Shown here: piece after piece, positions 1-64,000 of the stretch | Position numbering within the stretch: the first letter of the stretch is position 1 | Layout of the letters: each line of letters opens with the position of its first letter | From: Primula veris | Lineage: Eukaryota; Streptophyta; Magnoliopsida; Ericales; Primulaceae | Direction of reading: 5' to 3' | DNA length: 64,000 nt | NCBI GenBank assembly: GCA_963682055.1 | Contig: OY821750.1 | Coordinates: 10,852,501-10,916,500 of the forward strand | The notes under the pieces: generated by a model | The model's input: only the letters and a program-made list of their open reading frames with translations | Databases searched by the model: none | What the model was told of the DNA's origin: nothing | Position numbers and translations under genes: made by a program

Positions 1-5
1 GAAGA

Positions 6-373
6 AAATATATATTAGATATTCTTTCGGACTCTGGACAACTTAGATGCCGCCTTGCCTCTTCCCCTATAGAACAAAAATTGAAGCTAGATCCTAATTC
101 TGGTGACATACTTTCGGACCCAAGTACGTATCGACGACTCATAGGCCTCTTCATCTATCTCTCTATTACACGACCCGGCATCGCATTTGCAGTCAACCTT
201 CTTAGCCAATTTATGCAATTTCGAGAGTTCGACATTTTGAAGCCGCTCGTGTTTTACGATATTAAAAAGGTACAATCACTCATGGACTTTTCTTTCCTTA
301 AAAAAATACGCTTCATCTCTCTGCCTATACTGATTGAGATTGGGCTTGTTGTCCTAGAACTCGACGCTCTAAC
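6..373 (+). pseudogene. Copia pol fragment: RT end and start of RNase H
   Basis: The reading frame from position 6 matches the C-terminal Copia reverse transcriptase/connection segment, with the diagnostic YRRLIG and TRPGIAFAVNLLSQFM blocks. Similarity then shifts to the frame of 326, where YTD-stop-DWACCPRTRRS corresponds to the first RNase H strand. One frameshift between about 250 and 326 and one in-frame TGA at 335-337 disable it. The domain is interrupted at 373 by the inserted LTR. Confidence 0.85.
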
Positions 374-1551
374 TGTTGGTTTTCGTGTACGAAATAACAA
401 TTAAACAATAATTAAAGGACTAGAAAAAAATAATCAAAACCAGTGTAATCTTTATTAATTTCGAATTGAAATTGAAATTACAGATTACAACATGTAGGTA
501 CTAAATAGAAATTAAAGCAAACGTTATTCAGATTATTATTAATTAATAATCTGATGTACTGAATTGCAATAAATAGAAACTGTCGGACTGGAAAGTATAA
601 ACTTAACAGCTGGATTGTTCTGATTGAAATTGAAATAACAGGACTGAATTGAAACTATTCTAATTACTGAATTAAATTACAGAATTGAAATTACAGAATA
701 AAACAGTACTTTAAAGAAATTACAGAAAAGTAAAAACAGAATTAAAAATTACAGCTAAGTACAGTAAATTAAAATACTGAAATAAAATACAGAATTGAAA
801 AGACACAAATATAAATTATAGAATTGAAAAGCGGTAATTTAAAAGACAGGATTAAAAGACGAGGCGACTGTAAACAGTCTGCCCTTAACCGATATTCGTC
901 CATCCACCTTAATGTTTCTGGTTGCGTTGGCGCTTCGATCCCAAGGTATAACATCTCGGATGACTCGCCGGAAACTGACGACGAGTCAAGGTCGAGCTGT
1001 TGGTGGGTGGCTCTCTCTGTTTCTAATATGCTATGAAAAAATATATGCTGTTTAGAGAGATGATTTTCGTGTGTTTGAATGAGAGGGGGAGGCTGCCTCC
1101 CCAAGACCCAAGACCCGAGACATTCCCCAAGGCCCAAGGTCCGCGTCCCGAGACCCGAGCGAGCGTGTGCGTGTGTGGTACACACTAACACACTCATGAG
1201 TATGTGGACATGATAGTTTAACAACTACGTGGGATAGACTTGTATTTATATTATAAAAATCACTCCTGATTTTACAATGTGTGATAACCATCATGGTTTA
1301 AATCCCATTTCTTTTTCCATTTTCCAGCATTGGCTTTTTTACCTCTTTCGAGTACCAACCTTCGATGCCAATTATCATTCACACTCATTCTCCGAATAGG
1401 TCATGCGATATACCGTTGCGAAGCTCGTCGCACGAGCTACTCAAACGCTTTGAGTACGGCTTCATAAATTCTGAGTTGTCGCATTGAATATTGACTCAAA
1501 GATGGTCCCTGACCACTCGGAACAGCCATGTTTAAAACATGTTTTCCAACA
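374..1551. mobile_element. Solo LTR nested in the Copia RNase H
   Basis: The 1178-bp insert begins TGTTGG and ends CCAACA, the TG...CA inverted ends of an LTR. It is flanked by ctaac (369-373) and ctagc (1552-1556), a 4/5-matching 5-bp target duplication. The Copia RNase H reads RRS before the insert and continues SSG after it, so the insert is clean. There is no internal retrotransposon region, hence a solo LTR. The 5' half is a low-complexity run of degenerate attgaaattacag units; the 3' half (about 880-1551) is richer in GC and resembles the right half of the LTR at 34671-35925 (cttaaccgatattc/cttaaacgatattt; gagctgttggtgg/gagatgttggtgg). Confidence 0.85.
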
Positions 1552-1971
1552 CTAGCTCCGGTTACCCTTGGTTCCAGTCTTATTTCTTGGCATACAAAGA
1601 AACAATGTGCTGTTTCTCGATTCTCCTCCGAAGCTGAATATCGAGCAATAGCTTCGACTACATGTGAACTTACTTGGCTTCGTACCCTCCTCGCCGACTT
1701 AGCCGTCCTACATCCTCGGCCCTCATCATTATTCTGCAATAACCAAGCCGTCATTCACATTGCACATAACCACATGTTTCATGAGAGGACAAAACATATA
1801 AAGATTGATTTTCATCTCATACGAGAAAAAATCCTAAGAAAATTTGTTGTATTACTACATCTAGGCACAATCAATCAGCTCGCCGACGTTTTTACAAAAG
1901 CACTTGGGTTGATTGTTTGCGTTACATTGATTTCCAAACTTTGGGTTTTGCCTCTAAACGTACCAGCTTGA
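1552..1971 (+). pseudogene. Copia pol fragment: RNase H C-terminal part
   Basis: An open frame from about 1570 to 1971 gives the Copia RNase H core: LISWHTKKQ, SRFSSEAEYRAIAST, the CNNQAVIHIAHN strand with acidic D replaced by N in the usual DNQAA motif, RTKHIKIDFHLIREK and ADVFTKAL. Bases are missing between the GY and LG motifs just after the inserted LTR. It ends directly before a polypurine-like tract. It is the continuation of the fragment ending at 373. Confidence 0.85.
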
Positions 1972-1985
1972 GAGGGAGTATTACA

Positions 1986-4656
1986 AATTAAACAAACAAT
2001 TGTCACCAAATATACTATCCATGTATGCTTAGTAAGATAGCTTATTAAGATCTTTTAAATATATTTATTTCTGATAGTGGTAAATGAGTTATTCTGTTAG
2101 ATTATATTTCCATGTCTTTATAGCTCTTGAGATATTGAAGTTGTAATAGCTTGTGATGAGAATAACAGAACGACTAAATTCCTTTCTCGGCCTTAATGTA
2201 TTCATCAAATTTAACAAAAGTCAACGGAAAAAACAAGGTAGCGAGCATCCGTATTTGTTTTCTCAAAACATATTTTTTTTTAAAATTTGATAATTATGGT
2301 ATAAAAAGTGACATGTATCAGCAACCCTATAAATTCACTAAATTTAAGTAAACATAAAATTCACCTTATATGATTTAATAGATTAATATAATACTAATAA
2401 ACTATCGTGTGGTTTCACATTTTTGTGATTGTAATATTGTTATGATTATTAAATAATAATAAACAAATAAAAAAAAATAATGTATGATTATTATAAGAAA
2501 ATTAATAAATAAGCTGGAATTTTGTGTAAATGCAAACGGTTTTTTAAAATATATAAAATGTGTTAGTTTTGATAAAATGATTGACCTATGTTACGGATCT
2601 AGCCAGTATCAACAGTAAAAAAAAATCTATATTACGAAGGAATACGGGAATAGTTAGTACACTTAAAGTAGCAAACGGAACAACAAATCACCAAAAGTGC
2701 AAACAATATATATACACACCAGCTCATTTAATGTCACCAAAAAGGTCTATAAATCGATCATACTCCAACTACCAACTTTCAACTTTAATTATTTTTATGT
2801 AGCCTTTTGGTGTAATTGTTTCCACAATATCTGTTTAATATAACCATATCAACAACTCTTTAATCTTTATTTAAAAATACCCTACTCCGACCTTACTATT
2901 CTTATCTAATTCCTTATATTTTTAAACACTCCAATATTATATCTTTTTTGTTATACAAGCGTCAAAAAATTTCCTTAATGGACGTCATGGATAAAAAAAA
3001 AATAGCAAAAAGTTGTTCATTCTTTATACTTAATAGTTTAAAACTCCCAATCTGAACATGCATATGGTAAACATAGTTTGATATAAGAAATCCTACAAAT
3101 CAGTCGGTCAAATAAAAACAAAAAATGAATCCAAAATGGGACAATGCACGAAACATACAATTAATCAAAATATATTACCAACTGAAGAGACTGTAGAGAC
3201 CAATCGAAGAGAAAATAGAATAACGTAAGTACCAAATTTTACATGAATACCAATACAGATCATACCTGTAATGATTAATCAACGCTACCAAACAATAACT
3301 AGATAAGTTTATAAGATCAATTGGGATATATATCATTGGGTCTTTATTAGAGTAGTCTTAAATTTTCAAATTTTTACCTCAATTCTAGTTTTTTTTTTTC
3401 CAATTTAGTCGGATTCGATCCGATTTTGGATGGAAAACGGACATCTGCACACCACGTGCCTTTTTTAGGAGATTTTACTTAAACGCCCTTAAGTGGTTAG
3501 CTAATTACCAAATGTAAAATAAAAGTTAATAGCAAGTTATAAATATTTACAAACATAGTAATAATAAATACTACATCGTTTAAAAATATAATAGTAAAAC
3601 AAAAACAAAAAAAAAAAATATGTTGAATTTACGGTTCTAAAAGTTTAAACCGGTGGATTGTTATGATCTAATCCTACAATTGAAACACAATGTATATATG
3701 TGTGAAGTATAAAATATCTATAAATGTTAAATCTAACCACGAAAAGAGCATTCACATATGCAAGTTTTGCATTCAAACTCACTAAATTCGTCCTAAAAAG
3801 AAATTATGGTGAAGTTGAGATACAAAACTGAAAAAATTAGAATTAAGATTACAAAATTAAAAAAAATATATGGGTACAAAAGCTGATAAAACATTAATTT
3901 TGCTTGTCTATCGTCAGGCAAAACACCAAATAAAATATCTGTCAAAGATTTTACAGGAAAACATCTCAATCAGTGCTGCAGGTAATTTTTAACTTATAGA
4001 AATATACCAAAAACTCTCTGTCTATATATATATATATTTATAGTGTCACTCCCTCAGTTTTGAACATAGTATAAAATTGTATATACATAGAAACACATAC
4101 ATTCATAGATAGAAACATATGTATACATGTAAGTATTACTGAGAACTCTTAGTCCAAGAAAAACCCCTTTTTAGGGTTTTGGTAACTTTTAGGTAAATAT
4201 GACAGAAAAAGAAAATAAAAATGTAACTTTAATTTATACAATGTGGCCTATACATGTCATTGGTTTCAAATAACGTATCTTTGTAGTCAAATAGGCCAAG
4301 GGTAGTGTTTTTTTTAATAAAAATAATGGGCAGAGGCGGGTTTTTTGACAGACAAGTCATCTAGAGCGCAGTTCAATCGAGACGGAAAATAATAAAAATA
4401 GAAATGAGAAACGATGTCGTTTTGTCTGAAAATTACAGAAATTTTAAATCTTCTATTACATAGTGACCTCGTTCAGCGATGTCGTTCTATGGTTAAATGA
4501 TACTCCGTATTTGTTATTTTAAATATGTTGTCGAGTTGATTTTGTTCTGTGGTGTTTCTTTTTCCTTTCCGTGTCATTATTTTTTACTATGACGGAAAAA
4601 AAGAAATTAAGGAGTTGCTGGGGTGCTAATGTGGCTTCGGCCAGCACTGATAATGG
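1986..4656. other. AT-rich intergenic sequence, possible LTR remnant at left edge
   Basis: No coding region, RNA gene or clear element ends were found. About 1981-2220 probably contains what is left of the Copia 3' LTR. The remainder is AT-rich with poly-A/T runs and scattered short ORFs of no recognisable family. Confidence 0.5.
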
Positions 4657-5713
4657 GCAAGCAAGGTTTTGCCAATTTTTATAATATTCATCTAATTATT
4701 TAATCAGTTTGTTTGTGTTGAGATTAGAGCAATGTTAATTGTGTGTGTTGTGGTTCATTATAGAAGATGATGTTTTTCAGACGTGTGATATACGTGCCGG
4801 GACGGACCCAATGCTGGGATAGCTAAGGCAGCAGCCCTCCATTTTTTCTCTCTAAAAGTACAGTTTTTTAAAAACCTAAGTTCCTCTGTATTGATGCTTC
4901 ATGAGAGTAACCGCTACCCGCGATAGTTAGATTTTTGGATCCACCATCGTACGCATGGGTGAGGGGGGAGGCTAAGTTTATGGGCGTCTTGATAGCATTG
5001 ATGAACAAAATCCTATTTAAAATTCATGTTCGATGTGACGAAACAGGAAAGAAGGGAACATTAAAATTTTGCATCAATCATTATTGGCTAGTGGAACATA
5101 GAACTTTGTATCGCTACTTTATTTAAGTTATGATACATTTATTTAAGTTATGAATTACAATTATACATCTCCTACCACAACTTGTAATGGTAATATCCCT
5201 TAAGAAGAAGAAGAAACAGAGCAATAAAAACGCAAATAATGGCTTAGATAAAGAAAGACAAATATGGCAAACTTAGTTTTCCTTTAAAGTGTGATATGTT
5301 CTTGGTGAGTTTATAGTGTTATTATTTTATTGCTATTCTATGTTTTTGGATTATTTATATATGTTTCGCCTTTAGAACACCTAGCAATATATTGTAATCC
5401 CATGTATGCCGAGGCAGGACAATACCACATTTGCCATATGTGCAACTTGGAAAATGTACATACTGTGAAGGGATTAGGTAACACTGCATTTAGAGGTTTA
5501 TTAAACCTGAATGTGTTTTTACAATTCTGTTGATGTTTCGAGTGGTTACTGAAACTGTTATCTAATATATGCTATGTCAGTGATAAAGACTTTAGCATCC
5601 TTCGGTAGAAGACTGGAAAATAAGGATCTCATTCTTTTTTGAAGATTAAAATTAGGATCTCTTGTATGTTATAATAAATCATCTATCTGATCCCTTTGTT
5701 TCTCTTGAAGTTG

Positions 5714-5717
<4 letters not shown>

Positions 5718-5773
<56 letters not shown>
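5718..5773. repeat. (TA)n microsatellite
   Basis: An uninterrupted run of TA dinucleotides of about 56 bp lies inside the first unit of the tandem triplication. The corresponding place in the third unit is much shorter, so the run expanded after duplication. Confidence 0.95.
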
Positions 5774-5776
<3 letters not shown>

Positions 5777-6950
5777 TACCCATGTAACTCAGTCATGGTA
5801 TGTATGTTGTTGTCTAGAAGATAAATTTTGCGGAGAGACGAACTGTATTCTCTATTACTTCAGTGGTGAAGAGTGCAAATTGATTCTTCCTCTATGAACA
5901 AAACCGGGTTTTCTCTTTTAAGACGTTTTCTGGTGGTATCTACTTTATAATAGTCTCTTCATTCTAAATTAAGTGTATATTATTTATTTTTTTGATGCCT
6001 AGATAAAATTTCACTTAGTAAAAGCGAGCAATTATATTATGTGAAAAATACAAATTTGCCTTTACTTTTGATGCAATATATCACTTGACTGGACATAAAG
6101 TATAAATTTGGCAAGCAGCACGGAATTAGCGATGACGTCCCTTAAATAGTAACATTTCGAATAGCAAACACTTATTATGAAACGAGGGAATTCACTAATG
6201 GAAAATATAAACAAAAAGAAGGAATAGCATATCTCAATTCTGTATAAGAGTTGTTGTACAACTTCTACATATCCTCTAGTTCAAGGTTGTTCCTGAGATT
6301 TAGGTTCCTTGCAAAATGAAACCAAATGCATTTGCTTCTCAATACTTTATTTTATACTGCCAAACTAGCTCAATGTATACATAGACTCTTGCCTATATAT
6401 AGCATTGATTGTATTCCAGCCTCCCATCACTACAAGGCTTAAGAAAAATATCTTTGTAAAAGTAGTGAAGAGTATTGTTTCTCTTCCTCGGTAATAAAAT
6501 TGCAGTTTTGTTGATTTCACAAATATTCTGCTTATTTATTTTTTTGTACACTTAGTTTGGTTTATATTAATCTAGTATTACATGTCATATAGTTCGTTAT
6601 GATACATGATTTTAACGTTCGTGTGATGCACGTGGGAGATTGGTTTCGTTGAAACGCATTCTGATAGCATTGGTAAACATTTTCTTATTTAAATTATTTT
6701 CCTTTTAGCGATACCCTGAAGGGGTAGGACCTTAAATAGTTTTAATCAATCATTATATAGGTGCAGGAATGTACTATAACTTGTGCATCCACTTCATTCT
6801 GATAATTTTCTGGAATAGGCAACTTAACAATGAGCCTTCATTCGCCGTTGTGTCAAATAACGTAATATATTTATAATAAAAATCTGCGAAACTTCTATTT
6901 ATTTCCTCGATTAATTATTTCTTTCCTTACATGTTATTGTTTCTCTTCCC

Positions 6951-6954
<4 letters not shown>

Positions 6955-6995
<41 letters not shown>
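6955..6995. repeat. (TA)n microsatellite
   Basis: An uninterrupted TA dinucleotide run of about 40 bp in the second unit of the tandem triplication. It is at a different place in the unit from the run at 5718, so the two arose independently. Confidence 0.95.
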
Positions 6996-6997
<2 letters not shown>

Positions 6998-9740
6998 TTT
7001 CCCTGTCACCAATATAGTTTTCAATTAGAAATATAAATCTCCCTTCATTATCTGTAATGGGGTTATGCTTATGAATAAGAACGGATCATTTAAGCTACAG
7101 CAAGTCTAAATTTAGCTGAAAGAAGGACCAATCTAGCAAGATTTAACTTCAAATTCTAGTAAGTTCTTGATGGGTTATTGCCTTATTCGTTGTAGTAAAT
7201 TTTAGGAAATTTTTCCTTTCTTTGTTTTGTTTTTGCCTTCAGGAAATCTAAGAACTCGTTTGAGATGGATTTTTTTTTGGAGGCGGGATAATACTCAATA
7301 CTATATGTACAATTTACTTTATAGAACATAGGGGGTAAACGAGTTGGGTACATTGCATTACAGGTTTATTAAACTGAAATCTTTTTTACCTCTTTGTAAT
7401 GTTTTGTGTGGTTATTTTAACTGCTGTCAGTGATTGGAATTTCTTATAAGTTTGTCATGTCTCTCTGATCACTTTATTTTTTCTTGAAAGTGTCTGAATG
7501 GTGATATATGTACATATACATGTAATTGGGTTGTCTCCGTTTGTAGTTGTCTAGGATAATAACGTTGCAGGAAGATGAACCACGTTGTCTGTTCTTCCAA
7601 TGCTGAAGAATGTACAAATTAATTCTTCCTTTTGTGAACAAAATCAGGTTTTCCACTCAAAGGCGTTTTTGGTGGTACATAAGAGTATATCTTTTTCAAA
7701 TTAAGTGTCGACTATTCCACTTTGGCATGTTCCGAATAAAATGTCCAGTTTATAAATATCGTTAGTTATATTTATAATTTATATATATGCAATTTCTTCA
7801 TATAATGTATCACTTCACCAGAAATAAAGTAATGGTATGGTACTACTTATGAAGATGTCCCCTTAAATAGTTAAACGTCCCATAGTAAACCCTTATTATG
7901 GAAAGGGGAGGTGATTTATCCAATATAAAGTTAATAACGAGGAAATCGGTATTTTCACTTCTGAATATTGTATTTGCAGAGATTCAATATATCCTTTAGT
8001 TCAGGGTTGTCCTTATGATATAGTACATCCTATACAAAGTTTGCAAACTGAAACCCAACGCTTATTTTTTTCTGTACTGCCAAACAATCTCTATCTATAG
8101 ATACAGTTTAAGCCTATAGAATGCCATTGATTGAATTCGAGCCTCCCCTCCCATCACTAGAAGGCTGCAGAAAAAGTTCCTTAGTAGTCAAATAGGTAAA
8201 GATTTGTGTTTCTCTTCTTCTCTGATAATGAACATGCAGGGTTTTGTTGATGTTGTAAATATACAGCTAATTTGTTTTGCTGTTTACGTATTTCCATTAA
8301 GATTAGAGCAGTGTTAATTGCGTTATAATTAGATATGGCACCTGATATGCATGTGATCTACGTGGGCTTACTTGAAAAGATCCGGGATATCATTGACAAA
8401 CAAAATCCTATTTTATATTGAAGTAAGATATGACAGTACTTCCAAGGGGAAACCATTACATGCTTTGCATCCATCATTATATAGTTGGTGAGATATGTAA
8501 ATTTGTAAAATCAATTATGACATCGACGATAATAATCATAAAATCGACAGCATAAGGTTAGCGTTCCTTAGACAGTTAGCCCTGTGTCATAAATATAACG
8601 TACTATATTTTTAACTTTATCATTTACATTATTATGTATTTGCTTTCTTAATGAATTGTTTTTGCTTAAAAAGTTTCATATTCTGTCTTTCTCTTCGTGT
8701 TTATTTTACTTATAGTTAACGTCTTATTCTTGTATTTTTTTTATCTTTTCTAAGAAAACAGTCAATAATAGAATTCTGGTTTCTCTTTCCTACACATGGA
8801 GTTGTCAATTACTACTGGACATCTCCTACCACAAAATGAATCAATAAAAAATAAGCACATATACGCTTAGCAGAAAAAAAGGAAAATCTAACAAGATTAG
8901 TTTTAATTCGAAGTGTAGCAAGTTCTGGTACTACCCAGAAAAAAAAATCCTGGTGTGATGAAATTTTTTTTGCCAACGTTAGTTTTATGATTTTTCTTTT
9001 TCCTTTTTGCCTCTAGAACATCTATCAAAATATTAAGATCGCTCAAATGACGTGTGTGGTTGGATACTAGCACATTATCATACGTGCAACAGGGTACATA
9101 GGCGGTTAAAGAATCAGATAAAATTGGATTAAACGTTTATCGAACTTTTCTTTTTCATTTTTATTATATTTGTAATATTTCATATAGTTATTGTAACTGC
9201 TATCTAACATAAGCTATGTCACTACTGAGATTTTAATCTCCTTCACCAGAAGGCTGGAGAAAAAAAAACTTGTATGCTATATGAAATCATCAATCTGCTC
9301 CCTTTTTTCTCTTAAAAGTCTCTGCGTGGTGATATAAATAGGTATATATATACGTGTAATTAAGTTGTGGTTTGTATGTAATTGTCTACAATTATATTTT
9401 GCAGATAGATGAACCTTATTATTTATTCTTCGAAAGATGAAGTATCTAATAGTCGTTACCAATTATCCATAACTAGTGAAGTTTTAAAACTAATTCTGGG
9501 GTGCATTTTTGCAAGAAGTAGAGCTTGAAACCACGCTGACAAAAAGTGCATAAGAAAATTATTTCTTGTAAACCATAGGGAACCAACCACAAGTTGCACA
9601 ACAAAACTGCAGCTAATTCCCAACAAAAAGTTGTGTTTATTTGGAGTATGATGACTGCTTTGTATTACTTCACATTTACATACTATTACGTATATATGCA
9701 GTACACCTTCCGATATAATTTGTTTGATTGGTGAATGCAG

Positions 9741-9773
9741 GTTCCGGTATAAAAAAAAAAGTAGTTTGTATCA
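9741..9773 (+). other. Probable 5'UTR exon end of the SUVR-type gene
   Basis: A pyrimidine-containing tract ending in gaatgcag at 9733-9740 is a good splice acceptor 33 bp upstream of the first in-frame ATG. This makes a 5'UTR intron likely, with the upstream exon somewhere in or beyond the tandem triplication. The upstream exon itself was not identified. Confidence 0.5.
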
Positions 9774-12700
9774 ATGCCTGCAGAAAAGGTCCTGACAGCA
9801 TTCCGTTTTATGAGAAATTTGGGGATCTCTCAAGAAAGAGTGAAGCCAGTGCTAAAGAAACTTCTGAAATTATATGATGATAATTGGGCCCTGATTGAAG
9901 AAGAAAACTATCGTGCTCTGGCCGATGCAATATTTCAGGCCGAAATGGTTAAATTCTTATCATTAATTATCTCTTTATTTACCCATAATTTCTTGTTCTT
10001 GATAAGGCATTCGGTTTAGGTTACATTTGGAAACATTGGAAATTGCAGAACTATGAGGCTGGGTGTTTCATAACTAGTTAGAGGATGAATCAGAAAACCC
10101 TTGATATCTTAGTATTTAGTTACCTAGTTTGTAAACCTATTATGCTTCATATTGACCATATTGTAATCATGAACTGAATTTGTAACTCAGTATACAACTT
10201 AAATCTGTTCATAAATCATATACTTTAATTCAATAAAAGCATTTAGGAGGATATTCATATTTGATATGGATTGCGTAGGCATTAAGTATTTACATAATAT
10301 TTTTGCTTTTGGCGTGGTAACTGAAGCCATTGCAATGATTAGTGGGAATAAGTTACAGTTTTCTCCATGGATCTGTTTAGTTTCTTAAAACTGCATGCGG
10401 CCAATACAGATGGATAATACTATCCAGAGTATCATCTTGTGTTTTTTTTTATTGTACAACACAAGAGACATGTCAGCCTATGAGTCTAATCATATTACTT
10501 ACTTAAACTTACTGTCCCTCTCTCTTCTTCGTGTATTTCTTCACTTTTGTAGTTCCCTTATAACTTATTCCAAGTTTCTTTTAACAGGATGAGGATGAGG
10601 AAAAAAATGGATTGGACACTGATTTGAGGGGGCCTCCACCAAAGAAACCACATTTGGAACAAGAAAATGATAAAATTTCAAATAACAGAGGGAAGAAACC
10701 AGTGTCCACAGACCAACCTGTAGGAGAGAGAAACCAGTCATCTTCGAAGGTCGATAGAACAACCAACAAACCAAGCCTTAATCTCAAGAATGTGGAATCA
10801 TCTCAAAAGGTCAATATGAGCATAGAAAAGCAAACAAATTCTATAGAAACGTCAAACTCTCGTGATTTAGTTGTGTATAAACCCTCTACTCAAACCAAAA
10901 GGAAGCCCCGCAGGATTAACGACATAACGAAGGGTAGAGAAAAAATGAAAATTTCATTGATTGATGAGTCCGGATGTGAAAATCCACCAAAATTTACATA
11001 TATACATCAGAACACTGTATATCAAGACGCGTATATACATTTTTCCTTGGCCCGTATAGCAGACGATAATTGTTGTGTCAAATGTTCGGGAAATTGCTTA
11101 TCTGGTGTTGTACCTTGTGAATGTGCTCGTGAAACGGGTGGAGAGTTTGCGTATACCTCAGAAGGTGTTTTGAGAGAAGAGTTTCTCAATGATTGTATAT
11201 CTATGAATATAGAACCGCAAAAACATGACTATGTTTATTGCAATAATTGCCCATTAGAGAGGGAAAAAGATGGGAAAAGGCCTGAACCTTGCAAAGGTCA
11301 TTTGGTGAGAAAGTTCATCAAGGAATGCTGGAATAAATGTGGCTGTCACATGGATTGTGATAATAGAGTAGTGCAAAGGGGCATTTCCCGTAAGCTGCAG
11401 GTAAATACATATGTATGGTCTCATTGCTTCATGGCAGATTTTAAGCTCAGATTTCTTTTTCTTTTTTTTTTTGGGTTAAATTTTTTGACTGAATTTGGTT
11501 GATTGGTTTTAAAATGTTAGAGCTTTTCTGCTTTTTTTATCTGAAAAGCTTGAAGGGCAAAGCTAAGGATTTTTCAATTGCAGCTTTTAAGAGAGAAAAA
11601 ATGGCTTGGTTTTTAGTAATAGGAAGAAAAAAAGGTCCATCCAGCTTAAAGCTGGTAGCTTATTCGGGCAAAAGGATCCAAAATAACTCAGCTTTTAAGC
11701 TGGTAATTTAAATGCAATCAGTTGTTTAGCGAAATAGCTAGAAAAACCAGTCTCAATAGTTGTAACCAAACAATCCTGAATGAAGTTAGCTTTTTCCTGA
11801 ACCTCAAAAACCAACTTATATGCTTATTAGCTCTAGCCGAACATACCTCAGGCATTCTTAATTGAGTTTTCTGAAAAAAAAATTGGCAGATCAATCTTTT
11901 TTACGGCATGAAAATAAGTTCTCCAGTTTTCAAATAGGTCCTCTAGTGGTTCGGGGGTGTTAAAAGGTTTTCGAATTAGTCTTCGTTATGAATATCCACA
12001 GTTTTCCATCCTATTCATGTTTGCTTTCCCAAACATAACATTTACAGGGAGCCAGCTTTTTATTGAGTAACTAAAAAGGGAAAAGGTTCTTACCAAAAGA
12101 GAACCCTTTATTTTGTATCTTCTATCATGTGGCCTTTTCAAATTAGGTCATACTATCAGCTATCAAATATAATTGTTATTTATAGGTTTTTATGATGGTT
12201 TTTCATGATTTTCCATTATGTTCATATTTGTTATTCTAAATTTGACCTTTTCAAGAAGTTTTTTCTGGCATTTATTTTCTCAAGTAGCTTTTTCAAACTT
12301 GCTGATAGATTAAATCAGCTGACAACTGTCACTTTTATAGGTTTTCTCGACCAATGAGAGTAAAGGATGGGGTCTCAGAACACTTGAAAACTTGCCTAAA
12401 GGTGCATTTGTGTGTGAGTATGTTGGGGAAATCCTGACAAATACAGAACTGTATTGGAGGAATACGAAAATTCAGCATAATGGGAGACATACATACCCAG
12501 TTTATCTTGATGCAGACTGGAGCTCAGAGAGAGTTCTAAAGGATGAAGAAGCCCTTTGTTTGGATGCTACAGAATTCGGAAATGTTGCGAGGTTTATAAA
12601 TCACCGGTAAGTCATTTATTATAAAAAAATTTGGAATAGTGACTGAGCAACCCAAGTGATGCATTTCAACAGTTTCTGTTTTCTTTTAATTATTTGCTTT

Positions 12701-14653
12701 TCTATAAGAGTCCTTCAGGATTCTTTAATCTTTTGAAGGTCTCCGTTTTGATTAAAAAATAAAATTGTACCACTAATTTTGGTTTGACTATTCTTGTTTT
12801 TATAATGGATCAGTTTGGGGATTGGTGCATACATCACCAAACTCCTGCATCTTGGGAGTTCTTAAACTATATTTCTCACACTGGTATCCATTTTTTGATG
12901 TAAAAAAAAAAGGGTGTTTAACCCTTAACGGAGTAAAAATATAATAATTATTGTTATTGCGTTTTCTTGTCAATTTCCGTTACCTTACGATCTTTCATGA
13001 TCTTATCTAAATGCAGATGCTATGATGGGAACTTGATTGATATCCCAGTCGAGGTGGAAACTCCTGATCACCATTATTATCACGTATGAGTTATTGAAGG
13101 CTTTAATTATAATGGTTATTCTTACGTTAGTTTTTGGGAGTTTAAAGCAGGCTAAATTATGTGCCTTTGTTCATGCAGATTGCATTTTTCACAAAGAGAG
13201 AGGTGAAAGCTTCTGAAGAACTGACATGGGTAAGAGTTTTACTGATTTATGCATTAGGTTGTTTAGAAATCACTTCAAATTTTCTTTGAATACAATCAGT
13301 GTATCTTGATTGGCATATAGTTAAAACACTGCTGGTTGTTCATAGACAGTTTGTTTAGGAAAAAAAGAGTTGATGGTGACTAAGGAATGCAGATACAGTA
13401 GTAGGCTAGTGTTCACGTGCGAATAGGTGGTACAGTTTCTCTAGGTCCCAAAGACAATACTTAAATATAGCTAGAAGCAACCATTTTCGTGCGCGCGCAT
13501 ATAAACACATTAACACCCACATTATCTATAGATAAATTGGACAGATTGATAGCGTTCTGTAGATTATTGAGGTTCTTCTTCCTAGTTTTTCGTCAAATGG
13601 AGTTTTTCTTTATTCAATGACTTTAATTTTTGAAGATCCATTTATATGTGCTCGATCCTACTTCACTAAGAATTATTAAACTCATTGATTTCAACAAAAG
13701 CCCTATTATGTTTAATTAGGCCTAATTAGGGCTTTTGTTGAAATCAATGAGTTTAATAATCACTAAGAATTATGTGCTCGATCCAGTTTTAGTTTAATAA
13801 GAATTATGTTTCTTATTAAGCTTAGTGAAGTAATTCTCATATTCTAAATTACTTCACTAAGCTTAATAAGAGTCGAATGGATTTTTGTAGTATATGATGA
13901 TCCAACTAAGCATATGAATGATAATAAACGAATAAGATTTAAAACAAAATTGCAGAGATTCTAATTAATAGTCGAGTGGAAGCATCGAAATTTCTTTGTC
14001 TTAGGAAACCCCAATGACCGGGCCGACGCTGTTTCGACCTTGCATAATTTGAACAAGTAATTGAAATGTGAGAGTTGTTCTCGTAGTGTACAGAATCAGA
14101 AATACTTTAGAGAGAACAAAAACTTGATTACCTTTACCTTTTCACCCTTCACCTATACTATTTTAATTTCCAAGAAGCAAACTTCTTTAACTTTTGATTT
14201 GCACACCTGGAAGAACTCTCATTGTCCTTAGTACAACGGATCTGCCATTCACTACCTTTTAACATTCATGGTATTTTGGAGTATACTGATCCCATGGGAT
14301 TTTAAAACTGTCTCCTTGTCATAAATGCTTTTCTGCGCTCAAATCCAACATTCTGTCCTTTTTACTTCTTAGAAGCTTCTTTGTTTTAGACAATTCTTAC
14401 ATAAAATGTAACTTGCAGGATTATAAGATTGATTTCGCAGATAAAGATCATCCTATCAAAGCATTTCGTTGCTGTTGTGGCTATGAATATTGCAGAGACC
14501 CTAAATCCAAGGTTAGTTTATTCACCTATATGGTAGTTGCTTGATAACTAAAATTCTTCTCAGGCCTTTTTTTGTAAATGATTTTAATTTTCATAATATC
14601 ATCATCCATTTCAGGAACCAATTCATGTGCATTCAGATGATCGACAACTTTAG
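9774..14653 (+). CDS. SUVR4: SUVR4-type histone H3K9 methyltransferase (WIYLD, pre-SET, SET)
   Basis: Inferred coding exons are 9774-9947, 10588-11400, 12341-12606, 13017-13083, 13179-13229, 14419-14511 and 14615-14653. All junctions are GT-AG and phases agree, giving about 500 residues, close to the length of Arabidopsis SUVR4. Residues 1-58 form the WIYLD domain of SUVR1/2/4 proteins. A basic/acidic linker includes PPPKKPHLEQ. The pre-SET region (about 155-255) has the zinc-binding cysteines in CCVKCSGNC, CECARETGGE, YCNNCPLERE and KECWNKCGCHMDCDNRV. The SET domain has GWGL, FVCEYVGE, DADW, RFINHRC and ELTWDY, and the post-SET motif is CCCGYEYC. Known family members place methyl groups on H3K9 in the nucleus, and SUVR4 acts on transposons and repeats. 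An acceptor at 9739-9740 indicates a 5'UTR exon start at 9741. It could equally be the SUVR1/2 co-orthologue. The gene appears intact. Confidence 0.93.
13672..13760. repeat. Perfect 34-bp inverted repeat in SUVR intron 5
   Basis: Arms 13672-13705 and 13727-13760 are perfectly complementary over 34 bp, separated by a 21-bp spacer. The wider flanks also repeat: tatgtgctcgatcc occurs before the left arm and after the right arm. It is intronic and could fold into a long hairpin in the pre-mRNA. Confidence 0.93.
13812..13870. repeat. Perfect 24-bp inverted repeat in SUVR intron 5
   Basis: Arms 13812-13835 and 13847-13870 are perfectly complementary over 24 bp with an 11-bp spacer. This is a second hairpin, 51 bp downstream of the one at 13672-13760, and it shares the cactaag motif with it. 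Confidence 0.93.
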
Positions 14654-15587
14654 GCTGCTCAATTGTCCATCCTCAGTTATAGAAAGTCCAATGTGAATTT
14701 TGACCCGATAGGTAAAATGGTTATGCTCCATTTTTTTTTTCCATACCATACCAACAATTCCAAATGGATAAGGAAATTTCCTTCAAAGGACTTGTCTGTT
14801 GTTCTACAAAACTTTTATTTTTTTTCCCTTTTTGGATTCCATTTTCTCGTCTCATATGACATGTGAATTTTTCAGACTTATTCTTTGGAGATTTGAAGAT
14901 GCTTCTTTGGTATAAATTTTAGAAATATTATTGTTCATTTTTGAACAAGAAATTTTGCACCCAAATAATTGTGGTGTTCGCTTTTAATTATTTCCTTTGA
15001 TACCAACATCATAATGAAGCTGCCTTAAGGTTGAATTTAAGTGTGTTATTCCCTATAATATCATTTATGTACATCAGTTTGAATATTTGCAGCTACTGAA
15101 TATTGATTACGCAAAGTTTTCGCAACACCTCCATATCAAATACAGTGTGCCTAACTTTTAGACCTCTGGATTTCAAAAACTTTTGTTCAGCAAGTGAATA
15201 ATCTTTTGGCTGCCATAGCATCAAAACATTACTGATTGTTTCATGCTGTAACAAAGTAAATAGAGAATCAAAATACAGAAAAAACGAGGCGATTAGTGAA
15301 ATACTAATAGACCGTATAGACTTTAATACAAAGTGACGACGACTCTTTCGCAATAACAGTAGCTACAAATTAAGAAACTAGAAACAAGCATAAGCAAGCT
15401 TGCAGGTACAGAAAGAAAGTGACTTTGATCTCGAAAAACATACGAAACATCAGAGCTTAGGTATCTTCGAGTACTGTTGTGAATTACCTTATTAGCTAAA
15501 TTCCGTAACCCATCTGACATGTCAAGGTTACTATTATATAGTAAATCTTTAGTAGCTGTAACTTATATAAAGAAGCGTGTACTAATT
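14654..15587. other. Convergent intergenic region between SUVR-type and caleosin genes
   Basis: This 934-bp stretch holds the 3'UTRs and terminators of two convergent genes. No further coding sequence or element was recognised. Confidence 0.6.
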
Positions 15588-18500
15588 TCATTTCACCTTG
15601 GCAGAGGCATCTTTATTCATCTTAGCACAATACTCGAATAAGCTTCCATCAAAGCAACGCCTCACAGCTTCTTTTGAAAGGTACCCTTCGGAGTCCTTTG
15701 CAAGAACATATAGAGTTCCCCACTCTATTTTGCTTGCCGACCTTCAATAATATCGAAATGAGATTACTACATACATATGTATTTTACATATACGTATTTG
15801 TATCAAACTATCGATAGCTAATGCGGTAAGCTCATGTCAGCCTTAGGAAATATCAATGTGATTAGCACTACAGTTTAGTAAGAAATCGCCAATTATGGTA
15901 TAGCATGTGCAGAACTTATAACTTAGAAGTTATAATTAGGCAAAATACGCAGACAAGAACAAATATTGTACGGAGATATGCACAAAGTTATATATATTAT
16001 GAGAGAATACCAGCCAAAGAAATCGAACGCATCTCGGTTTGCATTGGTCATGTACCACAACTCTTTGAAGTTGAGCTTATCAGGGACAGTCCGAGCGTAT
16101 TTGCTGAATATGTTCTCTAGACTTGCTGGTGTGAACCTGTAAGGCAAATGTCATAAAAAAAACCCTTCCCAAATGCCCTTTTCCTTTTCTTAACTTTATT
16201 TTGAAAGGTACAATACAAGGAAAATATCCGCATAATGAACAAAGTGAAAGACTAAACAATCGAATGTGAAAACATGCATATGCCCAAACTGACTCAGACT
16301 GTAACACGAGAATTCCAGAAAACGTAAACAATCTGATTGGCCAGCCAATTAGTGAACAAGAACTGTTTTTTACCTTCCCTCGGTATCGTAGGTCCCTGAG
16401 TCACTTCCATGTTTTGCCATATGTATGTTTTCTATGTAAATAGGGAAGGTAAGTGAGGGTATCCAAGTCTGCATATACATATAAAAGTAGAACAAGTAAA
16501 ACACTAATAAGTAGCTTGAAGTGTGAACATATACTAGTTTAACAAAATTTTGAGTGTAAATTACCCTAATTGGGGTCTTCATAGTCTGTAAAAGAATAAC
16601 CTTTCTAGCCTTTACATTTTCATTTGAAACGCAAATACCTCTAGAGAACAAGAATTGGTCCCAGTAAATTTAGAAAAGTGGCGATTTAGCCCTTTTAATT
16701 TTATTTCCTTATTCCAATTTATTTAGTATGATCAAAACAGCAGATTATAAATTTATTACAAGCATACTATTAACTCACATACTTTCATAGAATTTATTTC
16801 TGTTAAATTTTCAGTGATTGGAACCATTAACTTACATTATTCTGGTCGATTTTCATTATTTTTATATATAAAAGGGTCAATTTATTCAAGAAATTTCGAT
16901 ATTTCACAAAAAAGAGGTAGTAGTAGACAACTCACAGGAAGAGTGGCAAAGCTCATTGCAGCATGAAGAATTACCGCAAATAAGAAAGAAGATATGACGT
17001 TGAAGCCGAGAGCTCGGAACGCTGAAATAGACAGATTACGTAAGTTGTTAATTTCAGTTTCCTTAGTGTTGTGAGCACAAGTTCCCTTCTTTTTTCTTTA
17101 ACAAAAATTAAATGGAAGGTAAATCGTAAAAATGAAAAAGCATTACAAGCCGAAAGGATATAGCTTCTGCTCCCCAGAAACACCAGTAAGACAAGACTTA
17201 CGATTAACTAAGAGCTACAAAACTGAAACAAAACAAAAAAGTTACAAAATGATGTAGCGTCTTTTTCTGATAGCTCTTATAACAAATGATTCCTGAACCT
17301 ATTTCACACTCAAGTCACCTTGAGGTGTCGCAAAAGGATAGCATGCTCTGTTTTTTTTTATATAAAAAAAACTTGCAGTCAATAAGAGAGTAGAAAGAAA
17401 ACAAACATTGAAAAGTCTCGGAAGGGTAGATGATTCCATCGCCATCCTGGTCGAAGAAGGCGACATGTTGTTGAAGGACAGACATATTACCATGTTTGTG
17501 ATCCCATGTCCCATTCACATTGTCTGTATCAGCTGCTACCATTGCCCTTGCCAAATCTGCATATGAATGCATACAACACAAATTACAACACAGAACCGCA
17601 TGTAAAAAAAAGTTGATTGTTTTCATAAATGACCCTCAAATTCGAAGCAACTAACAGAGAAAATATTCTAAAATGCTCTGGTTTCGCGTAAAACAAGACC
17701 TTGGCCTGGAAAACAATGTTAGAAATATTATGTGACTAGAATTAATACTACTTTCGAAACAGTATGTGTACAAATAACTAAGGTACTTAGTTGGAAAATT
17801 ATCCACAAAAAGACGACTAGTCGTGCATATTAGAACCTTTTTTCACCCAACTTTTTGGAAAGAAGGTTATAAGACCAAGTTACCGCCCTTCTTCGACACT
17901 TTGTGCCGCTAGATGGAAATTCAGTACACACACTTACGATTCTGTGATTCAAAAAAAAATATATGATAGCCTAATAATGCATTATGGGTTGTACTAGATG
18001 ATCTATACAGACTATACTCCCAAGTATGTGTAGCCATAATATTCGTTATCTTATCATGATGTATCTAAATAGAGAGAGAAAATTAGATTTTGGCAGTTTC
18101 TACATGGTTGCAAGAATTAAAACAACTAAACAAGAGACGACGACCTTGTGAAATAAGAAACAACAAAAAAAAAAACATGAAAATGTATAAGGAAGACCCG
18201 AATCAATAAACTAATAATAATTCTTAGCGGCTCTATATGATTAGTATTTGAGAACTTTATTAGGAGTTATGAAAATGAACTTACAAAAAAATACATGAAT
18301 CTAAAACAGAATAGATATGAAAAATTCATGAAAGCTTGCAAGTTTAAAAGGGAGCTCTTAATTTTACAAGTTTCCTAGTACTATATGTTAAAAAAAAATT
18401 ATTAAAGAGAATTTGATACAGATTACTGGATTAGAAACAGAGAGTTTTAAGGAATTCAAAACACGATTCCGTTTGTTTCATAATAAAAGTTTTATATGGG

Positions 18501-20725
18501 AAAAATATTTTCATAGAAAAGTTTTACACCGAAAATTTTTGTTTGCCGGGCGATTGGTGCATACAAAGTTTTTCAACTCAAAATTTTATACAAACTAAAA
18601 AAGAAAATTCCTTTTTACAAATTGTTTTTTTTAACAAATAAATCTTTGTTTGTTTGGTAAAAGTCTCAATATGTGTAGAAAACTTTAACTGAACACATAT
18701 TTTTCTTTCATATACGTCACTTATAATAACTTATAAATTTTCAACATATAGACTCATAAAATTAGAAATATAAAAGAAAAAAAGTTAATTATAAATTATT
18801 TTCAATAAGATAGATATATCTATACTATTACTTTATGTCAACACCCCTTGTTAACCCCTTGAAGCCTTGAACAACTATTTACAAAAAAACCCCTTCAATT
18901 ACACAAATTACAAATAAAATAAATACTAAATAAAACTGCTAGGTTACGTTAACTGTCATGTCTATTTTAGGCTTCTCTCCCTATCTCTCCAATTTTTTTA
19001 CTATTCCAGGTATGAAAACTTTTTTTTTCCAATAATATTATTGTTATTAATTTATGTGATTTCAATTTTATGGTTGTCAAGTTTATATTCGATTTAATTA
19101 GTATCTATGAAATATAGGTTACCGTCAGACCAACGCATCGCGTGGGCAGGTTCGTTAGTATATATATATGTAAAATAATTTTTTATTTTATTTCAGTTTT
19201 TTCGCCTTTTTTATGTTTTTTTCAGGTCTTTTTTTAAAAATTTATGATTTTTTTCCTTTTTTTTTGGTTAATTAGATATAATGGGACTAATTATTAAATA
19301 GTTTTGAAACATGAGACTTATAATTAATTATAGTTTCTATACTATTATTAGAAAGAGTATAGAGAGAGTCTCGTAAACCCTTTCCAACATTTTTTTTCGG
19401 TTCCTTCCAATTTTTCTGGATTTAAGGAAAAAAAAATTCCAAAAAAATGTTTTATGGTAAAACAATCACCCAGAAAATTTATTTTACTTCAAATGTTTGT
19501 TTACACCCATTTTACAACAAAACAAACAGAGCGCAAGTGAAAAAGATACTTAATAAATAGGTTCTTTCGAAAATATATATATATATAAGTAAGATGCATG
19601 AAACACACCGACACCGAAGCGAATTACAAGTTTCTAAAAAACAAATTTTAGACTACTCTTGTAACTAAGCATTACAAGAACGTTATGGAATAAAATGTAA
19701 ACATAATATAGATAAAAAAAATAAAAATAAAAAATTATATATACATGGCTTAAATGAAACGAAACAAAATTTAGACTACTCTTGTAACTAGGGCTGTAAA
19801 TGAAACGAAACGAACCGAACAAGTCTCTGATCATGTTCAGTTCATGAACTAAAACTCTTGTTCATGTTCATTTAAATACGAACGAATATTTGACGAAAAT
19901 AAACGAACATTTGACGAGCCGAACACGAGTTGTTCGTGAACATTTAATTTCTTCCAAAACATTCAATAATTGAAAAAAAAATTACCTTTGTTTCTTTTTA
20001 ATATATATTTTAATTTTATCATATATTACTATATTGTTAAATAGAATAAACTAGTTCACATATAAATTTAAGTTTATATATTGTATAAATTGTTTTTTTA
20101 CATACGTATGATTATTTTAGCGAGTTGAACACTTAACGATAAAATTGATGACTGCATTTATAGTATGATGATGATGATATAAATTAACATAATAAGTTTC
20201 GAAATAATACAAACATATCATTTATATTATTATAACATAAATAAGTTTATTAATTGTGTAATGATATTAGTTTTTGTTACATCATTAATAGATTTAGTTT
20301 TATATTTTATCAAACTTTATATATAGTTGCACGAACACGTGATTAGACGAACCGAACAGATGCATGTTCATGTTCAATTCACTTAATACACGAACACTAT
20401 ATTTTTGTTTATTATCGTGTTCATTTATAAATGAACGAATATGAACCGAATATTAGCCGAGCCGAACACGAACGATTTTACGAACATCTCATTTCATTTA
20501 GAGCCGTACTTGTAACTACGCATTAATTACAACAACATTATGGAATAAAATGTTAACATAGTATAGATTAAATAAATAATACATACATGGCTTAGGGAGA
20601 CTAGAGTCGAGGTCAGATCGTATCCTTCTCTGAGCAGTTACCGGAGCTTTTTCTGCGACAGTAGACATCGATGCTTCGGAGGATGTGACACTCTTGTCGT
20701 TTGGAGGTGGCGCTTTCTCTCCCAT
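15588..20725 (-). CDS. PXG: Caleosin-type peroxygenase
   Basis: Minus-strand exons, in coding order: 20725-20587, 17556-17407, 17021-16936, 16468-16374, 16136-16011 and 15741-15588. All introns are GT-AG and all phases agree, giving about 250 residues, typical of caleosins (about 200-250). A polar N-terminal extension of about 47 residues is followed by a single EF-hand ([12 protein letters not shown]). A hydrophobic hairpin segment ([20 protein letters not shown]) follows, then a proline-knot-like [10 protein letters not shown] in which the usual second SP is SL. The haem-ligand histidines QQHVAFFD and [10 protein letters not shown] are both present, as are the caleosin blocks [13 protein letters not shown] and [14 protein letters not shown]. 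Family members are calcium-dependent haem peroxygenases that oxidise fatty acids or their hydroperoxides on lipid droplets or ER. The N-terminal extension suggests the RD20/PXG3-like group. Intron 1 is 3.03 kb and contains a hAT element. The gene appears intact. Confidence 0.93.
19641..20598. repeat. Tandem duplication over the caleosin exon 1 donor, split by a hAT element
   Basis: About 120 bp at 19641-19763 (tagactactcttgtaac, ttatggaataaaatgt, tacatggctta) recur at 19764-19788 plus 20509-20594, with the hAT element at 19789-20508 between. The right end of the second copy is the authentic 3' end of caleosin exon 1 with its donor (gccat|gtatgt on the minus strand). The first copy carries the related gccat|gtatat, a decoy splice donor inside the intron. 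Confidence 0.8.
19789..20508. mobile_element. Non-autonomous hAT element in caleosin intron 1
   Basis: The 720-bp element begins TAGGGCTGTAAATGAAACGA and its right end is the complement of TACGGCTCTAAATGAAATGA, a terminal inverted repeat matching at most positions and typical of hAT elements. It is flanked by the perfect 8-bp target duplication cttgtaac (19781-19788 and 20509-20516). Subterminal regions are rich in cgaac/gttcg motifs in both orientations. There is no transposase ORF. Confidence 0.92.
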
Positions 20726-21110
20726 TATCTATCTTTGCATGGAAAAGTATATGAACATGTATATATGTATGTTTCAAGGGTAAAACAATCGATAAACTGA
20801 CTTAATTATAAGCAAAACTAAATAGGATTAGCAGTTATAACCAACTCCAAGTGACTCGGCCCTGCCAGATCACTAGAGAATAGAGAAACTAATCTATTTT
20901 CATTTTTAAATTTTTGTTATTAAATTGTCCAAATGGTCACCACTATTTTTGAAAATCATTCTTGCTCCCAACATTTTCAGTTTCCCAAGTTTTTATTTAT
21001 TTATTTACAAGTCATTGTAAAGAAAGAAAGTTGTACCAAATCACCTTTGCTTAATTTACTCTTGAGAATAATTAGATAAATGCTTTTATAATTGATAAGC
21101 ATGCATGCGT
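20726..21110. promoter_or_regulatory. Caleosin gene upstream region
   Basis: Sequence immediately upstream of the caleosin start codon on the minus strand. It should contain the promoter and 5'UTR, but I cannot point to a specific TATA box or transcription start with confidence. Confidence 0.4.
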
Positions 21111-21553
21111 TTAGGACGTGCAAAACTGAACCAAACCGATTAACCCGATCGAACCAAACCAATCGAACCGATTATTTTTATTCATATAAAATATATATAA
21201 TTCAATAAATTGATATATGATGTTTTGTTTGTTATTTTTAGTTATCAATAATATATTTTGTTAAATCATTTGTAAATTTACTTGTTATTCGACTTTTGGT
21301 TCAAATTTTGAAATGAAATATAAGCAAAAACTTTACGAAACTAGTATAATTTTGAATATTGTGTTTTTTATTTGATAAAGTTCAAACCGACCGAACCAAA
21401 CCGATTATAATTGGTTTGGCTTGGTTTGGTTCGGTTCGGTTCCGATAATTTTTTGTGTCAAAACCGAGCCGAACCGAAACGATTGTTTTTTATTAATTTG
21501 GTTCGCATTTTACTCAAAAACCGAGGCGAACCGAACCGCAAACACCCCTGCAA
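21111..21553. mobile_element. Probable hAT-like element rich in AACCGAACC motifs
   Basis: Left edge aggacgtgcaaaactgaacc and right edge complement aggggtgtttgcggttcgg resemble hAT termini (AGGGGTGTTTGCGGTTCGG type). The interior is full of aaccgaacc/ggttcggtt motifs in both orientations. No target duplication could be recognised, so the limits are approximate. Confidence 0.5.
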
Positions 21554-21647
21554 AACGATAGCAACTAGGAAAACAACAAAGTTAGCAATGAAAATTAAAT
21601 GTAAATAACAAAAATAAAATTGTGCTATCAAATAGACGCCATGAATG

Positions 21648-22210
21648 CAAGGGCGGAGCCAATGTACGCCCAGTAAGGGCTGTAGTCCCTGTTAAAATTT
21701 GAAAAACTATTATTTTATATGTATTTGTTAATCAAGGTCTAATGTAGCATAATAGTTCAATGTTAAAAGCAGAATTTTTGATGTGATGATTGCTTGTTGG
21801 TTCGAATCTGCACAGGAGAAATTATCATATTTTGGTTTTTTATAAAAATATTACATTAGTACTATTATCTGTGTATTATATGTTGTGATAAAAACATTTT
21901 TTTTTTGTGTTTTATTTTTACAAAAAAAATAGTCTATAAACATTGTACAGTTTCTCAAAATCTTCATAAATATTGAAATTTAAAATCACTGGTACATCTT
22001 TGTAGTTGTACTAAATATAAGTAAACTATATGGTCTGAATTTATTAAAATGCAATTTATTATTTATTTTCATCGTTCAATTTAACCAATTATGGGAGAAT
22101 ATTGGAGAATTGATAACATTATTTGCAAAACGCTTATCATATCTAAAGAAATAAGATATGTATCAATTATATTATGCCCCCACTCAATCGAAATTCTGTT
22201 TCCGCCGCTG
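21648..22210. mobile_element. hAT-type MITE with perfect 8-bp target duplication
   Basis: The 563-bp element starts CAAGGGCGGAGCC and ends in the complement of CAGCGGCGGAAAC. It is flanked on both sides by catgaatg (21640-21647 and 22211-22218), a perfect 8-bp duplication as made by hAT transposases. Inside, ggttcgaatc (21799-21808) is a good pol III B-box, with an A-box-like tagcataatagt about 50 bp upstream. There is no transposase. Confidence 0.92.
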
Positions 22211-22218
22211 CATGAATG

Positions 22219-23493
22219 TTCTCGACTTGAACGGTTCAAAAAAGGAACTTGCCTTTTGAATTATGAAAGAGAATTGTCGTGTCTAATAGATGCTAGATAG
22301 AGACTTAACTAGTTTGTATCTACCTCCGAAAAACATCAACTCGACTAAAAGGTTGCTTAACACCTCCCGTTACTAAACAAAATCTCCGACCAATATGATG
22401 ATAAAAGGACCATAATAAAAAATAAAAAAAGTGGTATTAATGTCTCCTATGTTGAGCACGTATAAAGTTTCTTGTTCCATTAAAGCTTTCTAAGAGAAAA
22501 ACTAAACATGTTATTTTTCTTAAACCATGAGGCCATGTATATTATTTATATTCAAACTGTTACTATATGGAACTTACAAAATACTATTGGGATTATCATT
22601 ATAATTCACTCTTATTCCATAAGATATCAGTTTGAAATTTGAATACGTCTTTGATCCTAACATTTTGGCAAGATCATGTAAATTCTTGCAAGCACTGACG
22701 CTATAAATACTCTCCGATATGAGTTCGAGTTGTAATTATATTGTACTCGAATACATCACATTAAAAGTTTGGCCGTTTGGTGACAAACAATTAAAGCACT
22801 ACCAAACAATAATATTTGGTCACTGGAAGTTTCTACTAGTGGTAGTCGGGTAGACATGCTATGTTGATAATGTCGACTGTCGTGTACAGAGCAAAATGTG
22901 CTAAAGTATTTTATGAAAACAATACACTAAAGAACTTAGATACTCCAACCTGCAAACACTACATAAATAGAGAATCACGTATATACTTTTATGTGTATTA
23001 AATACAACAGCATTAGTCCTGAATTAATTTACCACTTGTCCAGACATGAATCTGCACTTCAGAATCTGAAAACCTAAGAAATGCTAAAATAGAATACGTA
23101 ACTCAATCAACGAAACAAATAGAAGAAATGAAATGAGAACAAAAAAATGACAATACGTTTTAACTTCTAGTATATTCTCCATCATAAGCACATATACAAA
23201 AAGGGCTGCTTCACCCAGTTTAACAGCAAGTTCTTCCTTCATCCAGTCAATAAAAACATACTAAGAGAGTATGAAATATAACCTACAGAGGTTTCTTATT
23301 TAATTGTCGAAATAATAATATAAATACTGTCACTTTAAATAGGACGAGGTCAACAGTGCAAGAAGTCTGCGAATATGCCTATTATCTTTCGGATATTTCA
23401 AGCTATCACCAACCGCATGCACGTTACCTGACAATGTGTATATATATGCGCCCACGTACAGTAACTGTGTTCAAAGGAAAACATTAATCTAGT
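22219..23493. other. Intergenic sequence, 3' side of the MYB-CC gene
   Basis: This AT-rich region contains no recognisable gene or element. Its right part should include the 3'UTR and polyadenylation signals of the minus-strand MYB-CC gene. Confidence 0.5.
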
Positions 23494-26400
23494 TTAGCTA
23501 ATGATATCGGATGATTCATTTAATTTTGCACGCTTTGTGGGCCGAGGACTCGAGCTGTTTATCTCTGGGTTAAGATCCTTGCTGGTACAGCATTCCACTT
23601 GTTTGAGGTTGGAATTAATTTCTCCACTCTCTTTGTCAATATTATCTTGCTTAGAAGCACTAGGTGGTGGAGGAGAGGATTCGTTTGCATCGGAGGGCGA
23701 TTTCGACTTTTCTATATCTAAGTTCTGCTGCTTCTCAAACATCATTTGTAAGTGCCTCCCCTGTTCTTCGATTCTCATCTGCAAATTTCGTTGGATCTGA
23801 AGGAAAAAATGTACGCACAATGTTAAATATTAATGTCCAACATGGAATGTCCATGTCATCATTTACAAAACTTTCATTTACTCCAACTCAAACTATGTTA
23901 CTTTCAATGCAAGCCATAGAGGCACAATTAAAGAACGTTGTCCTACAAATATTACATACAGGAAATCCATATATATACAGTTGGAAGGGGGTAAGACCGT
24001 AAGACTACTTATAGTTTTGTGTGGCGGATGTCCTGCTTCTTTACAGGCAAATATGGTTGAAAATAAACAACTTTTCATAATTGCTGAAAGTAAACCATTC
24101 TGTTAAATTCAACTATTATGTATAAAAATTGTACAGATATAAACAAGGGAATACCTCCAGTTGTTCGTGAAGCCGTTTCTGAACTTCCATCTGCAGCCTC
24201 AACGCTTCAGTGATCCCTATACTCCTGCAGATTTGTAGACAACCGGTTAAGTAGCACTAAAAGCAAAAAAATAAATTTACTATGCATTACTTCTCATTTC
24301 CTATGTGCTTGACACTTGGATCCCCCTCCAATGCCAATTTGTTAGTTTGCCCACCTTGATAGGTTGTTAGGGGGTTATTCAACAGTTTCAATATTACGAT
24401 ACTGTGATAACTTAACTAAAATATGAAGACAGAGTTCCTTACTCCACCAATTATATTGTAATAATTAAGGTAGACCACTAGTGTACTATTTATAAGTCCC
24501 CAGTACACCACCAAAAATAGCAATCCTACTAAAGATACCCTGTAATACCGAGATAACTAGCAAGACCAGTGTGCTACTTTCCTTGTATTCTTATTACATA
24601 CATAACGAACCTCGACCAGGTAACATTGGTATAAGTTTTCTTTCTTTTATTCGGGGAGAAGGTATAATTAGAAATTTGTGTATAAAAAAAAAAACCTTAA
24701 CTAAAACACTCGCAGATACCCAAGCATCAATAAGATGCCTACAGGCCATGTGGACCTCGAAACACCAAACTTGAATGGTAAAAAGAACAATACACTGGAT
24801 ATAAAGAAACATGAACCTTCCCCAATCCATTCACAAAAATGAATCTTTGGGATGGTCAAAGAAACAAATTAATGCAACTATAATTTAGAAGCTAAATTAT
24901 CAATTAAACCAATTATTTAGTTTTGCAGATTAATGTAATTCTATTATGAATTTGATTTGCTCAAAGAAACAAAGGCTAAAATGGGAAATTTGATCTATAT
25001 GAGGGTTGACTTTTCAAATAATTTGAAACTTCCTAGAAATTAAATATCACCAAACATAGTGGAAAGGAGGAAGTCTAAGATAAATCCTTGCTCCAAACAT
25101 AAGATAAAAGGGTATTTCCATTTTCAGAAGTCGTCCTTCCATCAAGATAGTGTTATATAATAATGGACCCATCCACCAAGTCATTTTGATGATCCATGAT
25201 GTGCACAATTACGCAACATTTAAATGTATCAGCAATAAAAGATTTGAAGGTCTTTCTTCAGATTTTGATGGCATGAAAAGGTAACAACTCATAACAATCC
25301 TTTACTGTTAATAATAAGTACAGCAGGTATTTACTCATGTCTCATATTTTATCAGGGAAAAAGAAGAGGGGAATTAAAACAATGCTAAATTGAGTACTAA
25401 GAGATGCATTAAACTTACGTCTTCAAATTCAGAGATGAGATATCGTCAACAGAATCCAACCTTTTCTCCGAAGCTCCTACAGTATTAAAGTCAAAACAAA
25501 AATCATATAATGCAGGTGACGTATCTTTACCTCAGTTATAGATTTTATCATACATCTCTCACACAAGATAAGAAACGGGTTTTATTTAATATCATTTTAA
25601 ACTTGAGAGCGTAAGGCTGTAGCTGGTTATGTAAAATCGTTTTCTAGGAACTGGAACACTTCGGAACGTGTTTTTCCAAATCCTTTTTATAAATGATACC
25701 GAAACAACACGAAAAATCAGAGACGATCTAAAGAAAGGGTAATTGTACTCAATCCAGAACCAGAGAAAACAAGAAAGAGCACTAGAAGGAAATTAGCAAT
25801 TATACCAATCACTTGTAGTACTTTTGAATCATAAAACAGGAGGCATATTCTATCATAAACTTTAGCAGAGATACCAGACAGAACAGCAAGATGTATAAGT
25901 AATTCTTTTTACATTCAAATTAGGTAACGAAAATAACAAAGGGAGAGAGAGAAAACAACTTTACCTTCAGACAACTCTGGTTTGTATCTAGCCGATCGAT
26001 ATTTCTGAAATTCAAAGATGAAACAAAATTATCATAAAAATTTATGTAAGCTCTTAAATATGTCAGTGGCAGTTATGCGAATTTTAGGCATTTCTAGTGT
26101 GTTAACTATTTAAATAAGTACATGGATGCTAACCAAACTAGATAGTATAGAAGCTCTATTAGAAATTGTAACCTATGTACTTATTTCATGACTACCACAG
26201 AAAGAAGAAAAATGAATATCAGGTATTTTGTTATTCGTTACCTGCAGATGGCTTTTCACATGATATATAGTCAACCCTTCAACATTCATCATTTTTAGAA
26301 CACCCTTTGGAGTAGCGTCTGAGATCAACAATTTTCAATCACAAACACATTAAACAACAGAATTATAACAGTTCCCCTCCTGGTAGCTTAAGTTCTTAGA

Positions 26401-29400
26401 CCAGGTAACGTAAAAACAATTTAAATGATGGAAAATCCCATCAGTAACATTTATCTGAAGTTCTTCCTATTATGTGCCACAACAGATTTTTCAATCCCAT
26501 TTAGAGCTACCACATACTATTCAGTACTAATAACCAAAGTAAGTGTATTGAATTGAAAGCAAATCAAAGAGTGAAAGCGGTTAATTGAGCAGCATGACAA
26601 TCAAAAAATCATTTCACTGAAGCACTGCTCATTTAAAAGAAAACAGTTTTACAGAACTTCTCAATGAAAATCACTTCATTGTAGTGCAATGCCCATCAAA
26701 AGTAACACTAAATAGGAAACAAGGTTTTTTTCTTGTAAATAAACGAAAATATAGTCTGAAATATGTTACTTAATCTTCACAAAAAATCATAAGATAAGAT
26801 CTAGTGAGAGAAACAAATACTTTCACTGCCACCAAGCTTATTGACAGCATCTACAAAAGCCTCATGAAGTTCAGGTGTCCAACGCATACGAGCCTTCCCC
26901 TGATTTGTGTTACCCGATGAGCTCCCAGACCCTCTAACATCTCCACATTGTACAAATTGAACCTCTGGTTGCTGTGTCAGAACATCTGCAGAGGGTTCCA
27001 TCACCTGATAAAACATTTCCTAGTTTTAAGTATAATAACACTATGTTTGGCACAAGGATTATTCACAACAGTACTTATGGAAATTCCTTGTGCTAAACAT
27101 AGTGTAAGAGTCGTGAAGATAAATGGAAAAAGGTAAATAAGGAAAAGAGAAGAAAAATTTTCCGACTCAAAAGAGTTTTTTACCGGTATACTGATGTTAC
27201 CAAAAAGTTGGTACAAGAGCAAACCTAATTCATAACTATGATTGTTCAGTTTCAGTCTAGCATAATAAGGCTTGTTTTGTCACAGATTGCAAGCAAATAA
27301 GCTGGCTTACTTTGAGATTCTGGAAATAAAGTTCGATTCCCTTAAAGTTTCTAGCTAATTCATGCCAAAAAACAGTACATTCAAATACTAATGTAGTCCG
27401 CCAGATATCATCCAAATTTTAAGGCAAAAATCAAATAAGCTGCAACCAAAAAAGGCGGGCCTGTTAGGCAAAAAAAAAAACTACTAATCAAAAGCTGTAT
27501 TGGAGCGTTTCGCAAGAAATTCTGTAAGCTAGCTTTTATCATAATTGATGTTTATTTTTGCCTCTTTCCTTCAGTCTTTATTGTGAAAATGACTTAAGTG
27601 TTTCATTTTGGTGACAACAAATAAGTTAAATGTGGATATGCCTCTATCAACAATGGATTACTAATGCAACCTAAGAAAACTATCGAAAAAATATTTAATA
27701 ATTCCTTTTAAGAGTACTAAAATGACCCAGTATAATATTAAGAGAGAGGTGGGTATGAGAGTTCAAGTAAAAAAACATGAGGTAATTTCTCAACTATGGT
27801 AACTCCAATTTAAACTAGCTTGTAAATATGAGAACAAAAGCATTAAACTTGCATGAAAATATGAGAACACCAATACCACCATTACAGAGCACAACAACCA
27901 TTACAGAGCACAACACTTAAACTAGCTTGTAAGTGAAGACCTAAACTACAATTTAGAAGAAGGTAGAAACAACCATAGACTATAATTTTATTTAGATTCT
28001 CAATGAATAGAATAACTTCTTAACAAATGAAAGTGCATATCATAGATCAAGATTATCTCCAAACATGGAATCTAAAACTGATATTCATATTTCCAGACAT
28101 ATAGTATCTCTTCTCCTCTTGATTTTAGTATCTCGAAAAGGGTTCCAAACAACCTCACTGGACGATTTATCATCACTAATTACTTTAGCATTATCCCCTT
28201 TTATTCATCAAAACAACCTCTAGCTCAAAGCCTATTTAAAATGGACCGTTCCCGTTTTCTTTTATTTGGGTCGGCTCTCAAGAATCTCACAAGTTCTTTA
28301 AGTTCTGAAACAGATTAATTTACTATCCCATTGAGAACATACGGTAAATTTATCGTTTATCTACTCATTAGGACCAAAATACATATTTGTTGATTAGAAA
28401 TTTTCTCCTGCGCCCGATATAATCATCCTGCTGAATCAGCACCGAACGCCTTCTTTCACCCAGAGCTTTATTAACTACATCTCGAAGGTGCTTATAGCGT
28501 CACTTATATGTATATACCAATTTTAACTGAATTAAATGGGTGCTCTTTTCAGAGGAATCTTCCACATTGGAGCATTTTACTAGTTTTCAGATAATTTTTT
28601 TCTGTGTTTCATGTATCTCAAATCAGTATAAGCAGAATGTTGTAAACGATCTCTTCTTCTTTAAACATCGAATTGAAAACTATAGATGTAATCAAGAGTT
28701 CACTGAGTTCAAAACTATAAATATATCCATAGTTGATAGTTCTAAAATCAACTCAGCGAAATCCTTACTTCGTGTTTACACATTGGCATAAATTAGCCCC
28801 GCCAATTCTTAACGGTAAAATTTCACTTATGTATGCATGTATGTAGATACTCCAAAAATCAAGAAGGGGACAAACAAATAAACTAATAGGAAGACTAAAC
28901 CAAATAAACAACTTTAACTGTATTATCTATCTGGATAGGTAGATCATCAAGCTCAATATCTCTGTCATCTGGAAATTAGGCCTTCTACACTAAAAAAAAC
29001 TGAGGGCAAGCCTAGACGCAAGGTAAAGTTAAGAATAAAGTTAACCTTTCCTTTAAATGCAAAGCACTAAGATATGGCAGCCACACACACGTCTTTAAAA
29101 TAAAGTTACATAAACACAACAAAAGTTTAGGGACTTACCATAGATTTATGATCTAGAACGTTGACATCACCAAGAAGGTCACTCCAGTTAGGCTCTAGAG
29201 CATCAACACCGATCAACTGATCCTCCCATACTTGCCAATCCTTAATATTTTCTTGGGGAAATAAAATGCCACCGTTGTTTTGTATCTGACCACTGTTTTC
29301 AACAGGAATACTATCCGGAAAATCTAAAAACTCCTGTAGAGAATCTGCACCCCACATTATATCACTGTTTTCCTTAATACTACTCATTATGTGTGTCGAA

Positions 29401-29696
29401 GTAGATTCTTGCCCGCTCGATGAGAGAGAGACAAACTGAGAATTTGAGTGAGAGAACATGTTTCCAACTTTGCCACTTCTAGAACCCACCGGGATTGGTC
29501 TAGGAGAAACGGTATCGGGAATTCTCATAGGTTCCACTTCGGGTGAACTTTGAAAAGGCTCTGGCAACTTGGGATAATTTTCCTCTAAAGATGTGGGAAA
29601 TTTTGGTACAGATGAGGAGACCGTTCTGGCCATACCCATATCGTTTACATGATTTCCATTCGCTCGGTGAGTATATAGAGCAGGGCGCATATTCAT
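23494..29696 (-). CDS. PHL1: PHR1-type MYB-CC transcription factor
   Basis: Minus-strand coding exons, in order: 29696-29139, 27004-26821, 26318-26242, 26004-25965, 25476-25419, 24224-24155 and 23796-23494. GT-AG junctions and phases agree, giving about 429 residues (Arabidopsis PHR1 is about 409). The N-terminal half is acidic/serine-rich. The single MYB repeat of the GARP type spans the second to fourth exons: [44 protein letters not shown]. The coiled-coil domain follows: [39 protein letters not shown]. The C terminus is polar. PHR1-clade proteins bind P1BS (GNATATNC) sites as dimers and activate phosphate-starvation genes; SPX proteins restrain them. At the MYB exon 2/3 junction the splice gives SENATPKG, where relatives usually have SE(K/R)ATPKG. 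The symbol is by clade; PHR1 versus PHL cannot be settled here. Confidence 0.92.
27038..27105. repeat. Short foldback element in MYB-CC intron 1
   Basis: Arms 27038-27058 and 27085-27105 (acactatgtttggcacaagg versus the complement of ccttgtgctaaacatagtgt) pair with one mismatch around a 26-bp loop. This 68-bp foldback lies 34 bp from the second coding exon. No clear target duplication; possibly a very short MITE. Confidence 0.7.
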
Positions 29697-29801
29697 ATCT
29701 TTGACGTATAATTAAGAGTGCATCAGTCACCTGTCTTTCAGCCAATGACTCAATTTTTTCACATTCCTAAATGGTTCTCCATTTGACTATGAATCAATGC
29801 C
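29697..29801 (-). other. 5'UTR exon of the MYB-CC gene
   Basis: On the minus strand a tatgcag acceptor ends at 29802, and the sequence then runs without a further splice signal into the start codon at 29696. This suggests a 5'UTR segment of about 105 bases joined to the first coding exon. There are stop codons in frame upstream of the chosen ATG. Confidence 0.6.
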
Positions 29802-30530
29802 CTGCATATCAACAAAAACTGAATATTGTAACTTTGTAGAACGAGCCAAAAAAAAAAGAAAGAACTTATTCTGCTATACTATTAAGCACCCCTGACTTTG
29901 TCCTTAAGGCTCTTGCACTTCTTTTAAGAGTTAAGGTACTTTTCTATGCATATTCTATTATTTGGTGATCCTCCCCATCAATCACAGGGTCTGGTCTCTC
30001 AATGAAAAAGTTACAACATGAAAGGAGAACTTACAGGCCACGTTATAGCCCAAAGATCCAAATATTCCAAGACAAAAAATCCTTTAAAGCTACGATAAAG
30101 TTCTAACTGGACGAAATGGGACATATCATGCCAATTAGGAAAGGTAATAAAAGGTAATACGAGAGTTGTAGGCTTGTGGCCAACTGATGCATTCGAGCTC
30201 TCTAAGGTTATATAAAAATAAATATATCCCTTCAAGTTATCTCGATAGTGGCTATTTAAGTTTTAAGTACCCATTACCCAATAATCATGATTTCGGAATG
30301 TTTGTTTTAAAATATGTGCGCCCACGCTTTGGTTGCACTTGCACCTTTCCAACTCGCTTGTAAGTAGCAGTGCATTTGTTAGGGCAGAAGAAAAAAAGGT
30401 TTATTTTGAAATGTGCCCAAATTTATTCTTAGTTGCATGCCAAACAATTCCTATGTAGTCCATATCCAGTACTCTCAATCTATATATTGTTGATACAATA
30501 TTATCAAAAGAAAGTAGTTAATAAAAACTA

Positions 30531-30700
30531 GTGTTCTAAAAGCGAGCTTGGGCGGAAATTAGGCAGTAAGCGGAGCCTAGAAGCCTAGTGAGCTAGGCGG
30601 GGATTAAGCGATTAGGCAGTGATTAAGCCGAAGTAGGTGGGATTAGGCACTAGGCGACCTATTTCCGCCTACAACCCGCCTTGCGCCTTTTAGAACATTG
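30531..30700. mobile_element. MITE in the MYB-CC 5'UTR intron
   Basis: The 170-bp GC-richer segment starts gtgttctaaaag and ends cttttagaacattg, an inverted end match of TGTTCTAAAAG. Inside are gcgagcttgggcgg and its inverted counterpart ccgccttgcgcc, with several taggc motifs. It resembles a widespread plant foldback repeat with TTCTAAAA ends. No convincing target duplication was found. Confidence 0.7.
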
Positions 30701-31189
30701 AAACCAATTCTTCAAGTATTATACAAGAAAAAGTCAACAACAATATCATCAAACAAACCAACATAACATTCTGAAAAGTAGTATACATCATCCCTACTTA
30801 ACTTTTCTAAAGCAGGTTAATAGAGCAATATTCATCATACTTCCCAGACCATGTTCATTTGTTTCTTATAATTTGGAGACTACTACTCCTATTACAAATT
30901 TAACTGAAACTTGTTAGGACCAAATAAAAATCTTGGTCCAACGGGACCATTAGTGTGACCACCCTATAAAAATCTGCACTTTCTTAATCATCGCGACATG
31001 GATTAAAAACCCACATATGAATGGGAATCTTAAGTAAGCTAGACTAGTTAGCAAAAAAGAGAAGCTATTAATTATTTGAAATAGGTAAATTGCAAAATCT
31101 GGACACAACAATTTGGTAGTGAAATTGCAGAGATTTCTCGTGTCATTAGTGTCGAATATTGTCAATTTATACATGGCCAATTATAAGGA

Positions 31190-32010
31190 TAGACAGAAAA
31201 CTGGAAAAGCACATGCCTTTGCCCAAATTTTATGAAATTCTGGACTACCTTATCTTTTTTGTAAGTCAACATATTAAGAAATGGGAGACTATGAAATGCC
31301 CAATTCAACAAAATAAACGAACCAAATAGGTGAATGAAAACTCGATAATACAAAAACAAAAATCAAGCAATCATATAAGAATTTTTTACAGGACTTTACT
31401 CCAAAATAATGGAAAAGGCAAGATGATGGAATGCCCAATTCAACAAAATATAAAGCAAAAAAGCCAAATCAAAACTTTTTGATATGAAATTCAAGCTAAT
31501 ATTAATAAAAAAAAACATGTCAAATAAATTAAAAAGGCATCAAATCACAACAAAAAATCATACCCACAAGATTAAATTAAAAACCCACAATAAATACATA
31601 GCCAGAAATGCACAAGACTTTTGCCCAAATTTAATAAATCTAAAAAAGGTATCTTTTTTAACAAAATATATGAACTAAATAGCCAAATTGACACTAAATA
31701 TTACAAAAACCCAAAATCACGTCAAAATTGGACAAAAGGTGCATCAAATCTCATAAAAACTAATTCCTACAATATAAAATTACCAACACAATATAACCCA
31801 CAAAGGATTAGAGATTTAACTCCCAAAAAAAAAGGTTCATTTTTTAATAGAATAAACAAACTAAATAGCCAAATTGACACTAAATATTACAAAAACCCAA
31901 AATCACATCAAAATTGAATAAAAAGTGCATTAAAGATAAAAAAAACTAATCCCAACAATAAAATATTAACAACAGTATAAAACCCAGAAAGGATACATAG
32001 ATTTAACTCC
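31190..32010. repeat. Diverged tandem repeats of about 180-200 bp in the 5'UTR intron
   Basis: Two clear units start near 31621 and 31800: aactaaatagccaaattgac, ttacaaaaacccaaaatcac and gatttaactccca-aaaaa recur in the same order. Older units are visible near 31200 (gcccaaattttatgaaattc) and 31400 (actccaaaataatgg, cccaattcaacaaaat). The region lies in the first intron of the MYB-CC gene. ORFs here are an effect of AT-rich repetition. Confidence 0.75.
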
Positions 32011-32070
32011 AAAAAAAAATGCAGAAAAATAGTAATAATAAAAAAAAGAGAATAAATAAAAAATGAACCT

Positions 32071-32170
32071 GAGGGAGGTGAAAGGGGGATTGACCTTTGT
32101 TGGCGGCTGAGAGATGAATGGAAAAAAGAGACTTTTGGTATTTTTATTCAGAGAAAAAGAGAGATAATGA
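32071..32170 (-). other. Probable first 5'UTR exon and leader of the MYB-CC gene
   Basis: On the minus strand a pyrimidine-rich leader (cagccgccaac, ccccctttcacc) ends with ctccctcag|gttcat, a good splice donor at 32071/32070. Together with the acceptor at 29802 it would define a 2.27-kb 5'UTR intron. The upstream limit is a guess. Confidence 0.45.
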
Positions 32171-33640
32171 AATAAATAAATAAATAAATTTAAAAAAGTA
32201 TCAAATGGAAAAAAGAAAGATTCGATTTGTCTTTTTTGTTTGTGTTTCTCTAAAGCCGTAAAATGTACATGAACGGCGCAGACATGTTAATATCTTTTCA
32301 TTTTGAGACACTTTTCTTTTTTAATTAATTTTTTTTATTTTTTTAAATATCTATTTTTGGTAGTTTTTTATTTGATATTTTTGATATTTTTTTATTTAAT
32401 TTTAAATGAAATTTGTCTATATAACATAATATGTAGATTTCAAAGGAGTACATTTATTTTAAGTATTTGGTGGTGTAGTAAAATGAAAAAATAATTAGAG
32501 GATTTCTAAACTTAAAAAAATGTCAATGAGTAACACTCTGTGAAACTTCTTTTTTCAACATGCCGTTGATAAGTTGAATCCCTCTTTAAGTCAAGCCACT
32601 AATTTGTCCGAACCTCACGATCGTCGATTTGACCCGCATCTATCGTGCACCGCTTATAAACTGTGTGCCTATAAATAATTCTAGTTTAGGTGACGTATTT
32701 GTTCCGAAATCACGTTGTTGATGTTTGAGAATGAGGCAATCGGAGAAATTAGGGTTAGTTGTGGATTTTTCGTCTTATATGTTTGTTAACTTATCGGGCG
32801 GAATGAGGAACGGTTTTTTTTTTGTCAGGTAATTGTTTTCAATGTTTATGTTTTAGATGACATGACATAGTCATAACTAATGCAGATTTTCTGGTATTAA
32901 GTTATGAGTTGTGTGGAATTACCTTATGAAATTTAGTTTACTGTTTCACATTTTCCTTTCAAGGTATGTACATTGTTTTAACTTCATGTTTTGTCATGAA
33001 GACTTTATAACTAATGATGCTTTATGAAATTGGTCTGTGTGTGTAAGTTTGTTTTAGATCTTGTGAAGTTTTTTATTTTTATTTTATTTTATTTTATACT
33101 TTTACATGTTCAGATGTACTGATTTTTTAGTACATTCAGATGTACTAATTTGAATGGAGTTGGGTAAAAAATATTTACAGATATATATAACCTTGCCAAA
33201 ATGTGAGTTATATAAAACCCATGTGTAAGAAGTTAAATTAAGCTTTTATTATTCATATTTCAATGTTTTTAAAATTGAATTTGAAGTTTAACAAAATTAA
33301 CTTTTTTGCGTGTTTGGTAAAAAATTGGTGAAAATTAACAAAAAAAAAAAAAAAAGTAAACTTCAAACGTAATTGGCTTGAAGAATTGTATTATTTTGAT
33401 GTTTAGTCACTACATAGATCCGTAAACTCAAAATGGTAAAAGAGTTTCCACCCGAAACAAGATTCAAGAGTCTGATGCAGCTGGAGTTGTAACTTTTTTT
33501 TTACTAAACTACTGGCACGTTCATACGATCTAGATACAGGTTAAACTTAAATAAATGTACAGTATACTAAAGCTGGCCAACAAGCACTTTAAACTAAATT
33601 ATATACATTTTAAACGGTTTAATATGCACATTATGCTTAA

Positions 33641-33673
<33 letters not shown>

Positions 33674-34670
33674 CCCTTTTAATTGAACTAGTATATGATT
33701 TAAACTTTAATATATATTTTTTTATTAAACTATATTCTCTTGTATCAAGCTTTATACACTTTCAAATGAACTTTGTACAATTTCAACTCAACTAAATTCA
33801 CTTTAGAGTAAACTATATGCTCGTGTCCCTAACTATTTACACTTTTAATATGAACTCCATACACATGAAAAAGTACCATTTTAGCGAGAAAAGCCATTTT
33901 TTAATATGAAAAACGTGACATTTTGAAGAAAAAAGACGCATATTTTATGAAAGGACAAAAGCCAAAAGTTAAAAAAAAAACACCCCTGAATAAAACTACA
34001 TTTTTTTATGAAAAGGTTGCGTTCACAATAAAAACCCACCTTATCGATTAAAACAACAATTTTCTTGTAAATGAATGTATAATATTTGACAAGCTCACCC
34101 AATTGGATGGACTTGTTTATAATAGAATGATGTATATAGTTGTTTATAGATGATAAGTTAGGTGGATGGAGTCATTAAGGGAGATGATTTTGATGGGACA
34201 AAGGACAGAGTTGACATTTGTTTAATCAAGTCATTGACATCTTCTCTATCTAGTTATTAACTATAGTCACTATAGTTTTATGTGATTTTAATCTACAAAT
34301 ATTCATATATGTTAGTTCTTTTTTATGTAATGAGAATAATTAATTTCATTTGGTATAATTACTTTAATTAATTATATGTGTTTCTTGTTCATATGTTTCT
34401 ACGTAAATATTTTTTGATAGAAATGTTGAATTTCGGTAAATACATACGTTGTTGTTAAAGACGTGATAGTGAATCAACTTCAAAATTGGCCTGTGTTGTA
34501 CAAATACTATTTTCCATCCATTTTATAACCGAAAATGTAATTAAAAAAACGTTACAATAGTCGATGGTACAAAATGGTGAAAGATGATGGTATAAAGATG
34601 AATCAAGACATAGTTGCTCAAACTCAAGATCGGTTAGCTCGAGTTAAGTGAGTTTGTAACCAGTGATTAA
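32171..34670. other. Upstream region of the MYB-CC gene, otherwise featureless
   Basis: This contains the promoter of the minus-strand gene and AT-rich sequence. The only recognisable features are a (GT)5(AT)11 microsatellite at 33641-33673 and homopolymer runs. No coding region was recognised. Confidence 0.5.
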
Positions 34671-35925
34671 TGTTGGTTTTTATTATATCGAAAAGCAATA
34701 AATAAAAGAACAAGGGCTAAAAGGAAATAAACAGTTTTATTTCACTGAAAGTAATATGACTCTATTACAAATTCCGACTCGTATAGAATATAAATTGAAA
34801 TAATTAAAATTCCAGACATATTCAATATATATTATTAAACTGCTGGACTAAATTGTAATTAACCGAAACTGTCAGACAGAATAGTATAATTACTAAACTG
34901 TTGGAATGCTTATGTAAATAAATAAAAATACAGTACTCGAAATGAAATTACAGAATAGGAATGACTGAAAAATAAATATAGAAATGTAAACAATACTGAA
35001 AATTAAATTGCAGAATGTAAACAATACTATAATGTAATAGCAGTAATTAAATAGGACTGAAATGAAAATAAAAAAAAAAAGACGAGATAACTTCAAGCAA
35101 TTTCCCTTAAACGATATTTTCCCAACCACTTTTCTTGTAGGAGACTTCGTTTACAAGGTACAACGTCTGTCACAGAGTGACTCGTATGGAAACGACACCG
35201 AACCACATGTCGAGATGTTGGTGGTGCGATTCTGTCTCTAATATGATATGTATGCAAGTGAGATGTGAATGTTATGTTGAGAGTGCCTCTTTGGAACAGT
35301 CGCTTTATTTGACTGTTTATGGAACAGTCAGCTAAACCACCGTTAGATTAAAAAATGGATGGTTAAATAATATTTTTCAATAACTAATTTATTTTTCTAT
35401 TTTCAACAAATTAGAATTTCATAAATTAAAAACAAATTGTACAACACAAAACCCAAATAAAAATATAGAACCTTATGGAGACCTAACTTAAACTTAAATA
35501 TTAATCAAAATTTAATTATTTTTTTTATGCATTTGATATTTTTTTATGCTAACGGGTTGTGAACCAGTCATATAGCCTCACTATTCCATAGTAATTCCCT
35601 TATGTTGATGTGTGGGGGGTTAGACTGCCTTTTATACGCTCTAAGCAGACCGCAACCATAAATTTGGTCAATGTGTGATTAAAAACTCTATGTATTCCTA
35701 ATTCTCCAACTAACTTGCAACAACTTTTGCACCATCTTTAAAGCCAATTTACATTCACACCGACTCATCGTTTATGTCAAGTGTATATATCGTTACGAAA
35801 CTTGTCGCACAACCTTTTCAAATAAATTGAGAACGGTATAAAAGCTAGTGCCACTTATTATTTTCGCTTAAAAGTCGGTAATTGAGCACTTTTGGAACAC
35901 CCATGTAAAGCTAAGTTTTCCAACA
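34671..35925. mobile_element. Solo LTR, second copy of the 374-1551 family
   Basis: The insert begins TGTTGG and ends CCAACA and is flanked by attaa on both sides (34666-34670 and 35926-35930), a perfect 5-bp target duplication. It shares the organisation of the LTR at 374-1551: a low-complexity left half, then cttaa-cgatatt, gatgttggtggtgcgat, tctgtctctaatatg, and a shared end tttggaacacccatg/ttttccaaca. Removing the nested 319-bp MITE and its 9-bp duplication leaves about 927 bp. There is no internal region, so it is a solo LTR. Confidence 0.92.
35281..35599. mobile_element. Mutator-like MITE nested in the solo LTR
   Basis: The 319-bp insert is flanked by ttatgttga at 35272-35280 and 35600-35608, a perfect 9-bp target duplication as made by Mutator-type transposases. 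Its ends, GAGTGCCTCTTTGGAACAGT and the complement GGGAATTACTATGGAATAGT, match best in the inner CTTTGGAACAGT/CTATGGAATAGT block. The interior is AT-rich without ORFs. Confidence 0.85.
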
Positions 35926-35930
35926 ATTAA

Positions 35931-36189
35931 TTAGTTTGTGGTTGTTCTCTTGCACAACTTAAGATTGTAATAAGCGCGATTATATTGATATCGTTTTGAT
36001 AAATATCTTTCGGAAAAAAATGAATGCACTTTTTTTAGTAAGTTAAGAATACATGATGCAAACCAAAGAAGCTATGTCGGGAACAAGGACGACTATTTGA
36101 TCCTAATTTGTCTAACTCGAAACAAAGAGTGGGAGTTAATTAACAAGTTATAATCAGAAATTTAACAATACGAACAAAAAAAAAACAAG
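35931..36189. other. AT-rich intergenic spacer
   Basis: Nothing recognisable apart from the A-run at its right edge. Confidence 0.4.
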
Positions 36190-38050
36190 ATTCTAGTTCA
36201 AACAGAGAGAGAAAAGAGAGAAACCCAACGCCGCCACTGCCTCGGGGTGGAGGAGCTCCAGCCCTCTGCCCCCAGGCCTCACCCGTACGGACCACCTATA
36301 ATCTCCTCTGCTCAACGCCCTCCGCCTCACTTCTATTAGCTGTGTACCTATTGGAGGCCAAACTGATCCACGCATCTCATCCTCCCTCTACACCCATCTC
36401 TCATCCAGAATCGTTGCCCACCTCCACTCCCCCACCTATCCTCTCCTCCTTATACTGCCCATCTCTCATCACTCTTCTAGATCTGGCGTCGTCCAGATCT
36501 GGCATCCCATTTCCCTCTCATCCAGATATGTCCTCCCCCTCCCTCGACGGATATCCTCATTTTTTCCCTTCTCCACCGTCATCTGCCTAGCCTCTTCTCA
36601 TTGAGTACGGCGGGGTTTGTTCACAATAGTCATATGGATTATTTCATAGGCCTCGTCGTTACCTTGTTTTTCCGTTTATACCGCACATGTGTGGAGTCAT
36701 GTTGCTCACAGCAGGTTCAGATCTATTTCTTGACTGCTTTCACGAAGTGTGGGCCTCACCTCCTCGCCGTGTTGGGCTTGGGAAACTAGACGGAAGGTTT
36801 TACGGGTGTTTGGTTTGGTTTCTTAGTATGGCAGTGCCACCACACACCATTTGGTAGCCGCTACATGTTATTGGGTACTCATCCACTACGGTGAGCTTGT
36901 TTGATTTATTAGACTTTTAAGCAGGTTTATTCTTGTTTATGGTCATTTGGAATATGGGTATTAGATGGTCTAATTAGTTAAGGCTTGTTTGGGAATAATT
37001 ATTGGGTTGATACTTATATGGCGATCTCTTTTAGTCATGAGCGTTCATACAATTACTATATAGGAGAGACCTAGTCGCTATCCATATGCTCGGTTTAGCG
37101 CGGACTGGTTCTACATGTTGGAGCTTATTAGATCATTTGGATATGGATGTCTGATTTGTGGATTGTTGGATTAGTTTAGCCTAGTTTAGCTTTCTATTTT
37201 ATAGGTGATGGGTCGATGAACCAGTATGGTAGTCTTTTTTAGTTATGTGCATTCATACGATCTTATATACTGGGAATAAACCTGGTCACTTTACATAGGC
37301 TTAATTTAGCGTGAACTGGGTTTACTTTAATGGATTTTGTTAGATACGAGAGTGATTATGAGTTATGATACAGAGGCTTAAACTTGGTTATTTCAAGAGG
37401 CTCGTGGTTAGTGATCGATATTTAGCATATGTCCTGTTTGGGTGGCACCTAGTTTAGAGGACTCGAGTTTCTATAGGCTTGGTTAGCATGTACATGGTCT
37501 TATATGCTTTTTTCTTGCTCGTATAAGAGGGACTGCTAGACCACCTTTCAGTTATGTTATGAAGGTTGAGGCATGCATCTTTCATGAGACTTTTAGTTGG
37601 TCAAATAGTTTCTTGATTTTTGGCAAGAAATCTTGTTGGATGAATCCCTATTAAAGAGTTAGGGCTGTTTGATAGGCTTGAAAAGTGTGGACACGGCTCC
37701 ATTCTAATGGAATATCGTAGACGGGGATGACTAATTATGGGTTATATATGCTACAGAGGTTGATACATGAATCTTCATGAGCCTGATGGTTGGTCAACTC
37801 CGGTGCGAGTTTTTGTTAGATAAACTCTGTTTGAGAGAGCTTGAGCTGATAGTGTCCTTTACTTGATGAGACTAGTTTAGACATGATACAAATTAGATTG
37901 TCTGTTTTATTTATTACCAGGTTGAGTTCTTGGTAAATGTTTGTAGGTCCGAGCATATTGTTACCTTGCATGTTTTCTTTATGACAGTCATTGTCTATTA
38001 GTTACCAATTTCTTATATGCTATGCTTTTCGTTGCTGATTTAAAAAAAAA
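36190..38050 (+). mobile_element. Unclassified insertion with GC-rich head, internal repeats and A-rich tail
   Basis: The segment stands out from its AT-rich surroundings. It starts GC/CT-rich (36190-36600; one ORF is proline/serine-rich and low-complexity), then has a body at about 36800-37880 built of diverged units of about 190-200 bp. Examples are ttttagt-atg-gcattcata at about 37030 and 37228, and gaggttga-catg-atctt-catgag at about 37565 and 37755. It ends in an A10 run near 38041-38050. This layout would fit a non-LTR retroposon or retrocopy, but I recognise no reverse transcriptase and no clear target duplication. Confidence 0.35.
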
Positions 38051-38228
38051 ACACAACACAAAAGACATAATTGTAACTCGATGTCATAGTATCAAGTAAA
38101 AACAAATTGGTGTCATGTTTTTTCCCGATCTTCTCTTTCTTCCATATTTTTAATGTCGACTGCGTGTATACTGAATATGTATTACACATATTGCATAATT
38201 GCTAATTGCTTTGTTTATTTTGATAGTA

Positions 38229-38701
38229 TGTGCATGTTTGGCATCAACTTTTTTTTGTTTGGTTTTTAACCTTTTTTTCTTTTAAAAAGTCACATGCGTT
38301 TGATATCATTGTTTTTTTTAGCTTTTAAAAATCTTGATTTTGGAGGAATATAACTAGAAAAGCTAAAATGCCACACATTTTGGAGATTTGATAGTTTTCT
38401 CGCCACTATTTTCAGAATTTAAATAAATACTGATCTTATATCAACTAAAATTTTATTCGTATGCTTGGCGTGTTATTTACTCGTTTCGACATGATATTTT
38501 AAAATTTTATTAAAAAAATATATCTTTTAAGTCAATTTTGATTGAAAAAGCAAAAGTATATTATTTAATTCCAAACATCAATATGACGAAAGTTACCTTT
38601 TTAAAGTTTTTGACAAACACCCATTACATGTTTTTAAAGAAATATTTTTTTCTACTGCTTTTTGAAAGTAGTTTTTTAATCGAAAAAGTTGATGTCAAAC
38701 G
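38229..38701 (+). mobile_element. About 0.47-kb inverted-terminal-repeat element, copy 1
   Basis: It begins gtttggcatcaactttttt and ends aaaaagttgatgtcaaac, an inverted terminal repeat of about 18 bp with one or two mismatches. It contains the motifs cgtttcgacatgatatttta and gtcaattttgattgaaaa, which recur inverted at 40210-40640. No target duplication was recognised. Confidence 0.75.
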
Positions 38702-38759
38702 GACGCTACATATATTCTTGAATTTGGAAGTATCCTCACTTTGACAGCCAATAGGGATC

Positions 38760-40205
38760 AACTATGGTAGTGCACACTTTGTTTTTATTTGTAAAGCGTT
38801 GGACAACCCACTTTGCTTCAATTGCTTCGGTTTGGATTCAGATTTTTATAGTGCATAAATATTAGAGTTTAATTAGTCGAAGAACGGACTAACTCATTAA
38901 CCATCCTTAAAGATTTGAGTAATGATATAAGAACAGAATAAAAACTACACCTTTTTTGCAGAGACAGTTGATGTGGTAAAATTTTGATGAGTTGTAATGT
39001 TATTATTCTTTTTTTTCTTTACACCTCTCAATATATCATCTATTCTCTCTCTCACCAAACCAAAAAGTGATTACAAAAGAGAAAAAAAATACAAGTTATA
39101 TGAAAAGGTAGACTTTTATAGATTTAATTGCTTTTTATTTATAATCCGTAACCTATTATTCATGATTGTTGTCAATTTGGGATTTTATTAGGCAATTTGT
39201 ATATTTATTATGTATTAGTTTTATTTTCTTGAACACTACTTTTCCCCGAATGCTAAACAAAGGAAACTACTTTCCTAAGAATTTATTTTCTTTCTCTTGA
39301 AATTTTCTTGGACATGCCAAACATAGGTTTGGAAAATGACTTCTCTAGAAAATGATTTCATTTTCTTTTCTTTTCTTTTCCTGAATCATTTTTCGGCTTT
39401 CAAACACACCCTAAAAGTTTTACCAATAAAAAATCGTTGATGCTCATCATGAAAGCCTAACTTCTCTAATTAAGAACCGTGGGTTAAGACGATAGACATC
39501 CATTATTAACAACATTTTCCATGAAACTCTCTACAAGTGCTTGCTCATTATGTAACGTGTTGGTGGAATGCGCCGTGGTTGTTGCTTATTAATTTGTGGA
39601 TGTGGATTTACCTTAATAAATCCAAATTTTGTCGTTTGTTATACTATTTTTTAGAACTTAATTTTTATTTGAGTAGTCATCAGACGTTTAAGTTTTTAAT
39701 TGAAAACGGCATTTTAGAGTTAAAATTCCATCATTGACACCATATTTTTTTTTTCAATTTTGTAATCCAAAGCAAGGCTCTTAAAATGGCTTTTCTACCT
39801 AGGATTGGTTTAAGGTCCGTATAATCGGAATCGTAAAATTGTAGATTCTACTTTTCACATAGAAGTTATAAATGGTACTCATCCTACCATTATATTCAAT
39901 AATTATTATTTTAATAATTTGCTCCATATGCTAAAATGAACAAATATTTTTCATTAGCATACATTGTAAAACGCAAATGAGTATTTCTTATGGTTTAAAG
40001 TTAATATTTACTATTTTTAACAAGGTTTAGGAATATGAAACCGTAAAATCGTTTACTAGTCATCGAGCTATTTTGACAACCATGATGCAAATACATTTAA
40101 TCCTATGCATTGTTATATAACTTTCTTAACAAGTTTGATCTATCAAATTTTGTTGTCCAACATATGTCGGTGAGTTTCTTCCGATTTCGAGGGAATCTTC
40201 TTTTT
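38760..40205. other. AT-rich spacer between the inverted element pair
   Basis: No gene recognised. About 39225-39415 (ctaaacaaagg, gccaaacataggtttgg, ggctttcaaacacaccc) looks like another degenerate MITE, but its ends could not be matched. Confidence 0.4.
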
Positions 40206-40209
40206 ATTA

Positions 40210-40680
40210 ACTGTTAGTTTGGCATCAACTTTTTCGGTTAAAAAGAAGTAGGAAAAAAGCATGTTTCACAAAAATTTAAACATGTTAACTTTCCACATAT
40301 TGATATTTGACATTAACTAATATAATTTTGCTTTTTCAATCAAAATTGACTTATAAGACATTTATTTTGATAAAATTTTAAAATATCATGTCGAAACGAG
40401 AAAGTAACACGTCAAATATACGAATAAAAGTTTTGATGAGATAAGATCAATATTCATTTAAATTCTGGAAATGGTACGAGAAACCCACCAAAATCTTCAA
40501 AATGTGTGGGTTTTTTTTGCTTTTAAACTTTGTAGTTATGTTCCTTCAAAATTTAGGTTTTTAAAAGGTAAAAAAAAAACCGAGATATCAAACACATGAG
40601 CATTTTTAAAAGCAAAAGGCTAAAAAATCTAACAAAAAAATTTATTTTAAAAAGCTAAACTTATTTTATTTTATTTTTAT
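40210..40680 (-). mobile_element. About 0.45-kb inverted-terminal-repeat element, copy 2 (opposite orientation)
   Basis: This is the reverse complement of the element at 38229-38701: tttggcatcaactttttcgg corresponds to its 3' end, and ttttgattgaaaaagcaaaa, atcatgtcgaaacgag and acgaataaaagttttgatgag read inverted. The right end is degraded (aatctaacaaaaaaat). With copy 1 it forms an inverted pair separated by 1.5 kb. Confidence 0.75.
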
Positions 40681-41056
40681 AAACATACAATAAAATTCAA
40701 ATTATTTTAAAAATATAGTAAATTTAATAGCATTATCTAGTTTCAATACTTTCAAAAAACATGGATAAACATTGTTAGGATTTGATAGCAATCTTCTAGT
40801 ATTCAACTCCATTAGGATTTCCTTACTTAATTTCATCCTTATTAATCAACTCATAAACAGATATATCATTAAATTGTGTGTCAACACACTTCCTTTTCAT
40901 CTCACACTAATTTGAGGTCTGTACGTACTCTTTTTCCTCTCTCTCACTTTTATTGGAAATACTTAGTCTATATATATAAGAATAGATCAATATCTGACAT
41001 GTCATCAGAAAGGGGTTTCTTTATCTTCACGTTTTAAGATTCTAGGGTTTCTTTTT

Positions 41057-41203
41057 CATGCTAACTAACCCTTTAATTTATTTAATAGTATTTGTTGACT
41101 ATAAAACTATGCCTAAGTTCATAATTTATTTCATGCTAACTAACCCTTTAATTTCTTTTATATTTTTTGACTATAAAACTATGACTAAGTTCATAATTTA
41201 TGA
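41057..41203 (+). repeat. 75-bp direct tandem duplication
   Basis: Unit 1 (41057-41131) and unit 2 (41132-41203) share catgctaactaaccctttaa and gactataaaactatg-ctaa with a few differences. It sits about 1.2 kb upstream of the CACTA-domain ORF. Confidence 0.85.
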
Positions 41204-42400
41204 GATAGAGGAGATCGATCTACAGTGATAAACTAAAGATTATTTGAAAATTTCACATGAAATTTGCTAAAATACAATTTGAATGGTGTTTGTAAAATAC
41301 TATATCTTTCACTGTATACATGATACTCAATAATTCAATATCATTTCCTTCCCGTTTGAAAAATATTGACGGGCTACAAAACATTTATTGGAAAAGAGGT
41401 TGAGAACAACTCTATATTATTTGTTTAATGTATATTAAAGACTAGAAAATTACAATATTTATTTCCATAAAAATACAATGATTGACTGAAAATGATATTA
41501 CATAAGGCAAAATAATTTTAACAACTATTTTATTTTATGAATTGGAAAATAATTTTTTTATGATTTGAAAAACTGTTAATGAATCTAAAGCCTATAGTTG
41601 GAAAATGTTTATGTTTTATTTAATGAATAATTTTTTTTTTATAAATTATTTTGAATTAATATTTTTATAAGAATATACGGGAACCTTGCCAATAGCCAAT
41701 AGGCAAGGCAGCAAACATCCCTTGTGATTTTCGTCTGCCTCGTGAAATTCCATGCTTTTAGCCGCTGTCTGTTATCTTAATCTCTTAGAAGTTATCATCT
41801 TATTGAACTAATGAATGTAGAATTCTTAATTATGTACTGATGTGCAGATCTCTAAGTCAATGTTGTTTTATTTTGTCAAATTTTTGTTCTAAATAACGTG
41901 AGCATTGATTGAGCAGTTGATTTGTTAGATTCATATTTAAGTTGATAATAGTTAATTAATATGCAGAATTTAGAAACAAATGATACTGCACAATGCAGAC
42001 AATTTTTTATATGATAGATTATAAGTCTGTCTTCATTTTGTTAGAGTTAAGCTATTTCCTAATGATGTACTGATCTGCAATTATTCGTAATAATGCTGTT
42101 TTAACTTCTCAAATTTCTGTTCTATTAACGTGAGCCGTTGATTTGTCAGATTCATCATAAAAAAATTAATCAATATGCAAAATTTTAAACAAAATTATGT
42201 TTCATCCTTGTTTTGTTTCAAGTCTTTTGTGGCAATATTTAGACAATTGTTTTCTTAGATTTGTACTAGTAGTATATAAGAAGAAATAATTTTTTATGCA
42301 TCTTTTTTTGTCATTTCATCTTCTCAGGAGTCAATGTGCCTGTATATAGTTTATGTGATTTATGTTATTTCATTTTTGCACATGATCCTTTCAGAGTACA

Positions 42401-42697
42401 ATGGTGATGGATGCATCTGGTCTTACGTCCGAAACTCCAACATGTGATCAAAAACCACCGAATACTAATGCACAAAGATTTTATGATAAAATGAAGAACA
42501 CTCCACTGTACCCTGGTTGTGGTCTCACTGTGTTATCTGTTGTAACTAAAATAATGAATCTTAAGTCGGATCATAACTTATCGGAAGCTGGCTGTGATGC
42601 AATTGTCAAGTTGATGCATAGGTTGTTACCGAAAGGTAGTCTCATGCCAAAAGATTTCTATGAGATGAAAACATTAGCTGCTGCTTTGGGACTTTAG
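42401..42697 (+). CDS. Short protein resembling a CACTA (TNP2-type) transposase-associated segment
   Basis: The 98-residue ORF contains TPLYPGCGLTVLSVVTKIMN, NLKSDHNLSEAGCDAIVKLM and RLLPKGSLMPKDFYEMKTLA, ending in ALGL. These match the conserved N-terminal block of En/Spm-CACTA transposases (PLYPGC, then NLK...SW-type, LLP-G--LP--Y-akk, LGL). In full transposases another 600 or more residues follow; here a stop comes directly after the block. A tttcag acceptor at 42391-42396 just before the start ATG suggests a 5'UTR intron. Either a truncated transposon or a co-opted short gene. Confidence 0.65.
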   Translation: MVMDASGLTSETPTCDQKPPNTNAQRFYDKMKNTPLYPGCGLTVLSVVTKIMNLKSDHNLSEAGCDAIVKLMHRLLPKGSLMPKDFYEMKTLAAALGL

Positions 42698-42962
42698 ACC
42701 GGTAGCGATGCCAATCTTCTTCGGCAAGTGGCACATTTTTATTTAGTGTATTATTTTTTATTTTATTTTGAAGAGGACGTTATTGATGTTTTTCATGTTT
42801 GGCTCTATGGATTTCGCTACGAGCTGGGATCTCTCTTCTTTTCAATCAAATGATGTTTATTATTTGAATATTATACTTGAGTGCATTTTTCTGTTTTGTT
42901 TTAATTGTTGCCTTTGAACTAATACTAAAGAGAACTCAACGGGATTTCATTTAAGTGCAACT
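42698..42962. other. 3' flank of the CACTA-domain ORF
   Basis: AT-rich sequence with no CACTA terminal repeat that I can recognise. It could serve as a 3'UTR. Confidence 0.4.
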
Positions 42963-42970
42963 GATGTACC

Positions 42971-43155
42971 CAGGGGCGAAGCCAGGATGTGTAAATGGTG
43001 GGTGCCAAAATATATGTACAAGTAACATATTTTTATGGGGGTGCCAAATCTACACCTAAAAAGAAATTGTACTAAAAAAAAATTACGTCACTTCGGATTT
43101 CTAAAATTATGGAGGGTACCGTGACACCCGATCGTCCCCACTTAGCTTCCCCCTG
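42971..43155. mobile_element. hAT-type MITE (CAGGGGCGAAGCC ends)
   Basis: The 185-bp element starts CAGGGGCGAAGCC and ends in the complement of CAGGGGGAAGCTAAG. It is flanked by gatgtacc (42963-42970) and aatgtacc (43156-43163), a 7/8-matching 8-bp target duplication. It belongs to a short-element type common in eudicot genomes. Confidence 0.9.
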
Positions 43156-43163
43156 AATGTACC

Positions 43164-43990
43164 GTAGAGTTTTTTCTACTTTGACCAAGTTGGCATGGCT
43201 ACGGTTCCGGTACTTTTGGATACCGATAGACAAATTATTTTGTATTTAAACAAAAAATACAAGTATTTATATTATCTAATTTTTTACTAGCATATAGAAA
43301 GAGAGAGCATGTTGACTTGGTTATTTTCTTCAGTCATGTTTGTTTCACCAGCATAATATTCCTTGTCTAACAAAAACCACATAATATTAATGAGGATTCG
43401 TGTTTACTAAGATGCTATGAACTTAATTAATAATTAGAAACACGGATTTGGGTTTTCTTGTTTGATATTTAGTACATACATGTTTCGTAAAACAACAATT
43501 TAAATGCTATTTTGTGCAATTTTTTGTCCATGCATGGTTATACATTATTGACATATTACGGAATGGACAATCATGATAAAGAATTATGCACAATTTTTTT
43601 CCTACTTACGTTCCATGTGTCGTATTTTAATTGGTTCAATTATGATAAAGAATCAATTACAAATATATTTCTATTAATTTTCTCTTTAATTTTTCAATCA
43701 AATATATATAAACACAAATCTTTTTATACATATCGTTTTAAATCAATGTTTAAATATAAATTTGAAGGTTGATGAGATCGCGTAATTGAAAACTAAAACT
43801 ATTACATAAATTAGAAAAAAGTTTATACATATATATTTGTAGTTGTGTGTGTGTGTTTAATATTTTTGTTAATGTTTAATTGTGTTTAGCTACTATTTTT
43901 CGATATAATAAATTGAATTTTCTAATGTGGTGATATTAATCTTACAATTTACTGAACTTGCAAAAATTAATATCTTATTATAATATACTT
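43164..43990. other. AT-rich intergenic spacer
   Basis: No gene or element recognised. ORFs here are short and AT-driven. Confidence 0.45.
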
Positions 43991-43995
43991 GATAC

Positions 43996-44210
43996 TGTTG
44001 TATTACATATTAGCTAGATATGGAGATATGGAGATACAAGTATAGAGAGATAAAAGAGTCGTCTTTTATTCATTGATAAGTGTAGGGAAGTTACATCAAG
44101 ATACCCCCTAACCTTCTTTATATAATAGAAGCTAGGGTTACATATGCTAGGAAAGCCCAATAGAGGCCCAATAGAGTAAGGCCCAAGATGGCCAATAATA
44201 TCCTACAACA
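43996..44210 (-). repeat. 3' LTR (minus-strand element)
   Basis: 215 bp, identical to 50638-50852. It begins TGTTGTATTAC and ends TCCTACAACA on the plus strand. Confidence 0.95.
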
Positions 44211-44221
44211 CTCCCCCTTTG
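44211..44221 (-). other. Polypurine tract of the minus-strand Copia element
   Basis: ctcccccttt directly abuts the left LTR. On the minus strand it reads aaagggggag, the primer site for plus-strand DNA synthesis. Confidence 0.75.
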
Positions 44222-44299
44222 GACGTCTTGATTTCTTCGTCTTCATGTTGTCGATCTGAATCGAGTTCATTCGCAATGCTAATCACATAAAAACCTTAG

Positions 44300-44720
44300 G
44301 GCCGGAAAACCCAGTGTGGGACAAAACCGGTACCTAGGAGAAACTGTGTAGCCGAATGATATAGGCCGAAATATCATGTAAGTAACTAACCACAAAACAG
44401 TGTGCCTCATCAAAACCTTGCCAGAGCAAACCCAATGGGAAAATCTCTGATCGAAGGAAAAAAGAGTGCAACAATGGTAGTAGTAGGGATCAACCACAAA
44501 ACAGGTGCCTCATCAAAACCTTGCTAGAGTAAACCCAATGGGAAAAACCTCTAGTCGAAGGACAAAAGAGTACACAGTGGTAAGAAGTATACAACAGGAT
44601 ACTCCCCCTAATTTCGGCAATCTTAAGTGAGATAAGATGGGAACGTGTCTCGCTAAAAACCTTGCCAAGGAAAACCCAGTGGGAAAAAACCTTGGTCTAA
44701 GGACAAAAAGAGTACACGAG
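44300..44720. repeat. Degenerate tandem units with AACCTTGCCA...AACCCAATGGG
   Basis: The motif aaaaccttgcca, gagcaaacccaatggg, then agaaggacaaaa-agagt recurs at about 44412, 44515 and 44657 with a spacing of about 100-140 bp. A fourth, weaker one is near 44300. It lies in the 3' noncoding part of the element. Confidence 0.8.
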
Positions 44721-45243
44721 CATACGACTGGATGCTCCCCCTCACTTGCACACGAGAGGGTGCGAAGATTTCGACTAAGTAGTAATTAGTTCAATAAGCA
44801 TTCACCTGGATGCTCCCCCTCACTTGCACACGACTGGGTGCAAAGATTTCATATTCCAAGAAAGAGTACGAGCATTCGACTGGATGCCTCATTTACTTAC
44901 ATACGACTGGATGCAAGAAAATCTAATGTGGAATAGAACGAGCATTCAACTGGATGCTCTTAAACTTCATTTGTGAAGATTAATTTCGGCGAGAAATGCT
45001 AAATAACATAATGTAGTCATGTCTCTCTTGATCAATAACAACAAGTTGTCTTCTATGACAAGTGTTTTATCTGGATTGTGAGACAGAACATATGTAATTC
45101 AAATATGACTAATACTAGCTCGAAGCCATATACACTCTCTAGTCGTCTCATAGAGCACGAATAGATCAGAGTGATTCACTTGGAGTCATTCCAAGACCTC
45201 CAAGATGTCGCCTTATTCCTAATGGTAAAGACATACCATGTTA

Positions 45244-45291
45244 GGAATATCCCTTATGCGGGTCTGATAAGTAACCGGCATCGGTATAACC
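45244..45291 (-). pseudogene. Copia RNase H relic
   Basis: On the minus strand this reads GYTDAGYLSDPHKGYS followed by a TAA where relatives have glutamine. It is the RNase H DAGYLSDPH block of a Copia lineage widespread in plants. The flanking sequence in the same frame is broken. Confidence 0.8.
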
Positions 45292-46659
45292 GAAAAAGGG
45301 TTGCGTTAATTCGAGTACCGAAGGGGGTAGGTACACTCGATGACGCAAATGGGATAAACTAGCCCACTTCCAAAATTACCATAAGGTAAGGGAATGTGTC
45401 TTTAGTGCCATTTCGATGGCAGCGTGTTAGCGCGATGTTGTGTCGAGCTATACCATTCACAACAGACGAGATGTTCGTCCTAGCACATTAGACCAAGTAC
45501 AATGATGCGCTTATTGTACTTAGATATGAACATTATGGTTCAATATCTCTTCATCGTCTCATCAGGGACGGACTGGGTCTATATCAATGTCTAGTGATCG
45601 AACGATCATGGGAGAATCTGACGACTTAGCGTCATGATGACTAAAACGTCATAACACCTTCTGGGTGTAGTCTGAATCATGGACTTAGATTCAATATTTA
45701 CGGGACTCAATCATCAGGTTGAGTCACTACCGTGTTTTCCCAATATCCTTCATCTCGAAGGCAAATCCAAAAATGGATCGCGTAATAAAACACGCAAGGG
45801 CATAATACTTGTTCAAGTATCCCAAGCTAATCAAGTACTCACTTAGGCGGTATACCACATCCGCTCGGATTATATTAATCCATATAGTGAACGTCTCAGT
45901 CAATTGAGATCGTGTTCCGTGGTCAGAAACTACTTGATTTAAGCATTATGAAGTCACACAGGGACCTTCATCTATATCGCTTTGTCTAAATCCCCATAGA
46001 GATAAAACTGTGACCACATTCATGGCTGCATACTCAGTTTTTCGGAAACTACTAAACTGGTAAAGTAGGGGACTGTTATAATGTCCATTACGAAGAAATC
46101 AACCATCTCGTAATCAATTCCAAGGTGTGAGAGAAGCCTTGCGCTACTAGGCGAGCATTCTACAATCTCATTATTCTCATCACTTTTCCTTACGAATAAC
46201 CAAATAAACGAACTCGTTTAACATTGGTGGTGTTGGAACTACAGGTCCGAACACACTTTCGCTAAGGAGTCTACTTGGATTGCAAGTTTCCATTAGTACA
46301 GTCTATTCTACGTTGACTTCAGGCAACGGTACATGGTTCTCTGTCATAATTTGTTCATATTATCAGTCGTCACCGAATATATGAACAAGTAATCAATGGC
46401 AGTCTCGTTTCGCTTCAATATCGTCTAAGATATCATGATCGACAGATATTTCGAGATTCTTAGGATGAGGAGGAAATCACACATCTCCTTGATCCTTTAT
46501 AATCTCGTGCAACAAACGAGTTTCAGTTCACCACCTCTGGGGCTGAACGAATTAAGAACCGGTCAACTTCCTCATATCTTGGGAAGGACGACAGACTGAC
46601 GGCCGACGACAGCGTCCTTTGCTTGGCGGGTTCGGCCAAAGCAACGTGTTACGACAGGA

Positions 46660-46757
46660 ACACGGCGTCCGACAGGGACGTCTATCCTTGCAAGCATTTT
46701 GCAGCAGGTATAAATGATCTCGTGACATCTCATAAAGTCATTAAATGCGTCTGGCAT
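46660..46757 (-). pseudogene. Copia pol linker relic
   Basis: A minus-strand frame gives MPDAFNDF and ARIDVPVG, matching the LPDAFTD...ARIDVPVGQ segment that follows integrase in the same Copia lineage. Downstream the frame departs from the family consensus. Confidence 0.7.
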
Positions 46758-46879
46758 TTAGTTAGACTTGAGGGAGTCTATGCACTTACTTATCACTAAG
46801 TGCAGTTTTGGGATCAAGCTAAGACTGAGTGGGTTATGCCACGTTACTTCACGTCGTTCCTTATCAACGGTAACGTGCA

Positions 46880-47520
46880 AATCTCCCCCTAACGACGGGG
46901 AGAACAGTCTTAGCGGTGTCACTTTCGCATATCATGCGGTAAAGAGATCGCTTGCCAAGGTTACTCTATCAAATGATAGGCAGGAGATTCATAATCGACT
47001 TATGTCCCCTTCAGGGGTCCATATTTTGAACGCTATAGCGGCTCAATCAAAATATTAATTAAGCACTCCAAACACGCGTTAATATGAGACTTCTGGCTCA
47101 TAACCAGTAACCAGCTGGTACGCATATGGTGTTTGAGTGTCTATGGGCCTCATAACGGACCAATGCAGCGAAATAGCATAACCCCACACGGAAATATAAA
47201 TCTTGGTGCGCAAGACCAAGAAATGCGTGCAATCATTTGCAGTCGCATCATCAAACTTTCCGTGAGTCCATTTGGGTCTGAACATAATCGACAGGATGTT
47301 CAATTTCAATTTCCAAACTCAAGTAATTCAAATCGAAATTTCGATTATTACTCTTCGGAATTATCAAGTCGGCTAGACTTTTCAGGATAATCCGGATCAT
47401 GGGCCATCAACTTAATGATAGGGCTAAAAGTTTGGAAAGTGCTGCATTTATGTGGACAACATTAAAATGTGACCAAATTGTCGATGCATCAACCATAACC
47501 ATTTATATTTATGGTCCGTC
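46880..47520 (-). pseudogene. Copia integrase relic
   Basis: Minus-strand pieces in shifting frames: MVMVDASTIWSH near 47500, SSRLDNSEE near 47370 (catalytic D of RLDNAGEF retained, catalytic context lost), NGLTESLMMRLQMIAR near 47270, and KYGPLKGT-stop-VDYESPAYHLIE near 47000. They follow the order of a Copia integrase core. At least several stops and frameshifts separate them. Confidence 0.8.
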
Positions 47521-50500
47521 TTATGGTTGGATAAGTCCACAATAACTCCTTCAATTCTTTACAGGAATTCTACGAGTTCATTTCGTGATCTTTACACATA
47601 CTAGTCTTTCAAAGTTAGCATTAATGGCTTGAATTTCGGATTAATCACGAAATATATTCTCAGAGAGAATCCAAATGCGATGCGATTATAAATCAAGCAT
47701 CGTCTTTTGACCCGGGAATATCTCATCCGGTCAATGCCACAATATCAAAATGCTCTTATCAATCGACGACAGGCGAATGATAGTACAGACAATCATGTCT
47801 TAGCATTTAAATCATTTATCATTTTGACGACAGGCGAAATGATAAGGTAACTTTAAATGATTTAAAGAATGTGGTAGCAACCACTTGAAAGACATTTCAA
47901 CTCCTCTAAAATACGCTTTTGGTCGTATTGAATGGAGGCTATGTAAAGAAATTTCAATTCTTTTATGAGCTATTACCAGATAACACTGGTTTTCTCGAAT
48001 ATTTTATAACTCAACAAGGTACGGCAGGACCTACATGAGTATAAGACCTCATATTTGACAAATCAATTTGGTTTTACCAAAGATTTCGATTTGGAACGAC
48101 AGGTCCAGAATCGTTGTCACTGAGTACTCTTTTAGGCATATAGTTGGTGAAATTATGTGGTACACTGTTACCCACTATTTCCAAAAAAATCAACTACCCC
48201 ACAAGTATTGCCTAAAATTTCATAATTTAAAGTTTGGTCACATTTGTCAAAGGAATTTGCTCAAAACACTTTAAATTATTTCGAGAAATTTCGTAAACAG
48301 GCAAACCATAATCCAAAAGTATGTCCAAATGGAAAAATCATATTCCAAATGGAAAAACATAATCCAGATGAGCGAAAAATGGCTCAATGATTTATCAAAA
48401 TCAATAAAGAAAGGTATCAAACTCATTTGAGCCACAAAACTGGGGGTCTCAAGAGTTTCCTTTCAGTTAGCTTTAACCACATTAGCATCGGTTTTTGCAC
48501 CTTTGTAATAGTTTTGAACTATTTAAGGAGTAACCGTGCATGACCTTTGTCTTTATAGCATAGAGTTGCCTCATTGAGCATTATCTCTTGCTTTGTGACA
48601 ACGAGCCATATTGTTCCTTTCAATTACTGTCTTGGAGCCACAGGTTTTCGATTTTAACGATTGTCTAAAATCTTGCTTGGCTAGGCGATTCATCGGGATC
48701 GCGACAGTTCGAGACAAATAACACTTGTCTCGGTTCTCGATTCGTGGAAAAAAAATGTACACGAAGAGCATTAATATCAGGCAAACAATTCGCCATTGAC
48801 CCAATAGGATTAAAACTACTCACCGGGGTAATTTTCTTATCCAATAACAGATGGGCGATAAAGGAACATGGTGAATATAAATTCACGATACTGCTTATGG
48901 AATACAATTTCCAAGCTAGTATTTTGGTGAATGATTGCTCCAATATGTCAATTTCAGACATTTGTTCACCATAGACTCATCACGTCTCAAATGTGGCGGC
49001 GGAATAAAATCAACGCCTTAGCATTCATCCTGAGTGTAACAACAAACTCGTGTTTACTCATCAAAGATGGCATCCAAAAAAAATTTGGGCATCACATTTT
49101 CACACATCAGGGTGACTAACATGTGGTGACGGAATAACATCAATGTCTAAACAGTCATTTCGCAAGTATGTTTTGCGATTTTTCTCATCATAGATGGCAT
49201 CCAACCTGTGTTGGGAGTTCTGAATTATTTTTCATATAAAACGACTGGTTTATATGTTTATGGTTTGCACAAGCACAAACTTTTTTCCGAAACGACAGGT
49301 TCGAAAACATTAGTTTTGCTTCTCATGTGAATCGGTTCTCATTGATCGAACGACGGGTCGATACTGAAACACCAATTCGGCGAAACATACATCACTATAT
49401 AAACACACTCGGGGAAATTATTATTTAGTCAACCCCTTTCGGTAGCTCTACTTGAAAAACGACCAGGAAAGACGGTGAGGGTGGAGGGCACGAATGCCAC
49501 TTAAAACCCGACCTCATTAGGATATCGACTTCCGCCTATATCTTTCCTAGACATCGTATCCAAATAGGTGAGCCTAGTTGGGGAAGGTTCATAATTTTTC
49601 CAACTTAAATGTGAAAATATATGATTTCGCAAATTTACATGTTGTACATATATGTATATGGCAGTAAATAAATATTACATGACATATTATGTAGTATCAT
49701 ATATACATGGCAGTGAGTATTATTTTGGCAATATAAACTAATTCAATTAACATGTAAGTAATTACTACACTGAATCAAAAATATATACTCATCCGCATAC
49801 AATTAATATACTACAGGACCATACATGTAATTTCAGTAAACTACTTATTTAAGTTACAGCATTATTACACAGGGAGTCCAGAAAATCTGGAGTGTTTCAG
49901 ATTGATTCATTTTATTTTTGAATTAACAGATCTGGTTCTACAGGTTTCTACACGTGAAATTGTTTTTTTTTTCTTTTAAACACGACAGAGCTGTTTTATC
50001 TTTTAAACACGACAGAGCTGTAAGTACACGGGTAGTATATTTAAATCAATTCAATTAAACTTTACCCTGTAAACAAATAGCAATATGACATGCAATATTG
50101 TTCTCTAACAAGACCAATTATAGGTTTCTTTATTAAAAAAATAAAATATGCAACTTGTTCTCATGGATGATTTACACCTATGCAATTTCAATCATTATAT
50201 GTTAACCATCAGTAGATTTTTATATGTTAACCATCATTATATGATTTACACGTATACACATAAGTAGATTTTTTTTTTTTTTTCAATCAGTAGATATTCC
50301 TGTTTACCTATTGGTTTTATTGGGAATAGTTTATTGCATACTCAACATATATTATGAGGTTTAACATCACATACATACAAACAGTGAGATTTTCTAAGGT
50401 AATATCACTCCTATTAGATATATATATTTTAGCAGCACACTAAATATCATGAGTTCAAGTTCCAGTAAACTGAAAAATAAGGGGATTCGGTAATTGTACC

Positions 50501-50604
50501 GGATTACCAAGTGCTCCAACGATTGATCAGAACAAGAACGAACAAAACCCTAGCCGTCTTTTTTTTTTTTTTTTTTTTTTTAAACCTATTCAACGAGCGT
50601 ATAT

Positions 50605-50637
50605 CCTGGTTTCTCCGTGAGCAAGGTGCTGATAACG
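50605..50637 (-). other. Primer-binding site region of the minus-strand Copia element
   Basis: On the minus strand the sequence after the 5' LTR is cgttatcagcaccttgctc. GTTATCAGCACC resembles the initiator-tRNA-Met complement TGGTATCAGAGC used by many plant Copia elements. Confidence 0.65.
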
Positions 50638-50852
50638 TGTTGTATTACATATTAGCTAGATATGGAGATATGGAGATACAAGTATAGAGAGATAAAAGAG
50701 TCGTCTTTTATTCATTGATAAGTGTAGGGAAGTTACATCAAGATACCCCCTAACCTTCTTTATATAATAGAAGCTAGGGTTACATATGCTAGGAAAGCCC
50801 AATAGAGGCCCAATAGAGTAAGGCCCAAGATGGCCAATAATATCCTACAACA
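50638..50852 (-). repeat. 5' LTR (minus-strand element)
   Basis: 215 bp, identical to 43996-44210. On the minus strand it holds TATATAAAG (promoter-like) and AATAAAAG (polyadenylation-like) motifs. Confidence 0.95.
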
Positions 50853-51236
50853 GATACAAAATTATAGCAGACCTACGTACCACCGACTAAAATGTTAAAA
50901 TTTAAAATTATCAGTATTTTGGTGGTTTTCTTATTAATTTGATCAAAAGAGTAATTAAAAGCATTTACTATACTTTTGTTAATTTTAATAATATTAACTT
51001 TAATATATTATCATTTAATTGCATGATAAATGACGCATGTGTAATTTAAATTTAACTTTCACATTAGTGTATTAGCTTAACAAAATTATCTAATTTTAAT
51101 TAAAATTAGGAGAGAATTAATATAAACATATCATACACCTATTATATTAACAAAAATATACCCTCAAAAATTAAATTATCAAAAACATACATTGCATTAA
51201 TAATTAATAAAAAACAAAAAAGTTCATTCATCGCTC

Positions 51237-51533
51237 ATGATCTCTTTCATCTCTCTCTTCTCCTCTCACTCATCATTCTCCCTCTTTTCGATCTCTTCTC
51301 CTTCCTATCTTTTTTCGATCTCTCTCTCCTCCTCCATCTCTCTCATCCGTCTTCTCTATCTCTTCAATTTTTCTCTTCTACTCCTTCATCCTTTCTCTGA
51401 TCTCTCCTCATTCCGCTATCTTTCCTCCCTCTCTCTCCTCATCCCCCTTTTTCCGATATCTCTCCTCCTCCCTCTTTATTTTCTATCTTTTTCTCTCTCT
51501 CCTCACTCTCTCTCCTCACTCTCTATTCGGTGA
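51237..51533. repeat. CT-rich low-complexity tract
   Basis: About 300 bp of tctctc/ctcct-type pyrimidine sequence. A 98-residue ORF across it encodes only Ser/Leu/Phe-rich low-complexity sequence and is not taken as a gene. Confidence 0.85.
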
Positions 51534-51541
51534 AAACTGAA

Positions 51542-51685
51542 ATGGAGACATCCGTCGGAGTGGACGACGAATGTGTAGAGCGAGGTCAAAAACTCAAGGT
51601 TAATGCCGACGGAGATGCGGTCGTGAAAGGAGAGTCCCACAACGATGACGTGGTAGTTCGAGATCGAATGACGGGTAAATATTGA
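51542..51685 (+). pseudogene. Exon-like short ORF of unknown origin
   Basis: A 47-codon ORF starts METSVGVDDECVERGQ and ends RMTGKY-stop, and is rich in D, V and G. Its composition is more balanced and gene-like than its surroundings. A GT donor (acgg|gtaaat, about 51672) lies just before the stop. The CT-rich tract before it would suit a 5'UTR. I do not recognise the protein. Confidence 0.35.
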
Positions 51686-51734
51686 ATTTGTTAACTAGTG
51701 TATAAAGTTAAAAAATATGTGTATGAATTTCGTG

Positions 51735-52050
51735 AATTAAGTGTATAAAGTTGAAAATTATGGATATGAATTATGTAAATAACAATATGAATTCTGTATA
51801 TTGCGGTATGAACTTTAAAAATAAAGGTGAACTTTACGAATTAGGCTATGAACTTTTGAAATAAGGGTATGAACTTTTGAAATAAGGATATGAAAATATA
51901 TAAATTAGGGTATGAACTTTTGAAATAAGGGTACGAACTTTTGGAATAAGGGTATGAACTTTTAAAATAAATGTATGAAAAAATACAAATTATGGTATGA
52001 ACTTTTGGAATAAGGGTATGAAATATACAAATTAGGATATGAATTTTTGG
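51735..52050. repeat. Minisatellite with gggtatgaacttttgaaataa units
   Basis: About ten imperfect copies of a unit near 21 bp (gtatgaacttttgaaataag, ending varied as aaattagg) follow the exon-like ORF. Confidence 0.85.
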
Positions 52051-52199
52051 TTATGTTTTTGTTAATTAGAAATTTTTAGGTATATATTTTTGTTAATTTA
52101 GTTTCAAAAATAGTATGTTTTGTTAATTTATTCTAAAATTAATTATTAATTGAAATCTCATTAATTAGTCATTTTGTAAGCCCCCACTAAAATAGGAGT

Positions 52200-52719
52200 A
52201 TTTGAAATAGAGTTCACGTTGTGATTAATGGTATTTTGCCACATAATCAATTAATAACATTAAAAACATTGTTATTTTTAACAACTTTTTTAAAATCTAT
52301 AAAGATAACACATGATTTAATATAAATAATGAAGACAGAAAAATACATTGTTAGCTAACTATTTTATTTAACAATAAATATAACAACACTATTATAGATA
52401 CTCTAAAAATTGTGATAGAAAATATGCACAAATATAGGCGTCGGTGTTGCCATCGTGGGTGAAGAGAGAAAATAGTTATCTTAGATATAGCATGCGCCTA
52501 TCCATTAAAAGATGATTTTTGGGTAAATTTTGGATTGGTATCTTATGTAGAACTTAATTAAGGATTGCTCAATTAAACTGAAATTAATTAAGTATTGGTC
52601 TATTTTCCATAACTAACCAATAAAAATGTAAAAAATAAGAAAAAAAATTCCAAAAAATCTAAAATCAACAAAAATCCAAAAACGCAAAAAAAAAAACCTA
52701 GTCCGAGTCGTCTTAATTC
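52200..52719. other. AT-rich spacer
   Basis: No gene or element recognised. Confidence 0.45.
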
Positions 52720-53640
52720 ATATTAAAAATAGTCTCTGAGTCATTTTAAAAATAGTCTGAGTCATTTTAAGTCACTTTAAAAACAGTCTGAGTCGTTTTA
52801 AGTTATTTTAAAAATATTCTGAGTCGTTTTAAGTCATTGTAAAAACAATCCGAGTCGTTTTAAGTCATTTAAAAACAATCTGAGTCGTTTTAAATCATTT
52901 TAAAAATAGTATGAGTTATTTTAAAAACAGTATGAGTCATTTTAAGTCATTTTAAAAACAGTCTGAGTAATTTTAAAAACAATTTGAGTCATTTTAAGTC
53001 ATTTTAAAAATAGTCTGAGTCATTTTAAGTCATTTTTAAAACAGTCTGAGTAATTTTAAAAACAGTATGAGTCGTTTTAACTTATTTTAAAAACAATTTG
53101 TGTAATTTGAAAAACAGTCTGAGTCATTTTAATTTCTTTGAAAAACAGTCTGAGTCGTTTTAAGTCATTTTTAATACAGTCTGAGTCATTTTAAATCATT
53201 TTAAAAATAGTCTGAGTAATTTAAAAAATAATTTGAATACTTTTTAAAACAGACTGGGTCATTTTAAATCATTTTAAAAATAATCTGAGTCGTTTTCAGT
53301 CATTTTAAAAATAGTCTTAGTCATTTTCAATCATTTTAAAAATAGTCTGAGTCATTTTCAGTCATTTTAAAAACAGTCTGAGTAATTTAGAAACAATATA
53401 AGTAATTTTAAAAATAGTTTGAGTTATTTTAAAAACAGTCTGAGTAATTTAGAAATAATATAAGTAATTTTAAAAACAGTTTGAGTTATTTTAAAAACAG
53501 TCCGAGTCATTTTAAAAACAGTATGAGTTATTTTAAAAACAGTCTGAGTCATTTTAAGTAATTTTAAAAACAGTCCGAGTCATTTTAAAAATAGTTCAAG
53601 TCATATTTAAATCATTTGAAAAACAGTATAAGTCATTATC
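52720..53640. repeat. Large minisatellite, aaaaacagtctgagtcattt units
   Basis: Around 900 bp is built almost entirely from agtctgagtcattttaa and ttttaaaaac modules, in copies of about 20-35 bp with variants (agtatgagt, aatttgagt, gtcgttt). All units read in one orientation. Confidence 0.92.
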
Positions 53641-53779
53641 ATGCAAGAGTAAAGCCATCGTAAAACACTGTTAAATTCTAACACTTTCTTCCTCTTTCTT
53701 TCTTATCTAGACAATGGATACAAATGACTGAATGAACATAGCCAAGCCTTTCCAAATTTTCAAGATTCTGGCGAGGGAA

Positions 53780-54450
53780 TGTTAGCATACCCTCGTCTGG
53801 GCCCATACCGTCCCATAATTAGTGTGTCCGGGCCCCTGCCACCCATGAGTGACACATCACCCCGGACACCGAGGGGCCGAGGTGTGACTACACCGGCCTA
53901 GGAAGCGTATCAAGTACGCTTCCCCAATTAATGATGCTGCTCCCGTGGGGGACCCCTCAACATTTCATCGACGTGGCCCAATCACAGGCCATTAACTGTG
54001 GACCCCGGAAAAGGACTGTACCCTTGTCAGAGTCATAAATGACCTAACGTCGTCGGATTAGTGCTTGACAGTACAGTGATCCAAGGGCTAATTACACCTC
54101 TGGATCACACTATAAATACCCACACTTATACTACTTAGTAGAGGGACAGAAAAAAGAGGAGAAGAGAGATAAAGCTGAAACAACTCGGGCTGCTAGAACA
54201 CACCCAGTCAAATCTAATACCACGCTTCGTAACCGGAACGATCCCTCTTACCCTTCAACTAGATAATCCATTCTAGTCGCCACCATACTGACTTGATCGT
54301 TGGAGAGGGAAAACCTGGTACCAATCCCGGGCTCCTGTTTGTTCCTTGTGCAGGCACGAGAAGGACCCCGTCAACGAAGCTGCCCACCTCGTACGGAGCC
54401 GACGCGTGCTGTTGAATAAGCCAAGCCTAGGAAGAAAAATAGGCTCGCCA
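53780..54450 (+). repeat. 5' LTR of the gypsy element
   Basis: It begins TGTTAGCATACCC and ends GGCTCGCCA immediately before the PBS (671 bp). It contains TATAAATA at 54111-54118, preceded by a GC-rich region, as expected for the U3/R boundary. No second copy lies in the window, so its left edge rests on the TG end and the change in composition. Confidence 0.75.
54111..54118 (+). promoter_or_regulatory. TATA box in the gypsy 5' LTR
   Basis: TATAAATA lies in a CACAC-flanked context about 340 bp before the end of the LTR, the expected position of the retroelement promoter. Confidence 0.7.
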
Positions 54451-54451
54451 A

Positions 54452-54467
54452 TTGGCGTCGTCTGTGG
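54452..54467 (+). other. Primer-binding site of the gypsy element
   Basis: ttggcgtcgtctgtgg resembles the tggcgccgtctgtggg-type PBS common in plant Ty3/gypsy Tat-group elements. It differs at the second CpG-like position (gtc for gcc). Confidence 0.75.
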
Positions 54468-54516
54468 AAAACGTGTAAAGAACGCGTTAGCTCTGACAAT
54501 CCGTCCTCGAGAAAAC

Positions 54517-56128
54517 ATGTCTGATAATAACCAGTACGACACCCCGTCGTCCCGACATACCCCGGTATTTGGAATGCCAAGAACCCTATCTTTCGACACC
54601 CCTCTGAGAACTACACCCGTTAGGGAACCAATCCCCCTAATGGCAGTACCCGGAACACCCGGGTCAAGCGACGAGCTGGCTCGCATGATGCTCGAGATCT
54701 ACAAAAAGGAGCTCATTGCGTTAGCAGCACAAAGAGCATTGATAACTGCGAGGATGACACCGGATACCGAACCTGTCGCGAGCGGTACGGCACGACCGGA
54801 GCCAGTTCCTGCTAAAAGCGTGATGTCATGCTTGGGACCTCCGAGACGACCCCCCCTAGATGCTCCTGATGAGCCATCTAGAGGAGAGGAGTCGAGGCGT
54901 TCCCACGAAGGGAATTCCCGCCATGACGGCGAGTGAAGCGTGTACTCGTGGCTCCGCTGGCCGGATGACGATCATGACTCACGACCGGGGTCGAGTCGTG
55001 CATGAACCGACAAACCTCCTCGAACGTGAAGGCGAGGCTGTCATGCTGGGCAAAACGATGCCACCGACGAGGCAGCATTAAAAATCGTAGCCTCCACCCA
55101 CAGCACCCCGTTCTCAGACGAGATCGAGTACAGTACCCCCCCCCCCCAGAAACTTCGTCGCCCCAATCCTTCAGATCTTCAATGCAGACTCCGATCCGGA
55201 GGCTCATCTCCGACACTATTGATACCAGATGAACCACTGGTCCCACCTTAACCAACTAATCTGCAGATGTTTTCCCGCCAGCCTGGGGAGGTTGGCTAGT
55301 AAATGGTTCCAGTCCCTGCCCGCCAACTCCATCGACTGTTGGGATGACCTAGCATACGAATTTGCGCACCAGTTCATCAACTTGAAAGAAAGGGTTGCCC
55401 AACCAGAGCACTTATACCAAATAAGGGCCCAACCCAAAGAGACCCTCGAGAGCTACGACACTAGGTTCTGGCAAAAGCATGCGGAGTGCGCCGAGTGTCC
55501 CGATTCTACTGCCATAGCTGCTTTTAGGCAGAACATGGTCGTAGGAAGCAGAATCCGCAACGAAATGATAGCGACCCCTCCTAGCACGGTTTTCCGGCTC
55601 AGGTCACTAATAAAGCAGCATGTCGATATTGAGAATGACATGAGATCTGCCGGGGCAATTCGTTCGGTCGCCAGCATCGAACAGCCCTGTGAAAGGACCG
55701 TTGTTAGGAGCCCTCGAAGAAACCGGCCCATAACAGAGAGAATAGAACAGCCCCAAATGGGAAGGAATCCACAACCGGCCCCCAAAAGAAGAAAAGAAGA
55801 CCCCCGTTGGATTAACCCTTCGGACCCGGGGACTGCCTACTCCACCACCTTTCGCCTTCCACTGATCGACCTCTTGGGCAAAATAGAGAACGAGCCTTTC
55901 TTCTCCTGGCCTCTCCCACTCCGAAACGAACTGACCCATGGGCCCGACGATAAAATTTATGACTATCACAGAGGTCGTGGCCATCATACCAACGAATGTG
56001 ATGGTCTGAAGGCGAGGCTTGAAGGATGGGTCCGAGATGGCCTGATGGATAAATACATCAGGTCACGAAGGGACTCTGATCGAGGACGAGAAGGGGCCGA
56101 TGAAAGGCAACCAGACCTCCCCCACTGG
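54517..56128 (+). pseudogene. Gypsy gag, frameshifted
   Basis: The frame from 54517 (MSDNNQYDTP) is proline-rich and ends at 54936. The retrotransposon-gag domain appears in another frame from about 55190 (FPASLGRLASKWFQSLPANS, LAYEFAHQFINLKER, ESYDTRFWQ), so one or more frameshifts separate them. Near the end, YDYHRGRGHHTNEC is the zinc-knuckle-like motif of Tat gag, with the first cysteine replaced. Its stop overlaps the start of the protease frame. Confidence 0.85.
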
Positions 56129-58070
56129 TGATGACCTGTCAGGTTATTCACTATGGACCAAAGAAACCCAATCCTAGTGGAGCGGAGAGGACTGAAGCCC
56201 TTAAGTCCGCGATGAAGCAGCATGTCTACCTCACCGAAAGTCCGAGCCCCTGGAAGAAGGGGAAGCGCGATTCCAAGCTGGACCTGACCATCACCGACTT
56301 CGACTTAGTGGGAGTAGACCTGCCCCACTGTGATGCCCTTGTCATCTTTGCCCAAGTTGGCCATTGTGTCGTGGGACGGATCCTGGTCAATCAAGAGGCA
56401 TCGGTGAACATACTCTTTGGAGACCTCTTCCACAAAATAGGGCTAAAAGAAGAGCACCTAGAAACCAACGTCCCTCCCCTGTACGGATTCAACTCTGAGG
56501 CCGTTCAGCCCAGAGGGGACATAACCTTGCCCGTTAAAACGGGAACCAAGGTTATGAGCGTGGAGTTCACGGTGGTGGATGTCCCTTCCGTCTACAATAT
56601 CATACTAGGGCATGCATGGCTTCACGAAATAGAAGGCGTCTCCTCCACTCTGCACCAAAAAGTCAAGTACCCGATTATAACTGGAGTAGAGACCATCTCC
56701 AGAAACCAAAAAGTCTCGCGAAGCTATGCCATGGCCGTGTACTCCGGCGAAAAGCCGGTACCGGTCCAGAGTGCCATGAATATTGAGGTAGAGGACCCTA
56801 AGCTACTAAGGGAGCTGGACAAGAAGATGGGGCCAGAAGCTGAAGACAATATAGAAGGAGGACTGCTGAAGATCCAAATCCCAGGATTGGACGAGGACAA
56901 CTTCTTCATGGTGGACGCGAAACTAAGCGAGCCCGAGATCACCGATCTTGTTGAGCTCCTGCTCCAGTACCTAGATAACTTTGCGTGGACCCCGAGTGAA
57001 ATGCCGGGTATCAGTCCCGACCTTGCTTGTCACCAACTGAACGTCAACCCGGATGCCAAGACCGTGATGCAAAAGGGACGACGTGTCAGTCCAGAGCATG
57101 CCGATGCCATAAACGAGGAGGTGCAAAAGCTTCTGTTGGCCGGGGCCATCAGAGAAATCTATTACCCCAGATGGCTTTCTAACACTGTAGTAGTCCCTAA
57201 AAAGAACGTAAAGCTATGCGTGTGCATCGACTACACAAGTCTTAATCGGGCCTGTCCTAAAGATCCTTTCCCCTTGCCCAAAATCGATCAAATAGTGGAC
57301 TCCATGGCCGAAGCTGCCAAAATGAGCTTCCTGGATGCCTGCTCCGGCTATCATCAAATACCCATGTCGGAAGCGGACCAAGAGAAGACTGCCTTCATAA
57401 CCCCAAGGGGAAATTACTGCTACAAAGCGATGCCTTTCGGGCTCAAGAACGTCGGGGCAACGTATCAAAGAATGGTCACCAAGATCTTCTCTAAAAACAT
57501 AGGCCGGGCCATGGAGGTCTACATCGATGATATGGTGGTGAAGAGCACTCGAGAGGAGGACCACCTGTCTGACCTAAGAGAGGTATTCGAAACCATCCGA
57601 AGGCACGGACTAAAGCCGAATGCTTCTAAGTGCGCCTTTGGGGTAGGGGCCGGCAAGTTCCTAGGGTTCATGGTAACCCATCGAGGCATAGAGAAAAACC
57701 CGGACCAAATCTCTGCCTTGATGAACTTAAGAACCCCCGGAAAAAAAAAGGACAGACAAAAGCTAGCCGGCATGGCAGCCGCCCTCAATCGATTCATTGC
57801 CCAGTTCGGAGACCGGTGCAAACCTTTCTTTACGGCCCTAAAGGCTCAGAAGAAGTTCGAGTGGAACGACGAATGCCGGAGTGCTTTTACTGAGCTCCCG
57901 AACTACCTCGGGAGCGCGCCCCTATTGACGAAGCCCGACACCGGCGATGTCATCGTCTTATATCTGGCCGTGTAGGATATAGCTGACAGCACGGTCCTCG
58001 TCAAGGAGCTCGGCAGGGAGCAAAGGCCTATTACGTAAGTAAGACCCTCCTCGATGCCGAAACTAGGTAT
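56128..58070 (+). pseudogene. Gypsy protease, reverse transcriptase and RNase H
   Basis: The open frame 56128-57975 contains the protease site region as LVNQEASVNILF; where active copies have D-x-G the aspartate and glycine are N and E (codon at 56389). Reverse transcriptase follows: LSNTVVVPKKN, SFLDACSGYHQIPM, GLKNVGATYQRM and YIDDMVVKS (57520). The first RNase H begins but meets a TAG at 57973. Further on, a base loss near 58035 shifts the frame before YVSKTLLDAE-type sequence. Confidence 0.9.
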
Positions 58071-60092
58071 ATGCCCCTTGAAAAGCTCGTCCTAGCCCTC
58101 GTTATGGCCTCGAGAAAACTAGCTCATTATTTCTCGGCATATAGTATCGTGCTATATACCGATCAGCCCGTTCGAGAAATACTTCAAAAAGGGGATCTAT
58201 CCCGACGGATCACAAAGTGGGCCTGCCACCTAAACGCATACGATATCCGCTACGAACCACGGACGTCCGTCAAGGGACAAGCCTTAGCCGACTTTGTGGC
58301 AGAGTTCACCGTCGCTGACATAACGATCCTATGTCCCGGGGCTGAGGAGTGTAACCGAGAAACTTGGATCCTGCATATAGATGGAGCCGCCAATAAAAAA
58401 GGATCTGGCCTCAGCGTTGTGCTCCGATCTCCACAAGGTGACGTGATCGAAAAGTCAATCCAACTTGGTTTCCGAGCTACCAACAATGAGGCGGAGTATA
58501 AGGCCGTCATCGCCGGCCTAAAAATGGCGCGTAGTCTTGGGGTCAAGAAAATACTCGTTAGCACTAACTCCCAGTTAGTCAGCGGCCAGATAAGTGGGGA
58601 GTTTCAAACGAAGGATGAGAGAATGGCTCTCTACGTGGCCATCGCCTCTGGGATACTCCGAACCTTCGACTATCAAAAAATCATCAACATCAACAGGAAC
58701 GAAAACTCTCATGCCGATGCCCTAGAAACCCTAGCCTCGACGATAAGTGACAAACGAGAAAGAATCATCACAATAGAGTATGTCCCTTCGCCTAGCATCG
58801 ACACTAAACCAAAAATCAACGTGGTGACCGACTTCCCACCGGAGCAGAGTTGGATGGACCCTATAATCGTGTACCATAACTCCGGCAATCTACCCGATGA
58901 TAAAAAAGAAGCTGAAAAAATAAAGAGGAAGGCACTCGGATTCTGGCTGGCTCCGAACGAAAAGCTTTACAAGAGGTCGTTCTTCGGGCCCTACCTGCTC
59001 TGCGTTCACCCCAACATGGTTCTAAAAGTCATGGAAGAAATACATGAAGGGACGTGTGGAAGCCATACCGGGGGCAGATCACTGGCCAACCGAGCTCTAA
59101 CCCACGGTTACTGGTGGCCCCTCATGCAAAAGGATTCAAAAACATTCGTGCTCAGATGTGAGAAGGGCCAGAGGTACGCTCCCATACCTCGAGCTCCGGC
59201 ACAAAAAATGAGCAGCATGACCTCCCCTTGGCCATTTGCACAATGGGGGATGGACATCGTGGGACCATTCCCTAGGGCCCTGGGGGGGAAAAGGTTCCTC
59301 CTCATGGTCACTGACTACTTCTCAAAATGGGTGGAGGCCGTGGCATTAGCTAAAATAACGGAGGCCGAGGTGATCAGATTCCTCTAGAGGGATGTGATCA
59401 CGAGATTTGGAATCCCATACTCACTAGTCGCGGACAATGGGGGCCAGTTCACTAGGGCTAAGATAAAAGCGATGTATGCAAAGTATCACATCAAGAGCTA
59501 TTATTCCACCCCTTCGTATCCCCAATGCAATGGGCAAGCCGAGGTGTCGAATAAAACCGTGCTCGACGGAATCAAGAAAAGATTAGACGGGTCAAAAGGA
59601 CGATGGGCCCACGAACTCCAGCATGTCCTGTGGGCATACCGAATAACAAGAAGGCGGGGCACCCAAGAGACCCCCTATAGCCTGACTTACGGGATTGAAG
59701 CTGTCATCCCGTTAGAAATCGGGCTCCCATCTCTGAGGACCGACATGGTGGAAAACGGGCTGAATGAAAGGATGATGGGACTCGAGCTAGACTATGCCCA
59801 AGAAAGAAGAGAGGTTGCGGCCATCCGTAACGCCGAGTATAATAACGAGCTGGGACGTTCCTATAACAAAAGAGTGAACGCCAAACGTTTTCAAGACAAA
59901 GACCTCGTGCTACGGAAAGTGAACAACAACTCGAGGGTACAGTCCGATGGAAAGCTAGGCCCCAACTGGGAAGGACCTTATCGAATCCTCGGAGCAATAG
60001 GAAGCGGACCCTATCAATTGGGTCGCCTCCCCAACGACACCCCGGTGGATCGAACTTGGAACATCAACAACCTTAAGAAGTACTATCAGTAG
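58071..60092 (+). pseudogene. Gypsy archaeal-type RNase H and integrase
   Basis: The frame 58071-59387 starts in the first RNase H connection (EKLVLALVMASRKLAHYF). The second RNase H follows with ILHIDGAANKKGSG, NNEAEYKAVIAGL and VSTNSQLVSGQ, where the catalytic D of SDSQL is N (58566). The integrase zinc motif HEGTCGSHTGG...RCEKGQR lacks its last cysteine. The core has WGMDIVGPFP, VADNGGQFT and CNGQAEVSNK with its D, D and E present. An in-frame TAG at 59385-59387 interrupts it; the rest runs 59394-60092 and ends NINNLKKYYQ. Confidence 0.9.
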
Positions 60093-60194
60093 AATGACTT
60101 GACCTTCGAGTTTTGATATAAATCTGATGTAAATATGCCTGAGGGCTTTATGAATAAAACTGTTATTTTTTCAAGATTGTCCCGGCTTATATTT

Positions 60195-60435
60195 CTATTA
60201 ATTTTCTAAGTGTTTCAGAACACCCCAGCCTATACGGCACCCCAGTTTAAATTTCTATAATTTTTTACGTGTTTCAGAACACTCGAGCCTATACGGCACC
60301 CCGGTTTAAATGTTTGTAATTTTCTAAGTGTTTCAGAACACCCCAGCCTATACGGCACCCCGGTTTGAATTTCTATAATTTCTTAAGTGTTTCAGAACAC
60401 TCGAGCCTATACGGCACCCCGTTTTAAATTTCGGC
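60195..60435. repeat. Four direct 60-66-bp repeats after pol
   Basis: A unit containing taagtgtttcagaacac, then cagcctatacggcacccc and gtttaaatttctataa is repeated about four times. Alternating versions have accccagcc or actcgagcc. Confidence 0.9.
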
Positions 60436-60705
60436 CCGACGAGGGTTTCGGCCCTCTGGAGCTCCAGTTTCTTAGTTCAGATTATGTGTTGTTTAAGAAA
60501 GAAGTGGACCCTGTGACGAAGCATAATGATCCACTCATTGGGAGCACAACGGAAACACAATAAAGTGAAAACAGAAAAAACAGAAAAATAAACACAAGTC
60601 CAAAGGCCAAAACTGTTCTTTCATTTCATTCCATAAAAAGCTATTACAAGCTAAGCATCAAAAGGAGATTACATCAAAAACAAAAAAAACAAAACTACTC
60701 AAGCC

Positions 60706-63343
60706 CTAGTTGGCCTCGTCTTCATCTACCTCTTCATCCGAAAGAGCTCGAGGAGTTAAGGGAACCACCTCGGGAATGGGAGCTGAGGGCACGGGAACGA
60801 AGATATTCTCCATGTTCCACATCGGATGTTCAGGTCCCGCCCTCATGAAAGCAGCCGCCTCGGACCAACCTTCGACGTAGAAGGAGTTGAAATTCTTCTG
60901 CGTCTTCAGGGCCAGAGCAGCACCCATCTCGGCCTTGGCAGACTGAACCGCGGCCCTCACCTTCTCGGCCGCGGTCGCCTCAGCTTCTTTCAGAGCCTCG
61001 ACTACAGCTCGGGCTCATTCTTCAGCCGTAGCTTTAGCCTGCATGGCTTCAGCCCTTCGAGCTTCCACCGAGGCGTTAAGGCCCTCGGCCTTCTCCGCCC
61101 TAGTTCGGGCCTCCTCCGCCCTCTCTTGGGCCTCCTCCGCCTGCTTGGCACTGGCCTCGGCCTTCGTGGCTCATGACTTCACCAGTTGGCCCTGATTATA
61201 CACGTACTGGTTCATCATCAGATAGGCCTATGAGAGAAAAACAAACACTTAGCAAAAAATTAGGAAATCAAATGAAAACACATGAAATGACACTATGAAA
61301 AACAGCAACGTACCTGAGGGATCATGGCCATGGCCGACGCCATAGAAGAGGCGAGGTCACGACCACGGTGGTCGGCCTCGATGCTCTGTTGTTGAAGTGT
61401 AGCCAGAGCAAGCAGCCCGGCGGAGGGGTGAGCTTCCATAATACTTCTCACCCCTGTGGCCGCCTTCACCTCCTCGGATGTTTGTATGGGCATCCTGTGG
61501 GTTGGGGAGGCAGAGGCGGAGGAGGAGCTCGAGCCTTGTATGAAAGCGTTTGGTAATGACCCTTCGCCCAAAAGGTATCCGACACCACTCGCTCTTCCAC
61601 GACCGCCACAGGCCAGTCCGAGGCCGCGACCTCAGACGGGTTGCTCTCCCCAGTCTTGGCTTTCTTCGCCTCTCGGAGGGACTTCGCCTCCTCCGTCTTC
61701 CTCTTTCCAGCCTGGGCCTTGCGAGCAATCCGGTCCAGCCTGGCCTGATCCGCCAAAGCCCCCAAGGCCTCCTAAGACCCCAAGGCCTCCAAAGCCTTCG
61801 CAGCAGCGTCGGCATCAGCGGGAGCCACGACAGCCTCCTCTTCATCCTCCGCCTCGATCACCTCGTCCTCCACCTCGACATCCTCTTCCTCAGCCCCTTC
61901 TTCCTCGGCACCACCCTCCTCATCGGCACCATCTCCTTCCCCCTCCTCCTCATCAGAATGGACCACCTACATAGTCAAAATCCACAAAATAGGAGTTAGA
62001 AAGAGTTAAACAAATTTTGGCTAAGTGTGAAACTGAAAATCAGAGTAAAATAGAAAGTGACTTACCCTGGTCCACGAAGTGCCCAAACTTGGCCCGGTAG
62101 GGCGTGCCTCGGGAGAGCTATCTTCTAAACGAAGAGGGCTCCTCGCAGCAGGCTCCCTGGAGCTCAGTGGAAGGACCTCCGGTAGAGGCTTCCCCCACTG
62201 ATCTATATAACTGCGGGTACCGTTCGGTCCCTTCCCTATAGTGGAGGACTGTACCATCCGGCCGGGTCTCGAAGAGAACCCCAGCCGTTGAAGCAGCAAA
62301 AGTGCCCCTCCCCGGCGCGGCCTTTGCCCTGCTGATCGCCTTCGAATTCGCCGTCTTCATCACTCTTTCAGGCCCCATAACGGCCTCGTGTTCTTTGGGT
62401 GCTTTAGGGGGGAGAGTGGACTCCAACCCTTGCTCCTTCTCCCACCTTTTCCCAGGAGTACCCCACAGGACAGAAGGTCCTGTGGGGCCAGATAAAATCA
62501 TTCCCTTTGCAAGTGGTAGGGGAACCACAAGTCAATAAGCGCTCCGCGTCGCGCGCTCAGCATCAGACCCATCCGGGCCCCACCAGTTGAGGGCCACCTC
62601 CAGTGACCCTACGTTGGCCTCACCTAGGCCCCTCAGCTTCGAGGCACTGTGGCCTTGTTTTCTTTGGTGCTAAGCACCCTCCCCGGCCTGGTTGGGAGAA
62701 CCAGGTCATCTCGGTGGAGCCAATCGCCCTCCACCATGATCACATCTTGGGTGTAACCCCGATTCGAATCGGAATTACATGTGATCAGCTGGTTGTAGGC
62801 CCGGCACCGCAGATAGGGTTGCCTGCTTTTGGCCTGAGAGCTTGGCTCGCTCTGCAGAAATTCGTAGCAAGCCAAGAGTTCTTTCAACCCCAATAGTTCT
62901 GGTAGGGCCAGGCCCAACAGAATGTTAAGGGCTTCCATCCCGGCACAGACACGGTGTGCCTGCAATGGCCACTGGCATGGCAGAGTCTGTGTCTAGGCAC
63001 ACAACTCCGCCGGCAGCTCCGGAATGGGGAGGTCGGTACCCCCGTATAAGAGAGTAGAAAGGGAGAGGGTCACCATGTTCTTGGGATCGTCTACAATCCC
63101 GTTCACCTCGTCGGCGCTCTCACATGTTCGAAGCCGAAAATCTTCGTCGATCCCACAAAGCTGTCGAAACTCGTTTAGGTCAGGCCCGTCCAGCCTCACC
63201 ATGATGCTGTTATCATTGACGGCCACGGACAAGGCCGGGTCAATGATCATGGCCTGAAATGGTAGGGCATTCGCCATCACGGTCAGGCGCCGTGGTTGGG
63301 GAGCAACCATCGGGCCTTTTCCAGCTCCGTGGGTAATAACCAT
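60706..63343 (-). pseudogene. Antisense gene in the gypsy element, spliced, decayed
   Basis: Minus-strand reading from ATG 63343: MVITHGAGKGPMVAPQPRRL to a TAG at 62993. A second open block (62965-62633, SDSNRGYTQDVIMVEGDWLH) resembles the SN-GWKDR-type segment of plant transposon ORFs. Further blocks follow (about 62528-62066). A donor (accagg|gtaagt, 62065) and acceptor (ctatgtag|gtggtc, about 61967) join an acidic region. Another block (61571-61314, MGEGSLPNAFIQ) splices at cctcag|gtacgt (61313) to 61227 (catag|gcctat). The last exon (61227-60706) is a coiled coil of Ala/Glu-rich repeats ending EEVDEDEAN. Two TGA stops (61171-61173, 61015-61017) break it. Antisense ORFs of this kind are known in Tat-lineage elements, such as gene23 of Grande. 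The function is unknown. Confidence 0.7.
61228..61313 (-). other. Short intron of the antisense gypsy gene
   Basis: An 86-bp stretch with cctcag|gtacgt at the donor and tctcatag|gcctat at the acceptor on the minus strand. Removing it keeps the frame (...AMIPQ, AYLMMNQ...). Confidence 0.75.
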
Positions 63344-63444
63344 TTTGCTGTATTTGCTAAGGGTGGGGAAAGAGAGGAAGAAAGTGATTTGCTGTGAAAT
63401 TCTAGAGAGAGAAGAAGAAAGTGAAAATGAATTTTCACTGAGGG

Positions 63445-63452
63445 TATTTATA
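63445..63452 (-). promoter_or_regulatory. TATA box of the antisense gene
   Basis: On the minus strand the sequence reads GGTCTATAAATACCC, a canonical plant TATA context. It is 102 bp upstream of the ATG at 63343, so the antisense gene has its own promoter, separate from the LTR. Confidence 0.75.
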
Positions 63453-63548
63453 GACCCCCACTGGAAGATGAAAAGACATTTACCAGAAGGTGAAAAGACA
63501 GCAACGGCCCATTGCACGAACTCCCACAAATAACCGCCACCACGTAAT

Positions 63549-64000
63549 TGTTGGTCCGTAAGGTGTCTAAACCTTAGAGGGGGCGGGGTGAATAAGGTTT
63601 TCGTACGTTTTTCGCGGAATAAAAGCTATGGGTTATTAACTAAGCTAATTAGTGGATTTTATAACTTAAACACTTTCGTTAACAAATAATTGCTAATTTA
63701 ATCTACGCAAGCAATAAATATGAGCGATAAATAAATGCGAAAAGTAAAAGTTTAAGGGAAAAGAAATAACGCAAGATTTATAGAGGTTCGGCAAAACGCG
63801 CCTACGTCCTCTCCTCGGTATTTTCACTAGCGAGTGTTTCACTAGAATCTCGTTCCAAGGTTACAACCTAACGAGCTTGATCAACCGATTAAGCTTTCCC
63901 TCACTTTATGAGTATCCCAAATGAAAAGGCCTAGAGCCTTTAAGCTACACTTGCTTAAAAGCCTCTACCCGATCACTCGCTCACAAATGAGTTTATAAAA
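63549..64000. mobile_element. Start of another LTR, truncated by the window
   Basis: The sequence changes abruptly at TGTTGGTCCGTAAGG and shows ccttagagggggcggggtga, then atttatagaggttcggc and tacgtcctctcctcgg, motifs common near the start of plant Copia LTRs. The end is beyond the window and no target duplication can be tested. It is unlike the other LTRs here. Confidence 0.55.

Follow-up and report, generated by a model that had tools for sequence, protein, structure and literature searches.

The window, the whole 64-kb stretch of DNA that was analysed, contains a full-length LTR retrotransposon on the minus strand, bounded by a pair of LTRs and flanked by a short target-site duplication.

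43991..43995: target-site duplication GATAC (5 bp), left copy
43996..50852, minus strand: full-length LTR retrotransposon, 6857 bp (6.86 kb), defined by its LTR pair
43996..44210, minus strand: 3' LTR, 215 bp, TGTTGTA...TACAACA, 215/215 identical to 50638-50852
44211..44220, minus strand: polypurine tract (PPT) AAAGGGGGAG, adjoining the 3' LTR on its upstream side
44590..49640, minus strand: hairpin-rich interior, decayed copia gag-pol (fold z, conservation, tblastn remnants)
45193..45297, minus strand: decayed region, presumably reverse transcriptase (RT) C-terminal / RNase H-like (not a Pfam assignment; tblastn E 0.001, 44% across 36 aa)
45858..46211, minus strand: decayed RT region (tblastn 37%, 123 aligned positions, E 8e-12)
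47067..47541, minus strand: decayed integrase region (tblastn, 25-38% aa against coding relatives)
50626..50637, minus strand: primer-binding site (PBS) CGTTATCAGCAC, complementary to the tRNA-Ile(AAU) anticodon arm, provided that A34 is inosine
50638..50852, minus strand: 5' LTR, 215 bp, identical to the 3' LTR
50853..50857: target-site duplication GATAC (5 bp), right copy

A noncoding element that has moved recently

The initial annotation described a dead, Copia-derived element. Its derivation is borne out by tblastn, which finds decayed remnants of integrase and then of RT, the order also seen in the coding relative L043; the RT match extends into 45643-45849 (E 9e-9). Coding capacity is indeed gone: ORFs of at least 150 aa were looked for and none was found, and the 18 open pieces searched, out of 30 ORFs of at least 55 aa, gave no convincing Pfam match. 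"Dead", however, does not fit LTRs identical at 215 of 215 positions, or copies that, among the matches listed for a 500-bp interior query, are 99-100% identical in 40 of 40 cases (window copy counted), from which recent movement follows. The element is noncoding yet recently mobile. Conservation between copies is higher in the interior (44590..49640) than in the LTR and leader, and in 18 windows from 45001 to 49251 the fold z ranges from -1.3 to -5.6 on the plus strand and from -0.8 to -4.9 on the minus strand. An Rfam search of the window returned no family at gathering threshold. Multiple PPT-like tracts are present in the element.

The PBS (50637-50626) forms 12 of 12 pairs with GUGCU(I)AUAACG, in which A34 of the primer tRNA-Ile would be inosine, and a tRNA-Ile(AAU) gene containing GTGCTAATAACG is present in the same genome. 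A PBS complementary to an inosine-edited half-tRNA-Ile belongs to Bianca and is unique among the plant copia lineages surveyed by Neumann et al. (2019, PMC6317226), so that the site points to the Bianca lineage of Ty1/copia. The copia gag and pol domains of the relatives, with integrase preceding RT, and the order of the decayed regions in the window are also those of Bianca, from which the window element differs in being noncoding; the word "hairpin" occurs 0 times in the main text of that survey (PMC6317226). Sireviruses are likewise copia elements with repeated noncoding motifs and multiple PPTs, but their CGG-CCG palindromes lie in the LTRs or before env, as set out in PMC2829016, whereas the window hairpins are interior; the Sirevirus 9-mer tRNA-Met PBS TATCAGAGC (PMC2829016) is not that of the window element, which is of the Ile half-tRNA type.

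Like LARD and TRIM elements, which have LTRs, a noncoding interior and an assumed dependence on trans-complementation (PMC7215508), the window element has LTRs and a noncoding interior. It has the LTRs, PBS, PPT and large noncoding interior of a LARD, and differs in that this interior is still traceable as decayed gag-pol and in that its hairpin loop core is common to coding relatives. The super-hairpin of Cassandra is one large fold (PMC7215508), as against the many small one-core hairpins described below. Retrozymes are also non-autonomous plant LTR elements with a functional RNA structure, but they carry hammerhead ribozymes, and the Rfam search at gathering score gave none in the window.

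Hairpins with one loop core on unrelated stems

The element carries about 20 hairpins with one loop core and stems unrelated to each other, all on the minus strand. The span (44586..49362) and stems first quoted were right when the coordinates were rechecked.

49345..49362: 5-bp arms, plus-strand loop ACGACGGG (sense CCCGTCGT)
49288..49303: 4-bp arms, loop ACGACAGG
49233..49256: 8-bp arms, loop ACGACTGG
49100..49115: 4-bp arms, loop ACATCAGG
48685..48702: 5-bp arms, loop TCATCGGG
48092..48107: 4-bp arms, loop ACGACAGG; one arm pair A-T here, G-C in L042-L044
48017..48032: 4-bp arms, loop ACGGCAGG
47816..47845: 11-bp arms including one G.T, loop ACGACAGG
47083..47102: 6-bp arms, loop ACTTCTGG
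46742..46760: bulge-free, 6 bp outside the C-G pair, sense core CCAGACG
46666..46680: bulge-free, 4 bp outside the C-G pair, sense core CCTGTCG
46645..46664: 6-bp arms, loop ACGACAGG
46311..46328: 5-bp arms, loop ACTTCAGG; sense core CCTGAAG, same in coding family B
45704..45725: 7-bp arms, loop TCATCAGG; an A-T pair here is G-C in L045/L046 as well as in L042-L044 (double change)
45654..45668: bulge-free, 4 bp outside the C-G pair, sense core CCAGAAG
45555..45570: 4-bp arms, loop TCATCAGG
44940..44959: 6-bp arms, loop TCAACTGG
44872..44887: 4-bp arms, loop TCGACTGG
44824..44843: 6-bp arms, loop ACGACTGG
44797..44814: 5-bp arms, loop TCACCTGG
44718..44737: 6-bp arms, loop ACGACTGG
44586..44603: 5-bp arms, loop ACAACAGG

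The constant ACGACWGG loop reported earlier occurs at 9 sites in the 64-kb window, every one inside the element (shuffle mean 1.1, maximum 4, n=100), and in 8 of them the 8-nt loop is flanked by 3 or more Watson-Crick pairs; the consensus proved broader. WCNNCNGG has 29 plus-strand sites within 44211-50637, with at least 3 flanking pairs at 22 and at least 4 at 18, and shuffled sequence does not match this: 200 dinucleotide shuffles gave a mean of 7.5 sites and 0.16 paired (at least 3 pairs), with a maximum of 2. The rest of the window has 42 plus-strand sites, none of them paired, and the opposite strand within the element has 1 site, unpaired. The right arm is not always the exact complement of the left, as had been stated, since 7 of the 29 sites fall short of 3 pairs, several arms measure just 4 bp and a G.T pair lies at 47816-47845. 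Read in sense, the core is CCWGNNG, as a rule with a single unpaired A/T after it, a base absent from the second form at 46666-46680, 46742-46760 and 45654-45668; at least 4 perfect flanking pairs are found at 19 of 31 CCWGNNG sites in the element, but at none of the 82 in the rest of the window. When 256 cores were ranked in four elements, CCNGNNG came out on top in all of them (18 vs 3, 10 vs 3, 8 vs 3 and 10 vs 2 for the next-best core). Hairpins whose loops measure 4-7 nt likewise exceed expectation, by a factor of about two to three, so that the element is hairpin-rich overall; the segments 44719-44772 and 44797-44850 form a tandem duplication, each being a copy of the same unit.

Covariation of the arms around the loop, asserted in the initial annotation, holds in a partner-shuffle test into which every core site, paired or unpaired, was entered. 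The z value is 9.6 for the window element, 7.7 for L043, 13.4 for the two pooled and 9.9 for coding family B (three copies pooled), versus 1.3 and -0.1 in controls. Between the window element and L042-L044, fixed loop bases and arms change less, and variable loop bases more, than background; pairs of motif hairpins are unchanged in L042 in 56 of 70 cases versus 2883 of 5209 random ones, and for generic hairpins the comparison of subfamilies gives no covariation. Double changes at homologous hairpins are few (far copies: 3 restored, 1 G.U, 3 broken; near copies: 1 restored). Among near copies the fixed loop bases show no slowing relative to background (variable at 17/84 sites, background 539/3711), and the arms of non-motif hairpins are almost as slow as motif arms. 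Read by eye, 16 window hairpin positions from 45559 to 49350 have a recognisable loop in L042-L044 at 8 and none at the other 8, so individual hairpins turn over; the motif occurs at 5 further positions in L042-L044 alone, without counterpart in the window element. The hairpin structure itself is well supported.

The same core in coding relatives

Comparisons were made within one plant genome, among copia elements of this one lineage. L043 encodes, in order, Retrotran_gag_2, Pol_BBD, gag_pre-integrs, rve, SH3_retrovirus and RVT_2 (RVT_2 2.5e-52; rve 1.1e-6, at 29.2 bits under its 32.6 cut-off), and has a CCHC knuckle CYKCGGNGHMQRTC. Its core sites are paired at 10 of 25, and 8 of these 10 hairpins lie inside the open gag or pol frames, 2 ahead of the 343-aa gag frame. 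In family B the hairpins form a dense run; in copy L055 it lies at 895-1557, in the 5' leader before a gag-like frame at 1850. A retroviral-type Psi sits between PBS and gag; the dense L055 array lies there, whereas 8 of the 10 paired hairpins of L043 do not. The family B leader contains repeated units. Family B has the same PBS as the window element, and its copy L053 the same PPT/LTR junction (AAGGGGGAG followed by TGTT); beyond one 39-nt match no further DNA similarity between the two was found at E 0.01. Coding-type interior copies are also young (40 of 40 among the matches listed at 99-100%), so both kinds have amplified recently. A search of coding relatives for the loop core succeeded in L043 and in family B, and the array is not confined to this one element but common to coding and noncoding relatives.

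Possible readers of the hairpins

Because its LTRs are identical, its ORFs missing and its coding-type relatives young, the window element probably owes its movement to an autonomous element acting in trans. That the noncoding element and its protein-coding relatives both carry the hairpins suggests that their RNAs bear a common tag, which may serve packaging into particles, and the presence of the core in helper-like coding relatives is as a Gag-binding model predicts. Dispersed Gag-binding (packaging) hairpins of Bianca-type Ty1/copia, acting in cis in coding elements and in trans in the window element, are the reading that we prefer to the others, although we consider it evenly poised. In it, each hairpin would present a variable stem closed by C-G and an exposed CWGNN loop, often with a bulged A/T after the G. 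In coding elements the hairpins are found both in the 5' leader and throughout gag-pol, and in the window element hairpins remain while the coding sequence has decayed. The putative reader is the Gag of co-resident coding Bianca elements: the G exposed in the loop would be recognised by its single zinc knuckle, on many hairpins simultaneously. Coding RNA would be packaged in cis and noncoding RNA in trans, and the packaged RNA then reverse transcribed from the half-tRNA-Ile primer. Sense RNA is the presumed acting strand; neither predicted pairing in +-100 nt (modest on sense, mean 0.57, 11/19 above 0.5; slightly higher on antisense, 0.68, 13/19) nor unique one-sided G.U events (7 on sense and 4 on antisense in near copies, 4 on each in far copies) decisively favours a strand, so that these tallies do not separate the two.

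Parallels exist for parts of this scheme. Dispersed packaging signals of ssRNA viruses are many scattered stem-loops of differing sequence with one recognition motif (PMC6281560), as are the hairpins here, with one loop motif on differing stems, although these belong to an LTR retrotransposon and their affinity for Gag is putative. The single zinc knuckle of MoMuLV binds UCUG through its G (PMC7599994); a single Gag/NC knuckle recurs here, as do several copies of a short motif that is rich in pyrimidines and has an exposed G at its end, but UCUG is a linker exposed on dimerisation and not the loop of an autonomous hairpin (PMC7599994). Ty1 Gag, also of the copia superfamily, selects its own genomic RNA, but prefers a 5' pseudoknot and has no zinc finger (PMC8396678).

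The hairpins may instead be real cis-acting RNA structures with a host or other non-Gag reader, serving export, stability, dimerisation, leader translation or protection from silencing. This is rather unlikely, though still the strongest competitor: the structural and sharing evidence fits it equally well, the interior fold z is negative on both strands, and the L055 array lies in the leader ahead of gag, where translation control would also act. A pure translation role is disfavoured because the noncoding element kept its hairpins, and simple kissing-loop dimerisation is unlikely because the loops are not self-complementary. Action as DNA or antisense RNA (cruciforms, cDNA hairpins in reverse transcription, small-RNA precursors) is improbable; neither pairing probability nor G.U counts decide between the strands, but the stems are mostly of 4-8 bp, short for cruciforms or Dicer substrates, and nothing in the window matched Rfam at gathering thresholds.

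An origin by mutation, through template switching or hairpin-templated repair at CCWGNNG plus tandem duplication and without selection, is disfavoured, and slightly more improbable still. Tandem duplication does contribute (the 44719-44772 and 44797-44850 copies, the family B leader units), and hairpins turn over between subfamilies, as the 5 positions with the motif solely in L042-L044 attest. Slow arms and fixed loop bases beside fast variable bases are nevertheless not predicted by mutation alone; the same core sits on unrelated stems in two coding families, and none of the 82 core sites elsewhere in the window is paired. That such hairpins are what any AT-rich repetitive DNA would contain has next to no probability: it could draw on the general hairpin richness of the element, but is refuted by the shuffle counts, by partner-shuffle covariation and by the ranking of 256 cores; the retention of pairs in motif hairpins, where generic ones do not covary, also speaks against it.

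Reading by Gag can be stated for the whole lineage, tentatively and a little short of evenly poised: a dispersed hairpin code of CWGNN loops on free stems may be read by the lineage's own Gag, and the noncoding family may have kept that code. To our knowledge, how RNAs are chosen for packaging in plant LTR retrotransposons, and how noncoding relatives are mobilised efficiently, is largely open. A compact, machine-searchable hairpin code common to coding and noncoding members makes packaging choice directly testable. If the proposal is true, sequence would predict which RNAs enter particles, there would be a clear rule for the noncoding RNAs mobilised by the lineage's particles, and the idea of dispersed packaging signals would be extended from ssRNA viruses to LTR retrotransposons.

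The host element and its relatives

The hairpin array sits within a single full-length LTR retrotransposon of 6.86 kb on the minus strand (43996-50852), which is flanked by GATAC on both sides and whose LTRs start with TGTTGTA and finish with TACAACA:

43996-44210, minus strand, LTR of 215 bp
50638-50852, minus strand, LTR of 215 bp, identical to the other

An intact reading frame is ruled out by the absence of ORFs of at least 150 aa and by a Pfam scan of 18 of the 30 stop-to-stop ORFs (at least 55 aa), which gave no convincing match (best E 0.0037, under the cut-off). When open pieces of coding relatives were used as tblastn queries, decayed integrase, reverse transcriptase (RT) and RT/RNase H-like regions were found in order in the element. 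From these remnants the interior reads as a worn-out gag-pol, "copia-derived" as the initial annotation correctly had it, and the idea of a non-coding module of unknown origin was dropped. Codon periodicity of substitutions was rejected for two relatives (L042, p 0.48; L045, p 0.50); the value for a third (L047, p 0.024) comes from few small blocks and is not trusted. In the genome searched (436.5 Mb, 34 contigs), which its genes and transposons mark as probably that of a plant, a 500-bp interior query matched at 99-100% identity in all 40 places scored, the window copy included, out of 2054 candidates. The element is thus noncoding, yet it has been amplified recently and heavily.

The LTR-end/primer-binding site (PBS) string ACACGTTATCAGCACD has 1091 matches in the genome, and its reversed control none. 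Of the first 30 loci taken from these matches (L012-L041), 26 have, no further than 1.5 kb from the PBS, segments of 122-1232 bp with 88-99% identity to the window interior. Identity in the best-aligned part of their LTRs is mostly 69-77% (80% over 94 bp in L023), a difference suggesting separate evolution or recombination of interior and LTR. The other four (L016, L019, L030 and L037) have no window-like interior within that distance. Six interiors were retrieved for comparison (L042-L047). Identity to the window copy is 94.5-96.5% for L045-L047; for L042-L044 it is 66-76% in the long aligned pieces, rising to 88-89% across 49220-49631. L048, L049 and L052 carry a 95-96% interior, and L050 shows little similarity. 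Coding capacity is present in all of L042-L044: the open frames of L043 measure 343 and 1174 aa, with Pfam matches to Retrotran_gag_2, Pol_BBD, gag_pre-integrs, SH3_retrovirus and RVT_2 and with rve just below the cut-off, and the frames of L042 and L044 reach 714 and 804 aa. A 401-bp query from L042 matched at 99-100% identity in all 40 places scored of 1417 candidates, coding status having been checked for L042-L044.

Of the plant copia lineages surveyed in PMC6317226, Bianca is the only one ascribed a PBS complementary to an inosine-edited half-tRNA-Ile. The genome contains 16 matches to the tRNA-Ile(AAU) core, one locus being confirmed as tRNA-Ile (aat), and the anticodon arm of this confirmed tRNA pairs 12/12 with the PBS of the window element if A34 is inosine. 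TARE1 (PMC3701649) was set aside for its different PBS and the TGTT/AACA elements (PMC5659011) as belonging to the Ale lineage.

Several other repeats were noted in and around the element. Five CTCCCCCT tracts (sense AGGGGGAG), all on one strand and with a core identical to the polypurine tract (PPT), start at 44211, 44602, 44735, 44813 and 46883; four of them, which adjoin hairpins, are no more than about 0.6 kb from the 3' LTR, and the repetition resembles the multiple-PPT feature of Sireviruses described in PMC2829016. Between the array and the PPT a 42-nt repeat (AAAACCTTGC...CCCARTGGGAAAA) occurs in three copies (44402-44687), and in L030 a related block of 446 bp (92%) stands beside a PBS string, apparently in opposite orientation. 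Beyond the element, dense tandem repeats occupy 51697-52082 and 52691-53601 (spacings of 21/43 and 10/21/31 nt, respectively), and LTR-retrotransposon coding ORFs, gypsy-type by eye, lie at 54292-60092.

Constant-loop hairpins and their covariation

The pattern WCNNCNGG occurs 29 times on the plus strand of the interior (44211-50637), and at 22 of these sites at least 3 Watson-Crick pairs flank the 8-nt loop (at least 4 pairs at 18/29). Dinucleotide shuffling (200 rounds) gave an average of 7.5 sites, of which 0.16 reached 3 pairs (never more than 2 in one shuffle), and on the plus strand beyond the element none of 42 sites was paired. Read on the element strand as CCWGNNG, the core has 31 sites, of which 3 carry stems of at least 4 pairs directly on the C...G and 16 such stems after one unpaired base following the G, where 100 shuffles gave 0.05 and 0.04, respectively. 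No paired site was found among 82 outside the element on both strands or among 3 on the opposite strand inside it; the gypsy-type region, taken as a control, has 21 sites on its two strands, none of them paired. The pairing thresholds were our choice, and it was the window copy that served to define the hairpins. In most window hairpins a C-G pair likely closes a CWGNN pentaloop, with an A or T bulged on the 3' side; energy predictions do not discriminate this model from an open 8-nt loop. Loops of 4-7 nt are likewise over-represented in the interior, which folds better than shuffled controls in 18 windows (45001-49251) on both strands (z -1.3 to -5.6 on the plus, -0.8 to -4.9 on the minus strand), and a known RNA family as the identity of the array was rejected, the window having no Rfam match at gathering score. 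Two copies of AAACACGACAGAGCTGT (49978-49996 and 50005-50021), outside the span first reported, carry CGACAG in a 9-nt loop and form a related motif, shifted in register.

Covariation was assessed by taking every CCWGNNG site whatever its flanks, which avoids circularity, and reassigning the 3' flanks at random between sites in 1000 rounds, with one bulged base for the window element and coding L043 and none for the second coding family (family B). Over the five nearest positions the window element has 107 pairs against 45 after shuffling (z 9.6, 31 sites), and L043 has 75 against 36 (z 7.7, 25 sites). Pooled, their 55 distinct sites give z 13.4, with all four pair types at each position, and family B (L051, L054 and L055; 46 distinct sites) gives z 9.9; the initial annotation had proposed a search for enriched loops in autonomous relatives. 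For the 82 control sites beyond the element z is 1.3 with the bulge and -0.1 without. Among the 256 cores of form abNcNNd, CCNGNNG ranks first in each of four elements (18 against 3 for the next, 10 against 3, 8 against 3 and 10 against 2); in two other parts of the window (plus strand, one-base bulge only) it falls outside the top five and AT-rich or other cores lead, AT-rich ones topping the list in 1-43990 (first, 44/642). Chance or composition is ruled out by the shuffle counts, the partner shuffle and this ranking. Simple sequence duplication, which had already been doubted as an explanation, accounts for some units only (44719-44850). Covariation of hairpins in general was also rejected: between subfamilies, generic stems of at least 5 bp vary as randomly chosen column pairs do, and covariation is therefore claimed for motif hairpins alone; mismatches within long stems are too few to compare by type.

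Comparison between copies shows both constraint and turnover. Between the window copy and L042-L044, 12.4% of arm bases differ against 20.9% of background (p 1.5e-5), with 8.8% for the four fixed loop bases (p 7e-5) and 43% for the variable ones (p 4e-8); since near copies share ancestry these pooled counts are not independent, and a retest per site gave 18/138 for arms against 647/3008 (p 0.018), 5/52 for fixed (p 0.039) and 17/39 for variable loop bases (p 0.003), the arms of non-motif hairpins (158/786) not differing significantly. Among 39 near copies motif arms are again less variable (15/216 against 539/3711 sites, p 0.001); non-motif arms are slow too (77/911, p 5e-7), and fixed loop bases are not slower (17/84). 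In homologous hairpins of L042, 56/70 pairs are unchanged, against 2883/5209 random pairs. True double changes within one hairpin are rare: the unique events in far copies comprise three restored pairs, one G.U and three broken ones (near copies, one restored). By eye, the loops at 16 window positions (45559-49350) are recognisable in L042-L044 at 8 and gone at 8, and the motif is present only in those relatives at 5 positions. With so few double changes per hairpin and half of the loops lost, the evidence for covariation comes mainly from different hairpins, which turn over, and not from single ones compared between copies.

The hairpins in coding family B

Family B comprises more distant copia copies (L051 with L053, L054 and L055), each degenerate to some degree, with Pfam matches to rve and gag_pre-integrs (L055), Pol_BBD and SH3_retrovirus (L054) and RVT_2 (L053). 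A 230-aa gag-like frame in L055 reached no Pfam family; tblastn aligns it with the gag region of L042 (33%, E 2e-42), and it includes a knuckle-like segment. The LTR-end/PBS of the window element recurs in the family, exactly in L051 and with one mismatch apiece in L054 and L055, as does the PPT/LTR junction AAGGGGGAG|TGTT, for which L053 was checked; apart from one 39-nt match there is no LTR or interior similarity. The leader of the family, which in L055 precedes the gag-like frame, is a run of hairpins (spacing about 24 nt in the first part) whose CCTGAAG-type cores sit on stems such as AATCATT, TTAATT and AACTA. Paired sites number 12/20 in L054 and 8/20 in L055, with 0/2 and 0/3 on the antisense strand; in each of L042-L044 the opposite strand has 5 WCNNCNGG sites, of which 1 reaches 3 pairs and 0 reach 4. 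Short GTGCACCWGAAGTGCA-type repeats just before the gag_pre-integrs region (L051, about 1300-1430; L054, about 3965-3995; L055, 3951-4053) place the core also in or beside coding sequence. Taken as additional coding relatives, L056 and L057 have 0/4 and 1/14 paired sites.

A candidate signal for Gag

The hairpins may be multi-site recognition signals for the Gag of Bianca, which is the most likely reading and one to which we give about an even chance; we infer Gag binding, a role in packaging and the strand that would act. The main rival is that a host factor, instead of Gag, reads the hairpins. Recognition by Gag is favoured because coding and noncoding members share the hairpins, including a family otherwise little like the window element, because their position is ahead of gag in one family and throughout gag-pol in the other, and because they persist after coding capacity is lost. 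It is also favoured by the single CCHC knuckle (CYKCGGNGHMQRTC) in the Gag frame of L043, a module of the kind by which, in MoMuLV, UCUG is bound via its G (PMC7599994). Dispersed stem-loops with one common motif, which the array resembles, are given as a hallmark of ssRNA virus packaging signals in PMC6281560. An 18-base pattern from the window was found at three loci in viral contigs, with ORFs phage-like in look and no blastn match to the window element at E 1e-3; searches of plasmid and phage DNA gave no match.

Searches of the open-access literature brought up no constant-loop hairpin array in Bianca or any other LTR retrotransposon. According to PMC7215508, LARD and TRIM elements specify conserved RNA structures, so that noncoding retroelements with structure are in themselves already known. 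Under recognition by Gag, the Bianca protein would bind many such hairpins at once.
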